Of a stretch of DNA of 64,000 nt, positions 1 through 64,000 are shown one piece after another. Position numbers and translations under genes: made by a program. Origin of the DNA: Persicimonas caeni (GTDB lineage Bacteria > Myxococcota_A > Bradymonadia > Bradymonadales > Bradymonadaceae); assembly GCF_006517175.1 (NCBI RefSeq), contig NZ_CP041186.1:6971074-7035073 (forward strand). The letters run 5' to 3'. Below the pieces are notes generated by a model. The model had not been told where the DNA came from, ran no database searches, and was given only the letters and a program-made list of their open reading frames with translations. Position 1 is the stretch's first letter. Every line of letters starts with the position of its first letter.

Positions 1-3000
1 GTTCCGCTGACAGTCGCGTAACCTGCGAGCACCCCTTTGTAGCGCGCAAACGAGTAGTCGATGGCCTGCAGCTTGGAAATCGGAACTTTGTTGAGCTGCA
101 CGGTCAGGTCGATCGGCAAGTCAGCCAGCGGCTGGTCGCCCACGATGGTCTCGGTGGGCAACGGAAATTTGCCGCTGGCGACGAAGATTTCGTCGGCATC
201 CCATTCGAAGCGGAGCTGATCGATGTGCACCATTTGGTCGCGCAAGCGCAACTCGGTGGCCACATAGATGTCGCGGTACTGCTCCCAGCCGAAGTCGTCG
301 GCGCGAAGCTCGAGGTTGAGGCGCGGGTCCGAAAACGTGCCGGCCCCGTCGATGTCGACCACGATATCGCCCTCGGCGTCGGCCTCGGCGAAGCTCTCGA
401 GGGGGACTTCGCCCAGGTCGAGGTTCGAAACCTCCAACGACAGCTTGAACGGGAGTTGGGCAAGCGCCTTGTCCCAGTCGGGCGTGGGGCGTGTCTCGTC
501 GAGGGTGCGACGCACCCAGTCAGCCAGCGGCATCGGCGTCGACGCGCGCGCTTCGACCACCGGTTCGCCGCGCCACACGAGTCGGTAGCGCGCATCAATG
601 CCGCCCCGGCCTCCGGAGGGAGGGGTGTAATCGGCTTTCAGCGAGGTGGTGACCTGCTCGATCTCCAAGTATTCCCCGCCGATATCACCTGCAAAGCCGA
701 TATTATCCCCGGACAATTGCACTTGGATACGCGGATTTTGAATGGTGCCGGCGAGGTACAAGTTTGCGAAGATGGTGCCCGCCGCGTTGTACTCCTCGAG
801 CACGGGCAGTGGCTCGTAGAACTCCTGGAGTGTCAGCGTCGGCACACGCATCTGCAGGTCCATCTTCCGGTTGCGTGGGATGTCGACGTCGCCGCTCAGA
901 TTCAGGTCGAGCGGAAGCTCTCCGGAGGCAGCCAGTATCTTGGTGTCATACGCCGTCGCCGACAGTTCGGAGATGTTCAGCAAGCGGTTTCGGTAGGTAG
1001 CCAATAGTTTCGCCGACAGCGGTCCGTACCCCTCGTAGTACGCGTTGGTCACGTACAACTCGATATTGATGACGGGGTTGCGCGCGGTGCCTTCGATGCT
1101 CAGTTCGCCGTTCACCGTGGCCCGTACGGGAGGAATCATCTTCTCGAGGCCAAACTTCTCGCGAAGCTCGCCCACTTTGACGTTGCCGAGTTCGACGCGC
1201 AGGTCTTGCTTGCCGCGAGTGCGGAAGGTGCCCTCGACGGTCAAGAACTGATCGTCGGTCTCGAGTCGCAATTGGTCGAAGCGTACTCCGTCCTCGGTTA
1301 GCTCGACTTTGGCGCCCTCGGGGACGCTGAGCGTCGCCTCGGGCGTCTCCAGCTCGAACTGGCGCAGTTCGAATTCTTGGAAGTCGGCATCGGCCTTTCC
1401 GGCGGCCTCCAGCGAAATCGGACCCGTCTCCTTGCGTTCGGCGCGGGCGGTGATGTCGAACTGGCGATCCTCTCCGAGCTCGATCTCGGCCTGTAGGGAC
1501 TCGAGTTGCTCTCCAGCCGCCTCCACTCCGGTGGCGTCGATTCCGACGCTGCCTTCGATCGAGGGCAAGTCACCGCTCAAGTCGAGACGGAGCCTCCCCT
1601 GTTGAATTTTGTTGTCACCGGCGCGCAGGTCGGTCACGTCGGCGGTCCCTTTGGCGGAGAACCTGCCGAGCTCGGGGCCTTCGGGCGTCTGGTCGACCTG
1701 CGCGGTACCCTCGAGGTCGACCTTGGCGCTGCCGACGCGGTTGTCTTGGAATCGCCCTCCGCGCAGGCTGCCTTGAATATCCCACGAGAAGGGGCTGCCG
1801 AGTCCGCGGCGGTCGAGTTCGGCCTGGATGTCGGCTGCCTGAATGTCGATTGACGGGGTGCTCAGTCGGTCGACGCGAACGTCCCAGCTGCTCGAAAGGC
1901 TTCGCAACGCACCAAGAAAGTCGTCGACCGGCAGCTGGAGCACGCCTTGGCCTTTGGCATCCACGGCGAGCGATTGCGCTGCAAAGTCGGGCAGGTCGAC
2001 ATTCGCGCCCCGAATATCGGCGCTGAATTCGACGAAGCGCGCATCGGGCTGGCCTTCGACAGGCCCGATGCGGGTAAAGACATCGCCGCGGCTCGAACCG
2101 ATGGCGTTGTTCTCGAGCTGGAAGTCTTGCAGACGCCAGTCCGCCGTCAATTCTCCCCGCTCGACATATCCGAGGGGCGATTGGGCATCGAGGTCGAGTT
2201 TGCCTTCGCTGACGAGCCTGATTCGGGCGAATTTGGTGCTCAATTCTCCCTGTCCGAGCTGCTCGCTCAGTTGTCTCATCTCCTCGTTGGCGTCGACCTC
2301 GAGTTGGACGCGGTAGTCCCCGTCGAGCCCGAAAGAACCCGCGATCTCGGCGCGTCCATAAGGCGTAATCGTCTCGAATCGATCGACGCTGTAGGTGCCG
2401 TCTTTGGCGGCGGCCTTCAGGTACATCGCGTCGACGCGGTAGTCGTCGACCTGCGAATTCTCGAGCGCCACCCGTGCCTCGGCTGTCAGCTCCTCGGGGT
2501 TGATCCCTTCGCCGGCGGCCAAGAGCGCGCCAGTCAAGTCGACATTTCTTCCGCCCAGATCGATGCACCGAGAAGGGCGCAATTGCGAGAATACCGCCGC
2601 GGCGTCGTAGCGCGGCTGGGTGAAGTCATCGCCCGCGAATGCCGCCGTGCCCGCCAAGGTGGTCGACGGATCCGAGCCACAGCCGAAGCGCACCAGATAA
2701 ACGAAGTCTTTGAGGGTGCCACCCACGCTCGCCGAGGCCGTTATCGGGCCGGTGATGGGCGCATCTGGAGCGATCGCGCCTACGAGTTCGTCGTCGACGT
2801 CGGCTCGGGCGACCTGGACGAAGAATTCGTCGATGCCCATGACGACTTTGTTGCCCAACTCGTCGGTGCGGGTCTGGAAGTCGACCGCAGCCGTGATGTC
2901 TCGAGCCGAAGCGAGCGAGCCGAGGCGGAGTGTGGCGAGTGTCGTCTCCAAGTGCCCCGCGGAACGCTGCAAGTCGAGGTTCTCGGCGACAAACTCGTGC

Positions 3001-3754
3001 GCCTGTTGGGTCGCGTCGGTGTGGACCTCCGCGGCGAGCCGCTCGAGTTTTCCGCTCAACGCGCTGCCGCCGTACGTGTTGAACGAGCCGCGCAGCTCCA
3101 ATCCTGTCGCGGCGGCTGCGGAGAGTTGACCTTGTGTCGTCCCCGACAGAATGGACACGATTTGCTTCTGGAGATCCCCGATGCTCGCCTCGGGCTCGTC
3201 GAGGCGCTCGAGCCAGGCCTCGAGGTCGGCGCGTCGCTCCTCGGAGAGATTGGTCTCGGTCGCTTGGTCGTCGACCCAGACGAGCAGCCCGTCGTCGATG
3301 GCCGCTCGAGCAATGGAGGCCTGAAATTGCGACGGAGGCTTCTTCTCCTCGGGTTGGTCCTTGGTGAGGGTCGCCAGGTTGAGGGTGCCGTCGTCGTAGC
3401 GGCGCGCGACGACCAGCGGGCGCTCGACCGAGATTGACTCGATACGCAACTCGCTTTCGAGCAGCTGAAGCAGGTCATAATCGGCGCTGGCTTCGGGCAC
3501 GCGGGCTGCGACGTTGCCTCGCGCGTCTCGCAGGATAACGCCGTAGAGCTCGGCGCCCCCCAATAGTCCACCTTCGATGCGATCGATCTCGAGTTCGCCT
3601 TCGAGTGAGCCGCGCGCCGCCGACAAAATCCGGTCTTTGAGGAAGCTCTTGCCCGCCCCGGTTTGCAAGTAAATCCAGGCACCGAGCAGCACAAGAACCA
3701 GGAGCCCGACGATGACGCCGAGTGTGATTCCTAGTCTTTTGAGCCACTTACGCA
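1..3754 (-). CDS. tamB: TamB-like translocation/assembly module protein (AsmA family), 3' end outside window
   Basis: This open frame starts at ATG 3754 and runs off the left edge after about 1251 codons, so the C-terminus (where the DUF490/TamB domain would lie) is not visible. The N-terminus has one membrane-spanning segment at about residues 7-29 followed by a very long, low-complexity beta-rich region of repeating amphipathic strands (patterns such as LEGELEIDRIEG and LRIESISVERP), as in AsmA/TamB proteins that bridge inner and outer membranes and are thought to carry lipids or help insert outer-membrane proteins. It lies 31 bases downstream of an Omp85-family gene on the same strand, the usual tamA-tamB arrangement, which supports the call. 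Very long opposite-strand frames here are shadows of GC-rich coding sequence. Family is fairly secure; the exact role in this organism is inference. Confidence 0.8.
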
Positions 3755-3785
3755 TAAGGCAGAGCGTCGTCCAATAGAGTTACGG

Positions 3786-6347
3786 CTAGAACGAGTGGCC
3801 GATACCGATAAAGAAGCTGTAGTCGAGGTTGAGCTGTTGCTGGACGGGATCCCGCTCCACAGGCAAGAACTCACAATCACTGATCCCCGTTTGGGTCACT
3901 TCGTTTTGCACACGACTGGCTGGCCCACATGTGCGAAATCTCGGATCGTTGCTCAAGTCGTTCAAGGTCAGAGCGAAATCCGCGCGCACCGGGCCGACGG
4001 GCGTGAGCCAAAAGAATCCGCCGCCCGCAGAGGTGATCAAGGTCGAGGTCAAGTCGCCGAAGTCGGTGGTCTGCGTGCCCAACGCATCGCTGGCCGGGGT
4101 CGAATAGAAGAGCTGATCGTTGACGACGGTGGCGACGTCGTAGAACACCACACCCCACAGGGGGCCGATGTCGGCCAGGTTCTTGAACAGGCGAAACCGC
4201 GGCTCGAGGGATGCTTCTAGCAGCGTCAGTCCGCCGATGGGGATCACCTCGACCGTTTCGATGTCTCGCGGTCGCGACGGGTCGAAAGCGCCGACGCGAA
4301 ACAACGACAGGTTGTTGCGCCCCAATCCTCGTAGGCTGTTGGCTCCACCGGCGTACAGTCGGTTTTCGATCGGCACCGGCTCGACACGATCGGTGTCCTC
4401 GGCCTCACCCTCGACGGGCTCACGATTGTAGATCGCTCCCACCCGAAACCGCCCCGCCAGTACCCATCTCGTAAACAGGTCGAAGGGGACATAGCCCTCG
4501 TTGCCCCACTGGACTTTCACAAATTTGAAGTCGCCGCCGAGCAAGTAGGAGCCGGCGTTCTGGATCGACAAGGCGGTGAAATAGCCTGCCTGCGGGTTGA
4601 TCGGGCTGTCACGCAGATCGAGCGCGATACGCGGCTCGAGCCACTCGAGGAAGTACTCATCCTCGAAGTCCACCCCCAACTGCGGGGCGGTCAGCAGGGC
4701 GCTGCCGACGTTGGAGTACTTGTAGTAGGCGAGGTGGTAGTTCAGCCCGATGGTCAAGTCGTCGAAGAATCGTCGCTCGATCCCCAACGTGCCTTGTGGA
4801 TTCCATACCGTGTAGCCGACCTCGATGGCGCGGCGGAGCCGCGCGGTTGCCCGCAGCGTGGTCTTCGGCTCGAGGAATTGCGGTTGGCGAAACTCGAGGC
4901 GGCTGTCGACGAAGATGCCCTCGTTGTCCGCCTCGGACTGACGGCCACCAAAGAGCAGCGGTCCGGCCGCGGTGGTCACATCACCTGTATTCGAGGCCCA
5001 CGCATAGCCGAGGCTGTTGAAGTGCTCGAGTCGTCGCAGCCCGCCCAAGAAGTTGCGGCTCGACCAGTTGGCCTGGCCCTGAACGGCAGCGCGATTTGTC
5101 TCGATGGACACGCCGGCGCCGAGTTCGACGTTCCACATGCGAGCCTCTTTGAGGCGAATGATGATCGGGACGCTTTGTTCGAGCGCCACACGCGACTCGG
5201 CTTGCTCTTGAGCCGACGCCAGGACATCGGAGATGCCCAGTGGGCCGGGCACCTCGGCCTCGGCCTCCTGAATCTCCTCGATATCCTCTTCGACCTCGGG
5301 ACCGACCTGTTCGAGGGGTTCTTCGACTTGCTGTGGACCCTCACGCGTGTCGTCGGGAATATCGGGGTAGACCTTCTCCGGCGGCTCCTCGTCTTCATCC
5401 TCGCCGAGCACGTCGAGCCCTTCGAGCTCTTCGCGGGTCACGCCCGCCTGCTCGAGCACCTCACCAGATGCCTGGTGGGCTGGCAGCACACTGACCAGGC
5501 TGAAGACCCCCATGTCGTAGATGTCTTGCTGGGCGTCTTCGAGTTGTTCGCCTGAATAGGCTTCACCCGGCTCGATTTCGATGGTGTTGCGCACGTATTC
5601 GGCGTCAATCTCATCGTTGCCGATGATGTAGATCTTGCCGAACTTCGCGCGCGGGCCCGGGTCGAGAAAGTAGAAGACCTGAGCTTCGTTGGTCTGAGGG
5701 TTGACCACGGCTCGGCCGCTGATCTCGGCGTAGGCATAACTGCGCTGGCGCAGGCGGTCGACGAGCTCTTTGCGAGTCGTCAGGTACGTCTCCTGGGTGA
5801 ATACGTCGCCTTCATCGAGCGGCAATGACTTCAAGACCTGCTTTCGCGCCTTCACGTTCAACGGCTCGAGCCCCTCGATCTCGAGATCCTTGACGCGCGT
5901 GGGCTGACCTTCGGCAATCCGGATGCTGATACGCACAGCCCCCTTCTCGCGCGATTCGATAATATTCTCGCTGACGATGCGGGCGTTGAAGTAGCCGCGC
6001 ATCTTATAGAACGTGCGGATGCGCTCGAGGTCGCGGCGCCATTGAATGCGGTTGAAGTACTGGGGCTCGGCCCCCAAAAGCGGCATCCACGAGATGGAAG
6101 TACGCCAGCCCGCGTCCTCCTGAGTCGCCAGGCCGTCTTTGATCGTGTCTGCGTCGAATTGCTCGGTGCCGGTGATCTCGAACGAGGCCACCCGCAGCTG
6201 AGTTCGTCCGGGGACGACCATGTCGCGCTTTGCCGCTTCGTCTCCCGCGCAACTCGTCACAAGGAGCAGCGCGCACGCAGCTAGCAGCAACCGCCTGAGC
6301 AGCGGTCGATACGGTTTGGGACCGGTTGTCACCATTAACGAAATCAA
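3786..6347 (-). CDS. tamA: Omp85-family outer-membrane assembly protein (TamA/BamA-like) with lipoprotein signal
   Basis: An 853-residue protein. The N-terminus carries a basic stretch, a hydrophobic segment and a lipobox (V-T-S-C, Cys33), so the mature protein is probably lipid-anchored, unlike classical BamA/TamA, which have cleaved Sec signals. Residues about 45-300 contain POTRA-like repeats (for example VKDLEIEGLEPLNVKARKQV and IYIIGNDEIDAEYVRNTIEI). About residues 305-370 are an acidic, proline-rich insert. From about 390 the sequence reads as a 16-strand-type beta-barrel with the surface-antigen signature (NRLYAGGANSLRGLGRNNLS), ending in a final aromatic strand with terminal Phe. The barrel would sit in the outer membrane and work with the downstream TamB-like protein. 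A second start at 6335 is possible. Whether it is functionally TamA or another Omp85 is inferred from the neighbour. Confidence 0.88.
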   Translation of the reverse strand: MISLMVTTGPKPYRPLLRRLLLAACALLLVTSCAGDEAAKRDMVVPGRTQLRVASFEITGTEQFDADTIKDGLATQEDAGWRTSISWMPLLGAEPQYFNRIQWRRDLERIRTFYKMRGYFNARIVSENIIESREKGAVRISIRIAEGQPTRVKDLEIEGLEPLNVKARKQVLKSLPLDEGDVFTQETYLTTRKELVDRLRQRSYAYAEISGRAVVNPQTNEAQVFYFLDPGPRAKFGKIYIIGNDEIDAEYVRNTIEIEPGEAYSGEQLEDAQQDIYDMGVFSLVSVLPAHQASGEVLEQAGVTREELEGLDVLGEDEDEEPPEKVYPDIPDDTREGPQQVEEPLEQVGPEVEEDIEEIQEAEAEVPGPLGISDVLASAQEQAESRVALEQSVPIIIRLKEARMWNVELGAGVSIETNRAAVQGQANWSSRNFLGGLRRLEHFNSLGYAWASNTGDVTTAAGPLLFGGRQSEADNEGIFVDSRLEFRQPQFLEPKTTLRATARLRRAIEVGYTVWNPQGTLGIERRFFDDLTIGLNYHLAYYKYSNVGSALLTAPQLGVDFEDEYFLEWLEPRIALDLRDSPINPQAGYFTALSIQNAGSYLLGGDFKFVKVQWGNEGYVPFDLFTRWVLAGRFRVGAIYNREPVEGEAEDTDRVEPVPIENRLYAGGANSLRGLGRNNLSLFRVGAFDPSRPRDIETVEVIPIGGLTLLEASLEPRFRLFKNLADIGPLWGVVFYDVATVVNDQLFYSTPASDALGTQTTDFGDLTSTLITSAGGGFFWLTPVGPVRADFALTLNDLSNDPRFRTCGPASRVQNEVTQTGISDCEFLPVERDPVQQQLNLDYSFFIGIGHSF

Positions 6348-6453
6348 TTGGTCAGTCGTGAATTGGCCGCGTCGCCCATCTATTTATCATCATCAAGAGG
6401 CAACGCTACGGCGAACCATCATGGTGGAGCCTAAGCACGATATGTCAAAAGTT

Positions 6454-6513
6454 CACCGACGTCACTTGTGGCTAGCAGGCGTCAAACGTATACAAAAAGG
6501 CCACCAACGTCAC
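6454..6513. repeat. Pair of CACCNACGTCAC direct repeats in a divergent intergenic region
   Basis: The 242-base gap between the divergent Omp85 gene and the 6590 gene is AT-richer than its surroundings and holds no convincing gene. It carries a 12-base motif twice, at 6454-6465 and 6502-6513, 48 bases apart and differing at one position. Spaced repeats between divergent promoters can be an operator, but no regulator is known here and the function is a guess. Confidence 0.4.
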
Positions 6514-6589
6514 AGTTTCTTGTGCCGCCTCGATGGGCTATAACAGATGAAGAAGTAGACGTGATAGTGGAACTATTGCTGGAGAAACT

Positions 6590-7186
6590 GTGGATACTTT
6601 AAGCGCTCGTCTCATGGCCCCCTTGCGTTATCTGGCTGCACTTGTCTTGATGGTGGTGGTACTCGCCTCAGCGGCTCCGGCGTATGCCGATGGGCCGATG
6701 GGTCGGCAATTTGGACTCGGCTTGGCGTTGGGCAACCCGACGAGCTTCACCGGCAAATACCACCTGGGAGCCAAGCAAGCCTTGGATTTTCACGTGGGTG
6801 TCTTTCATGCTTATGGGCGAACCCGTTTCGACGACTCGCTCTTCTTAGGTGGTGATTACCTGTTCGAGGTGTGGAATTTTGTGGAGAACGGCACGGTCAG
6901 CGTTCCGTTCTATGCCGGACCCGGCGCGGCGCTCATCTTCGACGTCGATGACGACTATCGCTGCTACGACGAGGGACGCTGGCGCGACTGTGGGGACTAC
7001 GATTTCGGTCTCGGCCCGCGCATGCCTATCGGGATCGGGGTGGAATTCCAGAAGGCGCCTTTCGAGCTCTTTTTGGAGTTGACCCCGACGATGTTGATCG
7101 TATTCCACGACCGATACCACGATGACGACGTCAGTATCGACTTGGATATCCCCAACTTCGCCCTGATCGGTCGGTTTTATTTCTAG
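6590..7186 (+). CDS. Small exported protein, probable outer-membrane beta-barrel
   Basis: A 198-residue protein with a clear signal peptide ending ...APAYA-DG. The mature part alternates short hydrophobic strands and turns (FGLGLALGNPTSFTGKYHL, LDFHVGVFHAYG, FYAGPGAALIFDV, MPIGIGVEFQ) and ends in an aromatic strand with terminal Phe, the usual sign of an outer-membrane barrel; eight strands is plausible. Two Cys flank an acidic loop (RCYDEGRWRDCG) and could form a disulfide. The start is GTG 6590, five bases after a GGAGA ribosome site; ATG 6614 would give a tidier signal peptide and is the alternative. The gene lies only 6 bases ahead of the PAS-HisKA gene and probably shares its transcript. 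No specific function recognised. Confidence 0.75.
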   Translation: MDTLSARLMAPLRYLAALVLMVVVLASAAPAYADGPMGRQFGLGLALGNPTSFTGKYHLGAKQALDFHVGVFHAYGRTRFDDSLFLGGDYLFEVWNFVENGTVSVPFYAGPGAALIFDVDDDYRCYDEGRWRDCGDYDFGLGPRMPIGIGVEFQKAPFELFLELTPTMLIVFHDRYHDDDVSIDLDIPNFALIGRFYF

Positions 7187-7192
7187 GAACTC

Positions 7193-7993
7193 ATGGACGG
7201 CGGCGACGACAATCCGAAGGAGCCGCGCTCTCGGACGCACCTGCGCGAGTTGGCGCAGGCGCGTGACTTTCTGACCAAAGTCATCGAGGCGAGCCCCGAC
7301 GCGATCGTCGCCGCCGAGTGCACCGGCGACATCGTCCTGTTCAACGGCGCGGCCGAAGCCATTTTGGGCTGGAGCGCCGACGAAGCGGTCGGCATGCACG
7401 TTCGCAACCTCTACCCGCCGGGCGACGCCGAACGCATCATGGAGATGCTTCGCTCGCAGGAGCACGGCGGGCCCGGGCGCCTCGTGTCGCGTCGCGAGGT
7501 CGTCTGCAGCAAAGACGGCCGACAGATCCCCGTCGAGATTTCGGCGGGGATTGTCTATGAGGACGGGCGAGAGAAGGCCACCGTCGGCATCTTTACCGAT
7601 CTGCGACAGCGCCTGGCGATGGAGGAGCGGCTCGAGGAGGCGACCGCCAGCCTCGAGCGTACCCGTCGCAAGGCGCTCTTGGCCGAGTTGGCCGGCGCGG
7701 CAGCTCACGAGCTCAACCAACCCTTGACCAGCTTGCTTGGCTACGCCGAGTTCGTCGCGGAGCGTCTCGCCGAAGACTCGACGCTGCAGCGGCCCGTCCA
7801 GATCATCATGCGCGAGGGGCAACGGATCGCCGAAATCGTGCGCAAGATCGGTCGAATCACCAGTTACCGCACCAAAGAGTATGTCGCCGGGGCCAAGATC
7901 GTCGACCTCGACGCTTCGCTGTTCGACAGCGATCCTGACTTCGACCCCTCCCTCTGGCTCGACTCCGAGCAAGGGGAGAGCGAAGAACCCTAA
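7193..7993 (+). CDS. PAS-HisKA protein lacking a kinase ATPase domain
   Basis: A 266-residue soluble protein. Residues about 25-140 form a PAS sensor domain (FLTKVIEASPDAIVAAE, LFNGAAEAILGWSADEAVG). A coiled linker leads to a HisKA dimerisation helix with a full H-box (AAHELNQPLTSLLGYAEF), so a phosphorylatable His is present. The protein then ends in an acidic 35-residue tail with no N, G1, F or G2 boxes: there is no HATPase domain, and the stop is clean rather than a visible frameshift. The next gene, 30 bases downstream, is a complete PAS-HisKA-HATPase kinase with a very similar H-box. The pair may heterodimerise, or the short protein may be phosphorylated in trans; this is inference. Confidence 0.85.
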   Translation: MDGGDDNPKEPRSRTHLRELAQARDFLTKVIEASPDAIVAAECTGDIVLFNGAAEAILGWSADEAVGMHVRNLYPPGDAERIMEMLRSQEHGGPGRLVSRREVVCSKDGRQIPVEISAGIVYEDGREKATVGIFTDLRQRLAMEERLEEATASLERTRRKALLAELAGAAAHELNQPLTSLLGYAEFVAERLAEDSTLQRPVQIIMREGQRIAEIVRKIGRITSYRTKEYVAGAKIVDLDASLFDSDPDFDPSLWLDSEQGESEEP

Positions 7994-8023
7994 TTTTCCG
8001 TCCGAGGATAACTCAACGAGAAG

Positions 8024-9106
8024 ATGCCTACTGCCACACCCAAATCGGCTCCAGCGGACTCGACAAAGAAGAGCGCGCTGCAGACCGCCGTCGCAGTGAT
8101 GATGCCTGCCCTCGATCAGGTGGCCGCCATCGTCGTGGTCCACGACGAACAAGGGTTTGTCGTGGCATGTAATCGTGCCTTCGAGCAACATACGGGTCTA
8201 TCGACAGCGCAACTCGCCGGAGAGCGCCTCGAGGCGATCGGCGAGTTTTCATGCGACGAGCAAAGCCCGGGCGTTCTCGATGCGGTCCTCTTCGACGCGG
8301 ACGGAGGCGAGGCCCTGGCTTTGAAACTTCGCGAGTGTTCCCTGGGGTTGGAAGCGGGGACCGCGCTCGTCGGGCATCCCGAACAGGCGTCTTTGAGCGA
8401 GCTTGAAGATCGTCTGGCTCAGGCTCAACGCTTGATGGACCTCGGACAACTCGCCACCGGAGTCGCTCACGAGCTCAAGAATCCGTTGACCAGCATTCTC
8501 AACTACGCTGACTACCTGCTCGACAAGTACCGCGGCCAGTTTTTCGAGAAGCGAGACGGTGAGCGCCTGCAGCGCATCGTCGACGGCGTCGAGCGGATGG
8601 ATCGGTTCGTGCGCGACTTACTCCAACTGGCGCGTACCGACGAGACGCTGTCCTACGAGAGTGTCTCGGTCCACGAAGCTGTGCACAGTGCGGTGGGGCT
8701 CTGTGCGATCACCTTGGACTCGGCCACCATCAGCGTGACGAGCCGGCTCGAAGCCCCAGAGGCGCGTGTCTGCGGGGTGCGAAGTCAGCTCGAACAGGTA
8801 TTCGTCAATCTGATTACCAACGGAGCCGACGCCATGCCTGCCGGCGGTGGCTCCATCGAAGTCGCTGTCGAAGCGTGCGATGGCACGGTGGTTTGCCGGA
8901 TCACCGACGACGGGGAGGGGATGTCCGAGTCGACGCGCGAGCGTATCTTCGAGCCATTCTTCACCACCCGTGCGGAGTCTGACGGGACCGGTCTCGGGTT
9001 GGCGCTGGTCCGCACGATCGTCGACCGTCACGGCGGCGAGATTTGTGTCGAGTCGACGCCGGGGCAGGGCACCTCGTTCATCGTTACCTTACCACTGGCG
9101 GACTGA
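8024..9106 (+). CDS. Cytoplasmic PAS histidine kinase
   Basis: A 360-residue kinase with no membrane segment. An N-terminal PAS-like domain (about residues 20-130, IVVVHDEQGFVVACNRAFEQ) is followed by HisKA (H-box VAHELKNPLTSILNYADYLL, around residue 150) and a complete HATPase_c domain: N-box QVFVNLITNGADAM, G1 DDGEG, F-box ERIFEPFFTTR and G2 GTGLGLALVR. It resembles NtrB-type kinases. No response regulator is directly attached; the nearest is the single-domain receiver at 10830. It follows the ATPase-less PAS-HisKA gene and precedes a membrane protein by 10 bases, so the three are probably co-transcribed. The signal and partner are unknown. Confidence 0.92.
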   Translation: MPTATPKSAPADSTKKSALQTAVAVMMPALDQVAAIVVVHDEQGFVVACNRAFEQHTGLSTAQLAGERLEAIGEFSCDEQSPGVLDAVLFDADGGEALALKLRECSLGLEAGTALVGHPEQASLSELEDRLAQAQRLMDLGQLATGVAHELKNPLTSILNYADYLLDKYRGQFFEKRDGERLQRIVDGVERMDRFVRDLLQLARTDETLSYESVSVHEAVHSAVGLCAITLDSATISVTSRLEAPEARVCGVRSQLEQVFVNLITNGADAMPAGGGSIEVAVEACDGTVVCRITDDGEGMSESTRERIFEPFFTTRAESDGTGLGLALVRTIVDRHGGEICVESTPGQGTSFIVTLPLAD

Positions 9107-9116
9107 GGAGTTCTCT

Positions 9117-9890
9117 GTGATCGGTTGGTTGACAGCAGCAGTCATCATCTTGTTGGCGGCGCTCATCCTATGGGGGCTGCCGCGATTGGCCGCCGGCCGC
9201 AAGGTCGCCGCCCAAAGCGGGGAGCTGACCGAGGCGCTGGTCGTGCTCTCTCGAAGCCTCGGCTTGGAGCGCTGCGATCGACGCACCGTCTTTGGTGACA
9301 TCGTCCATCGGCTCCGCGGGGAGTTCAACCGCCTGCGCGTCGACATGGAAGTGCAGGTGGGTCGAAGCTGTAGCTTCACCCGCATCACCATCGACTTTCC
9401 CCAGCCGCTCGACCAAGAATTGACCATCTTGAGCGACCGAAAGCCGGCGGTGCGAAACTGGCTGCTACGTCAAAAAGAGGTCGAGCTGGGCGTCGAGGAG
9501 TTCGACCGCGACTTTATCCTGCTCGCCCGTCACGAGCGGCGCCTGGAGGCAATTCTGTCGCCGGCGATCCGATTCCAGCTTCGACGGCTGATGGACAAGG
9601 TCGACAAACTCGAGGTCGGAGACCATGCGTTGCACGTGATGGTACTCGAGATGACCGAGCCAGACGCTGTCTCGGCTCTGCTCAAAAAGGCGCTGGAGAC
9701 CGCCGAGCGTATTTACTCCACGGCCGTTCAGCTGGGCCCTTCGCCGTCGAAGGTCGAAGCGAGCGTCTATTCGCAGGCAGCTGCAGACATCTACAGCCGT
9801 GAAGAGGAGCCTGTCTCCGGTGAACCCTCGAGCTCCTCGTCGTCGACCGCCTCAGGCGAGACTTCATCGGGCTCCCGATCGCCCGCTTGA
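9117..9890 (+). CDS. Single-pass membrane protein of unknown function
   Basis: The longest open frame here begins upstream inside the kinase gene, but GTG 9117 has a good GAGGAG site seven bases before it and gives a sensible N-terminal transmembrane helix (residues about 2-24, WLTAAVIILLAALILWGL). That start leaves 257 residues. The remainder is a cytoplasmic alpha/beta region (residues about 25-220) with repeated charged helices, then a Ser-rich tail. No family was recognised. It ends within the last 100 bases of the opposite-strand GrpE-like gene, so the two genes overlap tail to tail. Its Ser-rich tail is encoded by the strand opposite the acidic tail of the GrpE-like protein. Position in the kinase operon hints at a role in the same signalling path. 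Confidence 0.75.
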   Translation: MIGWLTAAVIILLAALILWGLPRLAAGRKVAAQSGELTEALVVLSRSLGLERCDRRTVFGDIVHRLRGEFNRLRVDMEVQVGRSCSFTRITIDFPQPLDQELTILSDRKPAVRNWLLRQKEVELGVEEFDRDFILLARHERRLEAILSPAIRFQLRRLMDKVDKLEVGDHALHVMVLEMTEPDAVSALLKKALETAERIYSTAVQLGPSPSKVEASVYSQAAADIYSREEEPVSGEPSSSSSSTASGETSSGSRSPA

Positions 9891-10462
9891 TCGGCGTCCT
9901 CGGGGTCGTCCGCTTCCTGTGAGGTGACGGCTGCTTGTTTCGTCACTGCTTGCTTCGTCACTGATACGGCCGCCGCGCGCAGTACGCGATCTTCGTGGAC
10001 GTAGCCGGGCCGGAAGCATTCGGCGACGCTGCCGGCCTCAAAGTCCTCGGTCTCCACGATGGTGACGGCTTCATGAACATTGGGGTCGAATGCGTCCCCG
10101 GGGCAGGGGCTCACAACTGCGATGCCGTGTTTTCCGAGCACGGACACGAGCTCCCGGTCGACCATCTCGAGGCCTTCACGCAGCGCGTCGATGTCAGCGG
10201 ACTCACCCGATTCGGCGAGCGCTTGACCGAGCGCATCGAGGGCGGGCAGCAGATCGGCGGCAAAATCGAGGTGGCCGCGCGCTTCCACGTCGCTAAATTT
10301 TCGGCGCATGCGCTCCACGCGCTTTTCGTGCTCCGAGCGCAGTTGGCCGAGTTTTTGCTGACTCTGAGCCTGCAGGTCGGTCTGACGCCGGCGCGCCGTG
10401 ACGGCGTACCAGGTGAATCCTGCGATGCCGATGGCGATGATTGCGAGCAATACTTCGATCAA
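9791..10462 (-). CDS. Membrane-anchored GrpE-like co-chaperone
   Basis: A 223-residue protein starting at TTG 10462, four bases after a GGAGGA ribosome site. It begins with a transmembrane helix (residues about 2-21), then a coiled coil (about 25-65) and a GrpE core: DLLPALDALGQAL corresponds to the LLPVxDNLExAL helix, and the beta-domain motifs FDPNVHEAVTIVE and YVHEDRVLRAAAVSV match canonical GrpE. An acidic C-terminal tail follows. GrpE is normally a soluble nucleotide-exchange factor for DnaK; the canonical copy lies at 15705 with dnaK and dnaJ. This paralogue would place exchange activity at the membrane, which is inference. A VTKQA pair in the tail is a short in-frame duplication. Confidence 0.85.
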   Translation of the reverse strand: MIEVLLAIIAIGIAGFTWYAVTARRRQTDLQAQSQQKLGQLRSEHEKRVERMRRKFSDVEARGHLDFAADLLPALDALGQALAESGESADIDALREGLEMVDRELVSVLGKHGIAVVSPCPGDAFDPNVHEAVTIVETEDFEAGSVAECFRPGYVHEDRVLRAAAVSVTKQAVTKQAAVTSQEADDPEDADQAGDREPDEVSPEAVDDEELEGSPETGSSSRL

Positions 10463-10543
10463 GAAATCCTCCGCGGAGGCAGGTCGATGGACGGCGGTGT
10501 TTGTAGCTCAAAAAGAGCTGGCATAAAACTCTTGTTGACCTTG

Positions 10544-10574
10544 TTGACAGCGGTTGAGGGGCGTGCTAGATAAT
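10544..10574 (+). promoter_or_regulatory. Sigma-70-type promoter of tRNA-Cys
   Basis: A perfect -35 box TTGACA (10544-10549) is followed 17 bases later by TAGATA, overlapping GATAAT (10569-10574). It ends ten bases before the mature tRNA-Cys, an ideal distance for a stable-RNA promoter. Confidence 0.75.
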
Positions 10575-10583
10575 TCCGCCCAC

Positions 10584-10655
10584 GGCGGCGTAGCCAAGTG
10601 GTAAGGCAAGGGCCTGCAAAGCCTTGATTCACCGGTTCGAATCCGGTCGCCGCCT
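10584..10655 (+). tRNA. tRNA-Cys (anticodon GCA)
   Basis: The sequence folds as a cloverleaf: acceptor GGCGGCG pairs with CGCCGCC (10648-10654), anticodon arm AGGGC/GCCTT encloses loop CTGCAAA with anticodon GCA, and the T arm ACCGG/CCGGT encloses TTCGAAT. The discriminator is T (10655), usual for bacterial tRNA-Cys is U. The 3' CCA is not encoded. A promoter and an intrinsic terminator flank it, so it is a single-gene unit. Confidence 0.95.
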
Positions 10656-10672
10656 CTAATATAAGCAAGTCG

Positions 10673-10712
10673 GAATGCGTGGTGTCGTCGACGGCATCAC
10701 GCATTCTTTTTT
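10673..10712 (+). terminator. Intrinsic terminator of tRNA-Cys
   Basis: A 15-base-pair stem (GAATGCGTG outer segment pairing with CACGCATTC, inner segment with wobble pairs) closes a TCGA tetraloop and is followed by six T residues at 10707-10712. Confidence 0.88.
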
Positions 10713-10750
10713 CTTGCGAAATTCTTTGTGATCCGTCCCTGACGTAATCA

Positions 10751-10779
10751 TTGACCCCGGGGGCGTTCGCATCTATCGT
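10751..10779 (+). promoter_or_regulatory. Possible sigma-70 promoter of the receiver gene
   Basis: TTGACC at 10751-10756 and TATCGT at 10774-10779 are separated by 17 bases, about 50 bases ahead of the response-regulator start codon at 10830. It matches consensus only partly. Confidence 0.45.
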
Positions 10780-10829
10780 ATTCTCGGCTCGCAGTTTGTC
10801 TTTACGTAAGCAGTGCAGGAGGCCAGAGC

Positions 10830-11204
10830 ATGGAGCCGACGCGCAAGGTGATGATACTCGACGACAACATCCTCGATGTGATGGAGGTCGAGGAGTACCT
10901 TGAAGAAGGGGGATATCAAGTCGTCAAGCTGTCTTCGCCGAATGGCGTGCTGTCGAAGATCGACTACGAGCAGCCCGAGATTCTTCTGCTCGATATGCAG
11001 ATGCCCCGTCTCAACATGGAAGAGCTGCTCGAAGAACTTCGCGGCTCGGTCGAGTACGAAGATTTGGTCATCGTGCTCTTCAGTGACATGGAAGCCGAGA
11101 CGATGCAGCAGTACTGCATCAACAACGACATCAACGGATATTTCTGTAAGTCGATGGACGTCACCCAGATCGCTGACTTCCTCGACAACTTTTACGAGAT
11201 CTGA
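10830..11204 (+). CDS. Single-domain response regulator (CheY-like receiver)
   Basis: A 124-residue protein consisting only of a receiver domain. The acidic pair DD (residues 11-12) follows the first strand (VMILDDN), the phospho-acceptor Asp lies in LLLDMQMP at about residue 53, the conserved Thr/Ser is in VLFSDME, and the invariant Lys is in YFCKSMD. There is no output domain, so it should act through a partner protein or a phosphorelay. It stands alone between tRNA-Cys and the glycosyltransferase-like gene, with its own likely promoter. The orphan kinase pair about 1.7 kb upstream is a candidate partner, but nothing in the sequence proves this. Confidence 0.93.
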   Translation: MEPTRKVMILDDNILDVMEVEEYLEEGGYQVVKLSSPNGVLSKIDYEQPEILLLDMQMPRLNMEELLEELRGSVEYEDLVIVLFSDMEAETMQQYCINNDINGYFCKSMDVTQIADFLDNFYEI

Positions 11205-11362
11205 GCCGACGCCCGGGGGCAGGCCGCCACAGCGTGGTCTGGCCGCCGAGAGCCCTCTCCACTCGCCTGCTCGGGGCTGATCGTTGCCCCGAACCGAACA
11301 CTTCGCGCGGGGAGCGCTACCTACTACTCGCGTCGCGCAAAGCTCCCAACAGGGTACTTTCC

Positions 11363-13105
11363 ATGACCGATTCTGGTGCGCAGTCCGATCAAGCCGAAAA
11401 ATCAACCCAATCAGACAACGGCGCCGCCGAGAGCCCCTCGCAAGGGTCGGCCACGGTGTGGATTTTGGTCGATCGCTCGGCCTACCAGGCCGCGTTCGAA
11501 ACGGTCGCCGAACACCTGCGCGATGCGGGCTGCGACGCTCAGATCGTCACGATCACCGAGGTGATCGGCTCGGTCGCCCGCGAAGCACTCGCCGGCGGCG
11601 CCGAGCGTCTGCTGCGCGGACTGAAGGTGGCCTTCCAGGGCCGCACCACCGAAGAGGACTTGCTCGGCGCGGTGCGCCGCGCGCGCCCGGACGTCATCGC
11701 GGTGACCAACCCGCGCTACGGTCGTGCGCTGAGCTTTCTCGAGTCGCTCTCGGGCATTCGCACGTTGCAGGTAGGCATTCTGCCCGATTTCAACCTGTCG
11801 ACCGACTGGATCAATAGCTCCCTTCAGGCGTTCATCGTGCCGACCGACGAGCACCGCGAGCGTCTCGTCTCGAGTGGCTTTCTCGGTGACCGTGTGTTGG
11901 TCGCCGCCCCTGCCATCCAGGCCGGCTTCGCCCGCGAGGTCGAGCGCGACGAGACACGTGGCCAGTTCGGCTTCGACAAAGAAAAGGTCGTGCTCGTGAG
12001 CGCGCCCGGGTTCTCGCCGCATATCCTCGAGAAGATGGTCTTCCAGGCCACGCTCGTCGAGGCGGACGCGCGCTTCGTCTTCCATCACGAAGGTGACAGC
12101 GCTTGCGCCGCGGCGCTCCGGCGTGCTGCCGACCAATATGGGCTACGCGCGGCGATGTTCGGCAAAGTCCCCGACCTCGAACGTTTCGTGGCCGCCAGTG
12201 ATCTCGTGGTCGCGCCCACGACGGAGCCCCTCTTGGCCGAGGTCCTCGCGCAGGGCCGGCCGCTGTTGCTCGTCGGCGCTGAAGAGCAGGGCGCTGCGCA
12301 GGCCGAGTTTCTCGGCGAGCGCGGCGCGGCGCATCATGTGGTCGACGTACTGCGGCTCGGCAGCGAGATCGAGCGCATGCTCGACGACGAAGAGCTCGCC
12401 AAGGCGACCGAGGCAGCCGAGGAGCTCGGGGCCATGGACGGCAGCGAACAGGTCGCGCGCGCCTTGCAATTGGCCGTCGAGAATGCCGACGACTGGCTGT
12501 CGGCGCCGACGGACGCCACCGGAGGGCCCCAGCAGGAGGCGCCGGGTGATGAGGGCGACGAAGAAGAGACCACGTTCGAGGCCGGCGGACCCTTCGAGAC
12601 GATCGGCACGGGCAAACCGAAGCGTGAGACGGCCGAAGCCGAACCCGAAGGAGACAAGGCGCAGCGTACGCGGCGCGAGCAGACTTACACGGGGATCTCG
12701 GCCGCCGAGGCCAAAGAGCAACTCGCCGAGCTCATCTTGATGGAACGCGAGCTCGAGCGGAAGCTGGCCGAATGTGAAAAGCAGCAGGAGCGCTGGCGCA
12801 ACCGCCTCGAGTTGGCGCGAGAGTGGAACGAGCAGGACTTGGCCGACGAAGCCAAAGAGATCTTGCGCGGCTATTTGAGCGACGCCGAAGCCCTCGAAGA
12901 GGACCTCGTCGACGTGCGCCGTCAAAAGCAAAAGCTCAAGCGCGCCGCCGGTGCATCCGGGCCGAGCTCGGATCGTCGGGCGCTCCCCTCGGGTGACGGT
13001 GAGCCCGACCGTGAGCGTCAGGTCGAGGAGCGTTTCCGGAAGATGGAGCTCGACCGCGACCTGGACGACCTCAAAGACAAGATCCGGCGCGAGCTCGGCG
13101 ACTGA
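11363..13105 (+). CDS. GT28/MurG-like glycosyltransferase domain fused to a C-terminal coiled coil
   Basis: From ATG 11363 the protein has 580 residues; the longer frame to 11234 has no supporting ribosome site. Residues about 30-390 read as a GT-B fold: an N-terminal Rossmann half (VWILVDRSAYQAAFETVAEHL), a linker (VGILPDFNLSTDWINS) and a C-terminal half with the nucleotide-sugar site pattern DLERFVAASDLVVAP...LLAEVLAQGRPLLLVG, as in MurG and MGDG synthases. The GGGH-type donor loop near the N-terminus is not obvious, so activity is uncertain. Residues about 400-450 are acidic linker and about 455-580 a highly charged coiled coil (LILMERELERKLAECEKQQE). A flippase-like membrane protein follows 4 bases downstream, suggesting joint work on a lipid-linked or envelope substrate. 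Confidence 0.7.
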   Translation: MTDSGAQSDQAEKSTQSDNGAAESPSQGSATVWILVDRSAYQAAFETVAEHLRDAGCDAQIVTITEVIGSVAREALAGGAERLLRGLKVAFQGRTTEEDLLGAVRRARPDVIAVTNPRYGRALSFLESLSGIRTLQVGILPDFNLSTDWINSSLQAFIVPTDEHRERLVSSGFLGDRVLVAAPAIQAGFAREVERDETRGQFGFDKEKVVLVSAPGFSPHILEKMVFQATLVEADARFVFHHEGDSACAAALRRAADQYGLRAAMFGKVPDLERFVAASDLVVAPTTEPLLAEVLAQGRPLLLVGAEEQGAAQAEFLGERGAAHHVVDVLRLGSEIERMLDDEELAKATEAAEELGAMDGSEQVARALQLAVENADDWLSAPTDATGGPQQEAPGDEGDEEETTFEAGGPFETIGTGKPKRETAEAEPEGDKAQRTRREQTYTGISAAEAKEQLAELILMERELERKLAECEKQQERWRNRLELAREWNEQDLADEAKEILRGYLSDAEALEEDLVDVRRQKQKLKRAAGASGPSSDRRALPSGDGEPDRERQVEERFRKMELDRDLDDLKDKIRRELGD

Positions 13106-13109
13106 CACG

Positions 13110-14162
13110 ATGCTCCGATTCGCAGTCTATTTTCTACTCGCCAACGTGATCGGCGGGTTCTTCCTGTGGCTCGCCGCGCGCGATCTACCTTTCGATCAGA
13201 TCGGAGGGTATCTCGAACAAGCCGACATGGCCCACCTGGGCCTATGGGCGGGCGTATTTGTGTTGATCTACGCCGTCTGCCACTGGGCACGCATTTTTCG
13301 ATGGTCCTACCTGGTGCGCCCGTTGGGCGACGACATCGACACGATGACGGTCCACCGCGTGTGCACCGTCGGCTTCACGGCGATCATCTTGTTGCCGCTC
13401 CGGCTCGGAGAACTCGTAAGGCCGTACTTGCTCGCGCGGCGCACCGAGTTGCCGATGAGCGGGGTGTTGGCGACCGCGGTCGTCGAGCGAGTCCTCGACG
13501 GTTTGTTGATGACCGGCTTGCTCTTCGTGACGCTCGCTTTCTACAGCGGCGATCGCGCCACCGGGTTTGCCACCACAGCCGGGCTGATCGCCGCGGCCAT
13601 TTTCGTGCCTGCCTTGTTAGTCTGTCTGCTCGCGTTTTGGCGCAAGGACTGGACCCTCGAGCTTCTACGACGCATCGGCAATCCAATCTCGGAGGGGCTC
13701 ACCGAGAAAGCCACCGGCATGCTCGATGAATTTATCAAGGGCTTCCGCGGCCTGCTCGAAGCCGACGAGCTCGGTCGATACCTCTTCATCACCGCCCTTT
13801 ATTGGTTCACCAACATCTTGTCGATGTGGGTGCTCGCACACTTGGGCTTCGGCCTCGACGTGACCATGTGGGAGGTGGCCACCGTGCTGCCGATTTTGGT
13901 CATCGGGATCATGATTCCGGCCGGCCCGGGGCTCGCGGGCAACTTCGAGTATTTCATGGCCAAAGGTCTGGCGCTCTTCGTGGCCGTCGAGGTCGCCGAG
14001 GTGGGCGCTAAGGTCGCCGTATTCGCCGCCGCGGTGCACGTGCTGCAATTCCTCGTGATCGTCATCCCAGGGTTCTTCGTCATGTGGAGCGACCCGGAGG
14101 CCCGCCACCTCATCCAGCTCTCCAAGCAGGCAGAAGAAGCTGTGCCGCACGAAGACGCGTGA
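13110..14162 (+). CDS. Lysylphosphatidylglycerol synthase TM region / flippase-like integral membrane protein
   Basis: The true start is ATG 13110, four bases after the previous stop; the longer frame overlaps that gene. The 350-residue product has about eight hydrophobic helices and the family signatures ARIFRWSYLVRPLG near the N-terminus, LPLRLGELVRPYLLARR in the middle and IPAGPGLAGNFEYFMAKGL near the C-terminus, typical of the LPG_synthase_TM/UPF0104 family. Members include the membrane half of MprF and AglD-like proteins associated with lipid translocation. It has no soluble synthase half. Coupling to the GT28-like gene suggests handling of the lipid product of that protein; this is inference. 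Confidence 0.88.
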   Translation: MLRFAVYFLLANVIGGFFLWLAARDLPFDQIGGYLEQADMAHLGLWAGVFVLIYAVCHWARIFRWSYLVRPLGDDIDTMTVHRVCTVGFTAIILLPLRLGELVRPYLLARRTELPMSGVLATAVVERVLDGLLMTGLLFVTLAFYSGDRATGFATTAGLIAAAIFVPALLVCLLAFWRKDWTLELLRRIGNPISEGLTEKATGMLDEFIKGFRGLLEADELGRYLFITALYWFTNILSMWVLAHLGFGLDVTMWEVATVLPILVIGIMIPAGPGLAGNFEYFMAKGLALFVAVEVAEVGAKVAVFAAAVHVLQFLVIVIPGFFVMWSDPEARHLIQLSKQAEEAVPHEDA

Positions 14163-14286
14163 TACGAACTCCGCCGATATCTCGACATGCCCCACACAGG
14201 CGGTTAAGATGCCCGCGGGAGGAATTCCGGAGCCTGTTCAACCGCTCTTGGGATAGCAAAGCGCCTCATCTTCACGGGGCGCGTGA

Positions 14287-14452
14287 CTAGTGGTGTGACA
14301 CCGAGATTCGATTCACCTTCGCCGGACTAGCACCGCCAGCTTCGGCGCTCACTTCTCGGCGATGCGCTGCATCGCCTGCGGGGTTCGCATCCGAATCTGG
14401 CGGCGCTATCCTCGCCGAGAGGTTGAATCTCACTTCGCTGTCACACCACTAG
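14287..14452. repeat. 166-bp near-perfect palindromic intergenic element
   Basis: The ends are exact 14-base inverted repeats (CTAGTGGTGTGACA at 14287-14300 and its complement at 14439-14452). The arms keep pairing imperfectly inward, with shared blocks such as GATTCA, CGCCAG and TTCGG, down to a central palindrome GGCGATG/CATCGCC at 14358-14376. The whole element would fold into one long hairpin. It lies in the 374-base gap before hrcA, immediately ahead of the hrcA promoter. No transposase or coding frame is inside, so it resembles a MITE or other mobile palindromic repeat. Confidence 0.75.
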
Positions 14453-14455
14453 CGA

Positions 14456-14483
14456 TTGACACTTTTAGTTTTCGCTTGATAAT
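14456..14483 (+). promoter_or_regulatory. Sigma-70-type promoter of the hrcA heat-shock cluster
   Basis: A perfect -35 TTGACA at 14456-14461 and GATAAT at 14478-14483 are 16 bases apart, 53 bases before the hrcA start. It begins four bases after the palindromic element. I found no CIRCE operator (TTAGCACTC-N9-GAGTGCTAA) near it; a short AGCGA/TCGCT inverted pair (14451-14455, 14472-14476) spans the promoter. Confidence 0.7.
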
Positions 14484-14536
14484 CGTTGTGGACTTTTTTT
14501 GCGCGAAGTAGCGTAAGTCTGCCGCAAGGAGGCCGC

Positions 14537-15577
14537 GTGGTTTCCCTGACAGAGAGACAACGCAAAGTATTGTTTCGGGTGATCGACGAGTTCATCGCCA
14601 CCGGAGAGCCGGTGTCTAGCGCGTCGGTAGCTCGTAGCAAGGTCGTCGACGTCAGCTCGGCGACCATCCGAAACGTCATGGCGGATCTCGAAGAGTTCGG
14701 GCTTCTGCTCCAGCCGCACACCTCGGCAGGGCGCATCCCGACCCCGGCGGGGACGCGCCGCTACGTCAACTACTTGTACGCGCAGAACGAGCACTTGCAG
14801 AACCCCTACCGCCACGAACTCGACCGCGAGTTCTGCGGGTTGGGGGATAATGTCGAGAGAGTGACCAAGCGCGCCGGTGAGCTCATTAGCCGGTTGTCGA
14901 GTCTGACGAGCATCGTCTCGATGGCCAGCCTGCAGAACGTGCGGCTTCGCGATATCAAGCTGTCGCTACTCGGCGACAGTCGAGTGCTGGTGATCTTGGT
15001 GGCCGAGGACGGGCGGGTCTACAACCGGGTCGTGCGTATGGGCGAGGCCATCGGAACCGACCTGCTGGCAAAGACCCAGAAGTATTTGACCGACCTGGTC
15101 GGCGGCCAGACCCTGGCGCAGGTGCGCCGTCGAGTCGCCGACGAGCGGCGGCTGGCCGAGGCGCGCTACCGCGACTACGTCGAAAAGGCGCTCGAAATCG
15201 GGCGCAAGGCGCTCGAAGAGACGCCCGAGCTCGACGTGCACGTCGAGGGCACGCTCAACATCTTGGACCATCGCGAGTTCTCCGACGACGTCGACAGGCT
15301 GCGTGAGCTGCTCCGTGCGCTCGAGGAGAAGGAGCGTGTGGTCCAATTGATCGACAAAGTTTGTGAAAACCGGCGCCCACAGGCGTTTATCGGCCCCGAG
15401 CTCGGCTGGGACCTGGGTGACGATCTGAGTTTGATCGTTTGCGATTATTACCGAGGTGACGAGCATATGGGCATCATAGGGGTTCTCGGGCCCATCCGCA
15501 TGGATTATGCCCGGGTCATTCCTCTGGTCGATTACGCGGCCGATGTGCTATCGAGGGAGCTGGCGATCGATGATTGA
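14537..15577 (+). CDS. hrcA: Heat-inducible transcription repressor HrcA
   Basis: HrcA represses heat-shock operons by binding CIRCE operators and is kept active by GroEL. The 346-residue product from GTG 14537 (AAGGAGG site four bases before) begins VSLTERQRKVLFRVIDEFIATGEP, the family's N-terminal winged helix, with recognition region SSATIRNVMADLEEFGLL and the hallmark QPHTSAGRIPTPAGTRRYVN. The C-terminal part contains the HrcA-fold domain and the conserved GDDLSLIVCDYYRGDEHMGIIGVLGPIRMDYARVIPLVDYAAD pattern. It heads the cluster hrcA-grpE-dnaK-dnaJ. The longer frame from 14486 lacks a ribosome site. No CIRCE sequence was seen before hrcA, grpE or dnaK, so its target here may be a diverged operator or lie elsewhere, such as before groESL. 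Confidence 0.95.
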   Translation: MVSLTERQRKVLFRVIDEFIATGEPVSSASVARSKVVDVSSATIRNVMADLEEFGLLLQPHTSAGRIPTPAGTRRYVNYLYAQNEHLQNPYRHELDREFCGLGDNVERVTKRAGELISRLSSLTSIVSMASLQNVRLRDIKLSLLGDSRVLVILVAEDGRVYNRVVRMGEAIGTDLLAKTQKYLTDLVGGQTLAQVRRRVADERRLAEARYRDYVEKALEIGRKALEETPELDVHVEGTLNILDHREFSDDVDRLRELLRALEEKERVVQLIDKVCENRRPQAFIGPELGWDLGDDLSLIVCDYYRGDEHMGIIGVLGPIRMDYARVIPLVDYAADVLSRELAIDD

Positions 15578-15704
15578 GGACCGCTCCAGGGGGCACGAGT
15601 GGCGGTCGATTGTAGTTAGACCATTCTGATTTGTTATTTCCACGCAGGAGTGCGCGCGTCGCGAACACGAGGGTGACGCGCGGGCTCGTTGGGAGGCTTT
15701 AGCT

Positions 15705-16772
15705 TTGACTGACGAGAGGCAGAAGTTGAACGAGACACTTGCAGACAAGCCATCGAGCGCCGACGAGAACTCGCAGGCCGACCAGACTGATGACTCGCAG
15801 CTCTCGGAGTCCCCTGAAAGCAGCGACAACGACACTCCCGAGTCCGAGGAGACCTCGCAGCCCCAGAATGAAGAGGTCGGCGAGGAAGCGTCCGAAGCCT
15901 CCGAGGCGAGCGAAGTTTCCGAAGCCAGCGAGGCGTCGGAAGCCAGCGAAGCGTCCGAGGCGAGCGAAGCTTCGGAAGACGCCGAGGCAGCCGGAGCGGG
16001 CCAGCAAGATGAAGGGCAGCCGGACGAGGCCCAACAAGACGACTCCGAACAACCTGCTGCAGAAGAGGCGTCCGCGGACGAAGAAGAACTCGAGGGCTTG
16101 TTCCTGAGCCCGGACGATGACTCCGAAGACGTCATCGAAGTCGACTACTCCGAGGAGACGGCGGGCGGCGGCATGGAGGTGCGTCAAGAGGACGTCTCCG
16201 AGCTGCACGACCAGATCGCGCGTCTCGAGGAAAAGGTCGAAGAGGCCGAGCGCGAGCGCGGCGAGTTCAAGGAGCGTTGGGTGCGCGCCGCCGCCGACCT
16301 GGAGAACCTGCGCAAGCGTGCCAAGCGCGAAAAGGAAGAGCAGCGCAAGTACGGCAACGACAAGCTCGCCCTCGAACTTCTTCCGGCGGTCGACAACCTC
16401 GAGCGTGCGCTGGCACATGCCGAGAAGAGCGACGACTCGGGCTCCATCGTCGACGGCGTCAAGATGGTCTATCGCCAAATCTTGACCGCTTTCGAGAAGC
16501 ACGGCATCACCGGCTTCGAGTCGAAGGGCGAGAAGTTCAACCCCGAGCAACACGAAGCGATCCAGCAAGTCGAGACCACCGAGCACGACACGGGCACGGT
16601 TGTCGAGCAGTATCAAAAGGGTTACTTCATTCACGACCGCCTGCTGCGCCCCGCGATGGTCTCTGTTGCCAAGCGCGTCGCTGGCGGAGATAATGATCAA
16701 CAATCCGAGGCAAGCGAGGCTTCTGACTCGAGCGAAGCAACCGACGAAGGAACGACGGACGCCGACGAGTAA
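15705..16772 (+). CDS. grpE: GrpE nucleotide-exchange factor with long acidic N-terminal extension
   Basis: The start is TTG 15705, eight bases after GGGAGG. The 355-residue protein is far longer than the usual 180-200. Residues about 1-160 are an acidic, low-complexity extension with ten consecutive Glu-Ala-Ser-type triplets; about 165-215 is the long GrpE coiled coil; and about 215-325 is the core (LALELLPAVDNLERAL, FNPEQHEAIQQVE, GYFIHDRLLRPAMVSVAKR). A short acidic tail again holds SEASEAS. GrpE releases ADP from DnaK so that substrate can be discharged. Gene order with dnaK and dnaJ supports it as the canonical copy; a membrane-anchored paralogue sits at 9791. Confidence 0.95.
   Translation: MTDERQKLNETLADKPSSADENSQADQTDDSQLSESPESSDNDTPESEETSQPQNEEVGEEASEASEASEVSEASEASEASEASEASEASEDAEAAGAGQQDEGQPDEAQQDDSEQPAAEEASADEEELEGLFLSPDDDSEDVIEVDYSEETAGGGMEVRQEDVSELHDQIARLEEKVEEAERERGEFKERWVRAAADLENLRKRAKREKEEQRKYGNDKLALELLPAVDNLERALAHAEKSDDSGSIVDGVKMVYRQILTAFEKHGITGFESKGEKFNPEQHEAIQQVETTEHDTGTVVEQYQKGYFIHDRLLRPAMVSVAKRVAGGDNDQQSEASEASDSSEATDEGTTDADE
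15885..15974 (+). repeat. In-frame 9-base repeats encoding (Glu-Ala/Val-Ser)10 in grpE
   Basis: Ten consecutive 9-base units of the type GAA/GAG-GCN-TCN/AGC (one has GTT) encode the acidic triplet array. Synonymous codons vary between units, so the amino-acid pattern is maintained despite drift, while the array could still slip and change length in frame. Confidence 0.9.
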
Positions 16773-16898
16773 GCCGATGCCTCCAGACGCCCGCGAGGCC
16801 CACCGGTCGCTGTCATGATCTACGCGACCGACGCCGAGCGTGCGTCTGAGACGCCGCCGAATCGTGAATCAACGTAAACCGAATCAGGTCTACACCCC

Positions 16899-18728
16899 AT
16901 GGGCAGAACGATAGGAATCGACCTTGGTACCACCAACAGTTGCGTGTGCGTCCTCGACGGTGATGACCGTGTAGTCATCCCCAACGCCGAAGGCGCGCGG
17001 ACCACGCCCTCGGTCGTCGCCTTCACCGAAGACGGCGAGCGACTGGTCGGCCAACTGGCCAAGCGTCAAGCCCAGACCAATGCGGAGAACACCGTCTCGG
17101 CGGTCAAACGCCTGATCGGTAAGCGCTACGACGACGAGGACGTCCAGCAGGCCATGCGGTCGGTGCCGTACTCCATCGTCGAGTCGGACAACGGCGACGC
17201 CTGGGTGGCCGCGCGAGGCAAAGAGTACTCGCCGCCCGAAATCTCGTCGTTCGTGCTGCGCGAGATGAAGAAGGTCGCCGAAGACTTTCTGGGCGAAGAG
17301 GTCACCGACGCGGTGATCACGGTGCCCGCCTACTTCAACGATGCCCAGCGTCAGGCGACCAAAAATGCCGGAAAGATCGCCGGGCTCAACGTGCTGCGTA
17401 TCGTCAACGAGCCCACCGCGGCTGCGTTGGCCTACGGGGTGGGCAAAGGCGACGCCGCCGACGACCAGACCGTGGCGGTCTACGACATGGGCGGCGGCAC
17501 CTTCGATATCTCGATCCTCGAGCTTGCCTCGGGGGTCTTTAGCGTCGTGTCCACCGCCGGCGACACTTTCTTGGGCGGTGAAGACTTCGACAACGTGATC
17601 ATCGACTGGCTCGCCGACGAGTTCGAAGCCGAGCATGGCATCGACCTGCGCGACGAGAAGATGGCGCTGCAGCGCCTCAAAGAGGAGGCCGAGCGCGCCA
17701 AGTGCGAGCTGTCGACCAAAGACGAAACCGACATCAGCCTGCCGTTCATCTACTCCGACGAGGAAGGGCCCAAGCACTTGGAGACGAACCTGTCGCGCCA
17801 GAAGCTCGAAGAGCTGGTCGGCGGGCTCGTCGAAGAGTCGCTCGGGCCGTGCAAGCAGGCGCTCGACGACGCCGGGCTCGACAAGAGCGACGTCGACACC
17901 ATTCTGCTCGTCGGCGGCATGACGCGCATGCCGCTTATCCGTCAGAAGGTCAGCGCCTTCTTCAACAAGGAACCCGACGCCTCGGTCAACCCCGACGAGG
18001 TCGTCGCCCTGGGCGCCGCCGTGCAGGGCAGCATCGCCCGCGGTGAGCTCACCGACGTGCTCCTGCTCGACGTCACCCCGTTGACGATGGGCGTGGAGAC
18101 CGCCGGTGGCGTCTTTACCCCGCTCATTCCCCGCAATACCACGGTGCCTTGCAGTCACACCGAGGTCTTCAGCACCGCGCGTGACAACCAGTCGATGGTG
18201 CGCGTGCACGTGCTGCAGGGCGAGCGCAAAATGGCCGCCGACAACAAGAGCTTGGCCAAATTCGAGCTCGTGGGAATCCCACCCGCCCCTCGAGGCGTTC
18301 CCAAGATCGAAGTGACGTTCAGCATCGACGAAAACGGCATGGTGAATGTGCGCGCCAAAGATATGGGCTCCGGTAAGGAGCAAAGCGTCAACATCGTGGC
18401 CGACGGCGGTCTGAGCGACAACCAGATCGAAGAGATGATCGAGCAGGCGGCTCAGTTCGAAGAGCAGGACCGCCTCCAGAAGGAGCTCGTCGAGATGCGC
18501 AACGAGGCCCAAGGCCTGTTGTACTCGACCGAGCGAAGCTTCAACGAGTTCGGCGACGCGCTGCCCGAAGACGAGCAGCAGGATATCGCCAATGATATCG
18601 CGACCATCAAAGATCTGGTCGAGGACGCCAACAAAGAAGAACTCGAGGCGATCATTGCAAACCTCGAAGCATCAGCCTATCGCTTGGCCGAGGCGATGTA
18701 CGCCTCTGAGGCCGAAGACGAAGCATAA
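16899..18728 (+). CDS. dnaK: Chaperone protein DnaK (Hsp70)
   Basis: A 609-residue Hsp70. The ATPase domain shows phosphate-1 motif [31 protein letters not shown], connect-1 [15 protein letters not shown], phosphate-2 [14 protein letters not shown] and adenosine motif [13 protein letters not shown]. The linker VLLLDVTPL leads to a substrate-binding domain and a helical lid. The protein is about 30 residues shorter than E. coli DnaK and ends ASEAEDEA rather than in the usual EEVxDxxK tail. It works with GrpE (upstream) and DnaJ (14 bases downstream) in ATP-driven refolding in the cytoplasm. The ribosome site before ATG 16899 is weak. Confidence 0.97.
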
Positions 18729-18741
18729 AAGCAGTTAAAAT

Positions 18742-19854
18742 ATGTCTATAAATCCCTACGAGGTGCTCGGCGTCTCGCGAGATGCAGAACTCTCCGAGAT
18801 CAAGGCGGCGTACCGCCGTCTGGCTATCAAGCACCATCCGGACAAAAACCCCGACGACCCCGACTCCGAGGAGCGCTTCAAGGAGGTCAACGAGGCCTTC
18901 GAGATCTTGAGTGATCCGGAGAAGCGCCAGACCTACGACCGCTTTGGCACGACCAAAGGCTTTGGCGGTGGCCAGGGCTTTGGCGGCCAAGGATTTGGCG
19001 GCCAGGGCTTCGGCGACGTGTTCGACATCTTCAGCAGCATGTTCGGCGGCGCCGCCGGCGGCGGCCGCGGCCGACGAGGCCAGCGTGGCGCGGACTTCAA
19101 AATGGAGTTCGAGGTCACCTACAAAGAGGCCGCCGAAGGTGTGAGCCGTGAGGTCGAAATCCCCGCCTTCGAAGATTGCGAGACGTGCGATGCGACCGGC
19201 GCCAAGCCGGGAACGAGCGTCGAGACCTGCTCGAATTGCGGCGGCCGCGGTGCGGTGCGCGTGCAAAACGGCTTCTTCTCGATGATGCGCTCGTGTCCGC
19301 GCTGCGACGGCACCGGCGAGGTCATCCCCGAGCCGTGCCAGGACTGTGGCGGCAAGGGCATTCGCCAGACGACCGAGACGCTCGAGGTCGAAGTGCCTCC
19401 GGGCGTCGACACCGGCCAGAAGCTCCGGTGGACCGGCCGCGGTGGCCCGGGCGCCGACGGTGGCCCGCCCGGCGACCTCTACATCGTCATTCGCCTGGAG
19501 GACCACCCGCTCTTCGAGCGCGAGGGCAACAACGTCATCTGCACGGTGCCCATCAGCTTCACGCAAGCGGCGCTCGGCGGCAAGATCGAGGTCCCCACGC
19601 TCGACGGCAAGGTCAACATGACGGTGCCTGCGGGCACGCAGACGGGCAAGACCTTCCGGCTGTCCGGCAAGGGCTTCCCGTCCGTCGGTGGCCGCAGTCA
19701 GGGTGACCAACTCGTCAAGGTCGTCGTCGAGACGCCGGTCAAGTTGACCGATCGCCAAAAGGAGTTGCTCACCGAGTTTGCCGAAGAGGGCGGCGAGGAT
19801 GTGCACCCGGAGCGAAAGGGCTTCTTCGACCGCATGAAGGAGCTCTTTGGATAG
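18742..19854 (+). CDS. dnaJ: Chaperone protein DnaJ (Hsp40, type I)
   Basis: A 370-residue co-chaperone. Residues 1-70 form the J-domain with the HPD tripeptide ([14 protein letters not shown]); a Gly/Phe-rich stretch with a repeated GFGGQ unit follows (about 73-95). Four zinc-finger modules CxxCxGxG-type are visible: [24 protein letters not shown] and CQDCGGKG. The C-terminal beta domains and dimer region complete the type I architecture. It stimulates DnaK ATPase and delivers substrates. It lies 14 bases after dnaK, so co-transcription and coupled expression are likely. Confidence 0.97.
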
Positions 19855-19873
19855 GACGCCCAGACAAGCTGCC

Positions 19874-21157
19874 ATGCGAACAGGTGCAATCATTTGGGTG
19901 GGGATTCTCACCGTGCTCTGTTTGCTGGCAGCCCCTGTGGCGCACGCCCAAGACGCTTCTGCGGATCCTTCCAGCGCGGCAAAATCTAGCAAAAAACGTT
20001 TCGCGATTGGTGTCGCGTTGCCTCTCTCCGGGGAGTATGCCCCGGTGGGAAAGCAGGTGCTCGAGTCCATCGAGCTCGCCGCGCGTGACCTCGGTGTGCG
20101 CCTCGTGTCGAAGGACACCGAGGGCACGCCCGTGGGCGCCATCGAGGCGGTGCGCGAACTCGCCAAGGACGACGAGATCCTCGCGGTTTTGGGCCCCATC
20201 GGCCGACGCGAGTCGCGCGCGGCTGCTCAAATCGCCCAGCGCGAGGGCATCCCGCTCTTCTCCTATGCGAGCTCCGACGCCGTCAATCGCGCAGGCAACT
20301 GGGTCTACCGGCTGCGGCTCACCCCGGCCGAGCAGGCCCGCCAGCTCGCCGACGCGGTGCGAACTCACCTTTCAGACCAGAAGCGCGTCGGCATCCTCTT
20401 TCCCGAGTCGAATTACGGGCGCGAGGCGGCGGTCGCCTTTGCGACGCGCTTTGCCGCCCTGGGCGGCGAGGTGAGCGCGGTCGCGAGCTATCCGGAGAAG
20501 ACCACCGATTTTCGAAAACCGCTCGACGAGCTCGTCGGAAAACGGGTGCACCTGGGCAAGCGCGCGCGCTACGGAAAGCGGCGCGCCGACGGCGACGGGT
20601 ACGCCAAGATTCGTCGCAAGGCGTCGGTCGACTTCGACCTGCTCTTTATCCCCGACTTCCACGGGCGCATCTCGCGGCTTCTGCCCTTCTTGCCGCAAGC
20701 CGGCCTCCAAACAGGGGAGGGCGGCAAGGGGACTGCGGTGCAGATGCTCGGCCTCGCCGGCTGGCAGGGCTCGTCGATGAAGCTGACCGGCGCGCACGCC
20801 GCCGGCGCCATCTACACGGATCTATTCGTGGGTGATGCCGACGGCGGCCGCTCCGAGGACTTCGCCACGATGTTCGAGGGCAAGACCGGTCGGCGCCCCG
20901 TCGACCTCGACGCCGAGGTCTTCGACAGCGCCTGGATGGTCGCCAAACTGCTCCAGAAGGCCCAGAAGCGCCATCAGGCGGCCGCGAACAAGCCGTCGAC
21001 CGCCGAATTGCGCCTCTTCTTGGCCAACCAACTGCCCCGCAAGCCAGAGTTTAGTGGCGTGAGCGGTGATCTCGGCTTCGGACAGCAGGGGGCGCCCGTT
21101 CGGCCGGTGAAGCTGTATCAGTTCGACGTGGATGGTACAGTGACCCCGTTTCGGTAA
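19874..21157 (+). CDS. Periplasmic binding protein type 1-like protein (LivJ/LpoA-like)
   Basis: ATG 19874 gives a 427-residue protein with a signal peptide cleaved after ...APVAHA (the frame also opens at TTG 19847 inside dnaJ). The mature part is a two-lobed type 1 periplasmic-binding fold: FAIGVALPLSGEYAPVGKQVLESIELAARDLG is the typical branched-chain amino-acid receptor start, then EILAVLGPIGRRESRAAAQIAQREGIPLFSYAS, and RVGILFPESNYGREAAVAFA in the second lobe. No transporter genes are adjacent, so it may be a receptor or an LpoA-like activator of penicillin-binding proteins rather than an ABC solute-binding protein. An Arg/Lys-rich insert (KRVHLGKRARYGKRR) interrupts the second lobe. Confidence 0.8.
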   Translation: MRTGAIIWVGILTVLCLLAAPVAHAQDASADPSSAAKSSKKRFAIGVALPLSGEYAPVGKQVLESIELAARDLGVRLVSKDTEGTPVGAIEAVRELAKDDEILAVLGPIGRRESRAAAQIAQREGIPLFSYASSDAVNRAGNWVYRLRLTPAEQARQLADAVRTHLSDQKRVGILFPESNYGREAAVAFATRFAALGGEVSAVASYPEKTTDFRKPLDELVGKRVHLGKRARYGKRRADGDGYAKIRRKASVDFDLLFIPDFHGRISRLLPFLPQAGLQTGEGGKGTAVQMLGLAGWQGSSMKLTGAHAAGAIYTDLFVGDADGGRSEDFATMFEGKTGRRPVDLDAEVFDSAWMVAKLLQKAQKRHQAAANKPSTAELRLFLANQLPRKPEFSGVSGDLGFGQQGAPVRPVKLYQFDVDGTVTPFR

Positions 21158-21193
21158 TCACCAGCTTTCTGTTTTCAGAGACGAGAAGACGCT

Positions 21194-22030
21194 GTGGAGA
21201 TTCGCTGTGACAACTGCTCGCATGTTGGCCCCGCCGCCGAGGTTCGCCCGGGCGCAGGCGGCGTGGTGCTGGTGTGTGAGAACTGCGAGCACGAGAATGT
21301 GCTGGACGTCGGCGAGACGACCACGAACGCCGGTGCGGGGCGCGACGCCGAGGCTCCCGACGCATCGAAGGCCAAAACACCCCAGACTGCAGAGCTCGAT
21401 GCGCCGGACAAAGAGCCGGCCGAGGCCAGGGCGGGTAGCTTCGAGAGCAACGACCAAGTCCGCATGTGGCTGCGCGAGGACGCCCTCAAGGCGCTCATCC
21501 CCGAGCCGGGTGTGGGCCCGCGTTGCCGCAAATGTGCTCAGTTGCTCTCGCCCCACGCCGACAACTGCACCCGTTGCGGGTTGAACCGCGACGAAGCCGA
21601 GCGCCATGCCCCCGGCGAGGCCCCTTGGGAGCGCGCGCCGCAGGGTAAGGAGAGCGAAAAAGAGCAGGCCGAACTCTTGTGGGAGTCCTTCGCAGAAGAC
21701 CCCGGCTCACAGAGCCTGCAGAAATTCGTCGACTTTGTGCGCGACGAGGGCCTGCTCGACCTGGGCATCCGCAAACTCCGCTTCTATCTGGTCGACCATC
21801 CCGACGACGATGAGGCCGTCGGGCACTTGCGCGATCTGGCCGAGAGTCTGCAGTCGAAGATCATCGTCGCCCAGGTCCAGGCGCGGGCGAGCGCCGACTC
21901 GTTTCAAGAGGATGTCAGCCGCTTTCGAAACCGCATGCTCATCGGCACGCTGGTCTTCTGGGGCGGGATTTTCCTTTTGTTCTTGATGTTTTTCTGGGAT
22001 AACTGCGCAAGTGGTATACCTAATTTCTGA
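21194..22030 (+). CDS. Zinc-ribbon protein with C-terminal membrane anchor
   Basis: A 278-residue protein from GTG 21194. Residues 5-31 hold a first Cys-pair finger (CDNC and CENC) like the MJ0042-type zinc ribbons common in deltaproteobacteria; a second ribbon (CRKCAQLLSPHADNCTRCG) is at about residues 112-130. A helical middle region (about 150-235) is TPR-like in spacing, and a transmembrane helix (IGTLVFWGGIFLLFLMFFW) lies near the C-terminus. It probably faces the cytoplasm. The role is unknown; it is followed by thiL 50 bases downstream. Confidence 0.75.
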   Translation: MEIRCDNCSHVGPAAEVRPGAGGVVLVCENCEHENVLDVGETTTNAGAGRDAEAPDASKAKTPQTAELDAPDKEPAEARAGSFESNDQVRMWLREDALKALIPEPGVGPRCRKCAQLLSPHADNCTRCGLNRDEAERHAPGEAPWERAPQGKESEKEQAELLWESFAEDPGSQSLQKFVDFVRDEGLLDLGIRKLRFYLVDHPDDDEAVGHLRDLAESLQSKIIVAQVQARASADSFQEDVSRFRNRMLIGTLVFWGGIFLLFLMFFWDNCASGIPNF

Positions 22031-22080
22031 CGGACGTTTGTGCACGGGTTGACGCAGCAAAGAACCCGGCCACGAGGCTG

Positions 22081-23076
22081 ATGTACCGAGAATTCGACTT
22101 AATCGAGCGCATCTCCAAGATCTTTGGGCAACCTGAAGGGGTGACGCTCGGGATCGGCGATGATTGCGCCGTGCTCGATCCGGGTCGCTTCGACCTGGTG
22201 ACGACCGATACGATGGTCGAAGGGGTGCATTTTCGTCGTGACTGGAGCTCGCCTCAGGATATCGGCTTCAAGGCGCTGGCGGTCTCGTTGAGCGACGTCG
22301 CCGCGATGGGCGGCGGCCCGGGCGCCTTCTTCTTGAATCTGACGCTTCCCAAGGACGAAGACGAGGCGTTTGTCGAGGGCTTGCTCGAAGGGCTCAAACA
22401 AGCCTGCGTCGAGCTCGGGCCTGCGGGGTTCGAGGTGTCGGCTGCAGGTGGTGACGTCACCGCCACGCGGGGTCCGGTGGTCATCACGACCACGCTGCTG
22501 GGCGAGGCGTCTCCTGCCGGCCCGCTGATGCGAAGCGGCGCCGTGCCGGGCGACCGCATCGTCATCCTCGGCCCGACGGGGCTCGCGCAGGCAGGCGTCG
22601 AGGTGCTCGAAGCCGGCCTCGACCCGGACGATTACCCGGCGCTCGTCGCTGCGCACCGGCGGCCGACGCCGCTCGTGCGCCAGGGCGCGCTGCTGGGCCT
22701 CTATGGTATCCCCTCGGCGCTCATCGACGTGACCGACGGATTGGCCCAGGACCTGGGGCATATCCTCGAGCGCAGCAAGGTCGGCGCGTCCATCGAGACG
22801 CATCACCTGCCGCGCCACGACGAATTGGTGGCGTTTTGCGAGGCCACCGACGCCGACGTGCTCGGCTACATGCTTCAAGGAGGCGAAGACCTTCAGCTTT
22901 GCTTCTGCGTGCCCCCGGCGCGCATGCCCAAGCTGTGGGAGGTCGCCCGGCGCGAGGATTGGGACGTCTTCGACATCGGCGAGGTGCGCGGATCCGACGA
23001 AGGTCTGCGCGTGCTCGGCCCCGACGGCCAACCCCTGGACATCGAAACCATCGGCTACCAACACTTTGCGGACTGA
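22081..23076 (+). CDS. thiL: Thiamine-monophosphate kinase ThiL
   Basis: ThiL phosphorylates thiamine monophosphate to thiamine pyrophosphate with ATP, the last step of cofactor synthesis. The 331-residue product has the expected length and order: REFDLIERI near the N-terminus, the metal-binding LGIGDDCAVLDPG, TTDTMVEGVHFRRDW, ALAVSLSDVAAMGGGP and AAGGDVT, then the second-domain motifs DVTDGLAQDLGHI and MLQGGEDLQLCF. Its stop overlaps the next start (TGATG at 23074-23078), which suggests translational coupling to the methyltransferase gene. Confidence 0.95.
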   Translation: MYREFDLIERISKIFGQPEGVTLGIGDDCAVLDPGRFDLVTTDTMVEGVHFRRDWSSPQDIGFKALAVSLSDVAAMGGGPGAFFLNLTLPKDEDEAFVEGLLEGLKQACVELGPAGFEVSAAGGDVTATRGPVVITTTLLGEASPAGPLMRSGAVPGDRIVILGPTGLAQAGVEVLEAGLDPDDYPALVAAHRRPTPLVRQGALLGLYGIPSALIDVTDGLAQDLGHILERSKVGASIETHHLPRHDELVAFCEATDADVLGYMLQGGEDLQLCFCVPPARMPKLWEVARREDWDVFDIGEVRGSDEGLRVLGPDGQPLDIETIGYQHFAD

Positions 23077-23897
23077 TGAACGACTCGAGCGACAATTTCG
23101 AGCAGGCCGTCGCGCACAAGGCCGTCGTCGAAAAGCTTTGGAGCGAGCCGCTCTTTGAAGCCTGCCGCGACCTTCTTCCGACCCCCGAGGGGGCGACGGT
23201 GCTCGTCGCCGAGGCTCGCTGCGGATACGTGCCGCTGCAACTGGTCGAGATGCTCGAGGACGACACACGCGTCATCGCGCTCGACTCGCACGGCTCGATG
23301 CTCGACCTGGCGCGCAAGCGCGCCGAGGGCGGTGACGCCGAGGACCGCATCTATTTCGTCGCCCAGCGCGTCAACAACCTGTCGTATGCCGACGACGTCT
23401 TCCAGGCGGGCGTGTGCATGGCCGGTCTGCAGACGGGTCGCCAGGCCAAAGAGGGCATCGCCGAGTTGGCGCGAGTGACCAGCAACGGCGGCAAAGTCGT
23501 CGTCGCCGCGCCGCTGGGAACGAGCTTCCCCGAATTCTACGACCTGCTCGACGAGGCCCTTCGCTCCCACGGAATGGCCGAGGTCCTGCCGCGTATCGAG
23601 CGCATGGGGCGCTCACTGTTGAGCCCCGGCTTGCTCGGCCACATCGCCAACGAGAGCGAGCTGACCAACGTCAGCGTCGAGAAGCTTAGCTGGAAGCTCG
23701 GCTTCGACGGCGGGCGCGACTTTTTGCACTCCCCGCTGGTGCGCGAGACCTTCTTTCCGCACTGGCTCGGCCTCATCCGCTCGTCGGACCGCGAGCCCAT
23801 TTTGCGCTACATCTCCGACGCGATCGACACCTACTGGCACGGAAAGCGCTTCGAGACGTCGATCGAGGCGGGCGTGGTCGTTGGAACGGCCCTGTGA
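23076..23897 (+). CDS. Class I SAM-dependent methyltransferase-like protein
   Basis: ATG 23076 overlaps the thiL stop; the longer frame within thiL is a shadow. The 273-residue product has a Rossmann methyltransferase core: motif I region TVLVAEARCGYVPLQLVEML (less glycine-rich than usual), the acidic ribose-binding end VIALDSHGSMLDLARKRA, and motif IV/post-IV positions NLSYADDVFQAGVCMAGLQ and VTSNGGKVVVAAPLG. Residues about 150-273 are a helical extension of unknown role. Because motif I is degenerate (A-R-C-G-Y instead of G-x-G-x-G), substrate and even SAM binding are uncertain. Confidence 0.75.
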   Translation: MNDSSDNFEQAVAHKAVVEKLWSEPLFEACRDLLPTPEGATVLVAEARCGYVPLQLVEMLEDDTRVIALDSHGSMLDLARKRAEGGDAEDRIYFVAQRVNNLSYADDVFQAGVCMAGLQTGRQAKEGIAELARVTSNGGKVVVAAPLGTSFPEFYDLLDEALRSHGMAEVLPRIERMGRSLLSPGLLGHIANESELTNVSVEKLSWKLGFDGGRDFLHSPLVRETFFPHWLGLIRSSDREPILRYISDAIDTYWHGKRFETSIEAGVVVGTAL

Positions 23898-24020
23898 ATG
23901 CCCTCTGACCCGCATTCTGGGCGACTCAGACGAGTAGACGGAAAAATCTGAAATAGATGTGTTGACAGGGTCGTTTTCCTATGGCAAAACGCCTCTCCCG
24001 TCGACGAAGACGGCACATAT

Positions 24021-24093
24021 TCCGGCATAGCTCAGTTGGTAGAGCAGGCGACTGTTAATCGCCTTGTCCCTGGTTCGAGTCCAGGTGCCGGAG
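24021..24093 (+). tRNA. tRNA-Asn (anticodon GTT), copy 1
   Basis: A full cloverleaf: acceptor TCCGGCA/TGCCGGA, D arm with AGCTCAGTTGGTAGAGC, anticodon stem GGCGA/TCGCC with loop CTGTTAA (anticodon GTT) and T arm with GGTTCGAGTCC. Discriminator G, no encoded CCA. A TTGACA box lies at 23962-23967 but no convincing -10 follows it. A second copy with 10 or so substitutions is at 39215. Confidence 0.95.
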
Positions 24094-24098
24094 CTTCC

Positions 24099-24134
24099 GA
24101 AAGGGCGAGATTCTCCCACGAATCTCGCCCTTTC
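24099..24134 (+). terminator. Intrinsic terminator of tRNA-Asn copy 1
   Basis: A perfect 15-base-pair stem (24099-24113 with 24120-24134) closes a six-base loop, starting six bases after the tRNA. The following tract (GTCGTTCTT) is T-rich but not a clean T run. The hairpin may also serve the convergent DUF445 gene. Confidence 0.75.
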
Positions 24135-24195
24135 GTCGTTCTTGCTCCCCGGATTTTTGGAGGCAGACCTTCCTGGTCTGGTCACGCCTCCCAAC

Positions 24196-25413
24196 TCAGC
24201 CAAACACCACGAACGTCTGGAAGAGACCCACCAAAAGGCCGAGCACCGCACCCACGAGCAACAACTTCCACTCGTCCTCCTGGAAGATCGGGCGCAACAG
24301 GCCGGTAAATTGGTCGGGCGGCAGCGCTTGCAGGCGTGTGCGCAGCGTGTCTTCGAGGTCGAGGGCCTCGTTGGCGTACGGCTCGACGTCGTAGAGTGGG
24401 CCGCTGGGGACGGCCTTGACCACACCGCGGGCGACACGTTCTTTGAGGGCCTCGAGGCCGTCGCTGCCCAGCAGAAGCGTGGTGACCGGGCCGGCGGTGG
24501 CGTCGTGGCGCGCGGCGGCATCTTGGACGTGGCGGTCGATGATCTCGAGCAGCCTCGCGCTTCCAGGGCCCTCGAACATCGCCTTCATGATGTTCTCGGT
24601 GGTCACGATATTCTCGGTGATCAGCCGGGCGTAGGCCTCGCTGACTTCTTCTTGGCGCTTCAAGAACGAGCCCTGCCAGGTCAGCCCGAGGACTTTCTTG
24701 GGCGAGGCGGGCTCGAAGATCATTTTGAGGGCGGCGAAGTTGGTCAGATACCCGATGAAGAAGCCTGCGACCGGCATCAGCCAGTTGGCGTCGTAGAAAT
24801 ACCAGGCGACCATCAAGATCAGGCCGAACAAAAACCCGAAGTAGAGCCCCGAGCGCTCGATGAATTTGAACTCTTCGCTGCCGCACTCCAAAAAGATCTG
24901 GTTGAGGAAGGCGCGGTCGGCCAACAGCGCCGAGACGGCCATCTCCTCGAGGTCGAGCACGTCGTCGATTTCGAGGCGCAGGTCGGTGAGCGACTCGCGG
25001 ATGACCTCGTCGGCGTCGGCGGCCGCCCGCGCGTAGATCTCCTGGCGGGCGGGCTCGGGGATGAGCTTCCAGATCTCGGGGTAGCGCGCCTGCATCGTCT
25101 CGTCGATGACCTGGCTGAGCATCTTCTCGACGCCCGGGGAGAGTTCTTCGACCACCCGGTCGGCGTCGAGGCGGTCGACGACCTCCTGGACGCCCACCAG
25201 CCGCGTGGTCATCAGGTCGACGGTGCGTCGGGCCATCGACTCGGCCTTGGCCGGGATGATGCCCTGCCAGCCCAGAAAGGGGCGCACGCCCACGAAGTTC
25301 AGCGGGTAGAAGGTCATCTTGAGGGCGAGCACGTTGGTGCCCCACCCGACGACCGCGCTGGTCACGGGGATGCTCAGGTAGCGCCAGATATCGCTGATGG
25401 CGAGCTCGAACAT
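24196..25413 (-). CDS. DUF445-family membrane protein
   Basis: A 405-residue protein with a hydrophobic N-terminus, a central pair of transmembrane helices (about residues 190-225) and a C-terminal one (LLLVGAVLGLLVGLFQTFVVF). The DUF445 hallmark occurs twice as an internal duplication: GWGTNVLALKMTFYPL with LGWQGIIPAKAESMA at residues about 23-60, and GYLTNFAALKMIFEP with LTWQGSFLKRQEEVS at about 222-260. The function of the family is not established. It starts 9 bases after the enoyl-CoA hydratase stop on the same strand, so the two probably form an operon. Confidence 0.9.
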   Translation of the reverse strand: MFELAISDIWRYLSIPVTSAVVGWGTNVLALKMTFYPLNFVGVRPFLGWQGIIPAKAESMARRTVDLMTTRLVGVQEVVDRLDADRVVEELSPGVEKMLSQVIDETMQARYPEIWKLIPEPARQEIYARAAADADEVIRESLTDLRLEIDDVLDLEEMAVSALLADRAFLNQIFLECGSEEFKFIERSGLYFGFLFGLILMVAWYFYDANWLMPVAGFFIGYLTNFAALKMIFEPASPKKVLGLTWQGSFLKRQEEVSEAYARLITENIVTTENIMKAMFEGPGSARLLEIIDRHVQDAAARHDATAGPVTTLLLGSDGLEALKERVARGVVKAVPSGPLYDVEPYANEALDLEDTLRTRLQALPPDQFTGLLRPIFQEDEWKLLLVGAVLGLLVGLFQTFVVFG

Positions 25414-25422
25414 AAGGCAATC

Positions 25423-26250
25423 TCAATCATCGAGGAGTTTGGACCACAGCGGGCGCGTCAGGCTCAGGGCCAGGAAGACGAGCGCCGGGCCGTATTTCTC
25501 GCGGCTCCACAAAAAGCGGTACTGACCCATCAGAAACGGGGTGTCGAGGAAGGCGTCGGCGAGTTGTCGGGACTCGCGGGCGTTGATCTCTTTGAGCTCC
25601 TCGCGGGTCGAGCCTGCGCCGAACTCGCGGGGTTTGTCCGCTTCGATCCACTCCTCGGCGATGGCTTGGGCGCGGTCGAGCAGCTCGTCGTGGGCGGTGA
25701 CTTCGTCGACGAGCCCGATTTCGAGGGCCTCCTCGGCGTCGGGCTGCCAGCCCTCGGGGCCGAGCATGCGCTGGGCGTTCTCTTCGCCGATGAGCCGCGG
25801 CAAGTGCACGCTCGAGCAGCCCTCGGGGGTGACGCCCAGGCGAGCGAACGGGGTCGAGAAGGTCGCCTTCTCGGAGGCGATGATCGCGTCGCACAGGGTC
25901 GCCGAGGTGACCGTGGCGCCGATGGCCGGGCCGTTGACGGCCACCAGGATCGGCTTGTCGAAGTCGATGAAGTTGTCGAACAACTCCTGGTTGTGCTTCA
26001 CGATCATCTCGTGGAGCCGACGCGGATGGTCGAGCTGGATGGTCGACGAGAGGTTGACCCCGGCGCTGTAGTAGGGGTCGGTGCCGGTCAAAATGACCGC
26101 CTCGACGTCCTCGTCGGCCTCGGCGGCGTCCAGGGCCTCGAAGAGCGCCTCCATCATCGCCATGGTCCATCCGTTGAGCTTGCGCGGTAGGTTCATGCGC
26201 AGGGTGCGCACGTGGTTTTGGGTCGAACTGACGATCAAATCTTCAGACAT
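25423..26250 (-). CDS. Enoyl-CoA hydratase/isomerase (crotonase family)
   Basis: A 275-residue crotonase-fold protein. The oxyanion-hole segment is YYSAGVNLSS (about residues 60-69), and the second is NGPAIGATVTSATLCDAIIAS. The catalytic-loop motif FARLGVTPEGCSSVHLPRLIG carries a single Glu in the PEGCSS context, which is more like delta3-delta2-enoyl-CoA isomerases (ECI/PECI type) than two-Glu hydratases. Substrate is therefore likely an unsaturated acyl-CoA in beta-oxidation; the precise reaction is inference. It is the first gene of a two-gene unit with the DUF445 protein. Confidence 0.92.
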   Translation of the reverse strand: MSEDLIVSSTQNHVRTLRMNLPRKLNGWTMAMMEALFEALDAAEADEDVEAVILTGTDPYYSAGVNLSSTIQLDHPRRLHEMIVKHNQELFDNFIDFDKPILVAVNGPAIGATVTSATLCDAIIASEKATFSTPFARLGVTPEGCSSVHLPRLIGEENAQRMLGPEGWQPDAEEALEIGLVDEVTAHDELLDRAQAIAEEWIEADKPREFGAGSTREELKEINARESRQLADAFLDTPFLMGQYRFLWSREKYGPALVFLALSLTRPLWSKLLDD

Positions 26251-26353
26251 CTCTTTGCTCGCTGCTTGATGGCGTTGTTGGACGCGACGGACTGTACACG
26301 CCTGCGGGCGTCAATGCACGTTGCGAGGTGTGTTTGTGGTGCTCGAGACGGAC

Positions 26354-26658
26354 TTGCATTGGCGGAGGCGTTGCAGGGTTGTGGTTTGCATTGGCGGAGG
26401 CCCTGCAGGGTTGTGGCGCCCGCTACATAGGGCGCCCTGAACTGCGGGCGTTAAGGACATGAGGGCAGCCGTGGTGAGATGTTTCGGGTTGTCGAAGCCG
26501 ACGTTTCGTCATCCACAACAACCAGGGCGTTACAATTCGCAGCCCCTATGTCCTTAACGCGCGTAGTTCAGCGCGCCCCACGTAGATGGCGCCACGCCCC
26601 AGCAAGGCCACCTCTACCCAAGCCACACCCCAGCAAGGCCACCTCGACGCAAGCCACC
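26354..26658. repeat. 305-bp inverted-repeat element with tandem repeats in each arm
   Basis: The inner arms 26415-26460 and 26548-26592 are inverted copies of each other with few mismatches (shared blocks GGCGCC, CTGAACT, GCGTTAAGGACAT). Outside them, the left arm has two 31-base units (26354-26384 and 26386-26416, each TTGCATTGGCGGAGGC...GGGTTGTGG) and the right arm has two 31-base units (26597-26627 and 26628-26658, each CCCCAGCAAGGCCACCTC...CAAGCCAC) that are approximate inverted complements of the left units. The unpaired centre is about 87 bases. The element fills most of the 496-base gap before the YceI gene and holds no credible gene. Confidence 0.75.
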
Positions 26659-26746
26659 CCCCCAAAACGAATCAGAGGGTTACAGAACGCCCTTGTGCGT
26701 GTAGATCAAAGACCAGCACATCATCCCAACTCACGGAGGAATGCAG

Positions 26747-27277
26747 ATGCCGACCTACGACCCATCCAACGCCGAATGTCTCGTCTACGTCTACCGCGAG
26801 GGCCTCGCCTCGGCGGTGGGGCACGACCTGGAGATCGAGGTGACCGACTTTCGCATCGAGGTGGGCGGCGACGGGGCAGTCGACGCCGAGTTTGCCGCCG
26901 ACTCGCTGCGCGTGCGTCACGCCGTCGAGGATCGCCAGCCGCGGCCGGGCAAGTTGTCGGCCAAGGACAAAAAGAAGATCGAGCGCAATATCCAGAAGGA
27001 CGTGCTGGAGACGAAGCGTTTCCCGGTGATTAACTTCAAGTCGACCGAGGTGCAGCGCACCGACGGGCGCGTGCGCGTCGACGGGGTGCTCTCGTTGCAC
27101 GGCGTCGAGCGCAATCTAGGGCTCGACGGCCGGGTCGACGGCGACCAGACCGTCGCCGAGGTCGGCTTCGACCAGCGTGATTTCGACATCGCGCCGTACA
27201 AGGCGCTTCTGGGCGCGCTCAAGCTCAAGCCTCGGGTCGACGTGGTCGTTCGCGTGCCGTTCGTGCCGTCGGAGTAG
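26747..27277 (+). CDS. YceI-like domain protein without signal peptide
   Basis: The frame opens at ATG 26741, but the GGAGGA site ends at 26740, so the second ATG at 26747, six bases further, is the likely start (176 residues). The YceI pattern is visible: VGHDLEIEVTDFRIEV at the N-terminus, then ERNIQKDVLETKRFPVINFKST and GVLSLHGVERNLGLDGRVD, and FDIAPYKALLGALKLKPRVDVVVRVPF. YceI domains form a lipocalin-like barrel binding isoprenoid or amphiphilic ligands; most are periplasmic, whereas this one has no export signal and should be cytoplasmic. Confidence 0.88.
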   Translation: MPTYDPSNAECLVYVYREGLASAVGHDLEIEVTDFRIEVGGDGAVDAEFAADSLRVRHAVEDRQPRPGKLSAKDKKKIERNIQKDVLETKRFPVINFKSTEVQRTDGRVRVDGVLSLHGVERNLGLDGRVDGDQTVAEVGFDQRDFDIAPYKALLGALKLKPRVDVVVRVPFVPSE

Positions 27278-27313
27278 GCCCGTACATCGTCTTTCGGAAG
27301 GGATAGCCTGCGT

Positions 27314-27970
27314 ATGAATGAGACGCTGCTGATCGCCCTGAGCGGGTTCGGCATGGGTTTTATCGGCTCCATCCCGCCCACCGGGCCCGTGGCCCTGATG
27401 GTGATCAACCGCGCCTTTAAAAAGCAGCGCAAATTCGCGTTCGCCGCCGGCGTGGGCGGCGCGCTCGCCGAGATCGTCTACTCGGCGCTGGCGGTCACCG
27501 GCGTCGGGCTACTTCTCCAACACGTCAACCTCGCCGGCACGCTCATTCGGGGCCTGTCTACGGCCGTGCTCATGGGCGTGGGGCTCTACTTTTTCTTCTC
27601 GCCGGTCACCGAAGAGGATATCCAGGAGTCGAGCGATCGGCCCCAGAACCTCTCCTCGGCGCTGTCCCACCTGGCCAAAGGCTTCTCGGTCGGCATCGTC
27701 AACCCCACGCTGATCCTCAACTGGACGGTGGCCGTGGCGTTTTTCTTCTCGCTCTTCGGCCTGACCGCCGATCTGGTGGGCCAGGTGCTCTTCGTGGTCG
27801 GCGTGGGCGCGGGGATCATTAGTTGGACCGCCGTCGAGGTTTGGATCCTCGACAAGTTCCAGCAGCGCTATTCGATCGACCTGCTGGGGCGCATTCAAAA
27901 GTGGGTCAGTGTGCTGGTCATGGGCGGCGCGATTTATCTGGGTTACCAGACGGTGGTGAACTTCGGCTGA
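27314..27970 (+). CDS. LysE-family amino-acid exporter-like protein
   Basis: A 218-residue integral membrane protein with about six hydrophobic helices. The N-terminal signature FIGSIPPTGPVALMVINRAF matches the LysE/RhtB PGP motif and following charge, and the second-half signature GFSVGIVNPTLILNWTVAVAFF matches the family's NPK-type region (here NPT). Family members export lysine, threonine or homoserine lactones, but this is a divergent member and the substrate is unknown. A GGAAGGG site lies 12 bases before ATG 27314. It is 36 bases downstream of the YceI-like gene and may be co-transcribed with it. Confidence 0.85.
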   Translation: MNETLLIALSGFGMGFIGSIPPTGPVALMVINRAFKKQRKFAFAAGVGGALAEIVYSALAVTGVGLLLQHVNLAGTLIRGLSTAVLMGVGLYFFFSPVTEEDIQESSDRPQNLSSALSHLAKGFSVGIVNPTLILNWTVAVAFFFSLFGLTADLVGQVLFVVGVGAGIISWTAVEVWILDKFQQRYSIDLLGRIQKWVSVLVMGGAIYLGYQTVVNFG

Positions 27971-28022
27971 GCCCTTTGGGGCGTCGCACGCCTTCCGAGC
28001 CGCGCCGAGCCCGTCCCGCAGA

Positions 28023-28268
28023 AATCTCTGGGCCACCGAGCGGGTCGAAGGCAGAGCGACAGGAATCTCTGGTCGTTCGAGCCGTTCGGACGGGAAGCGA
28101 GGAAAATCTCTGGGCGTCCGAACGGCTCGGGAGCAGTTCGACAACAATCTCTGGGCCACCGAGCGTCTCGGAAGGCGAGCGAGGCTGCAAATTGTGGCGC
28201 CGGGCCTCTCGGAAGCAGCGCGAGGAAAATCTCTGGGCGTCCGAACGGCTCGGGAGGCCTCCAAGAGC
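28023..28268. repeat. Degenerate tandem repeat array, six units of about 41 bp
   Basis: The motif AATCTCTGG recurs at 28023, 28064, 28105, 28146, (as AATTGTGG) 28189 and 28228, spacings 41, 41, 41, 43 and 39. Each is followed by a GC-rich block such as GCGTCCGAACGGCTCGGGAG. It lies in a 555-base gene-free gap between the LysE-like gene and the propeller lipoprotein. Units are too different for CRISPR repeats and there are no uniform spacers. Opposite-strand frames repeat RPEIFLA-type peptides but have no start or ribosome site in keeping with a gene. Confidence 0.75.
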
Positions 28269-28323
28269 GCGCCAGTGGCGTGACGCCGAAGGTGAATTCA
28301 CGGAAGACTCTCGCGGTATTTGC

Positions 28324-28376
28324 TCGGTGCGGGGGCATCTTGCCCTCGTTTCGGTGCGGGGGCATCTTGCCCTCGT
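28324..28376. repeat. Two 26-bp direct repeats containing a small palindrome
   Basis: An identical 26-base unit (TCGGTGCGGGGGCATCTTGC...) occurs at 28324-28349 and 28351-28376. Each contains the palindrome GGGCA-TCT-TGCCC. It follows the 41-bp array, in the same gap; 28377-28525 shows nothing else recognisable. Confidence 0.8.
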
Positions 28377-28525
28377 CAGCGAGAGCTAGAAGCACTCGCA
28401 CCGAAAACCGAAGAGTCTTCGTGTAGTTCTTAGATAGTGACGGCTGCTGCAGAAGTGCTTACGTTCTGATCAGACCAGCTCAACGAGACACACAAGACAA
28501 GCACAGCGAATCATAAGGGGGGCTT

Positions 28526-30013
28526 ATGCGTCGTGCGGGGGCGATTGCGACTGCGGCACGGGTGTGCGTGATATTTGTCGGCCTGACACTTGTCGGCCTG
28601 ATAGGCATGACCGGGTGCTCGTCGGGAGACGCCGGGCAGGGCGACGGCTTGGATGCGGGCGTCGAGGGCGAGTGGCTCGACAGCTCGCTGCCCGAGGGCG
28701 ACGCGGTGAGCCGTGGGTCCGAGCTCGAGTGCATGCGCGCCGTGGGCGGAGAAGGCACCAACGAGCTGCACCAGATGATCGTCGACGCCGACGGCAACGC
28801 CATCGTCGCCGGGCGCTTCCAAGGGACCATCGACTTTGGGCGCGGGCCGCATCGCAGCAACGGCGGCTTCGACCTGTTCGTGGCGATGTTCGACGCCTCT
28901 TGCGAGGTCGCGTGGGCCGTGACCGCCGGCGGGCCCGGCGCCGACCTGGCGCGCGATCCCTCCATCGGCCCCGACGGCCATATCCTCATCACCGGACATA
29001 TCAGCGACTGGGTCGAACTCGCCGGGCGCACGCTCGACGCGGGCGACGACCGCGCGCTGCTGTTGGCCAAGATATCGCCGCAGGGCCGGGTGGTGTGGGC
29101 GCACCACGAGGCGGGCCAGGGGGCGATCAGCGGCAGCTACGCCACCCACGACGCCGACGGCAATATCCTTGCGGTGGCCGAGCTTCGCGGCGACAGCGAC
29201 TTCGTCGGGGGGAAGACCGTCGAGCGCAGCACCGTCGACCGCAACCTGATCGCCTTCTCGTCGGGCGGCGAGCGGCTTTGGGAGACGCGTTGGTACGGCG
29301 AGGGGGCGAATTTCGTGACCGGGGTCGAGGTCGGCGACGACGGGCGCATCTTCGCCGTCGGCGAGTTTCGCGGCGGCCTCGACTTCGGCGACGGCGAGCG
29401 CACCTCGCGCGGCGGGGCGGACCTGTTCGTCGCGGCGGTCAGGCCGGGCGGCGAGCTCGACTGGGTGCAGACCTTCGGCGGGCCCGGCGACGACTTTGCG
29501 GCGAGCATGACCCTGGGAGACAAGGGCGACATCATCGTCGCCGGCGGGTTCAGCGACGCCATCGACATGGGCGACTACAAACTGCGCTCCAATGGCTATT
29601 TGGATGGGCTGCTCGCCCGGCTGACGCCCGATGGGCAGGTGCGCTGGGCGCGCGGATTCGGCGGGGAGGGCTACGACCGCAACTTCTTTGTGACCCGGGG
29701 CGCGCGCGGCCAGATCGTGACCGCGGCGCGCTTTCAGGAGCGGGTCGAGTGGGCCGGGCGCGCCTTCGAGAGCGGCGGGGTCGACGACGTGGTCGCCAGC
29801 GTGGTCTCGGAGGACGGCGCTCAAGTGCGCTGGGCGCGTCAATTCGGCAATGAAATGCAGGACGTGTGGTATCAGCTCGGCTCGCCCGACGACGGCTCGC
29901 TCGTCATCTCGGGCGGCTACAGAGGGAGCCTCGAGCTGTATGGAGAGTCGTTAGTCGAGCGCGACGCCGAGACGTTTTACGTGGTGCGCGTGGGGGCCGG
30001 CTCCGACGGCTGA
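28526..30013 (+). CDS. Lipoprotein with beta-propeller-type repeats
   Basis: A 495-residue exported protein. A hydrophobic N-terminus ends in GMTGCSS, a plausible lipobox. From about residue 70 it consists of repeated units of roughly 55 residues: a DGNAIVAGRFQGTIDFG-type strand pair, a GGFDLFVAMFD-type strand and a W/A-rich VAWAVTAGGPGAD turn. At least six copies can be read, as in SBBP/propeller lipoproteins abundant in Myxococcota and relatives. It should form a surface or periplasmic beta-propeller; ligand unknown. Its last 37 bases overlap the convergent ctaA gene. Confidence 0.85.
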   Translation: MRRAGAIATAARVCVIFVGLTLVGLIGMTGCSSGDAGQGDGLDAGVEGEWLDSSLPEGDAVSRGSELECMRAVGGEGTNELHQMIVDADGNAIVAGRFQGTIDFGRGPHRSNGGFDLFVAMFDASCEVAWAVTAGGPGADLARDPSIGPDGHILITGHISDWVELAGRTLDAGDDRALLLAKISPQGRVVWAHHEAGQGAISGSYATHDADGNILAVAELRGDSDFVGGKTVERSTVDRNLIAFSSGGERLWETRWYGEGANFVTGVEVGDDGRIFAVGEFRGGLDFGDGERTSRGGADLFVAAVRPGGELDWVQTFGGPGDDFAASMTLGDKGDIIVAGGFSDAIDMGDYKLRSNGYLDGLLARLTPDGQVRWARGFGGEGYDRNFFVTRGARGQIVTAARFQERVEWAGRAFESGGVDDVVASVVSEDGAQVRWARQFGNEMQDVWYQLGSPDDGSLVISGGYRGSLELYGESLVERDAETFYVVRVGAGSDG

Positions 30014-30954
30014 AGGACCTCGTTGGCCGTGATCAACATGGCGATCCAGACGATCTGGGCGAGCAGAAGGTGGATGAGCTGCATCCAGCCCGGGGCAGCC
30101 AGGTAGATGTTGATCATGCCCGCGGCCACTTGTACACAAATCGAAATGAGCAGGAACGCCGCGGCGCGTTTGGCCAGCTTGGAGACCTCGGCGGTGCTGA
30201 TGATCGTGGTCACGGCGACGATGAAGATCGACACCAGCACCGCGATCACCGGGTGGAAAATGCGAAGCCGGACCAGGAAGTGGTTGGCCGGGGACAAGTC
30301 GTCGCGCACTCGGTCGAAGAGCCCTTGGCCCAGGGTCGGGTCGACCGGGAAGAGGGTGTCGCCCAGGGCGGTGACCGCGCCGGTCATGCTGGTGACGATT
30401 AAGCCCAAGAGCCCGAGGCCCAACAGCCACTTGAGCGCGCCCTTCGTCGCCAGGCGAGGTGGCTTGTGGCCGCCGGCCCACCAGGCGGTCAGCGAGGCGG
30501 CGCCGGCCAGCGTGAGCGTGTTGACCAGGTGAATGGCGATGACCACGGCGCGGGCGACCGAGTCGTCGTCGGCCACGAGCTCGGCCAAGACGATGCCGGC
30601 GCCGATGAGCGCCTCGAAGATGATGAAGAGCAAGGTGACGACCGAGGCCCAGAACACCCGGTGCTTGGTGCCGTAGCGCACCCCGGCCCAGCCGACGAGC
30701 GCGAGTCCCAAAATGCCCAAAAAGCCGCTGGTCAGCCGGTGGGTATACTCGATGATCGTCTCGGTGCTGGGCTCGAAGGGGATGACCTCGCCGTGACACG
30801 TCGGCCAATGGTCGCCGCAGCCGGCGCCCGAATGGGTGATGCGCACCCAGGCGCCAAAGAGGATGACCAAGATGAGGTAGCCGACGAACGCCCACGCAAA
30901 GGCGACGAACTTGCTGCGAGTAGTCTTGTTTGCGGCGGGCTGGTTGGCGCTCAT
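29977..30954 (-). CDS. ctaA: Heme A synthase (CtaA/COX15 family)
   Basis: Heme A synthase oxidises the C8 methyl of heme O to give heme A for cytochrome c oxidase. The 325-residue product has eight hydrophobic helices in two four-helix halves. The first extracytoplasmic loop shows VRITHSGAGCGDHWPTCHGEVIP with the paired Cys typical of the CtaA type, and the heme-ligand region EYTHRLTSGFLGI; further His ligands lie in VVIAIHLVNTL, LRIFHPVIAVL and LIHLLLAQIVW. No ctaB or oxidase genes are adjacent in the window. It ends 37 bases inside the convergent lipoprotein gene. Confidence 0.93.
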   Translation of the reverse strand: MSANQPAANKTTRSKFVAFAWAFVGYLILVILFGAWVRITHSGAGCGDHWPTCHGEVIPFEPSTETIIEYTHRLTSGFLGILGLALVGWAGVRYGTKHRVFWASVVTLLFIIFEALIGAGIVLAELVADDDSVARAVVIAIHLVNTLTLAGAASLTAWWAGGHKPPRLATKGALKWLLGLGLLGLIVTSMTGAVTALGDTLFPVDPTLGQGLFDRVRDDLSPANHFLVRLRIFHPVIAVLVSIFIVAVTTIISTAEVSKLAKRAAAFLLISICVQVAAGMINIYLAAPGWMQLIHLLLAQIVWIAMLITANEVLQPSEPAPTRTT

Positions 30955-31216
30955 GGGTCACTACGCGTCGGTTGCAGGGCACTGGCACGGGGCTGAGGGC
31001 GGGTCGAGCCGCCAAGAATTTCTTAGGCGATCGGTTCGCCGACCTCAAGAGGCAAACGGGCGCCCGGGGGCGAAACGACGCAGAGAAAACACGCGGAAGC
31101 GGCCGATTAGTTCGACGGCAACTTTAGCAGGGTTTTAGCAAGGGTTGAGCAAATCGGCCGCGGGGATAGCTTTTACACTACGATGCACTGAACGAGCGCA
31201 CAGAGGACGGTAGACC

Positions 31217-32092
31217 ATGGCGAACGGAAAGGATGTTGCTCTTCTGGGAACAGGAATCATCGGCACGGGCGTATGCAAAAACCTGCTCGACGCCGGCCAT
31301 AAGGTGACCGTCTGGAATCGGACCATCGACAAAGCCCATCCCCTCGAGCAGAACGGCGCCCGCGTGGCGTCGACGGCCGCCGAGGCCGTCGATGGCACCG
31401 AGTTTGTGCTGACGACGCTCGCCGATGGTCACGCGGTGCGCGAGGTGATGCTCACCGAGCGCGGTGCATTGGAGGGGATGGGGCGCGATAGCGTATGGAT
31501 TCAAATGAGTACGGTCGGGATCGACGAGGTCGAGGAATTCGACACGCGGGCCAAGGGCCAGGGCGTCCATTTGGTGGACGCGCCGGTGCTGGGCACCAAG
31601 GGACCGGCCGAGAAAGGGCAGTTGATCGTGCTTGCGGCAGGCTCATCACGCATTGTCGACCGCTGCGACCCCATCTTCGATGCGGTCGGCCGGCGGACGA
31701 TGAAGATGGACAAGCCTTGCCACGCCACCCGGCTCAAGCTGGTCATCAACGACTGGGTGCTGGGTCTTCTGGGTGTTTTGGCGGAGACCTTCGCCAGCGC
31801 CCGGGCCTTGGGCGTGCGTCCCGAGCTATTCTTGGAGGCCATCTCTGGGGGAGCCCTCGATGCGGGTTATGCCCACGTCAAGGGTCAGATGATGCTCCAA
31901 AACGAGTTCCCGCCAAGCTTCCCGCTTCGGCTGGCGCTCAAGGACGCGCGGCTTATCCAAAAAGCCGCCCACAAACACGGTTTCGAGCCCCGAATCATGG
32001 CGACGATCGCCGAGTACTTCGAGCAAGCCCTGGACGACGGCCACGGGGATGAGGATATGTCGGCCATCATTCAGGCGATGCGCGAAGCCTAG
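31217..32092 (+). CDS. Beta-hydroxyacid dehydrogenase family NAD(P)-dependent oxidoreductase
   Basis: A 291-residue protein with the family's two domains. An N-terminal Rossmann domain begins VALLGTGIIGTGVCKNLLDAGHKVTVWNRT (GxGxxG type; the Arg after Asn suggests NADPH preference). The substrate-binding segment is VDAPVLGTKGPAEKGQLIVLAAG, and the catalytic Lys is in ATRLKLVINDWVLG in the all-helical C-terminal domain. Relatives include 3-hydroxyisobutyrate dehydrogenases and glyoxylate/succinic semialdehyde reductases (GLYR). The substrate cannot be set from sequence. The preceding 262-base gap to ctaA is divergent and presumably holds both promoters; I could not pick a clear one. Confidence 0.9.
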   Translation: MANGKDVALLGTGIIGTGVCKNLLDAGHKVTVWNRTIDKAHPLEQNGARVASTAAEAVDGTEFVLTTLADGHAVREVMLTERGALEGMGRDSVWIQMSTVGIDEVEEFDTRAKGQGVHLVDAPVLGTKGPAEKGQLIVLAAGSSRIVDRCDPIFDAVGRRTMKMDKPCHATRLKLVINDWVLGLLGVLAETFASARALGVRPELFLEAISGGALDAGYAHVKGQMMLQNEFPPSFPLRLALKDARLIQKAAHKHGFEPRIMATIAEYFEQALDDGHGDEDMSAIIQAMREA

Positions 32093-32210
32093 GCGCGGCG
32101 CAGTTAACACGATTCAGGGGGCTCGACGGACTGCACCTCGCGCGGTGCTGGGGAGCACTGCGCGGCAAGGCCCAACTCCATGGGTCCAACAACGGGGAGG
32201 GAGGTAGCAG

Positions 32211-33059
32211 ATGGAGTCGAGCGAGTTTCATCCGGCCCTGGGATCGCCGCTGGCGATTCCGGCCGACGTACGAGGACTATTTCATTCGGACGGGTTCCGC
32301 GGCAAACGCCAGCCGAACCCCGGGGAGTGGTTGGCCCAGCACGAAGAAGGGGGCCAGACGCTTCACGATTTCATCAAGTCAAAGCCCAATCGGCCTAATC
32401 CACGGCGCGACGTCATCTACCTGCAGCCTTTTGGCCAATGGTGTGAGGGGCGCTGCCCGTCGCTGAAGGCGCTGGAGCGCTACGCGCGCTCGTTCTTCTT
32501 GCGCGACGTGGCCATCTTGCCGTCGATCTCGCTCGAAGAGGTCGCGGTCACCGAGCGGATCAACCCGCACGAGGGCCAGCGTCAGCTCTTGACGACCGAC
32601 ATCTTACGGCTGCTCGCCAGGCGGCTGCCCGACGACGCGTTTTGCCTGTTGGGCATGTCGATGATCGACCTGTATCCGGACCCGAACTGGAATTTCGTGT
32701 TCGGCCAAGCCAGCCTGCGCAATCGGGTGGGGGTCTACAGTTTCGCGCGCTATACCGCCGAGGGCGACCCGAGGCTAACACTTCGGCGAAGCATCAAGGT
32801 CATGGCCCACGAGATCGGCCACATGTACGGGATGACCCACTGCACCTTCTTCGAGTGCGGGCTCAACGGGTCGAACCATCTCGAAGAGGCCGACCGTCGC
32901 CCGATTCATCTGTGCCCGGTGTGTCTGCGAAAGATTCACTGGAGCTCGGACATCGACCCGCTCGAGCGCTACTACCACCTCGACGAGTTCTATCGGAGCA
33001 TGGGCTATCGAGAACCCGCCGACTTCGTGCGCGAGCGCATCCAGCGGGTTTCAAATTGA
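32211..33059 (+). CDS. Archaemetzincin-like zinc metalloprotease (M54)
   Basis: A 282-residue protein with a strong GGGAGGGAGG ribosome site before ATG 32211. The core motif is HEIGHMYGMTHC beginning at His200, followed by TFFEC and, 18 residues later, CPVC: this is the archaemetzincin pattern of an HExxHxxGxxH zinc site with a second four-Cys zinc site. Archaemetzincins are small cytosolic-type metallopeptidases found in archaea, vertebrates and scattered bacteria; substrates are poorly known. There is no signal peptide. The N-terminal 100 residues hold the family's sheet. A G-rich tract follows immediately after the stop. Confidence 0.9.
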   Translation: MESSEFHPALGSPLAIPADVRGLFHSDGFRGKRQPNPGEWLAQHEEGGQTLHDFIKSKPNRPNPRRDVIYLQPFGQWCEGRCPSLKALERYARSFFLRDVAILPSISLEEVAVTERINPHEGQRQLLTTDILRLLARRLPDDAFCLLGMSMIDLYPDPNWNFVFGQASLRNRVGVYSFARYTAEGDPRLTLRRSIKVMAHEIGHMYGMTHCTFFECGLNGSNHLEEADRRPIHLCPVCLRKIHWSSDIDPLERYYHLDEFYRSMGYREPADFVRERIQRVSN

Positions 33060-33062
33060 GTT

Positions 33063-33132
33063 CGGGGTTTAGGGATTGAGGGGTTTGGGGGTTTAGGATT
33101 GAGGGGTTTGGGGGGCTCGGGGCTGGCCCGAG
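33063..33132 (+). repeat. G-rich tract with hairpin after the archaemetzincin gene
   Basis: Runs of three to six G separated by TTTA, ATTGA and TTT recur over 33063-33115 and could form a G-quadruplex in the transcript. They are followed by the hairpin CTCGGG-GCTGG-CCCGAG (33116-33132). There is no T run, so it is not a standard intrinsic terminator. A related tract is at 39046. Confidence 0.7.
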
Positions 33133-33147
33133 ACCCGTGTGTGTCGG

Positions 33148-33849
33148 TCAGGGCAGGTCGAATAGTAGGATTTCGCTGTCGGACTGGGCGATGATCTCGA
33201 CCTCGCGCTCGTCGTCGTCGAGCGCGACGCCGTCGCCCTCCGACAGCGGGGTGTCGTTGACGCGCACGTCGCCGCTGACCACGTGCACAAAGGCGTAGCG
33301 CCCCTCCGGGATCGCCCAGTAGGCGTCCTCACCTTCGCCGAAGCGGCCGCGGTAGATATGCACGTCCTGGTGGATGTGCAGCGGTCCGTCCTCACCGCCC
33401 GGTGAGACCAGCAGTTGCAGGCCGCCGCGTTGCTCAGACGGCTCGAAATGCTTCTCCTCGAACTCCGGCTCGACATTCTTCGTGTTCGGAGCAATCCAGA
33501 TCTGCAAAAACCGCGTGTACTCGTCCTCCGACGGGTTGAATTCGCTGTGCTCGACGCCGCTGCCGGCGCTCATGCGCGCGACGGCTCCCGGCTCGAGGGT
33601 GGCGCTGTGGCCCCGGTTGTCCTCGTGGGCGAGGGTTCCCGAGAGCACATACGACACACTCTCCATATTTTGGTGGCTGTGGTTATCGATGCCGGCGCCC
33701 GGCGAGATGCGGACGTCGTTGACGGCCCTCAGGCAGCGAAAGCCGTGGCCGGTGGGGTCTTCGTAGTCGCCGAAGGAGAACGTGTGCCGGCTGTCGAGCC
33801 ACGGCCGATAGGTGCGGCCGCGGTCTTCGCCGCTGCGGAGTCTAAACAT
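33148..33849 (-). CDS. Pirin-family bicupin protein (YhhW-like)
   Basis: The real start is ATG 33849, preceded by a GAGGAGG site with a five-base spacer; an upstream in-frame ATG at 33915 is not supported. The 233-residue product is a two-domain cupin: metal-binding region DNHSHQNMESVSYVLSGTLAHEDNRG in the N-terminal domain with the usual His-x-His and a downstream Glu-His (GSGVEHSEFNP), and a C-terminal cupin (HIHQDVHIYRGRF). The family includes YhhW/YhaK with quercetinase activity and redox sensors. The conserved metal ligands are present, so an iron-binding dioxygenase-like activity is plausible. Confidence 0.9.
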   Translation of the reverse strand: MFRLRSGEDRGRTYRPWLDSRHTFSFGDYEDPTGHGFRCLRAVNDVRISPGAGIDNHSHQNMESVSYVLSGTLAHEDNRGHSATLEPGAVARMSAGSGVEHSEFNPSEDEYTRFLQIWIAPNTKNVEPEFEEKHFEPSEQRGGLQLLVSPGGEDGPLHIHQDVHIYRGRFGEGEDAYWAIPEGRYAFVHVVSGDVRVNDTPLSEGDGVALDDDEREVEIIAQSDSEILLFDLP

Positions 33850-33944
33850 GGTAACCTCCTCGCGCGGAGTAGGGTGGTTCGGATGAGTGAGCGGCAGGGC
33901 GTGCCTTCCGCTCACTCTGAAGTTGGGCGCGAGGAGGCAGAGTG

Positions 33945-34856
33945 CTACTCGGCAGCGTCAGCCGACATGTGCCGAAGCGCCGCGCCGATCTGCTCGGCCA
34001 GCGCCGGGGTGATGTCGATGGCGTTGGTCGGGTGCGGAATCGAGTTGCAGGTGAGCACGCGCTCGGCGCCGCCCTCGATGAGCTTGGCGTGGGCGTCGTC
34101 GGCGAACACGCCGTGGATGCCCACGCAAAGAGGGCGCGGCAGGCCAAAGCGGGTCACGCGCTCGATCGTCTCGGCCATCGTGGTGCCCGTCGAGATGATG
34201 TCGTCGAGGATCACCGGGTACTTGCCGTCAAAGGCGCTCAGGTCGGTCTCCTCGAGCTCGACGTCGCGATCGCCGTGGCGCGTCTTCTCGAAGATGACGT
34301 GCGGGCAACCCACCATGGAGGCGACGGCGCCGACCCACTGCTCGCTCTCGGCGTCGGGGCCGATGAGCACCGGGTCGATGTGCAAATCATCGAGCCATCG
34401 CGCCACGAAGGGCGCCGAATGCGCGGCGAATGTGGGGATGCGATACAGCTCGGTGAGCGTGCCGTGGCGGTGCAGGTGCGGGTCGAGCGTGACCAGCCAG
34501 TCGAAGTAGCGCGCCACAAACTCGGCAAAGTAGTGGGAAGTGACGCCTTCGCCGGGCTCGAAACGCTCGTCCTGGCGCATGTAGGCCAGATACGGCGCGA
34601 CCAAGCCCACGCGCGAGGCGCCAAGATCGCGCAGCGTCTCGGCCATGAACATCAGCTGTGACATCTTCAGGTCGGGCCGGCTCAAGTTGGCCACGATCAC
34701 CGCCTCTCGCCCCTTGCAATCCTCGAGGATGCGCACCCACGACTCTCCGTCGGGAAAACGACGCACGCGCGCCTTTCCGACACGCACGTCGAGCATCTGC
34801 GCGAACCGCTCGGCGAAGGCTTGGCTGTCGGGAAGTGCGAAGAAGATCGGCTCCAT
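33945..34856 (-). CDS. Ribose-phosphate pyrophosphokinase-like protein
   Basis: From ATG 34856 the product has 303 residues (the frame opens further upstream at 34898 without support). It shows the synthetase fold: FALPDSQAFAERFAQML and RRFPDGESWVRI at the N-terminus, the ATP/metal segment VAPYLAYMRQDERFEPGEGVTS, flexible-loop FEKTRHGDRDVEL, and the PRPP-binding loop VILDDIISTGTTM. The loop KTR rather than KRR and the short length resemble archaeal-type (class III) enzymes more than classical bacterial Prs. It may make PRPP from ribose 5-phosphate or use a related sugar. A separate canonical prs is likely elsewhere; this is inference. Confidence 0.85.
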   Translation of the reverse strand: MEPIFFALPDSQAFAERFAQMLDVRVGKARVRRFPDGESWVRILEDCKGREAVIVANLSRPDLKMSQLMFMAETLRDLGASRVGLVAPYLAYMRQDERFEPGEGVTSHYFAEFVARYFDWLVTLDPHLHRHGTLTELYRIPTFAAHSAPFVARWLDDLHIDPVLIGPDAESEQWVGAVASMVGCPHVIFEKTRHGDRDVELEETDLSAFDGKYPVILDDIISTGTTMAETIERVTRFGLPRPLCVGIHGVFADDAHAKLIEGGAERVLTCNSIPHPTNAIDITPALAEQIGAALRHMSADAAE

Positions 34857-35137
34857 AATGCATCTCACCAAAAAGTGACGATTCAAAACGCCCGGCATCG
34901 CACCGGAGCGCCCGCGCGACGATTGCGCCGCGTGGCGTCGGTGACCGGTCGGTTACTTCATTTACTCGTGTCGTTGTCTACCAACGTAGTCACAGCGCCC
35001 GGTCCTCCAATGGGTGCTCGTTTCGGCTCGCCCGTCGGCATCGTTCGTTTATTAACACAGCGTTTTTTGCGCGTTATCGAGTCGTTTTGTTTGTTAAGTG
35101 CATGGAAAGGTTTTGGTTTTTGGTGTAAATGTTCGCG

Positions 35138-35153
35138 TGGCACGAACGCTGCA
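35138..35153 (+). promoter_or_regulatory. Sigma-54-type (-24/-12) promoter of the giant metalloprotease gene
   Basis: TGGCACGAACGCTGCA matches the sigma-54 consensus TGGCACG-N4-TTGCW at all but one defined position, with GG and GC exactly ten bases apart. It lies about 87 bases before ATG 35240. The surrounding 34857-35239 gap is AT-rich with several T runs, and contains no gene. Confidence 0.65.
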
Positions 35154-35239
35154 TGAAAAGAGCCTGTGTTCGAAACATGACGAGAATTTAACGCACGCCC
35201 CCCCCGGCTGCGATGTGAGCCTATTTCGTGAGGACTGAG

Positions 35240-38200
35240 ATGAAATTGTCGCGTTTATCTGCCTTTGGACTGCTGCTGGTGCTCGTGGCGGGCGCCTTTG
35301 CAGGCTGCGCCCAGGATGTGGGCGATATCGACCGCACCCAACCCAATGCTCTGAAAAAGTCGGACTTCGAGGGCGAGTGGTATATCCGACACACGATCAC
35401 GGACGTGCCCCCGACACTGTCGGGTCCTTTTGTCGGCATCTCTTCGTCGATGGAGAAGATCCGCTGGGAGGTCCAACAGGACGTCCTGATCGCCTACCGC
35501 GCCTACGAGCGCATCCCCGGGCACGACCAGGATGCCGGTGAGATCGAAGACGGGCAGACTCAGTACGCCGACGGCGTCGAAGAGGGGCGTGACTCGGACG
35601 TCTACAAAGAGCAGCCCATCGCGATGTATCCCATCGTGAGCCACTTCGACATCCAGCGACAGTACAACCCGTCGACCGGCGAGCAGACGAACGTCATTGT
35701 CGAGAACATGAGCGACCGCCCGTGGCACGAGCGCCAGTACATGCGCGTCAACTGGGCGACGAACTTCATCGACACCAGTTTCCCGGCGATGTTGGGAAGC
35801 TTTTCGAACGCCGGGTTCTACGTCGAAGAAAACGAAGACACGGTCGAGAGCTACTACACCGAGCACGCTCAACTCGACGACGATGAAGACCATGAGTTGT
35901 CGTATTTCGATTTCCTGACGAAGTACCAGTTCGGCGAAAACCAAGTCGAGATTCGCAGCAGCTTCCAGCGCCTGCCCGAGTACGAGCGCGACTACCAGCC
36001 GGCGTTCTACGACGACGAGATGATGACCAAATTCGGGTATTTCCGCACCGAGCGGCTCACCTACGACCGCGGCTACGGCTACACCGACAGCGGCATCATC
36101 TACCTGGCGAACCGCCACGACATGTGGAAGAACGACTACAAGCGCGACCAAAACGGCGAGTACCTGCGCACCGAAGAGGGCCGGCGCATCCCCACGCCGA
36201 TGGCCGAGCGCGAGCCCAAGCCCATCGTCTACTACCTGTCGCCGAACTACCCCGAGCGCATGCGCCCCGGCGCCGAAGCCGTCGCCGGCGACTGGGACCG
36301 CGCGTTTAGCCGCGCGGCCGCCGCCGCCAAGGGCATGAGCCTCGAAGATTTCACCGCCCAGTACGGCGAGATGTTCGTGCTGTGTGAGCCGGTGGTCGAA
36401 GAGGCCGACTCCGACCTGTGCGACCCGCGCCCCGAAGCCGCGCGCTACGACAAAAAGGGCAACTACGTGCCCTTCGAGGTTCGCCGCGGCGACCTTCGCC
36501 TGAGCACCATCGACTGGGTCCACCAGCCGCAGGCCGCAGGCCCGCTTGGTTACGGCCCGAGCTACGCCGACCCGGAGACCGGTGAGATCATCAGCGGTAC
36601 GGCCTACGTCTACGGCGCCGGTGTCGACCGCTACGCCCAGCGTGGCCTCGACATCGTGCGCTTCGTCAACGGCGACCTCGACCTGGATGACCTGCACGAA
36701 GGCAACTACGTGCGTGAGTACGTCATGAGCCAGATCGACCGCGGCATCGACCCGCGCGCCTCGCACGCCGGTCTGGTCGACCGAGGCTTGGCCGACCTTC
36801 CCGTCGAGCAGGTCCACGAGCGGCTCCTCGACGAGCGCGTGCGCAACATCTTCGCCGATGTCCACGAGCACGGCATGGACCACATGAAGGTCGATCCGAC
36901 CTACACCCAGCGTCGCATCCAGAAGATGAAGGACGCCGGCCTCGACCAGTGGCTCATCGACGACGAGTACGTGCGCGCCGTGGCCGGCGACGACGTCAGC
37001 CCCGCCGATCTGAGCGACGCCGACATCCAGGACATCCTGGCCAAGCAGAACCCGGTCGAGCTGCACAAGATCCACGAGGACAAGGTCTCCAAGATCGACC
37101 ACGCCGCGAAGCACAACATCTACCTCGAGGAGTTCGTCGACCCGGCCGTCATCGGCACCGCGCTGCGCTACGAGGGCCGCACCGACTACGAGAATATCTT
37201 GGACGAGATCCGCAACGAGATTTACCGGGGCGTCATGGCCCACGAGGTCGGCCACACCATCGGCCTGCGCCACAACTTCCAGGGCTCGTACGACTCGGTG
37301 AACTTCTTCGACGAGTACTGGGAGATGCGCAAAGAGAACTTCCAGCTGCCCACCACGCTGTCAGATATGTACGAAGTCAGCGCCACCACGGCCCTGCAGG
37401 CCAACGGCGACATCGGCACGAAGATGTACAGCTCGATCATGGACTACCACTCGCGGTTCAACGGCGACTGGAACGGCATCGGCAAGTACGACGAAGCCGC
37501 CATTTTGTTCGCCTACACCTTCGGCACCTACGACGACCTGCCGTCGTCGCACGCCGGCTCGATTCCGGTCGAAGAGGGCTTCGTCGAGGTCTTCAACAAC
37601 CTGCCGAGCAGCGTGTACCTGCCGCAGTACGACCAAAACGTCGACCCCTCGGGGCTGTTCCACTCGTACGATGACCGCTATGCGTCGAGCCAGCACCCGC
37701 TGGAGGACTTCCACTACACCACGGTGCTCGAGCTTCTGGGGGGCCCGGACAACCTGACCGACCGCAGCTTGGTGCGCTACAGCGAGCTTCGCCAGCAGCA
37801 AGAGGCGGGCGACTCGAGCCGCCCCGTCGAGGTCCAGTACATGTTCTGCTCCGACGAATGGGTCGGCGCGACCATCAGCTGCGACCGCTGGGACCTGGGC
37901 GCCGACCCCTTCGAGGTCACCCGTTCGGCCATCCAGAACTACAAGGCGTACTACCCGTTCACTCACTTCCGCCGCGATCGCTTGACCTTCAACTCGCTGT
38001 CGGGCGCCGCGTCGGCCGCGCGCAGCTTCAACAAGATGCCACAGGTCTACCAGCGCTGGTTCTTCAACCAGTACTACGGCAGCGACCCCATCCTGAGTAA
38101 CTACTTCCTGTTTGGCGCTTACTCGGGCTTTAACCTGCTCGCCGAGGTCCTGTCGATGCCCGCTTACGGCGGCTACGAGTTCGACGAGGCGGCCGACGAG

Positions 38201-39043
38201 TACATCCAGATCGACCGCGACCCGAACTGCCAGGAGGGCGGCGACGTCGACATGTGCGTGCGCCCCGGAAACGGCCGTACCCTGTACTCGCGCTACGACT
38301 ACGGCAGCGGCTACTACTACTACAGCCGCACCACCGAGAGCGGGCACTACTGGGATACGATCTTCGCCATGCAGGCGATGACCCAGTCGCGCGCCACCGC
38401 GCTCGGCGTCGACGTGCAGGGCGACATGGGCACCTACCTGCTGCCGTACTACCTGGTTTTCGAAGGTAACCTCACCGAGTACTTCAACGGTCTGATCCGC
38501 GGCGACACCACGGGCTTCGCGCCGCTCTACAGCAAGGCCGACGGCCTGCGCTTCCGCCCGGCCGCGCTGCTGGGCCTGCAGGGCGGCGGCGCCCTCGACC
38601 CGCTCACCGGCGAGGTGCTCAACTCCACGGGCGCCACCAGCGCCGAGAGCCCGGTGCAGGTGCGCACCGCCTGGGCCCAGCGCATCTACTCGCTGCTGTA
38701 CGGCGTGGCCTTCTTCAACTCGAGCTACTCGCAGCACTTCGTCGACCAGGCGCGCATCTTCAAGCTTGGCAACGGCGAGCAACTCGAGGCACCCGCAGGA
38801 AGCGGCTTCGAGGTCATCACGTTCACCGACCCGCACACCGGCATCACCTACGGCGCGATCGCCGAAGAGGGCGCCGCCGACGAGGACCTGAGCCTCGCCG
38901 GCAAGCTCATCCGTGAAGGCCAGGGCCACTTGGCCGACATGGACGCGGGCGACGACAACGCCGAGTACCGCCTCAACAACCTCATCGAGGAGATGAACCG
39001 CGTGATCGGCGCGGTGGAAGTCCTCGGGCAGGAGAGGTTTTAG
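35240..39043 (+). CDS. Giant zinc metalloprotease lipoprotein (metzincin-type)
   Basis: A 1267-residue exported protein. ATG 35240 gives signal sequence MKLSRLSAFGLLLVLVAGAFAGC with a lipobox Cys at residue 23; a GTG in the same frame at 35228 is less likely. The zinc site GVMAHEVGHTIGLRHNFQGS begins at His668 (HExxHxxGxxH, metzincin class) and is followed by a Met-turn-like SSIMDYH about 65 residues later. The layout, with long N-terminal part, central protease and C-terminal region, resembles the DUF5117/DUF4953 zinc-dependent metalloproteases. The mature protein has many Tyr, Asp and Glu. It should act at the cell surface or outer membrane. Regulation by sigma-54 is suggested by the upstream site. 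Confidence 0.85.
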   Translation: MKLSRLSAFGLLLVLVAGAFAGCAQDVGDIDRTQPNALKKSDFEGEWYIRHTITDVPPTLSGPFVGISSSMEKIRWEVQQDVLIAYRAYERIPGHDQDAGEIEDGQTQYADGVEEGRDSDVYKEQPIAMYPIVSHFDIQRQYNPSTGEQTNVIVENMSDRPWHERQYMRVNWATNFIDTSFPAMLGSFSNAGFYVEENEDTVESYYTEHAQLDDDEDHELSYFDFLTKYQFGENQVEIRSSFQRLPEYERDYQPAFYDDEMMTKFGYFRTERLTYDRGYGYTDSGIIYLANRHDMWKNDYKRDQNGEYLRTEEGRRIPTPMAEREPKPIVYYLSPNYPERMRPGAEAVAGDWDRAFSRAAAAAKGMSLEDFTAQYGEMFVLCEPVVEEADSDLCDPRPEAARYDKKGNYVPFEVRRGDLRLSTIDWVHQPQAAGPLGYGPSYADPETGEIISGTAYVYGAGVDRYAQRGLDIVRFVNGDLDLDDLHEGNYVREYVMSQIDRGIDPRASHAGLVDRGLADLPVEQVHERLLDERVRNIFADVHEHGMDHMKVDPTYTQRRIQKMKDAGLDQWLIDDEYVRAVAGDDVSPADLSDADIQDILAKQNPVELHKIHEDKVSKIDHAAKHNIYLEEFVDPAVIGTALRYEGRTDYENILDEIRNEIYRGVMAHEVGHTIGLRHNFQGSYDSVNFFDEYWEMRKENFQLPTTLSDMYEVSATTALQANGDIGTKMYSSIMDYHSRFNGDWNGIGKYDEAAILFAYTFGTYDDLPSSHAGSIPVEEGFVEVFNNLPSSVYLPQYDQNVDPSGLFHSYDDRYASSQHPLEDFHYTTVLELLGGPDNLTDRSLVRYSELRQQQEAGDSSRPVEVQYMFCSDEWVGATISCDRWDLGADPFEVTRSAIQNYKAYYPFTHFRRDRLTFNSLSGAASAARSFNKMPQVYQRWFFNQYYGSDPILSNYFLFGAYSGFNLLAEVLSMPAYGGYEFDEAADEYIQIDRDPNCQEGGDVDMCVRPGNGRTLYSRYDYGSGYYYYSRTTESGHYWDTIFAMQAMTQSRATALGVDVQGDMGTYLLPYYLVFEGNLTEYFNGLIRGDTTGFAPLYSKADGLRFRPAALLGLQGGGALDPLTGEVLNSTGATSAESPVQVRTAWAQRIYSLLYGVAFFNSSYSQHFVDQARIFKLGNGEQLEAPAGSGFEVITFTDPHTGITYGAIAEEGAADEDLSLAGKLIREGQGHLADMDAGDDNAEYRLNNLIEEMNRVIGAVEVLGQERF

Positions 39044-39045
39044 GC

Positions 39046-39125
39046 GCGGGGTTTAGGAGTTTAGGAGTGTAGGGGGTTTGGGGTTTCGGTGGGGCTCGTG
39101 GTGCGCCTTGCCGGGACCCCGAAAC
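39046..39125 (+). repeat. G-rich tract with hairpin after the giant metalloprotease gene
   Basis: GGGGTTTAGG-type runs over 39046-39096 resemble the tract at 33063; both finish with GGGGCTCG and a GC-rich hairpin. Here GTTTCGG (39083-39089) pairs with CCGAAAC (39119-39125). The element begins three bases after the stop codon. Confidence 0.65.
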
Positions 39126-39214
39126 TCAAATGCTCGAATCTTGAAAAAATCACTTCACACGTCTTCGAACCTGTGGCATAGTCCCGATTCCCGATGGCGA
39201 ATCGGGTTACATAT

Positions 39215-39287
39215 TCCGGCATAGCTCAGTTGGTAGAGCGGGTGACTGTTAATCACTAGGTCCTTGGTTCGAGTCCAAGTGCCGGAG
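39215..39287 (+). tRNA. tRNA-Asn (anticodon GTT), copy 2
   Basis: Cloverleaf with acceptor TCCGGCA/TGCCGGA, anticodon stem GGTGA/TCACT and loop CTGTTAA (GTT), T arm CTTGG-TTCGAGT-CCAAG. It differs from copy 1 mainly in compensated changes of the anticodon and T stems, so both should be functional. Discriminator G, no encoded CCA. It is followed by a lower-GC region, consistent with use as an integration target. Confidence 0.95.
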
Positions 39288-39298
39288 CTAGGAAACAT

Positions 39299-39334
39299 GC
39301 GGGTCTGAGCCATTTTGGTTCAGGCCCGTTTTTC
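39299..39334 (+). terminator. Intrinsic terminator of tRNA-Asn copy 2
   Basis: A 14-base-pair stem with a few GU pairs (39299-39312 with 39316-39329) closes a three-base loop and is followed by TTTTCGTT, twelve bases after the tRNA. Confidence 0.85.
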
Positions 39335-39384
39335 GTTGAGTGACCATATAGTGACCAGTTCACACTAATCGATTGGGTTGTGAG

Positions 39385-40461
39385 ATGCCTCCCAAGAAGA
39401 AGCAGCACTGGGTTCCACAGTTCTACCTTCGGCAGTTCTCGGCCGACTCAAAGTCGGTTTCTCTCGCGCTAGTGGACCAAGAGCGGTTCATCCCTACGGC
39501 AAGCATTCCCGGTCAGTGCTACCAAGATTACTTCTACGGCAAGACGTGTGAGGTCGAGGACCGGCTTCACGAGATCGAGACAGAAATCGCTCCGCTGATT
39601 CACGAGATCTGTAGCACCCGAAGATTACCCTCGCGCGGCTCCAACGATGATGCTTTGTTGCGAAGGTATATGTGGGTACAGCATGGGCGTACACTCGAAG
39701 CAGCCGAGAATACGGAGGCCATGCAGGAGCAAACCGTAGAGGAGGTGAGTCGTTTTGGGGAGATCAGGGGCCCGTTGGCGGAACAACTGCAGCCTTCGAC
39801 AGATAATCCCGTACTGTACCCGCTGAGTGCTAGCCTTAAAAACTACGTCTATCTCTTGGACCTTGATGCGGCTTTGATTGCCAACGCAACGGAATCGGAG
39901 TTCATGACGAGTGATCAGCCGGTAGTGAGATACAACAAGTACTGCGAGGCGCCACATAGCGCAGGTCGTGGGTTGATTAGAAAGGGACTCATGGTCTTTT
40001 TTCCGTTGACGCCTCGCCTCACGCTTTTCCTGTTCGATAGCGAAATCTATAAGGTCGAACGGTCCGATGGTGCTCGCATAACGCTTCGAAAGTCTGGAGA
40101 TCTCCGACAACTGAATCGCCTCCAGTGGATCAATGCCACCAATGTCGTAATTGTTGGCCCTCAAACGTCGAAGGGCGCAGCTCTTCAATATGCGGAACAG
40201 GCCCGGCTCGATCGACCAGTGAAGAGCATGAGTGTTCAAAGCCTGTTTCACGCGGGGAGTGAGAGGTTCATTTCAGAAGACGAGGCAAAGCAACGAGGCT
40301 TTGAGCTCCCGCGAAGGCGTCAACTTCTCATGCACTACGACACATTTCCGTCGATTGACCTGGACTTGAGTTTCGTTCGCATGAGGATGAAGGCGCTTCG
40401 TGGAGGTAAGCGCATGGAAGAACGTATGCGCGAACGGCGTGCTGCTTGGCTGGAGGCGTAG
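39385..40461 (+). CDS. DUF4238 domain protein, probably horizontally acquired
   Basis: From ATG 39385 the product has 358 residues (a TTG four codons earlier is in frame). It opens with KKKQHWVPQFYLRQFS, the DUF4238 hallmark, and the middle holds TESEFMTSDQPVVRYN and FFPLTPRLTLFLFD, typical of the family. DUF4238 proteins are small accessory proteins of unknown function often found in variable regions; a defence or stress role has been suggested by context only. The gene is visibly lower in GC with codons (AAT, AAA, TTA) rare in its neighbours, and sits just downstream of tRNA-Asn, both signs of transfer. A C-terminal basic tail ends MRERRAAWLEA. Confidence 0.88.
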   Translation: MPPKKKQHWVPQFYLRQFSADSKSVSLALVDQERFIPTASIPGQCYQDYFYGKTCEVEDRLHEIETEIAPLIHEICSTRRLPSRGSNDDALLRRYMWVQHGRTLEAAENTEAMQEQTVEEVSRFGEIRGPLAEQLQPSTDNPVLYPLSASLKNYVYLLDLDAALIANATESEFMTSDQPVVRYNKYCEAPHSAGRGLIRKGLMVFFPLTPRLTLFLFDSEIYKVERSDGARITLRKSGDLRQLNRLQWINATNVVIVGPQTSKGAALQYAEQARLDRPVKSMSVQSLFHAGSERFISEDEAKQRGFELPRRRQLLMHYDTFPSIDLDLSFVRMRMKALRGGKRMEERMRERRAAWLEA

Positions 40462-41117
40462 TCTGACCAACGCCAAGTCGTTCAGACTGCCTTTTGTGAC
40501 TGCCGTAACCACAATGGCCGCGGGTCGCTTCCTGGTCACTTCGGAAGGAAAGAGGGCTCAAGAAAGTACGACCCCTGAAAAGGGTCGGAGTTTCATTCGC
40601 ACCCTTGGGGTCTGCGTTTTCCGCACAACCTTCGCCAACTGTGTCGATGGCCTCCACAGTTGATCAGGCTGGCACGGCGTCGGCCTGGTCGCTCCACTGG
40701 CCAGCGAACGGGAATCACATTCCCCGACGAAGCCCATTTCATGCGGGTGATCGCGTTGTTGCGCGATTGAAAATGGTAGGTTGCTGGGGCTTAGAGGCGT
40801 AGGCATTGCCGGTTCGGGGCGATGCCCCGGCGCCTTCGCGCCTGCCCCCCTGCGCGCAGCGCTAGGGGGCGAATAGTTGCCTTAGCAAGAGTGGCCGGTG
40901 GGCGAAGGGTCGACCTGCGGAGGTGGTCGGTGGGCGAAGGATCGAGAACCGACGCGTGTCTGAAGGGCAACGATTCACTCCCCACGGCCGCTGTTCAGGC
41001 CGGAGGGGTTGAGGTGACGGACCTGTAGGGCGTTGCTGTCTGGCGAACGCTAATCGTCAGCCAACGAGGACCACATTCCCCGACGAACCCCAAGCGCCGC
41101 GTCCGACACCCTGAAAA
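40462..41117. other. Gene-free, degenerate 656-base region with direct repeats
   Basis: No open frame here has a convincing start or family. A 25-base direct repeat with a perfect 16-base core (CACATTCCCCGACGAA) occurs at 40707-40731 and 41063-41087. A GGTGGGCGAAGG repeat occurs twice near 40900 and 40930, and a CGACCC/GGGTCG hairpin lies at about 40568. With the low-GC DUF4238 gene it looks like the decayed end of an accessory insertion. Confidence 0.55.
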
Positions 41118-41366
41118 CTACTCCGCGCGCTCGTTCTCGGCGTCCGAATTCATAATTGCCTTGCCGTTATCGTAGATATAGGTCGCGCGTTTGTTGCAAC
41201 CCTTGGCGCCGTAGGTCAGCGTGCCCAACTCTATGACCTCGATCTGGTCTTTGGGGCAGTCGAAATCGAACGTCGCCCGGTCTTTGACGGCTTGGGAAGG
41301 GGAGACGCATGCGCTCGACACGCAGAAGGACAAGGCGGCGAGGGCCAGCACCATGGTTTTTTGCAT
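41118..41366 (-). CDS. Small lipoprotein with conserved Cys motif
   Basis: An 82-residue protein. The signal peptide ends VSSAC (lipobox Cys20). The mature part has FDCPKDQIEVIELGTLTYG and GCNKRATYIYDN, a recurring Cys-pair pattern in short secreted proteins of deltaproteobacteria, probably forming a disulfide. A variant is often seen with GCGKRATYVC-type endings. Function is unknown. It lies opposite in orientation to the next genes, beyond the degenerate region. Confidence 0.8.
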   Translation of the reverse strand: MQKTMVLALAALSFCVSSACVSPSQAVKDRATFDFDCPKDQIEVIELGTLTYGAKGCNKRATYIYDNGKAIMNSDAENERAE

Positions 41367-41527
41367 CGTGTTACCTCGAACAGGTTGTGGGTCGTACGCG
41401 GTGACTCTATCAATCGGTCGTCGAGTTGGCGAGTCGGGCCCGGGAGCCGGCTGACCGGCCGGGGGCGTTTGTGATATGTGTTTGGCAGCGTTTCAAACTG
41501 CTGTCCCAATCGACTTGGAGCCGCGAG

Positions 41528-41890
41528 ATGCCCAAAGACTTCGATGCCGTGTTTGCCGAGTTGCGCCCGCTGGTCGCCCGCTATGCCGACGAGGGCGTGG
41601 TGAAGTCCGACGAGGCCGATGACTACACCTTGCTCGGGCCCGAGCCCGACGAGAAGGGCCGCGACGTGTGGGTCGGGTCGGTCCAGATCAAAAAGAACTA
41701 CGTCAGCTTCCACCTGATGCCCGTCTACCGGTTCCCCGAGTTGCTCGACGATATCAGCCCCGCGCTCGAGAAGCGCATGCAGGGCAAGTCGTGCTTTAAC
41801 TTCAAAGAGGTCGACGAGGAACTCTTCGCCGAGCTCGACGGGCTCGTCGAGCGCTGCGTGGACAAGTACCGCGCCGAGGGGTTGTTCTAG
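41528..41890 (+). CDS. Small conserved hypothetical protein
   Basis: The longer frame from 41426 starts in poor context; ATG 41528 gives a 120-residue protein beginning MPKDFDAVFAELRPLVARYA. It contains WVGSVQIKKNYVSFHLMPVYRFPEL and GKSCFNFKEVDEELFAELDGLVER, which recall DUF1801/YdhG-like small iron-chaperone folds, but I would not assign the family without a search. It is one base ahead of the next gene (stop 41890, start 41892), so they are probably co-translated. Confidence 0.7.
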   Translation: MPKDFDAVFAELRPLVARYADEGVVKSDEADDYTLLGPEPDEKGRDVWVGSVQIKKNYVSFHLMPVYRFPELLDDISPALEKRMQGKSCFNFKEVDEELFAELDGLVERCVDKYRAEGLF

Positions 41891-41891
41891 G

Positions 41892-42671
41892 ATGATGGAA
41901 GTAGGGATCTTTTTTGGCGTCTTGCTCGCGATCGTCGGCTCAATCGCGGCGACGAAGCACATCCAGTCCAGCACCTGGCAGAAGGTGGCCCAGAAGCTCG
42001 GCCTCGGCTTCGAGGACTCGACCTGGTTTGGCCACCCGAAGCTTTACGGGAAGTTTCGCGACACCGACGTCGACGTGACCATCGAGGTCGTCGGAAGTGG
42101 CAAGAGCAAACAGATCTATACGGTCGTCGAGGCGCCGCTGAGCGGTCTGGCGCCGTACGGGCTGAAAGTCTACCAGGAGGGGATGTGGGAGAAGATGGAG
42201 AAGCTCATCGGCGGTGATGATATCCAAGTCGGCGATCCCGAGCTCGACAAGGCTTTTATCATTCAGGGAAACGACGCCGAGAAGATCTCCGAGGTGTTGA
42301 CCGCGCCGAGCGTCAAACGCTCGTTGATTGTCGGGCAGCGGCGCCACCGCACGTTGCGCATCGATTTTCCGCGCGTGCGTCTTCGCCAAGGCGGTCGGAC
42401 GCTGAGTGTCAGCAAGCTCGAGAGCTATATTCGCACCGTGGTCGACCTCGCCGTGTGCATCAACGAGGCGAGTGGGGCGCGTCCGGTCGAGCAGTCGAAA
42501 AAAGACGCGCTCGAGCCGTCTATCCATCACCCGGAGCCGCCAGATTCTTCCGGGCCGCCAGCTCGTTTTGGGCCGCCGGCAGCCGGGGAGCCCGAGCCAG
42601 CTTCATCCCAAACCGGCTCCTCCGAGCCAGTGGGTGCCGCCGAGCAGGATGACGCAAACGACTGGTGGTAA
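41892..42671 (+). CDS. Membrane-anchored hypothetical protein
   Basis: A 259-residue protein starting at ATG 41892 (a second ATG is adjacent). One N-terminal hydrophobic helix (MEVGIFFGVLLAIVGSIAA) is followed by an alpha/beta domain (about residues 30-195) containing KLGLGFEDSTWFGHPKLYGKFRDTDVDVTIEV and PSVKRSLIVGQRRHRTLRIDFPRVRLRQGG, and a Pro/Ser-rich tail ending DDANDWW. The domain pattern is like a family of predicted secreted or cytoplasmic deltaproteobacterial proteins with no known role. It shares a transcript with the 41528 gene. Confidence 0.7.
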   Translation: MMEVGIFFGVLLAIVGSIAATKHIQSSTWQKVAQKLGLGFEDSTWFGHPKLYGKFRDTDVDVTIEVVGSGKSKQIYTVVEAPLSGLAPYGLKVYQEGMWEKMEKLIGGDDIQVGDPELDKAFIIQGNDAEKISEVLTAPSVKRSLIVGQRRHRTLRIDFPRVRLRQGGRTLSVSKLESYIRTVVDLAVCINEASGARPVEQSKKDALEPSIHHPEPPDSSGPPARFGPPAAGEPEPASSQTGSSEPVGAAEQDDANDWW

Positions 42672-42689
42672 TCGGTGTCACCCTACTAG

Positions 42690-45600
42690 TCAGTCCGATT
42701 CACCGAGTAGGGCGTTAAGCTCGGTCAGGTCGGCCGGCTTGGTCATATGATGATCGAAGCCGGCTTTGGCGGCGTCTTCGAGGTTTCCAGGGCTGCCGTA
42801 GCCTGTCAGGGCAATGAGGACGACTCCGTCCCAACGGCTGTCGGCCCGAAGCTCGCGGGCGATATCGTAGCCGCTCTTCTCTCCGGGAAGCCCAATATCA
42901 CATACGATCGCGTCGGGGGCGAAGCCGGCGTCGAGCAACTCGAAGAGCGTGTCGGCGCGGCCGGCGGTCTCGACCTGGTGGCCATGGAGCTTCAATGCTT
43001 CGGCGAGCAGCGTGCGGGCGTCCTCGTTGTCCTCGACCAGGGCGATAGAGTGACCTTGCTGGGTCGAAGCGGAAGGGCTGTCTTCGTGCGGCTTGCTGTC
43101 GGCGTCGAGAGCGCTCGCGGCAGGCAGACGCACCGTAAAACGGGCTCCACGTCCGTTGTTCTGGGCGCTGAGTTCACCGTGGTGCAGCTCGACGAGCCCC
43201 TTGGCAAGCGACAACCCGAGACCCAACCCACCTTGTTCGCGACTCAGCGATTGCTCGCCTTGAATAAACGGCTCGAAGAGGGTGTCGGCCACGGCGCTCT
43301 CGATGCCGTCACCTTCGTCCTGCACCGAAATGACGTAGCTGTCATCGACGCGCTCGGCGCGCAGCTCGATCGTCGCGCCCCGGGGGGAGTGATCGATGGC
43401 ATTAGAGAGCAAGTTGTCGAAGACCTGAACCAGGCGAACGCGATCGCCATCGACGGGCATCGGCTCCTGGCTCGAGCGCACATCGATCGTCAGGCGGCGC
43501 TCGTCGAGGCCGGTGTGTCGCTCGACGACCTCGTCGATGACGGCGGCCAAGTCGAGGGGCGCGGTGTCGATGTCGAGCTTCTGGCGGGCGAGTCTGGAGT
43601 TGTCGAGCAGGCGGTCGACGATGCTCGACATGTGGGCGGTCTGCCGGTCGAGGACCTCGCGGGTACGCTCGACCACGGCGTTCGCCGAGTCGATCTTTTG
43701 TTGGAGCTCCACCGCGCTTCGGATGGCTGCCAGCGGGTTGCGCAATTCGTGGCCGAGCATGGCCAAAAACTGGTCCTTTTGCCGGCTGGCTCGTTGCAGC
43801 TCAGCGGCTGCTTGCTCGAGCTCGTGCTTGTGGCGACGACGCTCGCTGATGTCGTGGAACACGCAGCTGATCTGGTCGACGCAGCCGTCTTCGGTACTCG
43901 ACAACGGCACGTAGCTGCACTCCCATACAAGGCTGTCCTCCGAGGGGCCCGTTGCGACGACTTCGGCGTCCATGATGGGATCGCCGTGGGCACGCACCTT
44001 CTGGAGGCTTTCGAGCACTTGGGCGCACAACTCCGGCGGCAACGCCTCGTCGAGGGGGATGCCTTCGCACTCGTCGGGGCTACAATCGGCGGCCTGGGCG
44101 AGTCGATGGTTGATCTTGAGGACGCGCGAGTCGCGATCGACGACGGCCAAGCCCACCGGTGCGGTGCGATAGATCGTATCGATCTCTCCGAGGCGCTGGC
44201 GTGATTGCTTTTCGCTTCGGCGCAGTTGCTCCTCGGCGAGCGCTCGTTCGCCGGCGACCGACAAGATGCCGGCGACGGAGCTGAGGAACTCGATCTTGTC
44301 GGCCGAGAAATCGCGCTTCTGAGTGGTAAACGCACACAAGACGCCCGGCGGCTCGCTGGTGCCCGAGACGGTCACTCCAATGGCACCCACGACGTTGAGG
44401 CCGGCGAGGCGCTCGTCGAGATTGAAGCGAAGGTCGTCGGCCAAGTTCTCGACGGCGACGGCGCGCGGCGCTCGCGAGGCGTAGGCCAAAAAGGAGTCGC
44501 GCTGCATGCCGACGTCCAGTTGGCCGACGGCGCCGTCGCCAAAACCGCGGCCGTGTTGGAGGACCATGCGATCGTCGTCGAGCGGTCGAAAGATCCCGCA
44601 AAACTCGACGTTTAGGGTCCTTCTCAGCGCGCGCACGGCACTCTCAGCCAAGGTGTCGACGGAGTTGAGAGTGAGCGCCTGCCAGCTCAATTGGGCGATG
44701 AGCTCTTGTTGGGTCTCGCGCTCGCGCAGGGTTTGCTGGGCGTTATGAAGCTTGGTGATGTCGTTGAACGCCACGACCACGCCCTGAATGCGGTTGTCCT
44801 GGGTGCGGTAGGGGAGCACGTGGCGAAGAAAATGGGAGCCGTCTTCGGCCTCGATGTGGCGCTCCTGGGGGGAGAGCTGGTCGAGGACGTGCTCGGCGTC
44901 GTCGGGCAGATCGAAGCCGAGCAATTCTCGCTTCAGATCGCGTACGCTCTGGCCGTCGTGGCTGCGATTGATATCGAGCAGTTTGGCCGCCGCAGGGGTG
45001 AACCGGCGGATGCACAGATCCTCGTCCAAGAAGACCGTCGCCAGCTTGGTGCTGGCCATGAAGTTCGACAGATCCTCGTTGGCTCGCTGGAGCTCGTCGA
45101 TCTTGTCTTGGAGCTGGTCGTTGATGGTCACCAGCTCTTCATTCATCGAGCGAAGCTCTTCGCTGGTCGCCTCGAGCTCCTCGTTGGTCGACTGCAGCTC
45201 CTCGTTCATCGACAGCGCTTCTTCGTGCGACGAACGTAGCTGCTCGTTGGAGGTTTCGAGCTCCTCGACGGTGGTGCGGAGCGCCTCGCGGGTCGATTCG
45301 AGCTCACGTTCGAGTTCTCGCGAGACGCTATCGTCATCGGAGCCCACCGCGTTTGCTGTGCTGTCATCGCGAGACGAAAACGCGAGCAGCACGCTGCCTT
45401 TGGAGATGTCCTCGGTGTCCGGCGCCGGTTGGACGCGCACATCGACAAGCCCTTGGGTCGCCGAGGAGATGGTCTCGAGCTCGACGCAGGTATCCTCGCG
45501 GCGCGCCTTGTAAATCGCTGCCATGACGCGTGTGCGAAGCTCCTCGTCGAGCATTTTGCTGATATGCAAGTCGGGCTCGCCGGCGGGCAGCTTCAGAAAG

Positions 45601-47270
45601 GCGTTGATCTCGCCGTGGGTGTAGATGACGTGGCCGGCTTCAGAGACGACGAGCGAGGGCGGCACAAAGGCGTCGAGGAGTGCGTGCTGAGAGGCGTCGG
45701 CGACCGTTTTTCGACGCGAGGTGTCGCGGTCGGTCGAAAAGTCCATCTGGGTCGGCTTGTTAGGCTCCCTCGACAGCCGTTGGGCAAACGACGACCACTT
45801 TCGAGGGTCGGCGGGCATGCGATTCTTGCCGTAGATACGCCACTGCGAAGAAATCGTCTCGAAGGCCTCCTTTTCGACGCTGAGCGCGTCGGCGGTGCCC
45901 AAAAAGAGATGGCCGTCGTGGCGCAGCGCGAAGTGAAAGTCGCGCTGAATCTTCTGTTGGACTTCTGGCTGCAGGTAAATCAGCACGTTGCGACAACTGA
46001 TGAGGTCCATGCGCGAAAACGGTGGGTCGCGCGTCAGGTCGTGGTGGGCAAAGGAGATGCAATCGCGCAGCCCTTGGCGCACCTGCATCAGGTTCTCGTC
46101 GACCGATTCGAAGTACTTGACCCGCTGGCCCTCGCTCAGGTTCTGCAGCAGCGAGCGAGGGTAGATGCCGCGTCGCGCATGCGCGACGGCATTGTCATTG
46201 GGGTCGGTCGCAAAGATCTGCAGGTCGATGTCGCGGTTGAGCCCGTCGGCGGCGTCGAGCACCAGCATCGCCAGGCTATAAGCCTCTTCACCGGTCGAGC
46301 AGCCGGCCGACCAAAATCGGATGGGCCGCTGTTGCTGGGCAGCGCGTTTGACCAAGTCGGTGACGACCTCGGCTTGGAGCGCTTTGAAAGCATCCGGGTC
46401 GCGGAAAAACTCGGTCACGCCGATGAGGATGTCGGAGACCAACGCCTTGCGCTCTTCACGGTTGTCGCGCACCAGGTCCAGGTAAGCCTGCAAACTGTCC
46501 ATGCCCGCCATGCCCATACGGCGCCCAAGGCGTCTTTTGACCGTGCCTCCCTTGTACTTGTTGAGGTCGAACGACTCGCGTGACTTGAGGAGCGCGCGCA
46601 GGCGCTGGAAGGTCGCGTCGGCTCCCCCATCCTCGGAGGGGCGAGGTCCAGGCCCGTCGGCTTGCTTGTGAGCCATGGCCTGCAGTTCGCCACGCTCGGC
46701 ATAGGAGTGCCGGGCGTACCGCTCGATGATGTCGGGCATTTGCGAGGTCGACACGATAAAGTCGGCCACCCCGGAGCGCGCAGCGCTTCCGGGCATGCCG
46801 CGATGGGTGGCCTCATCTTCGCTCTGCACCAGCGTCAGCCCACCGGCGGCGTGTACCTTGCGAAGCCCCAGAGTCCCGTCGTTTCCCGCTCCCGACAGCA
46901 CCACGGCCACCGCTCGTTGCTCCGCTTCGTCGGCCAGGCTGCAAAAGAAGTGGTCGACGGCGCGACGCTTCGGCTGAGGACGCCGATCTTGAAGTACGAG
47001 GCGTCCGGCGGCGTACTCGACCAGCTTGTTCGACGGAATCGTGTAGACATGGTTGGGCTGCGGGGCGACGCCGTGCTCGATGCGAGACACGGGCATCTCG
47101 GTGTGGCGCTGCAGGATGTCTGGGATACGGCTCTCGCGCGATGGATCGAGGTGCTGGACGACCACAAAGGCCAACCCCGTGTCGGGGGAGACGTTGGAAA
47201 AGAAGGTCTTGAACTCGTTGAGCCCGCCCGCCGACGCTCCCAATCCAACGATAAGTTTGGGTTGTTGCAT
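42690..47270 (-). CDS. CheB-CheR-PAS-GAF-histidine kinase-receiver hybrid
   Basis: A 1526-residue sensory protein. Order: CheB methylesterase (residues about 1-190; catalytic Ser in GASAGGL, His in VVQHLDP, Asp in GAGNDGTLG), CheR methyltransferase (about 218-460; VTEFFRDPDAF, FWSAGCSTGEEAYSLAM), a long coiled coil (about 650-740), PAS (about 740-860), GAF-like (about 870-1020), PAS (about 1025-1140), HisKA (H-box LGHELRNPLAAI near 1170), HATPase_c (about 1270-1380) and a C-terminal receiver (phospho-Asp in AIVCDIGLPG). All catalytic motifs look intact. Such fusions are known in soil and aquatic bacteria and may couple an adaptation-like methylation state to two-component output; no chemoreceptor is adjacent. 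Confidence 0.95.
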   Translation of the reverse strand: MQQPKLIVGLGASAGGLNEFKTFFSNVSPDTGLAFVVVQHLDPSRESRIPDILQRHTEMPVSRIEHGVAPQPNHVYTIPSNKLVEYAAGRLVLQDRRPQPKRRAVDHFFCSLADEAEQRAVAVVLSGAGNDGTLGLRKVHAAGGLTLVQSEDEATHRGMPGSAARSGVADFIVSTSQMPDIIERYARHSYAERGELQAMAHKQADGPGPRPSEDGGADATFQRLRALLKSRESFDLNKYKGGTVKRRLGRRMGMAGMDSLQAYLDLVRDNREERKALVSDILIGVTEFFRDPDAFKALQAEVVTDLVKRAAQQQRPIRFWSAGCSTGEEAYSLAMLVLDAADGLNRDIDLQIFATDPNDNAVAHARRGIYPRSLLQNLSEGQRVKYFESVDENLMQVRQGLRDCISFAHHDLTRDPPFSRMDLISCRNVLIYLQPEVQQKIQRDFHFALRHDGHLFLGTADALSVEKEAFETISSQWRIYGKNRMPADPRKWSSFAQRLSREPNKPTQMDFSTDRDTSRRKTVADASQHALLDAFVPPSLVVSEAGHVIYTHGEINAFLKLPAGEPDLHISKMLDEELRTRVMAAIYKARREDTCVELETISSATQGLVDVRVQPAPDTEDISKGSVLLAFSSRDDSTANAVGSDDDSVSRELERELESTREALRTTVEELETSNEQLRSSHEEALSMNEELQSTNEELEATSEELRSMNEELVTINDQLQDKIDELQRANEDLSNFMASTKLATVFLDEDLCIRRFTPAAAKLLDINRSHDGQSVRDLKRELLGFDLPDDAEHVLDQLSPQERHIEAEDGSHFLRHVLPYRTQDNRIQGVVVAFNDITKLHNAQQTLRERETQQELIAQLSWQALTLNSVDTLAESAVRALRRTLNVEFCGIFRPLDDDRMVLQHGRGFGDGAVGQLDVGMQRDSFLAYASRAPRAVAVENLADDLRFNLDERLAGLNVVGAIGVTVSGTSEPPGVLCAFTTQKRDFSADKIEFLSSVAGILSVAGERALAEEQLRRSEKQSRQRLGEIDTIYRTAPVGLAVVDRDSRVLKINHRLAQAADCSPDECEGIPLDEALPPELCAQVLESLQKVRAHGDPIMDAEVVATGPSEDSLVWECSYVPLSSTEDGCVDQISCVFHDISERRRHKHELEQAAAELQRASRQKDQFLAMLGHELRNPLAAIRSAVELQQKIDSANAVVERTREVLDRQTAHMSSIVDRLLDNSRLARQKLDIDTAPLDLAAVIDEVVERHTGLDERRLTIDVRSSQEPMPVDGDRVRLVQVFDNLLSNAIDHSPRGATIELRAERVDDSYVISVQDEGDGIESAVADTLFEPFIQGEQSLSREQGGLGLGLSLAKGLVELHHGELSAQNNGRGARFTVRLPAASALDADSKPHEDSPSASTQQGHSIALVEDNEDARTLLAEALKLHGHQVETAGRADTLFELLDAGFAPDAIVCDIGLPGEKSGYDIARELRADSRWDGVVLIALTGYGSPGNLEDAAKAGFDHHMTKPADLTELNALLGESD

Positions 47271-47425
47271 GGTTATACCTGCTCTCTATCCCCGCGTCGG
47301 CCAAAACTCGCATGAGTTCGACTCGCGTTCGCTGAACTCAGCTACCGTCCGAGTCAACTCTGTTTGTAGCTGCGCTTTCCGTGGGCCTTACCGTAGGTGA
47401 AATGAGCCCAAAAGGAAATGAGGGG

Positions 47426-50179
47426 TCATCTTCCGGCGAGACGCTTGTGCGCCTCGATGATGACGAATACCAGGGCGCCCACTCCGAGGGTGATTGCCAG
47501 TTCCCCGAGTGACAGCGGGACCACGCCGAAGAAGTCGTCGAGAAAGGGAAGGTAAATGGCACCGAGTTGGAGCAGAAAGGTCAAGACGACCATCCATCCA
47601 AGGGTCGGGTTCGACCGAAAATCGAGGGCGGACGTCGAGTCGTCGCCCGAGCGCGCGGCCAGCGCCTGGCCGATCTGAGCAAAGGCGATCGTGGTAAAGA
47701 TCATCGTCTGCCAGGTGCGATCTTCGGGGCCTTCGGCCACAAAGGCCGCATAGCCGGTGCCCAGGGCGACCACGCCGATCAAGAGTCCGATCCATGCAAT
47801 GCGGCGCCGCAATTCGGCGTCCAAGAACGGTCGTTGGGGGTCGCGCGGCGCGCGCTGCATGGTCTCTTCGTCGGCCGGCTCGAGCCCCAGACCAATGCCC
47901 AGCAGCCCGTCGGTGAGGAGGTTGAGCCACAAGAGCTGCAGCGGCTGCAAAGCCAGCGTGATGCCCAGCAGGGGGGCGAACAGCATCACGAAGACTTTGC
48001 CCACATTGCCCGCCAGGGAGAACTTCACGAAGCGGCGGATATTCTCGAAGATCGCGCGACCCTCTTCGACGGCGGTGACGATGGTGGCGAAGTTGTCGTC
48101 CAACAAGACCATCTGGGCCGCCTCCTTGGAGACGTCGGTGCCGGCGATCCCCATGGCCACACCGATATTGGCCTTTTTGAGCGCAGGTGAGTCGTTGACT
48201 CCATCGCCGGTCATCGCCACGACCTCGCCGCGCTTCTGCAAGGCTTCGACGATGCGAAGCTTGTGTTCGGGGGTCACCCGGGCATAGACCGACACTTCCC
48301 CGACGGTCTCCTCGAATTTGGCTTCGTCCATGCGCTCGAGGTCGGCGCCGGTCGCCACTCGGCCGTCGCTGCTGATTCCCAACTCCTCGGCGATGAATCG
48401 AGCGGTCAGGGGGTGGTCCCCGGTGATCATCAGCGGACGGATGCCCGCCGTCTTGCAGACTTGGATAGCCCGTTCGACCTCCGGGCGGGGCGGGTCGATC
48501 ATGCCGGTCAAGCCAACGAAGGTCAGTCCCTCCTCGAGGGATTCATCAGGCGCCTCCGGGGCGGTGTCGAGCGCACGAAGAGCGACGCCGAGGACGCGCA
48601 CACCGTTTGCGGCCATGTCGTCGTTGGCCCGAATGATGCGGTCTCGCCACGTGTCGTCCATGGGCTCGGGATGGTCGTCGAGCCATACGTGCGAGCAGAT
48701 ATCGAGCAGCCCGTCGACCGAGCCTTTGGTGAAGGCGATATAGGAGGTTTCGGCGGCTCGGATGGATGCGAGGACCGACGGAAGCTTCGAGCGGTCGTCG
48801 GGCAACTCGTGCACCGTGGTCATGCGCTTGCGCTCGGAGTCGAACGGGAGCTCGGCGGCTCGTGGCAGCCACTCTTCGAGGGCGGACTTGTCGAGGCCGG
48901 CTTGCAGCGCGGCGACCAGCAGCGCCCCTTCAGTGGGATCGCCCACGGGCACGTGGTCGCCCGTCTCCGAGTCGGCTTCGAGCGAGGCGTCGTTACACAG
49001 CGCGCCGGCGGCGAGTACCAACCCGACCGACGGCGGTTGGTTGTCCCACATGCTGGCCCGCTCGTGTTGCGCCGAAAGCGACGGAGCTGGAGGGCCTCCC
49101 GTGCCGGACAACTCCAGGAAGTGGCCGGCGACGTCGATGACCGTCACCGTCATGCGGTTTTGGGTCAACGTGCCCGTCTTGTCCGAGCAGATCGTGGTGA
49201 CTGCTCCCAGGGTTTCGACGGCAGGGAGCTTTCGAATCAAAGCACGCCGGCGAAGCATGCGCTGGGCGCCCAGCGCCAGAGTCACGGTGACCACGGCCGG
49301 CAAGCCCTCGGGCACGACCGCCACGGCCATGCTCACCGCGGCGAGCACCATGTCGGTGAAGGCTTCCCCGGCGAGTACACCCACGCCCAGGAGCAGCAAG
49401 GCGACCGCGACGCCGAAGGCGCCCAGTTGTTTGCCCACGCGGTCGAGTTGTCGCTGCAGGGGCGTCTCGTCGCGGGGGACGCTTTGGATCAGCTCGGCGA
49501 TGCGGCCGAGCTCGGTGGAATTGCCCGTGCCGACGACGACGCCTGCGCCGCGCCCGTAGGTCACAAAGGTGCCCATGTAGGCCATGTTGCGCCGCTCGGC
49601 GAGGGCCAACTCGGGTTGCGAGCGCGCCGCCGGGTCCTTCTCTACCGGCTCGGATTCGCCGGTCAGCGCCGCCTCTTGGATGCGTAGGTTGGCCGCTTCG
49701 ATGAGCCGCAAGTCGGCGGGAACGCTGCTGCCGGCCTCGAGCATCACGATATCGCCGGGCACCAAATCGCGCGCCGAGATCTCGACGGTGCTTCCCCCTC
49801 GGCGCACGCGCACCACGGGCATGGCCAACTGCTTGAGCGCGGCCATTGCACGCTCGGCGCGGTATTCTTGGAAGAACCCCAGGATTCCGAACAGCACGAC
49901 GATGGCCGAAATGGCGATTGTCTCGAGCGGCTTACCCAAAAAGGCCGACAGCACCGCCGCCGCGATCAGGATGAGCACCATCACGCTGGTGAATTGCTCC
50001 CAGAGGATGGTCAAGGGATGGGTGCCGGCGCGCTCTTCGAGTTCGTTGGGTCCACACTCGGCCAGGCGCTGCGAGGCTTCAGACGCCTCGAGGCCGTGCT
50101 CGGCGTCGGTTTCGAGGGCCGCCAAGACGTCCGTAGGAGAGATGGACCACGGTTTAGGGGGCGGCGCGGGGGCGCTCAT
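47426..50179 (-). CDS. P-type cation ATPase, Ca2+/SERCA-like (P2A)
   Basis: ATG 50179 has a GAGGAG site nine bases upstream; the frame extends to 50266 without support. The 917-residue protein has the full P-type layout: cation_ATPase_N (PTDVLAALETDAEHGLEASEASQRL), actuator TGES, phosphorylation site CSDKTGTLTQNRM with the catalytic Asp near residue 332, hinge GDGVND and ten helices. Helix M4 contains VPEGLPAVV and M6 NLLTDGLLGIGLGLEP, residues that bind Ca2+ in SERCA/PMR1-type pumps. It probably exports Ca2+ or Mn2+. The upstream gene on the strand encodes a PAN-domain lipoprotein. Confidence 0.93.
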   Translation of the reverse strand: MSAPAPPPKPWSISPTDVLAALETDAEHGLEASEASQRLAECGPNELEERAGTHPLTILWEQFTSVMVLILIAAAVLSAFLGKPLETIAISAIVVLFGILGFFQEYRAERAMAALKQLAMPVVRVRRGGSTVEISARDLVPGDIVMLEAGSSVPADLRLIEAANLRIQEAALTGESEPVEKDPAARSQPELALAERRNMAYMGTFVTYGRGAGVVVGTGNSTELGRIAELIQSVPRDETPLQRQLDRVGKQLGAFGVAVALLLLGVGVLAGEAFTDMVLAAVSMAVAVVPEGLPAVVTVTLALGAQRMLRRRALIRKLPAVETLGAVTTICSDKTGTLTQNRMTVTVIDVAGHFLELSGTGGPPAPSLSAQHERASMWDNQPPSVGLVLAAGALCNDASLEADSETGDHVPVGDPTEGALLVAALQAGLDKSALEEWLPRAAELPFDSERKRMTTVHELPDDRSKLPSVLASIRAAETSYIAFTKGSVDGLLDICSHVWLDDHPEPMDDTWRDRIIRANDDMAANGVRVLGVALRALDTAPEAPDESLEEGLTFVGLTGMIDPPRPEVERAIQVCKTAGIRPLMITGDHPLTARFIAEELGISSDGRVATGADLERMDEAKFEETVGEVSVYARVTPEHKLRIVEALQKRGEVVAMTGDGVNDSPALKKANIGVAMGIAGTDVSKEAAQMVLLDDNFATIVTAVEEGRAIFENIRRFVKFSLAGNVGKVFVMLFAPLLGITLALQPLQLLWLNLLTDGLLGIGLGLEPADEETMQRAPRDPQRPFLDAELRRRIAWIGLLIGVVALGTGYAAFVAEGPEDRTWQTMIFTTIAFAQIGQALAARSGDDSTSALDFRSNPTLGWMVVLTFLLQLGAIYLPFLDDFFGVVPLSLGELAITLGVGALVFVIIEAHKRLAGR

Positions 50180-50266
50180 AAGCGGCGTCTCCTCGGTGCA
50201 CTGATCGGAATCCGGATAGATGCTCGAGACGGAACGCCAATGTAAGCGACACGAGTCGCGCGGCAA

Positions 50267-50944
50267 CTAGCGCGCCTGCTTGACTCCCGAGATGCAGCAG
50301 TCTTCGTCGGTCACTTTCTCGGGGACACTGTTCTTCAAGTAGCAGTACGCTTTGTCGCCTTTGTGACCCGGGCGCACGTAGGTGAACGCCTGGCAATCCA
50401 TCAGGTTCTCGCAGGCCTCCTGGCACTGGGCAGGCTCGGCGCGCTGCATTTCGAAGGAGCGAAAGTCGCCGCCGGGGCGGTTCGTGTCGAGCTCGAAGCC
50501 GCGAGACTCGAGTTGGGCGATGCGGCGCTGGGCGCGCGGATTGACGCCCGAGACGCAGCACTCCTCGCCCTCGACCTTGTCGGGGATGGAATGCTTGAGC
50601 CGGCAGCGCGGGCCTTGGTTCGCGTCGGGGCGCACATAGGTAAACGCCATGCAGCGCATCTGCTTGTTGCAAAACTCTTTGCATCGGACCGGATCGGCGA
50701 CGTCCATGGCAATCTCACGATAGTCGCTGCCAGGGCGAGCGGTGTCTGACTCCAGGCCGGAGGTGTCGCGCGGCTCGGCGGTAGGCATCTGAGGGGCTTC
50801 GACCGGCTCCTCGGCATTGGGTTCGGCCGCCTCGTCAGCGCTCGTGATTGTCGAGGTGCCGCGGTCGGCGGTCTGACAGGCCACCACGAGCAAACAGAGG
50901 GCAACGGAGGCGAGCAGGGCAGTCAGGGCGCGTGGTGCGTGCAT
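50267..50944 (-). CDS. Lipoprotein with two PAN/Apple-like domains
   Basis: From ATG 50944 the 225-residue protein has a signal peptide ending LLVVAC (lipobox Cys). After an acidic linker, two homologous domains of about 65 residues are visible: SDYREIAMDVADPVRCKEFCNKQMRCMAFTYVRPDANQ and GDFRSFEMQRAEPAQCQEACENLMDCQAFTYVRPGHKG, each with six Cys and ending DCCISGV/ECCVSGV. This is the PAN_4-type pattern that binds proteins or sugars at surfaces. Its role is unknown; it lies 87 bases ahead of the P-type ATPase on the same strand. Confidence 0.88.
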   Translation of the reverse strand: MHAPRALTALLASVALCLLVVACQTADRGTSTITSADEAAEPNAEEPVEAPQMPTAEPRDTSGLESDTARPGSDYREIAMDVADPVRCKEFCNKQMRCMAFTYVRPDANQGPRCRLKHSIPDKVEGEECCVSGVNPRAQRRIAQLESRGFELDTNRPGGDFRSFEMQRAEPAQCQEACENLMDCQAFTYVRPGHKGDKAYCYLKNSVPEKVTDEDCCISGVKQAR

Positions 50945-51011
50945 GAGGGGCCTCGTGCAAAGGGCAAAAAGGATGGGCGGCAATGGTCCAGATGCGACGA
51001 ATTATTAAAAG

Positions 51012-51926
51012 TTAGCGTTTTGCCGTCAAAAGATCATCAAGTCTGCGGAGAGCTTCGGCAGCCCCCAGAGGCAGCGAAACGGTGTTGTTTGGCCCTTGTG
51101 ATTCGCGCGGATTAATGCGAATGACCGAGGAGTCGAATGCCGTGGCCAAACGCTCACACTGCCATCTGACGGTGGGGACGGCCGTGCCTGCACCACACTC
51201 GACGATGGCTAGTTTTTTGCCACGAACTTGCGACAGCCACTGGGACATGCGCCGTTCCTGATCGTGGGTGCGCGCGCCGACAAACCGACCATCGCCAAAC
51301 ATCAGGATGTTCGGACGCGCCAGCGTGTTACATTTGTCACAGTGGGGCAAAGGAGCACTCGCCCGAAACGTTGTCTCGTCGATGTCAACCTGCGTGTCGG
51401 CCGCCGGCCAGATAGCCTGGCTGCAGGGGCGCACGCACTGGAAGTGGTGAATCGAGCCGTGGCATTCGACCACGTTCGCCTCGTCGAATTCCGCGGCTTG
51501 GAATTGCCCGTCGACATTGGACGTGAACACAAAGTAGCCAGCATTCTTGGCGCGGCCCCATTGTCGAAGGATGTCGAAACCCTTGTGGGGGATCGTATCG
51601 CGGTACAGGTGCAGTCGGTGGCCGTAAAAGCCCCAGGCAAGCTGCGGGTCACGCTCGAACCAGGCCGGATTGGCCAGGTCGACGAAGTTCAGCCCGAGCT
51701 TCTCGAAGGGGGGATAGGCTTGCCAAAAGCCCTTGTCACCGCGGAAATCGGGAAGGCCAGAGTCGACGCCCATGCCGGCGCCGGCGCCTACAAAAAGCGC
51801 GTCGGCCTCGTCGATGAGTCGAGCGGCTTTGTTCAATGCTTTGTCACACAAAACTTTGCTTCCCGTTGAGTTCTTGTAAGTATGATGCGACGGTTTGCCG
51901 TATGTACCCGTCGAAGCAGTCGTCAC
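51012..51926 (-). CDS. Sir2-family NAD-dependent deacylase-like protein
   Basis: A 304-residue protein; start at GTG 51926 is provisional because no strong ribosome site is visible. The NAD-binding GAGAGMGVDSGLPDFRGDKG is at about residues 47-66, the adenine/ribose region is FTSNVDGQF (in place of TQNIDxLH) and the catalytic His is in ECHGSIHHFQC near residue 155. Zinc ligands read CVRPC (CX3C) and CDKC, and the final GAGTAVPTVR and INP segments complete the Rossmann fold. It is a divergent sirtuin; deacylase activity is likely but not certain. It is divergent from the FIST-domain gene, start codons 52 bases apart. Confidence 0.87.
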   Translation of the reverse strand: MTTASTGTYGKPSHHTYKNSTGSKVLCDKALNKAARLIDEADALFVGAGAGMGVDSGLPDFRGDKGFWQAYPPFEKLGLNFVDLANPAWFERDPQLAWGFYGHRLHLYRDTIPHKGFDILRQWGRAKNAGYFVFTSNVDGQFQAAEFDEANVVECHGSIHHFQCVRPCSQAIWPAADTQVDIDETTFRASAPLPHCDKCNTLARPNILMFGDGRFVGARTHDQERRMSQWLSQVRGKKLAIVECGAGTAVPTVRWQCERLATAFDSSVIRINPRESQGPNNTVSLPLGAAEALRRLDDLLTAKR

Positions 51927-51978
51927 TCACTCAGACTTTAACTGCTTTTCCCAGTCTCTTGGAGCACGGGGTACTCGG

Positions 51979-53163
51979 ATGAAATGGACAACCGGTTTAT
52001 CACGAAAGCCCGAAACGACACAGGCTTTCCGCGACGCTTGCGCCGGCTTGGATGTCTCTTCGGCCGCAGAGGTCGACGTGTTGCTCGTCTTCTTCTCGGC
52101 GAGTCACACCGACGACGTCGAAGAGTTGTCGTTGGCCATGGCGCGCGACTTTCCCGACGCGGTCTGCGTGGGGTGTAATGCCAATGGCGTCATCGGCGCC
52201 GGCGATGAGGCCGAAACAGGCTCTTCCTTGGCCGTGACCGCAGGGATTCTGCCCGGGGTCGACGTCGAGCCGATTCGCTTCGAGCCCGACGTTCATGATC
52301 GCAGCGACTTCGATTGGCGTCAGCAGTTTGGCGGCGATCCCGAAGTGGCGCCCAATTTTCTCATTCTTTCAGAGCCGACGACCTTCGAGACCGAAGAGCT
52401 GTTGACCGCGCTCGACCGCGCGTTTCCGGACTCGTCGAAATTCGGCGGGCTCGTCAGCGGCGGCGGTCAGGGGCAGGGCAGCAGGCTCATTCTCGAGGGG
52501 CATGTGTACCATGGTGGTGCCATCGGACTCGCGTTTAGCGGAGACCTGCGCGTCGATACGGTTGTCGCGCAAGCCTGCCGACCCATCGGCGAGCCGCTGA
52601 TCGTGACCGATCACACCCAGAATATCATTCACCGATTTGATCGCGGAAACCCGATGGAGGTGTTCCGCAATCTCGTGCACAACCTCGAGGGCAAAGAGCG
52701 AGAACTCGCACAGCACTCGATGTTCGTAGGGATCGGGGTCGAGTCGAAGCGCGGTGAATATCGCCCGGGCGATTTTGTCATTCGCAATATCGTGGGCTTC
52801 AACCCCAAGACGGGGGATTTGGCCGTGGCCGCACCGATCGAGGATCTCGACGTGCTGCAGTTCCACCTGATGGACCCGCGCACCTCATCCTACGAGTTCG
52901 AGCGTGTCGTCGAGGAACTCGCCGAGGCGTTGAACGACCCGTGCCCGTCGCGCGGGGCGTTGCTGTTCAGCGGTACTTCGAACAGCGAGGATCTCGAGCG
53001 CAAGGCCAACGAAGAGTCCCAGCTTCTTCGCGACCGCCTCGGTCAGCTTCCCATCGGCGGATTCTTGTCGGAAGGGGAGATCGGACCGGTCGGCGGCAAG
53101 ACCTGCCTTCACGGTTATGCGAGTATGGTCGCGGTGTTTCGAGAGGCGGGCAGGGCGAAGTAG
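51979..53163 (+). CDS. FIST-domain sensory protein (FIST_N and FIST_C)
   Basis: ATG 51979 gives 394 residues (the frame runs on to 51895). It has the FIST_N pattern (VDVLLVFFSASHTDDVEELSLAMARDFPDAVCVGCNANGVIG) and FIST_C (PSRGALLFSGTSNSEDLERKANEESQLLRDRL, GFLSEGEIGPVGGKTCLHGYASMVAVFR). FIST proteins are thought to sense small ligands such as amino acids and feed signal transduction; they lack enzymatic motifs. No methyl-accepting or diguanylate cyclase domain is fused. A strong terminator follows the gene. Confidence 0.92.
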   Translation: MKWTTGLSRKPETTQAFRDACAGLDVSSAAEVDVLLVFFSASHTDDVEELSLAMARDFPDAVCVGCNANGVIGAGDEAETGSSLAVTAGILPGVDVEPIRFEPDVHDRSDFDWRQQFGGDPEVAPNFLILSEPTTFETEELLTALDRAFPDSSKFGGLVSGGGQGQGSRLILEGHVYHGGAIGLAFSGDLRVDTVVAQACRPIGEPLIVTDHTQNIIHRFDRGNPMEVFRNLVHNLEGKERELAQHSMFVGIGVESKRGEYRPGDFVIRNIVGFNPKTGDLAVAAPIEDLDVLQFHLMDPRTSSYEFERVVEELAEALNDPCPSRGALLFSGTSNSEDLERKANEESQLLRDRLGQLPIGGFLSEGEIGPVGGKTCLHGYASMVAVFREAGRAK

Positions 53164-53203
53164 TCGCCTGAAGAGAGGAAAGATCGACCAGAAGGACATC
53201 AGT

Positions 53204-53240
53204 CGGAGGCAGACCTGAACGGTCTGCCTCCGGCTTTTTT
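53204..53240 (+). terminator. Intrinsic terminator after the FIST gene
   Basis: A perfect 12-base-pair stem (53204-53215 with 53221-53232) with a TGAAC loop is followed by six T residues (53235-53240), whose last two bases overlap the stop codon of the opposite-strand lipoprotein gene. Confidence 0.93.
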
Positions 53241-55440
53241 ATTGTCCCAGCGGAAGCGTGCCCTGGAGCAGGGCGTCGAAGATGATGAAGCCGTTGCGGT
53301 AGTCGACCGGGCGGTTGAGCAAGAACTCGACCTCGAGCGCGGTCAGCGTCGGAGCCAGATCGGAGATGCCCGAAAGCGAGGGGACCGGAAGCTCGAAGGA
53401 GAGCCCCTGCTTGAGCGTCTCCTCGATCTGCGGCCACACTTGGCCGAGCACCAGGCTCTTGATGGCGTTGGCGTTGAGCACCGAGCGATCGCCGGTGGTG
53501 CTCTTGACCCAGGTGGTCACCTGCGGCTCGTCGGGTACGGTGATCGAGATGGCGTTGTCGGCAAGCGACATCAGGATGCCTACCTCGAGGTTGACCGCAT
53601 AGACGTCGGTCTGGTTGGCCAGGTCGGCTTCGATTTCCATTTGGCCGGCGCGCAAGATGAAATCATACGGCTCACCGGCTTTGGGGCGCGAGAGCACCGG
53701 CTGCAGCTTGACCGACAGGTTGGCCTGCTCGGTGATGCCGGCATACTGGTCGGGCATCAAGTCGGTCAGGTCGATTTCGAGAAAGCCCGTCTCCCAGAGG
53801 GTGTGCAGCAAGCCATTGAGCAGCGCCAGTCGGACCCCGACCTGCGCACGGCTCGACTCGAACAGCGGCAGCTCTTCGGTATAGGACGTGGCAAGCGGGA
53901 TACCCGGGCTGGTGGTGAGCGCCGGGGGCTGGTTGGCGGTGATGTTGGTGCCAATCGTCGCCGTCATCGAGTTACGGTAGGTCGTGGCAAAATCGGAAAC
54001 CTCACCGTTGAGGGTGATCGTGAGCGGATCGGTGAACTCGGTGTCGAGGTCGAAGCTCAGGTCCGTCAGTTGCTGCTCGATGGAGTTGAGCGCGTCGGTC
54101 AGCAGCGTGGGCAGTTCGTCGACGAACTGCGAGCGCAGCGTGCCGATGACCATCTCTTCGATCTTGCCGCGAAGGGCGCTCTCAGCCAGCGCGAACACCG
54201 CGTTGGCTTCGGGGCTGGCAAAGTTGCTCTCGGCGCTCTGGATGGAGATGTCGACCTCGTCGACGTTGGCCACGAACTGTTGGCCGGCGCCCGGCTTGTC
54301 GATGCTCAGCGAGGCAAAGCCTGCAATTTCGGCGTCGATGGAGCCGGTCAGGTCGAGCACCTGCTGGTCGAACGAAATGCCCCCTTGGGTGGTCAGCTCG
54401 ACGTCCGGAATCCAGATGAACATCTCGGCGCCGCCGTCGGTCAGCTCGAGCATCACTTGCGGCTCTCCCAACGCCAGGTCGGTGATCCGCAGTTGGCCCG
54501 ACTCCGTGTCGAGCACGGGGTCGGGGATCTGGCTCATGAAGTCGATATTCTTGACCAACAAGACCAAGATATCGACCAGGTCGTCGGTCATGTAGGTCGT
54601 CTCGTCGGGCTGTTGCGGGGCCTGGCCGTCGTCGAAGAAGCGCTGGCCGAGGTCGAGTACGAGCCCGTCGTCGAAGCCAAAGGCGGTCTCCGAGGCGGTG
54701 TTGGCCGTCGCGTAATAATTGGGGGCCCACAGCACGTCGAGCAGGGCCTGGCCGGTGGCGCTGGTGCGCCCGTCGGTGGCCACGACTTCGATATGGTTGA
54801 TGCCGAACTCGGCGTCGATGGTCGTGGTGAAGTTGCCCTGATCATCGAGGTCGACGCCGCGGCCGTTGACGAAAGCGTGCACGTCGGAGTGGGTGTCGGT
54901 GACCTTTCCTTCGACAGTGATCTCGGCAGCGGTGCCGGGGTTGAGCCACTCGCCGGGGGCCGGCGAGATGACCTCGACGGTGGGCGGCGCGTCGTCGACG
55001 ACGATGCGCTTTTTGCCGCAGACCGGCGCGCCTTCGACGCCGGCTTCCACGGTGCATGCTTCGAAGGTCAACTCACCTTCGGCGTCGAGTTTGTAGGCGC
55101 CGGACTCGTCGGTGACCGCGTCGGCGGGTTCGACGGTCCAAGTGACCTCGGCGCCCGGCATCGGCTCGCCGTTTCCATTGAGGACGGTGGCCTGAGGCGT
55201 CACCGTCGCGCCGACTTTGTAGACGGCGCGCGCCGGGTCGAGCTTGACGTCGACCGCGGCTGCAAGGCTAAGGTCGAAGCCCGGCTCATTGTTGGTGTCG
55301 TTGTTGGCCGCGTTATTGGTCAGCGTCCCACCCGAGCCACCCGTCTCGCTGTCTCCACAGCCGGCCATGCCGACCAGGCAGGAGAGGGCGAGGGCAGTGA
55401 CGAGGCGAACTTGCTTGCTATGTGGTCGTCTCATGGTCAT
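53239..55440 (-). CDS. TULIP/BPI-like lipoprotein with Ig-like N-terminal region (paralogue 2)
   Basis: A 733-residue exported protein whose start overlaps the stop of the upstream paralogue (ATGA at 55437-55440). The signal ends CLVGMAGC (Cys28). Residues about 60-235 are Ig-like beta regions (AVYKVGATVTPQATVLNGNG; PPTVEVISPAPGEWLNPG, then FGINHIEVVATDG). Residues about 330-733 alternate long amphipathic helices (SALRGKIEEMVIGTLRSQF) and beta strands, with LLNGLLHTLWETGF followed near the end by LPVPSLSGISDLAPTLTALEVEF and NGFIIFDALL. The W-x-x-G-x-L/F helix and the LPVP/NGF-type ending are like BPI-type TULIP domains that bind lipids. This fold call is by eye and needs structure comparison. 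Confidence 0.72.
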   Translation of the reverse strand: MTMRRPHSKQVRLVTALALSCLVGMAGCGDSETGGSGGTLTNNAANNDTNNEPGFDLSLAAAVDVKLDPARAVYKVGATVTPQATVLNGNGEPMPGAEVTWTVEPADAVTDESGAYKLDAEGELTFEACTVEAGVEGAPVCGKKRIVVDDAPPTVEVISPAPGEWLNPGTAAEITVEGKVTDTHSDVHAFVNGRGVDLDDQGNFTTTIDAEFGINHIEVVATDGRTSATGQALLDVLWAPNYYATANTASETAFGFDDGLVLDLGQRFFDDGQAPQQPDETTYMTDDLVDILVLLVKNIDFMSQIPDPVLDTESGQLRITDLALGEPQVMLELTDGGAEMFIWIPDVELTTQGGISFDQQVLDLTGSIDAEIAGFASLSIDKPGAGQQFVANVDEVDISIQSAESNFASPEANAVFALAESALRGKIEEMVIGTLRSQFVDELPTLLTDALNSIEQQLTDLSFDLDTEFTDPLTITLNGEVSDFATTYRNSMTATIGTNITANQPPALTTSPGIPLATSYTEELPLFESSRAQVGVRLALLNGLLHTLWETGFLEIDLTDLMPDQYAGITEQANLSVKLQPVLSRPKAGEPYDFILRAGQMEIEADLANQTDVYAVNLEVGILMSLADNAISITVPDEPQVTTWVKSTTGDRSVLNANAIKSLVLGQVWPQIEETLKQGLSFELPVPSLSGISDLAPTLTALEVEFLLNRPVDYRNGFIIFDALLQGTLPLGQ

Positions 55441-58190
55441 GGGATGACTCCAAAGGCCCCTTTGAGCACGAAGTGCGTGGTGGTGCCGCCGAGCGCCGGG
55501 TTGACGATGCCCAGGTCACTTCCGGCCGGCAGGCCGTAGGTGCCGAGCGACGTCGGAATCTCGAAGCTCGGGACGGGCAGCGCGGGAAGCGCGTTGTTGA
55601 GCGAGGTGTCGATAACGTTCTGGAGCACGTCCTGGAGGAACGACTCGAGGACGGCGCGCGAGTCGGCGTCCAGGTTGATGCCGATCGGGCTGAAGTACAG
55701 TTCGTTGAGCTGGATATTCTGGAAGCTCAGGTCCGAGCCGTTGAGCTGGACGCCCGAGCGGGCGACTGCACCAATGCGGACGTCGACCGGGTCGTCGAAC
55801 AGGCCCGGGTAGACGATCGACATGCGCATCGCGCCGAGCATGAGCACGACCTTGTCGCTGCCCTGCAGGGCGGCCACCGGCGGTAGGCCGGTCTGAATGT
55901 CGAGCACGGTGCCGTCGGGGAAGGTGCCTCCGATGGCAGAGTCGCTGACGGCGGCGTCGAAGAGTCCTCCGCGCCAAAGCGCGTGCAGCACGTGGTTGAG
56001 CACGCCGATATGCACGCCCGCCGAGATGGCGCGCTGCGGGTCGGCGGTCAACAAGTTCTGACCCTGCGGCATCGGTACGCCCAGCGACGGGGTCGCGCGG
56101 GTAGTATTGGCCGGCTCGAAGACCGTGCCGAGCCCGAACAGCGCACGGGTCGCGTTGACGCCGAGCGACGAGAAGTTCACGCCGAAGTCCAGGCTCAGGC
56201 TGCCGTTGCCGTCGAGGCGCGGGATGTCGAAGCTGTTGCCGAGCCCGCTGATGTCGAGACCCGACATGAGATCGTCGAGCGTGCTGTTGACTTGGGTTTT
56301 GAGGAAGCTCTCGACTTCGTCTTCAACGGTGCTGCGCAGGGTGCCTTGTACGAGGCTGCTGAGGATATTGTCGAGCCATCCCCAGCCGGTCAGTCCGACC
56401 ACGATATTGCCCGAGGTCACGCTGACCGTACTCGGGCGTACCTGCAAGCGCGGCCGGCCGTTGTGCAGGTCGAGCGTCGCGTCCATGCTCGCCGTCAAGC
56501 TGCTGACGTCGACCGACACGTCCAAGCTCAAGTTGGTCTCTTCGAGATCGATCTCGACGTTGCGAATGACCGCGCCCAGACGCAAGCCATCTTGAATCAG
56601 CGTCAAAGACGAGTCATGTGGGCCGTCGATGCGGCTGCCTCGATACATGATCTTGTAGCGATAGGTGCAAAAACCGAGCACATCGACGCAACCTTCGGTC
56701 AGCGGGTTGGCCGCCAGCATCGACTGGTGCAGTTGGTCGCGAAGGCCGTCGCTGTTGAGCACCGTATGCAGTACGTCATTGAGGCTGTCGAGCGGGTCTC
56801 CGTAGTTGCCGTCGTCGACGGCGTCTTGGTCGACCCACAGCGACACGGCGTCGCTCATGTGCTGGTCTTCGGCTCCCCACTTGTCGGCGGTGAGGAAAGC
56901 GCAGGTGGTGCTGTTTTCTTCTTTGTACTCGCCGGTCGCCGCGTCGGTGGCGCGGATGTCGACGAAGTTGATGCCGAAGCGCACGGTCACGTCGCTCTGG
57001 AAGGTGCCGTCGGAGGCGACGGTGACCAGGCTGTTGTTGACCGTGACCTCACCGATGCCCTGAGCGTCGTTGACGCGGCCCTCGAAGGTGACCGTGTCGC
57101 CAGGAGCGGCGTCGCGCATGGCGCCGTTGGTCGGCGACACGCATTCGATGCTCGGGCCTTGGCCGTTGACGACGATGTCGACGCTCTGCTCGAGGGTCAT
57201 GTCGTCTTTGGTTTCACCATCGACGGTGGCGGTGACCGTGTAGGTGCCTTCCTGGTTGTAGCGGAAGCGGCCGTGGCCGAAGGTCTCGCCGGAGGGGTTG
57301 CTCACAAACGAGACGAAGGCGTCGTCCACCTGGTTGCCATACTCATCGGTGACGATGGTGGCGATGTCGACGACTTGACCGGTGTCGTAGAAGGGCAAGT
57401 CGGGGACCTTCGAGATGGCGAGTGCCGCCGGCAGCGACGGATTGACCTCGAGGGCCTGTCCACGCTCTTCGCTCGCGCCGTCAGCGGTGCAGCTGACGGT
57501 GTATACGCCGCTCTTGGTGATGGTGACGGTGTGGTCGTCGACTGCGATGCCGGCGCCGGAGGCGTCGACTTCGACGGTGGTATCAGCACCCTCGACCTCG
57601 TTGCCGTAGGCGTCGAAGACGTCGCAAGTGGCCGTCGCCGAGTCGCCCGCCGTCACGATATTGGTGTCGAGGGCGGTCACCACGGTATGCGGCGCTCCCG
57701 CTTCGATGGTCAACTCGGCGGGAGTGTCGTCGGCGAGGCTCAGGTCGGGAAACTGGCAAGAGACGGTGGCGTTGCCCGCCATCGTCGGCACCAGCGAAAG
57801 AGCGCTCTCCTCGATGAACGACTGCTCCGGAGCGTAGACCAGCGTCGGTTCGACGCCGTCGGGGATCTCCACCTCGCCGCCCTCGGCATCGAGCAGCTGG
57901 CAGTCGACCGTAATCGGGGTGCCGGCCGACACCGTCGTCGATGCGAGCACCGTCTCGACACTCGTCGGGACGGCGGGGGCTTCGAAGTCGGCGTCGGGAA
58001 GGGCGGTGTCAGTTCCCGCGTCTTCCGTTCCGGCGTCAGCCTCTCCGACGATGCCCTTGCTACGGTTTCCACCGTCGTCATCGCCACAGCCACTTGCCAG
58101 GCCGAGCGTCGCGCTCGCCAGCAACAAAACAAATGTAACGGAGCGTGTCCGCCACCGAGCAAAGGTTGCGCTGCCTTGCAGCCGTACCAT
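55437..58190 (-). CDS. TULIP/BPI-like lipoprotein with Ig-like repeats (paralogue 1)
   Basis: A 917-residue exported protein with lipobox Cys35 (LGLASGC). Residues about 65-380 hold about four Ig-like units (SAGTPITVDCQLLDAEG; TAGDSATATCDVFDAYGN; DTGQVVDIATIVTDEYGNQVDDAFVS), then GPSIECVSPTNGAMRDAAPGDTVTF with FGINFVDIRATDA, matching the second paralogue. The C-half (about 440-917) has the same alternation: VEDEVESFLKTQVNSTLDDLM helices, HIGVLNHVLHALWRGGLF, and LPALPVPSFEIPTSLGTYG near the end. Same strand order and a four-base overlap with the second gene imply one operon and coupled translation. Function is not known; lipid binding is inferred from the fold resemblance. Confidence 0.72.
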   Translation of the reverse strand: MVRLQGSATFARWRTRSVTFVLLLASATLGLASGCGDDDGGNRSKGIVGEADAGTEDAGTDTALPDADFEAPAVPTSVETVLASTTVSAGTPITVDCQLLDAEGGEVEIPDGVEPTLVYAPEQSFIEESALSLVPTMAGNATVSCQFPDLSLADDTPAELTIEAGAPHTVVTALDTNIVTAGDSATATCDVFDAYGNEVEGADTTVEVDASGAGIAVDDHTVTITKSGVYTVSCTADGASEERGQALEVNPSLPAALAISKVPDLPFYDTGQVVDIATIVTDEYGNQVDDAFVSFVSNPSGETFGHGRFRYNQEGTYTVTATVDGETKDDMTLEQSVDIVVNGQGPSIECVSPTNGAMRDAAPGDTVTFEGRVNDAQGIGEVTVNNSLVTVASDGTFQSDVTVRFGINFVDIRATDAATGEYKEENSTTCAFLTADKWGAEDQHMSDAVSLWVDQDAVDDGNYGDPLDSLNDVLHTVLNSDGLRDQLHQSMLAANPLTEGCVDVLGFCTYRYKIMYRGSRIDGPHDSSLTLIQDGLRLGAVIRNVEIDLEETNLSLDVSVDVSSLTASMDATLDLHNGRPRLQVRPSTVSVTSGNIVVGLTGWGWLDNILSSLVQGTLRSTVEDEVESFLKTQVNSTLDDLMSGLDISGLGNSFDIPRLDGNGSLSLDFGVNFSSLGVNATRALFGLGTVFEPANTTRATPSLGVPMPQGQNLLTADPQRAISAGVHIGVLNHVLHALWRGGLFDAAVSDSAIGGTFPDGTVLDIQTGLPPVAALQGSDKVVLMLGAMRMSIVYPGLFDDPVDVRIGAVARSGVQLNGSDLSFQNIQLNELYFSPIGINLDADSRAVLESFLQDVLQNVIDTSLNNALPALPVPSFEIPTSLGTYGLPAGSDLGIVNPALGGTTTHFVLKGAFGVIP

Positions 58191-58495
58191 AGGAGCCCTC
58201 TTGCGTATCTCAATTGGTGGTCCGGTGCATCGCTATTCGCGGAAAACACGGGGCGAATCGCTACAGACCACTTCCATATATAGAGTTTCCAGAACCTTTC
58301 TAATCGTAACGAAATCGCAATGCAACCGAAAGGCCGGACAAAAGGTAAGCTGGCAAGGGGCAGTCTTGGCGCGCGACCACCTCGGGTGAGGCGCCTTTTG
58401 GCAAGGCTGTTGTCTGTTGTTTATCGGTAACTGGTCTGGTATCCAGATCGCTGCTTCTTTACTCAACTGACTACCCCGGAACGAAGGGAGCAATA

Positions 58496-59614
58496 ATGCG
58501 TTCGCTGTCCGCTCTGCTGTGCCTGATTGCCATGGCCGCCGCGCTTGTCGGCTGTGAGAGGGAACCGTGCCATGGTCAACCCGAAAAGAACTGGAACGCC
58601 GAGGGAACTTGGGGATTTCTGGGCGAGCTTCCTGTGGGCGAGAAGGGCGCAGTGTGCGGTGCCGACGAAGACCAGGTGGACATCGATCACGGCCTGGCCA
58701 AGGATAAGTCTGCCGAGGTTCGCAAGCAGTGGAAGGGTTGGCTGGCGGATAACGGATGGACTGCCGAGCCTGCCGGTCCGTGGAACAAGAAGGAGCGCGA
58801 GGAGGAGTTCTGGGGGGAGAGGATTGGGATTTACGGCAAGGGCAACAAGACGATTCGCGTGTCGTTGCTGCCGTCTGACGTAGGACTGAGTTCCCGGGTC
58901 GAGTGGTTGCACAGGATTCCATTTCTGCCGGTCGACGAGAATCTCTTCAAAGCGGGCGAGGCGCGTCTCGATGCAGTGCGCAAGGCAACCAGCGCATGGC
59001 AGCCTGATCAGACGACCGAGTGCAATGCAGAGTCGCTGGAGGAGGTCTCCGGAGAGAAGGGTGAGCCATTGATCATGATCGACCGCCGCCACCTCGAGTT
59101 GATGGACAAAAAGGAAGAGGAGGCATTTGGCCAATACACTATGGCTGACCGCCTCGTCCGCGCGCCGGAGCGTGTGTCCATGAAGGAGGACCATGTCGGC
59201 TGGTCGCGTTCGATCAACCAGCGCCGTCGGCGGGCGAAGGCGTTCGAAATGTCGCCGATGGTATTCGTCTTCCACGCCACGGCTGAAGACCTGCAGCCAC
59301 CGAAGATCACGAGTTGGCCTGGACGCAAGACCGCGGACGGCAAGCCGCTTACGACCTTTACGAGCGGCAAACTCTCCGGTCATGCGTTGCTCGCTGACGC
59401 CGATGCCGGTCAGGTTCTCTGCCACTTTTCGATTTCGGTCGAAAACGACAAAGAGTTCGAGACGCCCCGCAAGAGCGCCATGGAAGCTCTCTGGGTCGAT
59501 CTCATGGTTCAGACCCAACGGGCGATCGATGCCAAAGTTGCCCAATTTCCCGTTCTGGATGATTTCAAGCGGCGCGGCTCACTGGTCGCCGAGGCGACGC
59601 GGCGCGGGCCGTGA
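58496..59614 (+). CDS. Hypothetical lipoprotein
   Basis: A 372-residue protein from ATG 58496 with a GAAGGGAG ribosome site. The signal ends AALVGCE (lipobox Cys20). No domain was recognised: the mature part has HGQPEKNWNAEGTWGFLGELPVGEKG, a KKEREEEFWGERIGIYGKG region and FVFHATAEDLQPPKITSW. The gene faces away from the TULIP-like pair, and the 305-base gap between them (58191-58495), AT-rich around 58260-58340, probably holds both promoters. The gene is slightly AT-richer than its neighbours. Confidence 0.78.
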   Translation: MRSLSALLCLIAMAAALVGCEREPCHGQPEKNWNAEGTWGFLGELPVGEKGAVCGADEDQVDIDHGLAKDKSAEVRKQWKGWLADNGWTAEPAGPWNKKEREEEFWGERIGIYGKGNKTIRVSLLPSDVGLSSRVEWLHRIPFLPVDENLFKAGEARLDAVRKATSAWQPDQTTECNAESLEEVSGEKGEPLIMIDRRHLELMDKKEEEAFGQYTMADRLVRAPERVSMKEDHVGWSRSINQRRRRAKAFEMSPMVFVFHATAEDLQPPKITSWPGRKTADGKPLTTFTSGKLSGHALLADADAGQVLCHFSISVENDKEFETPRKSAMEALWVDLMVQTQRAIDAKVAQFPVLDDFKRRGSLVAEATRRGP

Positions 59615-59719
59615 GGGCACCACCGAGCAGTGGGGGTGGAAAGCCTAGTTGCCAAAGGGGCGGCAACTGTAGGTTCCGATCGGAAGCTTCAGTTGCCATT
59701 TGGATCGCCGCTCACACGC

Positions 59720-60024
59720 GAGACTGTGGCTCGCCAAGATGAGTATAGGTTGGAGGGAGCGCTGTTGTGGGCGATGGTGATGCGCTTTCTTGGGCTGAAG
59801 ACTTTTTCTTTCTTCAAAAAGGTGAGGAGGTGGCAGGTAGCTTGCAGGGACCTTACCTCGCAACCCGAGGCTCCGTTAGCTCACGCCCCTTCATCCCATC
59901 TCCCAAGAGCGTGAGCGAGAGAGCCCCGCCCGGTATGGCGCACCCAGTAGTTTCCGGGCACATTCCTGACGTCCCATCAGGAGGCCTCTCCGGCTTAACC
60001 CACCGGAGAGGCCATTTTTCTTTT
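59720..60024 (+). ncRNA. Possible small structured RNA ending at a strong terminator
   Basis: The 420 bases from 59615 to 60034 hold no credible gene. A GCTCACGC/GCGTGAGC hairpin lies at 59878-59917, and a strong plus-strand terminator ends the region although the preceding gene stops about 370 bases earlier. Such a layout fits an independent small RNA, but its 5' end is a guess and no known RNA family (6S, SRP, RNase P) was recognised. Confidence 0.35.
59983..60024 (+). terminator. Intrinsic terminator
   Basis: GGCCTCTCCGG (59983-59993) pairs with CCGGAGAGGCC (60003-60013) around a nine-base loop, followed by ATTTTTCTTTTC. It is oriented for plus-strand transcription. Confidence 0.9.
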
Positions 60025-60034
60025 CCCCTTTCAC

Positions 60035-60883
60035 TCATGCCTCGTCGAGAGACGGCAGAATAAAATCAGGGCGCACGTCGGAGTGATCGAGGGTATTTGC
60101 CAGGTCGGTCAGTCCCGTGGCGACCAGCACCGAGTCGAGGCCGTAGTCGTTGGCGCCCTTGATGTCGGTCTCGAGTTGGTCGCCGAGTACCGCACAATTG
60201 CGCGTGCCCAAACGCTCGATGGCCTCGTCGAACATGGGGGCGAAGGGTTTGCCCAGCCGCTCGAAGCAAATATCGCAGCCGGGGTAACGCGCCCGAATCG
60301 CGTTCTCGAAGAGGTTGGCAACGCTTCCGCTTGTGAAGCCAAAACTCGTCGCCGAGCGCTGGTAGATGAGGTCGGGGTTGGGCAAGAGGAGTTCGAAGTC
60401 GTCGCCGCGGTCGAGCTTGCGAAACAGCGTCGTCAGCGTCTTGTCTGTGGTGGGCACGAAATCGTAGCCGGACTCGTCTCCGATGATGAGTACGTCGAAG
60501 TCGCCGTGGTCGACATCGACCAACTCGCCGCCGGCGCGCTCGGCGTAGCGCTTGGAGTCTGGGGGCCCTAGCACCAGGCAGCGCGCCCCGTGAAGGTTGT
60601 GCTCTTCGAAGTAATCGATGACCAAAGAGCCCGAGGTGACGATGCGTTCGGAGCGGATGTCGAGCCCGTCGCGTTGGTATTTGGCTGCGCAGGACTCGGG
60701 CAGCCGCGAGGCGTCGTTCGTGATGACGACGTAGGGCAAGGCTCGGTCGGACAAGCTTTGCATAAACGAAACGGCGCCGTCGAAGGCGCCGCTTGTATGG
60801 ACCAGCACACCGTACGCGTCGATGAGCAGGCCGTCGTAGTTGTCGTAGAGGTCTCGAAGGGCGATCTGGGCAGGTCGCGACAT
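60035..60883 (-). CDS. HAD-superfamily IIA (NagD-like) hydrolase
   Basis: A 282-residue protein. Motif I is YDGLLIDAYGVLVHTSGAFDGA, near residue 20, in which the usual second Asp of DxD is Tyr (as in haloacid dehalogenase-type DAYGT), so the activity could differ from a phosphatase. Motif II is VVITNDASRLPE, a capping domain follows, and motifs III/IV are LGKPFAPMFDEAIERLG and CAVLGDQLETDIKGANDYGLDSVLVATG. The TIGR01459-type IIA family is the best match by eye. The role is unknown. It is convergent to the terminator unit and upstream of the R2lox-like gene's 3' end. Confidence 0.85.
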   Translation of the reverse strand: MSRPAQIALRDLYDNYDGLLIDAYGVLVHTSGAFDGAVSFMQSLSDRALPYVVITNDASRLPESCAAKYQRDGLDIRSERIVTSGSLVIDYFEEHNLHGARCLVLGPPDSKRYAERAGGELVDVDHGDFDVLIIGDESGYDFVPTTDKTLTTLFRKLDRGDDFELLLPNPDLIYQRSATSFGFTSGSVANLFENAIRARYPGCDICFERLGKPFAPMFDEAIERLGTRNCAVLGDQLETDIKGANDYGLDSVLVATGLTDLANTLDHSDVRPDFILPSLDEA

Positions 60884-60971
60884 GCTGGGCTCACTTCATC
60901 AGGTGGTGCCGGAAAAATCAGCCCGATGATGCTCGCGCACCGCGCAGAATCAAGTGTGCAGGGCACATGAG

Positions 60972-61847
60972 TCAGCCCAGGCGACGCACCAGATGGTTTT
61001 GCGGGCCATGGGTTCCCGGGTCTTTGGCCCGCTCCAGGAGTTCGTAAGCACGTGAAAAGCGTTCAACCGCGTACGTCACTGCCTCCGCACGCGACATGCT
61101 CGTCGAGGTGAACTTGTCGAAGAACTCACGCACCACACTGATCACCGGCTCGAAGCCTGAATTCATCGTCTGGTCGACCACCTCCCACAGGGACGGGTCG
61201 CGACGCACCAATTTGCCCACAAAGAAGGTGCCGAATTCAGTGTGACGAACGGCCGCCAGATGACGTTGATGCACCGCCTGGCGGCTGGTCGGCATGACGT
61301 CGAGGCGCTCGAGTGTCGTGTGCAGAATATGGGACGCCGTCGTGCTCAGCACCCCTTTGCACAGTGCTTCGGACAGCGTCAGCGCCTCGACCAAGCAACT
61401 CGGGGCGAGCGAGGTGCGTAGTTGATCAACTGTTTCGGGCAGGCGCTTGTCGAAGAAGGTCTCGAACTTCGTCTGGGTAAAGCGCTGGGGATCGCCGACC
61501 AGATGGAAGATGTCTTCGATGAGCAGGTTGTAGAGTTCGATTTGACGGGCCGTCTCGAAGACCAGTGACGAAAAGCATAGGCTGTCCTCGATGGAGCCGT
61601 GACGCTCGACGCCCATCATCAGGGTGGCGCTGTTGTGCATCTGAGCGCGCAGGCCGTTGGCAGAGAGCACCGTGAGCGCCATGATCGGGAGGCGGTCTGC
61701 TCCCGGTAGCTGCTCCCAGTGCGCACGATCGACGCTAAAATCGAGCTGTGCCGGATCCCAGCCCCCACTTTCCTTGGCCTCTTCGTACAGGCGCACGGGG
61801 AGCGATTCGTGACGACGGGTTCGAATTTGCGACGAGCGGGATATCAT
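60972..61847 (-). CDS. R2-like/ferritin-like helical protein lacking most metal ligands
   Basis: A 291-residue protein with an AGGAAG site ahead of ATG 61847. The N-terminus (SLPVRLYEEAKESGGWDPAQLDFSVDRAHWEQLP) strongly resembles R2-like ligand-binding oxidases and the ribonucleotide reductase R2 fold. At the positions where I expect the six metal ligands by eye alignment, the family Glu in GEEAVT is absent, the first ExxH reads TARQ (FETARQIELY), the next Glu (IVEGVLA) is Lys (LCKGVLS), and the last ExxH reads AVRH (AAVRHTEFGTFF). Only the final His remains. It may thus be a metal-free or rearranged homologue. A 63-residue frame at 61844-62035 overlaps its start by four bases but begins with TTG and has no support. 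Confidence 0.75.
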   Translation of the reverse strand: MISRSSQIRTRRHESLPVRLYEEAKESGGWDPAQLDFSVDRAHWEQLPGADRLPIMALTVLSANGLRAQMHNSATLMMGVERHGSIEDSLCFSSLVFETARQIELYNLLIEDIFHLVGDPQRFTQTKFETFFDKRLPETVDQLRTSLAPSCLVEALTLSEALCKGVLSTTASHILHTTLERLDVMPTSRQAVHQRHLAAVRHTEFGTFFVGKLVRRDPSLWEVVDQTMNSGFEPVISVVREFFDKFTSTSMSRAEAVTYAVERFSRAYELLERAKDPGTHGPQNHLVRRLG

Positions 61848-62172
61848 GACTTCCTATCCTTGGACTGCAAGACCGGCGGAGGTTGCTCGACGGACCGCTC
61901 CCTCGTCGACAACTCCGGCTCGATGATCCCAACGAGCTTCTCTTCTGTGATGATGCTCGCGACCAAATTTTGTGACAGCCCGGTTACTCTAACGTGACCG
62001 TAGACCTTTGTCGAGCGACTTCGCTTCTGGCGCAAATTCGGGCAGGTGGTCTGGCCGGGGCCGAGCCACTAAGGTGGCCGAGTGTGCTTCTTGACACACG
62101 CCCCACAGACGCATAACTAAGCAGGCACTAACATAGACGCCGGACGAGCAACGAGCAGGCGAGGAAGAGACA

Positions 62173-63183
62173 ATGATGGATTGGAACGCACTGGCTGAAC
62201 GAGTATTGGACGGTAAACCGATCACTCGCGACGAAGCCCTCGAGATTGTTAACGCGCCCGACGACGAGTTGCTGGCGATTCTGCATGCCGCCTTCAAGGT
62301 GCGCTCGCACCATCACGGCCGCAAGGTGCGCGTGCACGTCCTCCAGAACGCCAAGAGCGGCGTGTGCCCCGAAGACTGCAAGTTCTGCAGTCAGTCGCTC
62401 AAGTACAACACCGGCGTCGAGCGCTACAAGATGCAGGAGGTCGACGAGCTCGTCGAAGGCGCCAAGGCCGCCTACGAAAAGGGTGCGGTCACCTATTGTA
62501 TGGTCACCGCGACCCGCGGGCCGAATAACCGCGAGCTCGAGACCATCTGCGAGGCGAGCCGGCGCATCAAAGAGAAGTATCCGGTCAACATCTGCGCCTC
62601 GTTGGGCATCCTCAAAGAGGGGCAGGCCGAGAAGCTTCGCGAGGCCGGCGTCGACCGGTACAACCACAACCTCGAGACCTCGTGCAACAACTTCGAGAAC
62701 GTGGTGAGCACCCACAGCTTCCAGGACCGCCTCAACACCGTCAAGATGGCCAAGGCCGCGGGCATGGAAGCGTGCTGCGGGGGCATCATCGGCATGGGCG
62801 AGACCACCGATGACTGGGTCGACCTGGCGTTTACGCTGCGTGAGATCCGCGTCGAGTCGGTGCCGCTCAACTTCCTCAACCCGCGCCCGGGCACGCCCCT
62901 GGGCGACCAGGTCGACGAAGACGCCGAGTCCGGCAAGGGCGGCCAAGTCCGCCCGCAAGAGTGCCTCAAGGCGCTGGCAATGTTCCGCTTCGTCCACCCG
63001 GACGTCGACGTGCGCGTGGCCGGCGGCCGCGAGGTCGTGCTCGACCACATGCAGCCCCTGGCGCTCTACGCGGCGAACTCGCTGTTCACCGAGGGCTACC
63101 TGACCACCGGCGGGCAGGGGACGTCGAAAGACTACGACATGATTACGCAGGCTGGGTTCGAGCCGGAAGTTGTCGAGGCGTAA
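62173..63183 (+). CDS. bioB: Biotin synthase BioB
   Basis: BioB is a radical-SAM enzyme that inserts sulfur into dethiobiotin. The 336-residue protein has the 4Fe-4S motif CPEDCKFC at Cys65, Cys69 and Cys72, the 2Fe-2S ligand region (SLGILKEGQAEKLREAGVDRYNHNLET), and GGIIGMGET, and ends near RVAGGREVVLDH and LYAANSLFTEGYLTTGGQG. GAGGAAGAG precedes ATG 62173 (a second ATG is adjacent). It starts a biotin unit with bioA about 90 bases downstream. No BirA box (TTGTAAACC-type) was found in the 325-base gap upstream, where 61848-62172 shows nothing else. Confidence 0.97.
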   Translation: MMDWNALAERVLDGKPITRDEALEIVNAPDDELLAILHAAFKVRSHHHGRKVRVHVLQNAKSGVCPEDCKFCSQSLKYNTGVERYKMQEVDELVEGAKAAYEKGAVTYCMVTATRGPNNRELETICEASRRIKEKYPVNICASLGILKEGQAEKLREAGVDRYNHNLETSCNNFENVVSTHSFQDRLNTVKMAKAAGMEACCGGIIGMGETTDDWVDLAFTLREIRVESVPLNFLNPRPGTPLGDQVDEDAESGKGGQVRPQECLKALAMFRFVHPDVDVRVAGGREVVLDHMQPLALYAANSLFTEGYLTTGGQGTSKDYDMITQAGFEPEVVEA

Positions 63184-63273
63184 GATACGGGCGATTGCCC
63201 AGCAGCTTAACGGCGTAACAGCTTAACTACGGGCGCGGTCGCTGGCGCGGTCGCGGTCACGGGATGGATTGCG

Positions 63274-64000
63274 ATGAGCGAGCAGAAGTACACGAAGGAA
63301 CAGCTCGAAGAGTGGGATGACAAGTACGTGTGGCATCCCTTTACGCCGCACTCGGTCTACCGCGACGAGGAGCCGGTGACCGTGGTGGCCGGTGAGGGCA
63401 ACTACCTTATCGACGCCGACGGCAATCGACTGCTCGACGGCGTCGCGTCCATCTGGTGCAACACCTTCGGGCATCGCCGCGCCGAAATCGACCAGGCCGT
63501 CAAAGACCAGATCGACCGCATCGCCCATGCCACCTTGCTGGGTAACGCCCAGGAGCAGTCGATCCTGTTGGCAAAGCGCCTCGTCGAGCTCGCCCCGGGC
63601 GACTTGAGCAAGGTCTTCTTCTCCGACAACGGCTCGACCGCCGTCGAGATCGCCGTCAAGATGGCGCTGCAGTGGTGGCAGCAGCGTGGCGCCGAGTCAG
63701 CTCGTAAGCGGCGCAAATTCCTGGGGCTCGCCAACGCCTACAACGGCGACACGATTGGCGCCGTCTCGTTGGGCGGCGTCGAGGTCTTTCACTCGCGCTT
63801 TCGTCCCTTATTGTTCGACGTGGTCCGCGCGCCGTCGCCGTACGTTTACCGGCGCCCCGAAGGGCAGACCGAAGCCGAGGCCCAGCAGGCCTTCGTCGAA
63901 GAATTCGACCGCGTCTTCCTCGAGAACGCCGACGAATTGTGCGCGGTGGTCATCGAGCCGGGGATGCAGGGCGCCGGCGGCATGATCACCTATCCCGACG
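63274..64000 (+). CDS. bioA: Adenosylmethionine-8-amino-7-oxononanoate aminotransferase BioA, 3' end outside window
   Basis: This open frame continues past the right edge; about 242 residues are visible. It begins MSEQKYTKEQLEEWDDKYVWHPFTPHS, has ASIWCNTFGHRRAEIDQAV (the WCNTFGH-type substrate region of BioA), the PLP-phosphate site FFSDNGSTAVEIAVKMALQWW, and ANAYNGDTIGAVSLGGVEVFH. BioA makes 7,8-diaminononanoate from KAPA with SAM as amino donor. The PLP-binding Lys lies outside the window. The gene follows bioB in a likely operon. Confidence 0.95.
   Translation, partial: MSEQKYTKEQLEEWDDKYVWHPFTPHSVYRDEEPVTVVAGEGNYLIDADGNRLLDGVASIWCNTFGHRRAEIDQAVKDQIDRIAHATLLGNAQEQSILLAKRLVELAPGDLSKVFFSDNGSTAVEIAVKMALQWWQQRGAESARKRRKFLGLANAYNGDTIGAVSLGGVEVFHSRFRPLLFDVVRAPSPYVYRRPEGQTEAEAQQAFVEEFDRVFLENADELCAVVIEPGMQGAGGMITYPD

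Follow-up and report, generated by a model that had tools for sequence, protein, structure and literature searches.

Two overlapping genes in the genome of Persicimonas caeni, a predatory member of the Bradymonadales, raise the question of whether this bacterium makes a matched pair of lipid-binding proteins akin to BPI and LBP. BPI, LBP and CETP are human blood proteins with a tube-shaped fold that carries lipids. The genes lie on the minus strand of the window, that is the whole stretch of 64,000 nucleotides that was analysed, and had been described from its letters alone (the sequence-only reading) as tandem exported lipoproteins joined by an ATGA overlap. Both open reading frames were found where that reading had placed them. 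The upstream gene, P2 (55437-58190, minus strand), encodes a lipoprotein of 917 aa with four Ig domains and a predicted double TULIP, and the downstream gene, P1 (53239-55440, minus strand), one of 733 aa with two Ig domains and a predicted double TULIP. P2 is transcribed first and then P1, the end of the former gene and the start of the latter sharing exactly four bases (ATGA) at 55437-55440 (minus strand), as had been claimed. A GGAG stands 7 nt upstream of the inner ATG, inside the end of the P2 gene.

The surroundings of the genes were analysed for further members of the unit. Downstream, a terminator-like hairpin with a 15-bp stem, a match to the consensus only, occupies 53201-53235 between P1 and a convergent gene for a FIST-domain protein (51895-53163, plus strand) and may mark the end of the two-gene unit. 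The upstream neighbour of P2 is a divergent ORF (58496-59614, plus strand) for a lipoprotein-like protein of 372 aa without a Pfam match. A larger operon was rejected, as neighbour clustering of about 60 loci revealed no third gene travelling with the pair, so that no envelope partner is implicated. In one branch only of these loci, the Lujinxingia-like genomes (L074-L078, L092, L093, L095-L098), a gene for a Ser/Thr protein kinase is located directly upstream of P2, about 60-145 bp away on the same strand. PADLOC gave no match to a defence system for the locus, tblastn against PLSDB no match that would speak for plasmid spread, and the NCBIfam search nothing above cut-off. The locus is best explained as a two-gene operon encoding a matched lipoprotein pair, which forms part of a joint reading that we consider rather probable. 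Farther off in the window, a gene for a lipoprotein-like protein with two PAN domains (50267-50983, minus strand) adjoins a SIR2-family gene (51012-51926, minus strand), which in turn neighbours the gene for the FIST sensor.

The N-terminal parts of both proteins were analysed for export signals and stalk domains. Each carries a signal peptide with a lipobox cysteine followed by Gly at +2 and Asp at +3, of the MAG/ASG type, namely ASG-C35 in P2 (58086-58190, minus strand) and MAG-C28 in P1 (55357-55440, minus strand), thereby bearing out their description as exported lipoproteins. By pattern, a lipobox was recognised in 25 of 39 P1 homologs and 29 of 44 P2 homologs, those without the pattern including truncated or mis-started ORFs; the +2 residue was mostly Gly, with Asp in a minority. 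The signal is followed in both by a low-confidence linker that is acidic or Asn-rich (for P2, the acidic residues 35-71 at 57978-58088, minus strand, pLDDT being below 50 for residues 1-71). The Ig-like N-part that had been proposed was recovered by Pfam, model and VIA as a stalk of four Ig domains in P2 (residues 72-163, 164-251, 252-344 and 345-435; 56886-57977, minus strand) and two in P1 (58-150 and 151-240; 54721-55269, minus strand). The fourth domain of P2 and the second of P1 are Glucodextran_B domains, and this Pfam family passes its cut-off in both proteins.

Such stalks bring in a different role, that of a surface lipid scavenger or prey-lipid receptor whose outward-facing tubes would, like LBP in serum, take up lipids or other hydrophobic compounds from the medium or from prey. 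The linker and Ig stalk resemble those of surface proteins, the Ig part of P2 being aligned by VIA with the adhesins FdeC (Z 14.5) and invasin (Z 11.8), and Cys-rich repeats in some single-gene relatives (see below) suit an extracellular setting. The host is also probably a wide-ranging predator (PMC7188933). However, the pair is also present in many uncultured Myxococcota with no recorded lifestyle, and we regard a role in the uptake of foreign lipids as rather unlikely.

The fold of the C-halves was predicted with AlphaFold2, using alignments composed solely of the window proteins and loci from related genomes. The models reached a pLDDT of 88.3 and a pTM of 0.79 for P1 and a pLDDT of 86.4 and a pTM of 0.64 for P2, the low pTM of the latter probably reflecting the flexible connections along its row of four Ig domains. 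What remains of each protein after the Ig domains is predicted to form one large unit with the strand and long-helix order of a double TULIP. For both proteins the best Foldseek ranks were taken by CETP, BPI and LBP with E values of 1e-16 to 5e-14, and VIA-align 2 gave Z scores of 18.7-19.3 to BPI and LBP with about 410 of the 456 BPI residues aligned. For the double TULIP of P1 (residues 241-733; 53242-54720, minus strand) the VIA Z scores were 18.9 for BPI, 18.8 for LBP and 15.1 for CETP; residues 256-728 were laid onto BPI 1-456 over 412 residues at 3.6 A, and the next-best match outside these three proteins was an Ig match at Z 11.2. The corresponding values for P2 (residues 440-917; 55440-56873, minus strand) were 19.3 for LBP, 19.1 for BPI and 16.6 for CETP, residues 445-916 being laid onto BPI 1-456 over 414 residues at 4.1 A, with the stalk Ig domains next at Z 14.5. 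Most VIA rows were Ig matches to the stalks, and a family missing from these lists was not counted as excluded. Further down, the structural matches of P2 included P47, OrfX2 and OrfX3, which are bacterial TULIPs, as well as Der p 7 and SPLUNC1/BPIFA1, which are single TULIPs.

Both models thus contain the long helix on a curled anti-parallel sheet, closed into a tube, that defines the TULIP fold (Foldseek, VIA Z 15-19), and in both two such units are predicted to stand head to head through a central sheet over the whole protein, as in LBP, BPI and CETP. The models, together with independent sequence profiles, support the assignment of both C-halves as complete BPI-type double TULIPs. The sequence-only reading had proposed a BPI/LBP-type TULIP fold, which a model lacking the super-roll or a profile pointing to another fold would have contradicted; two structure comparisons gave full-length double TULIPs for both proteins, and the profiles also picked LBP and BPI.

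These sequence searches matter because the structure predictor may remember BPI. The profile of P2, compared with all PDB sequences, placed LBP first at E 4.4e-4 when built from 28 homologs, followed by two BPI chains, and the best match with 39 homologs was again LBP at E 5.7e-5. The profile of P1 found BPI at E 0.01 and 0.013 over the equivalent region. Among the 28 P2 homologs, sub-cut-off Pfam matches were obtained to LBP_BPI_CETP in 13, to LBP_BPI_CETP_C in two and to Grp7_allergen, a TULIP family, in three. With a gathering cut-off of 28.8 bits for PF01273, P2 scored 13.3 bits and P1 gave no match; the two proteins were therefore filed as relatives and not as Pfam members. P1 and P2 were aligned with each other by BLASTP at E 1e-14 over about 530 aa, and hhalign of their C-halves gave a probability of 99.8 and an E value of 1e-28, the N-halves of the two regions, and likewise their C-halves, being matched in register. 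By these alignments the two proteins are paralogs of common descent. The similarity between the N-TULIP and C-TULIP halves themselves was undetectable by hhalign, and that between the halves of BPI is reported to have likewise escaped PSI-BLAST (PMC6791001).

The finer sequence features were also compared. The helix of LLNxxLHxLWxxGxF type that had been noticed in both proteins is present as LLNGLLHTLWETGFL at residues 540-554 of P1 and as VLNHVLHALWRGGLF at residues 730-744 of P2 (55959-56003, minus strand), where it is the most conserved part of the family with H736, L738, W739, R740 and G742 invariant. The second motif, LPVPSxxxIS, is exact in the shorter protein (LPVPSLSGIS, 684-693), but the longer one has LPVPSFEIPTS at 871-881. 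Similarly, of the long amphipathic helices described before, the great length was confirmed (420-458; 605-643), but the hydrophobic moment was not above that of shuffles. Helices without a clear hydrophobic moment, like Ig stalks of a type common in adhesins, would suit a scaffold or adhesin whose TULIP part no longer binds lipid and instead offers a platform for protein-protein contacts on the tip of the Ig stalk. This is at odds with the strands, about half of those tested showing alternating hydrophobic faces above shuffles (p < 0.05), and with the full double-TULIP architecture, which persists even among members that have diverged deeply, to identities as low as 23-32%. We therefore consider a loss of lipid binding improbable, more so than the uptake of foreign lipids at the surface.

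The conservation of the pair was analysed in genomes of the same class as the host. Full-length P2 was found in 38 of the 57 genomes searched, a count made from the search output; the pair is missing from several relatives (family f5 and some of f1) and is hence not essential in the group. Among 39 loci from GTDB genomes, P2 is immediately followed by P1 in the same orientation in 35 (one cut by the contig end), P1 is absent from three, and in one the contig is too short to tell, so that 35 of the 38 loci that could be assessed have the two genes side by side. In the 47 loci examined, the start of P1 usually falls between -4 and +4 of the P2 stop, at least 21 of them having it at -4. The distance matrices of P1 and P2 were correlated with r 0.87, the permutation maximum being 0.20; this correlation and the adjacency would also be expected if an operon were simply passed on vertically. 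Genomes of family f3 hold two or three pairs each (L099/L104/L120, L103/L110, L106/L113, L101/L107), and in the tree their P1s and P2s split into the same two groups, with which the distances agree apart from a small overlap. This common split indicates that the pair was copied as a unit with both genes kept, which argues for a joint function more strongly than adjacency alone, joint function here not implying physical contact. The proposal of a matched pair is thus sustained by the conserved adjacency, the short overlaps and the duplication as a unit.

BPI and LBP bind the phosphates of LPS through a basic N-terminal tip. As the nearest solved relatives of P1 and P2 are LBP and BPI, a BPI-like LPS binder acting on the LPS of prey or of the host itself was considered. 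The TULIP parts are, however, acidic, with 20 K+R against 74 D+E in P1 and 23 against 55 in P2, and the family median charge is -50 for P1 and -17 for P2 and negative across families. The whole-domain charge, which is that of the entire domain and not of its tip, is strongly negative, and the binding of LPS phosphates is accordingly unlikely for such acidic proteins. Searches of the host genome for LpxC, LptD and MlaA gave no match, although each of the three was positive in E. coli and in one or more further controls. The genome does, however, encode three MCE/MlaD-domain proteins. These results suggest a non-standard outer membrane that lacks standard LPS and the usual outer-membrane Mla partner, divergent forms of LpxC, LptD or MlaA being possible; with LpxC and LptD undetected, the host probably has no LPS of its own. 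The charge and the undetected LpxC and LptD together disfavour an LPS receptor, which we regard as highly improbable. A phospholipid, sphingolipid or other hydrophobic compound is the more plausible ligand.

A BPI-type double TULIP is a tube with two lipid pockets. TULIP domains are described as holding lipids in the tube and carrying them through water (PMC5507252, PMC6791001), although the fold by itself is no proof that lipid is transferred. The reading that we favour, and hold to be somewhat more probable than all others taken together, is an outer-membrane-anchored pair of stalked double TULIPs that binds and passes on a phospholipid or other hydrophobic molecule. The outer membrane is the most likely anchor of P1 and P2, each double TULIP being borne on a flexible linker and an Ig stalk, long in P2 and short in P1, and the orientation could be either periplasmic or outward. 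The tubes would bind the lipid, and P1 and P2 would cooperate, passing it between themselves or on to a partner, whereby it would cross the aqueous space from the outer membrane to a second membrane. If an Ig domain measures about 4 nm and a double TULIP 12 nm, the estimated reach is about 28 nm for P2 and 20 nm for P1, plus linkers. A longer and a shorter tube that are produced together and share one membrane would fit a hand-off chain. Lipid sensing, which the sequence-only reading had named beside lipid transfer, would be a more speculative variant.

The pair was then compared with known systems. The animal proteins LBP, BPI and CETP (1ewf, 1bp1, 4m4d, 2obd) share with it two tandem TULIPs covering the whole of BPI 1-456 and a sequence homology detectable for P2, P1 and their single-gene relatives, whereas P1 and P2 are bacterial, lipid-anchored, Ig-stalked, acidic, co-inherited as a pair and below the Pfam cut-off. 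P47, OrfX2 and OrfX3 of clostridial gene clusters (6ekt, 5wix, 8fbf, 8bgm) have a bacterial TULIP fold and appear as lower-ranked structural matches, but their similarity to P2 (Z about 8-9) is far weaker than that of BPI and LBP; to our knowledge they are not Ig-stalked lipoprotein pairs. YceB/DUF1439, DUF2140 and DUF2993 are bacterial TULIP domains, some in outer-membrane lipoproteins, yet with a single TULIP and a short tether (PMC6791001), and neither P1 nor P2 matches them in Pfam. The most familiar bacterial double TULIP, DUF4403 (PF14356), is a predicted BPI-like pseudodimeric bacterial TULIP (Levine 2019, PMC6791001); like P1 and P2 it is a double TULIP, often a lipoprotein and also present in Myxococcota (47 of 283 genomes), but its tether has 20-25 aa and an Ig stalk is not mentioned in PMC6791001. 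Membership of P1 and P2 in DUF4403 was rejected, there being no hmmscan match and hhalign probabilities of at most 1.4% against 20 Myxococcota DUF4403 proteins. A DUF4403 search of the host genome gave no match, and neither did that of the control genomes. According to Levine, the tethers of YceB and DUF4403, at most 25 aa, cannot span a periplasm of at least 20 nm and a partner is needed (PMC6791001), the tethers of diderm bacterial TULIPs being judged there too short to bridge the periplasm. P1 and P2 have stalks that are by estimate long enough to do so, conserved paired genes and a host seemingly without LPS synthesis. Among open-access papers, none was found on BPI-family proteins of Myxococcota. 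The family and its architecture are new and the fold is known.

Relatives of the pair were finally sought by profile searches in 283 Myxococcota genomes and were present in 169, a part of these matching by the Ig domains alone; twenty relative loci were read out of these matches. They revealed a third type, P3, consisting of single-gene proteins whose C-half is a double TULIP and whose length is mostly about 670-1100 aa. PF01273 is matched by several of these P3 proteins, and in one case (L163) the score of 30.4 bits exceeds the gathering cut-off of 28.8 bits. Searched directly with PF01273, 35 of the 283 genomes gave a match at E 0.001 and 15 passed the cut-off, the best at 43.5 bits, with no match in any of 14 control genomes. 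In a tree of 96 TULIP regions, P1, P2 and P3 each fell on one side of a branch with support of 100, 100 and 80, respectively. A P3 query of the host genome gave short partial matches only.

Known bacterial TULIPs are tied to animal BPI by remote profile scores, whereas the family of P1 and P2 has the full-length BPI architecture and some of its members pass the curated LBP/BPI/CETP model. The family of P1, P2 and P3 opens a direct way to ask if BPI-type proteins had a bacterial origin, and the recurring matched pair is a promising candidate for a system of lipid handling at the outer membrane that has not been described before. If the pair moves lipids, it would show a supply route of such outer membranes. 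A bolder proposal, which we advance tentatively and rate well below the general lipid-passing reading, is that diderms lacking LPS have a new lipid pathway at the outer membrane. BPI-family tubes on paired long and short stalks, derived from one ancestor, would there stand in for MlaA and relay lipids across the envelope from the outer-membrane side, and the closest bacterial kin of animal LBP, BPI and CETP would belong to this family of Myxococcota. If true, such a relay family bears on the origin of these animal proteins.

Some further observations were made on the relatives. The P3 clade of single-gene lipoproteins with stalk and double TULIP is spread across Myxococcota (L159-L174; G129:C25:3993-4328). 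Dicty_CTDC Cys-rich repeats stand ahead of the Ig stalk, or replace it, in some P3 proteins, and those of L169, L170 and L173 have 7-8 of these Dictyostelium-type repeats (PF00526) in the N-terminal part, the place taken by Ig domains in the pairs. In f15, a further family of Myxococcota, PF01273 matches come two at a time with about 3.2-3.4 kb between them (G122:C144, G084:C212, G064:C158, G186:C97, G201:C368), an arrangement that resembles tandem pairs of TULIP genes.
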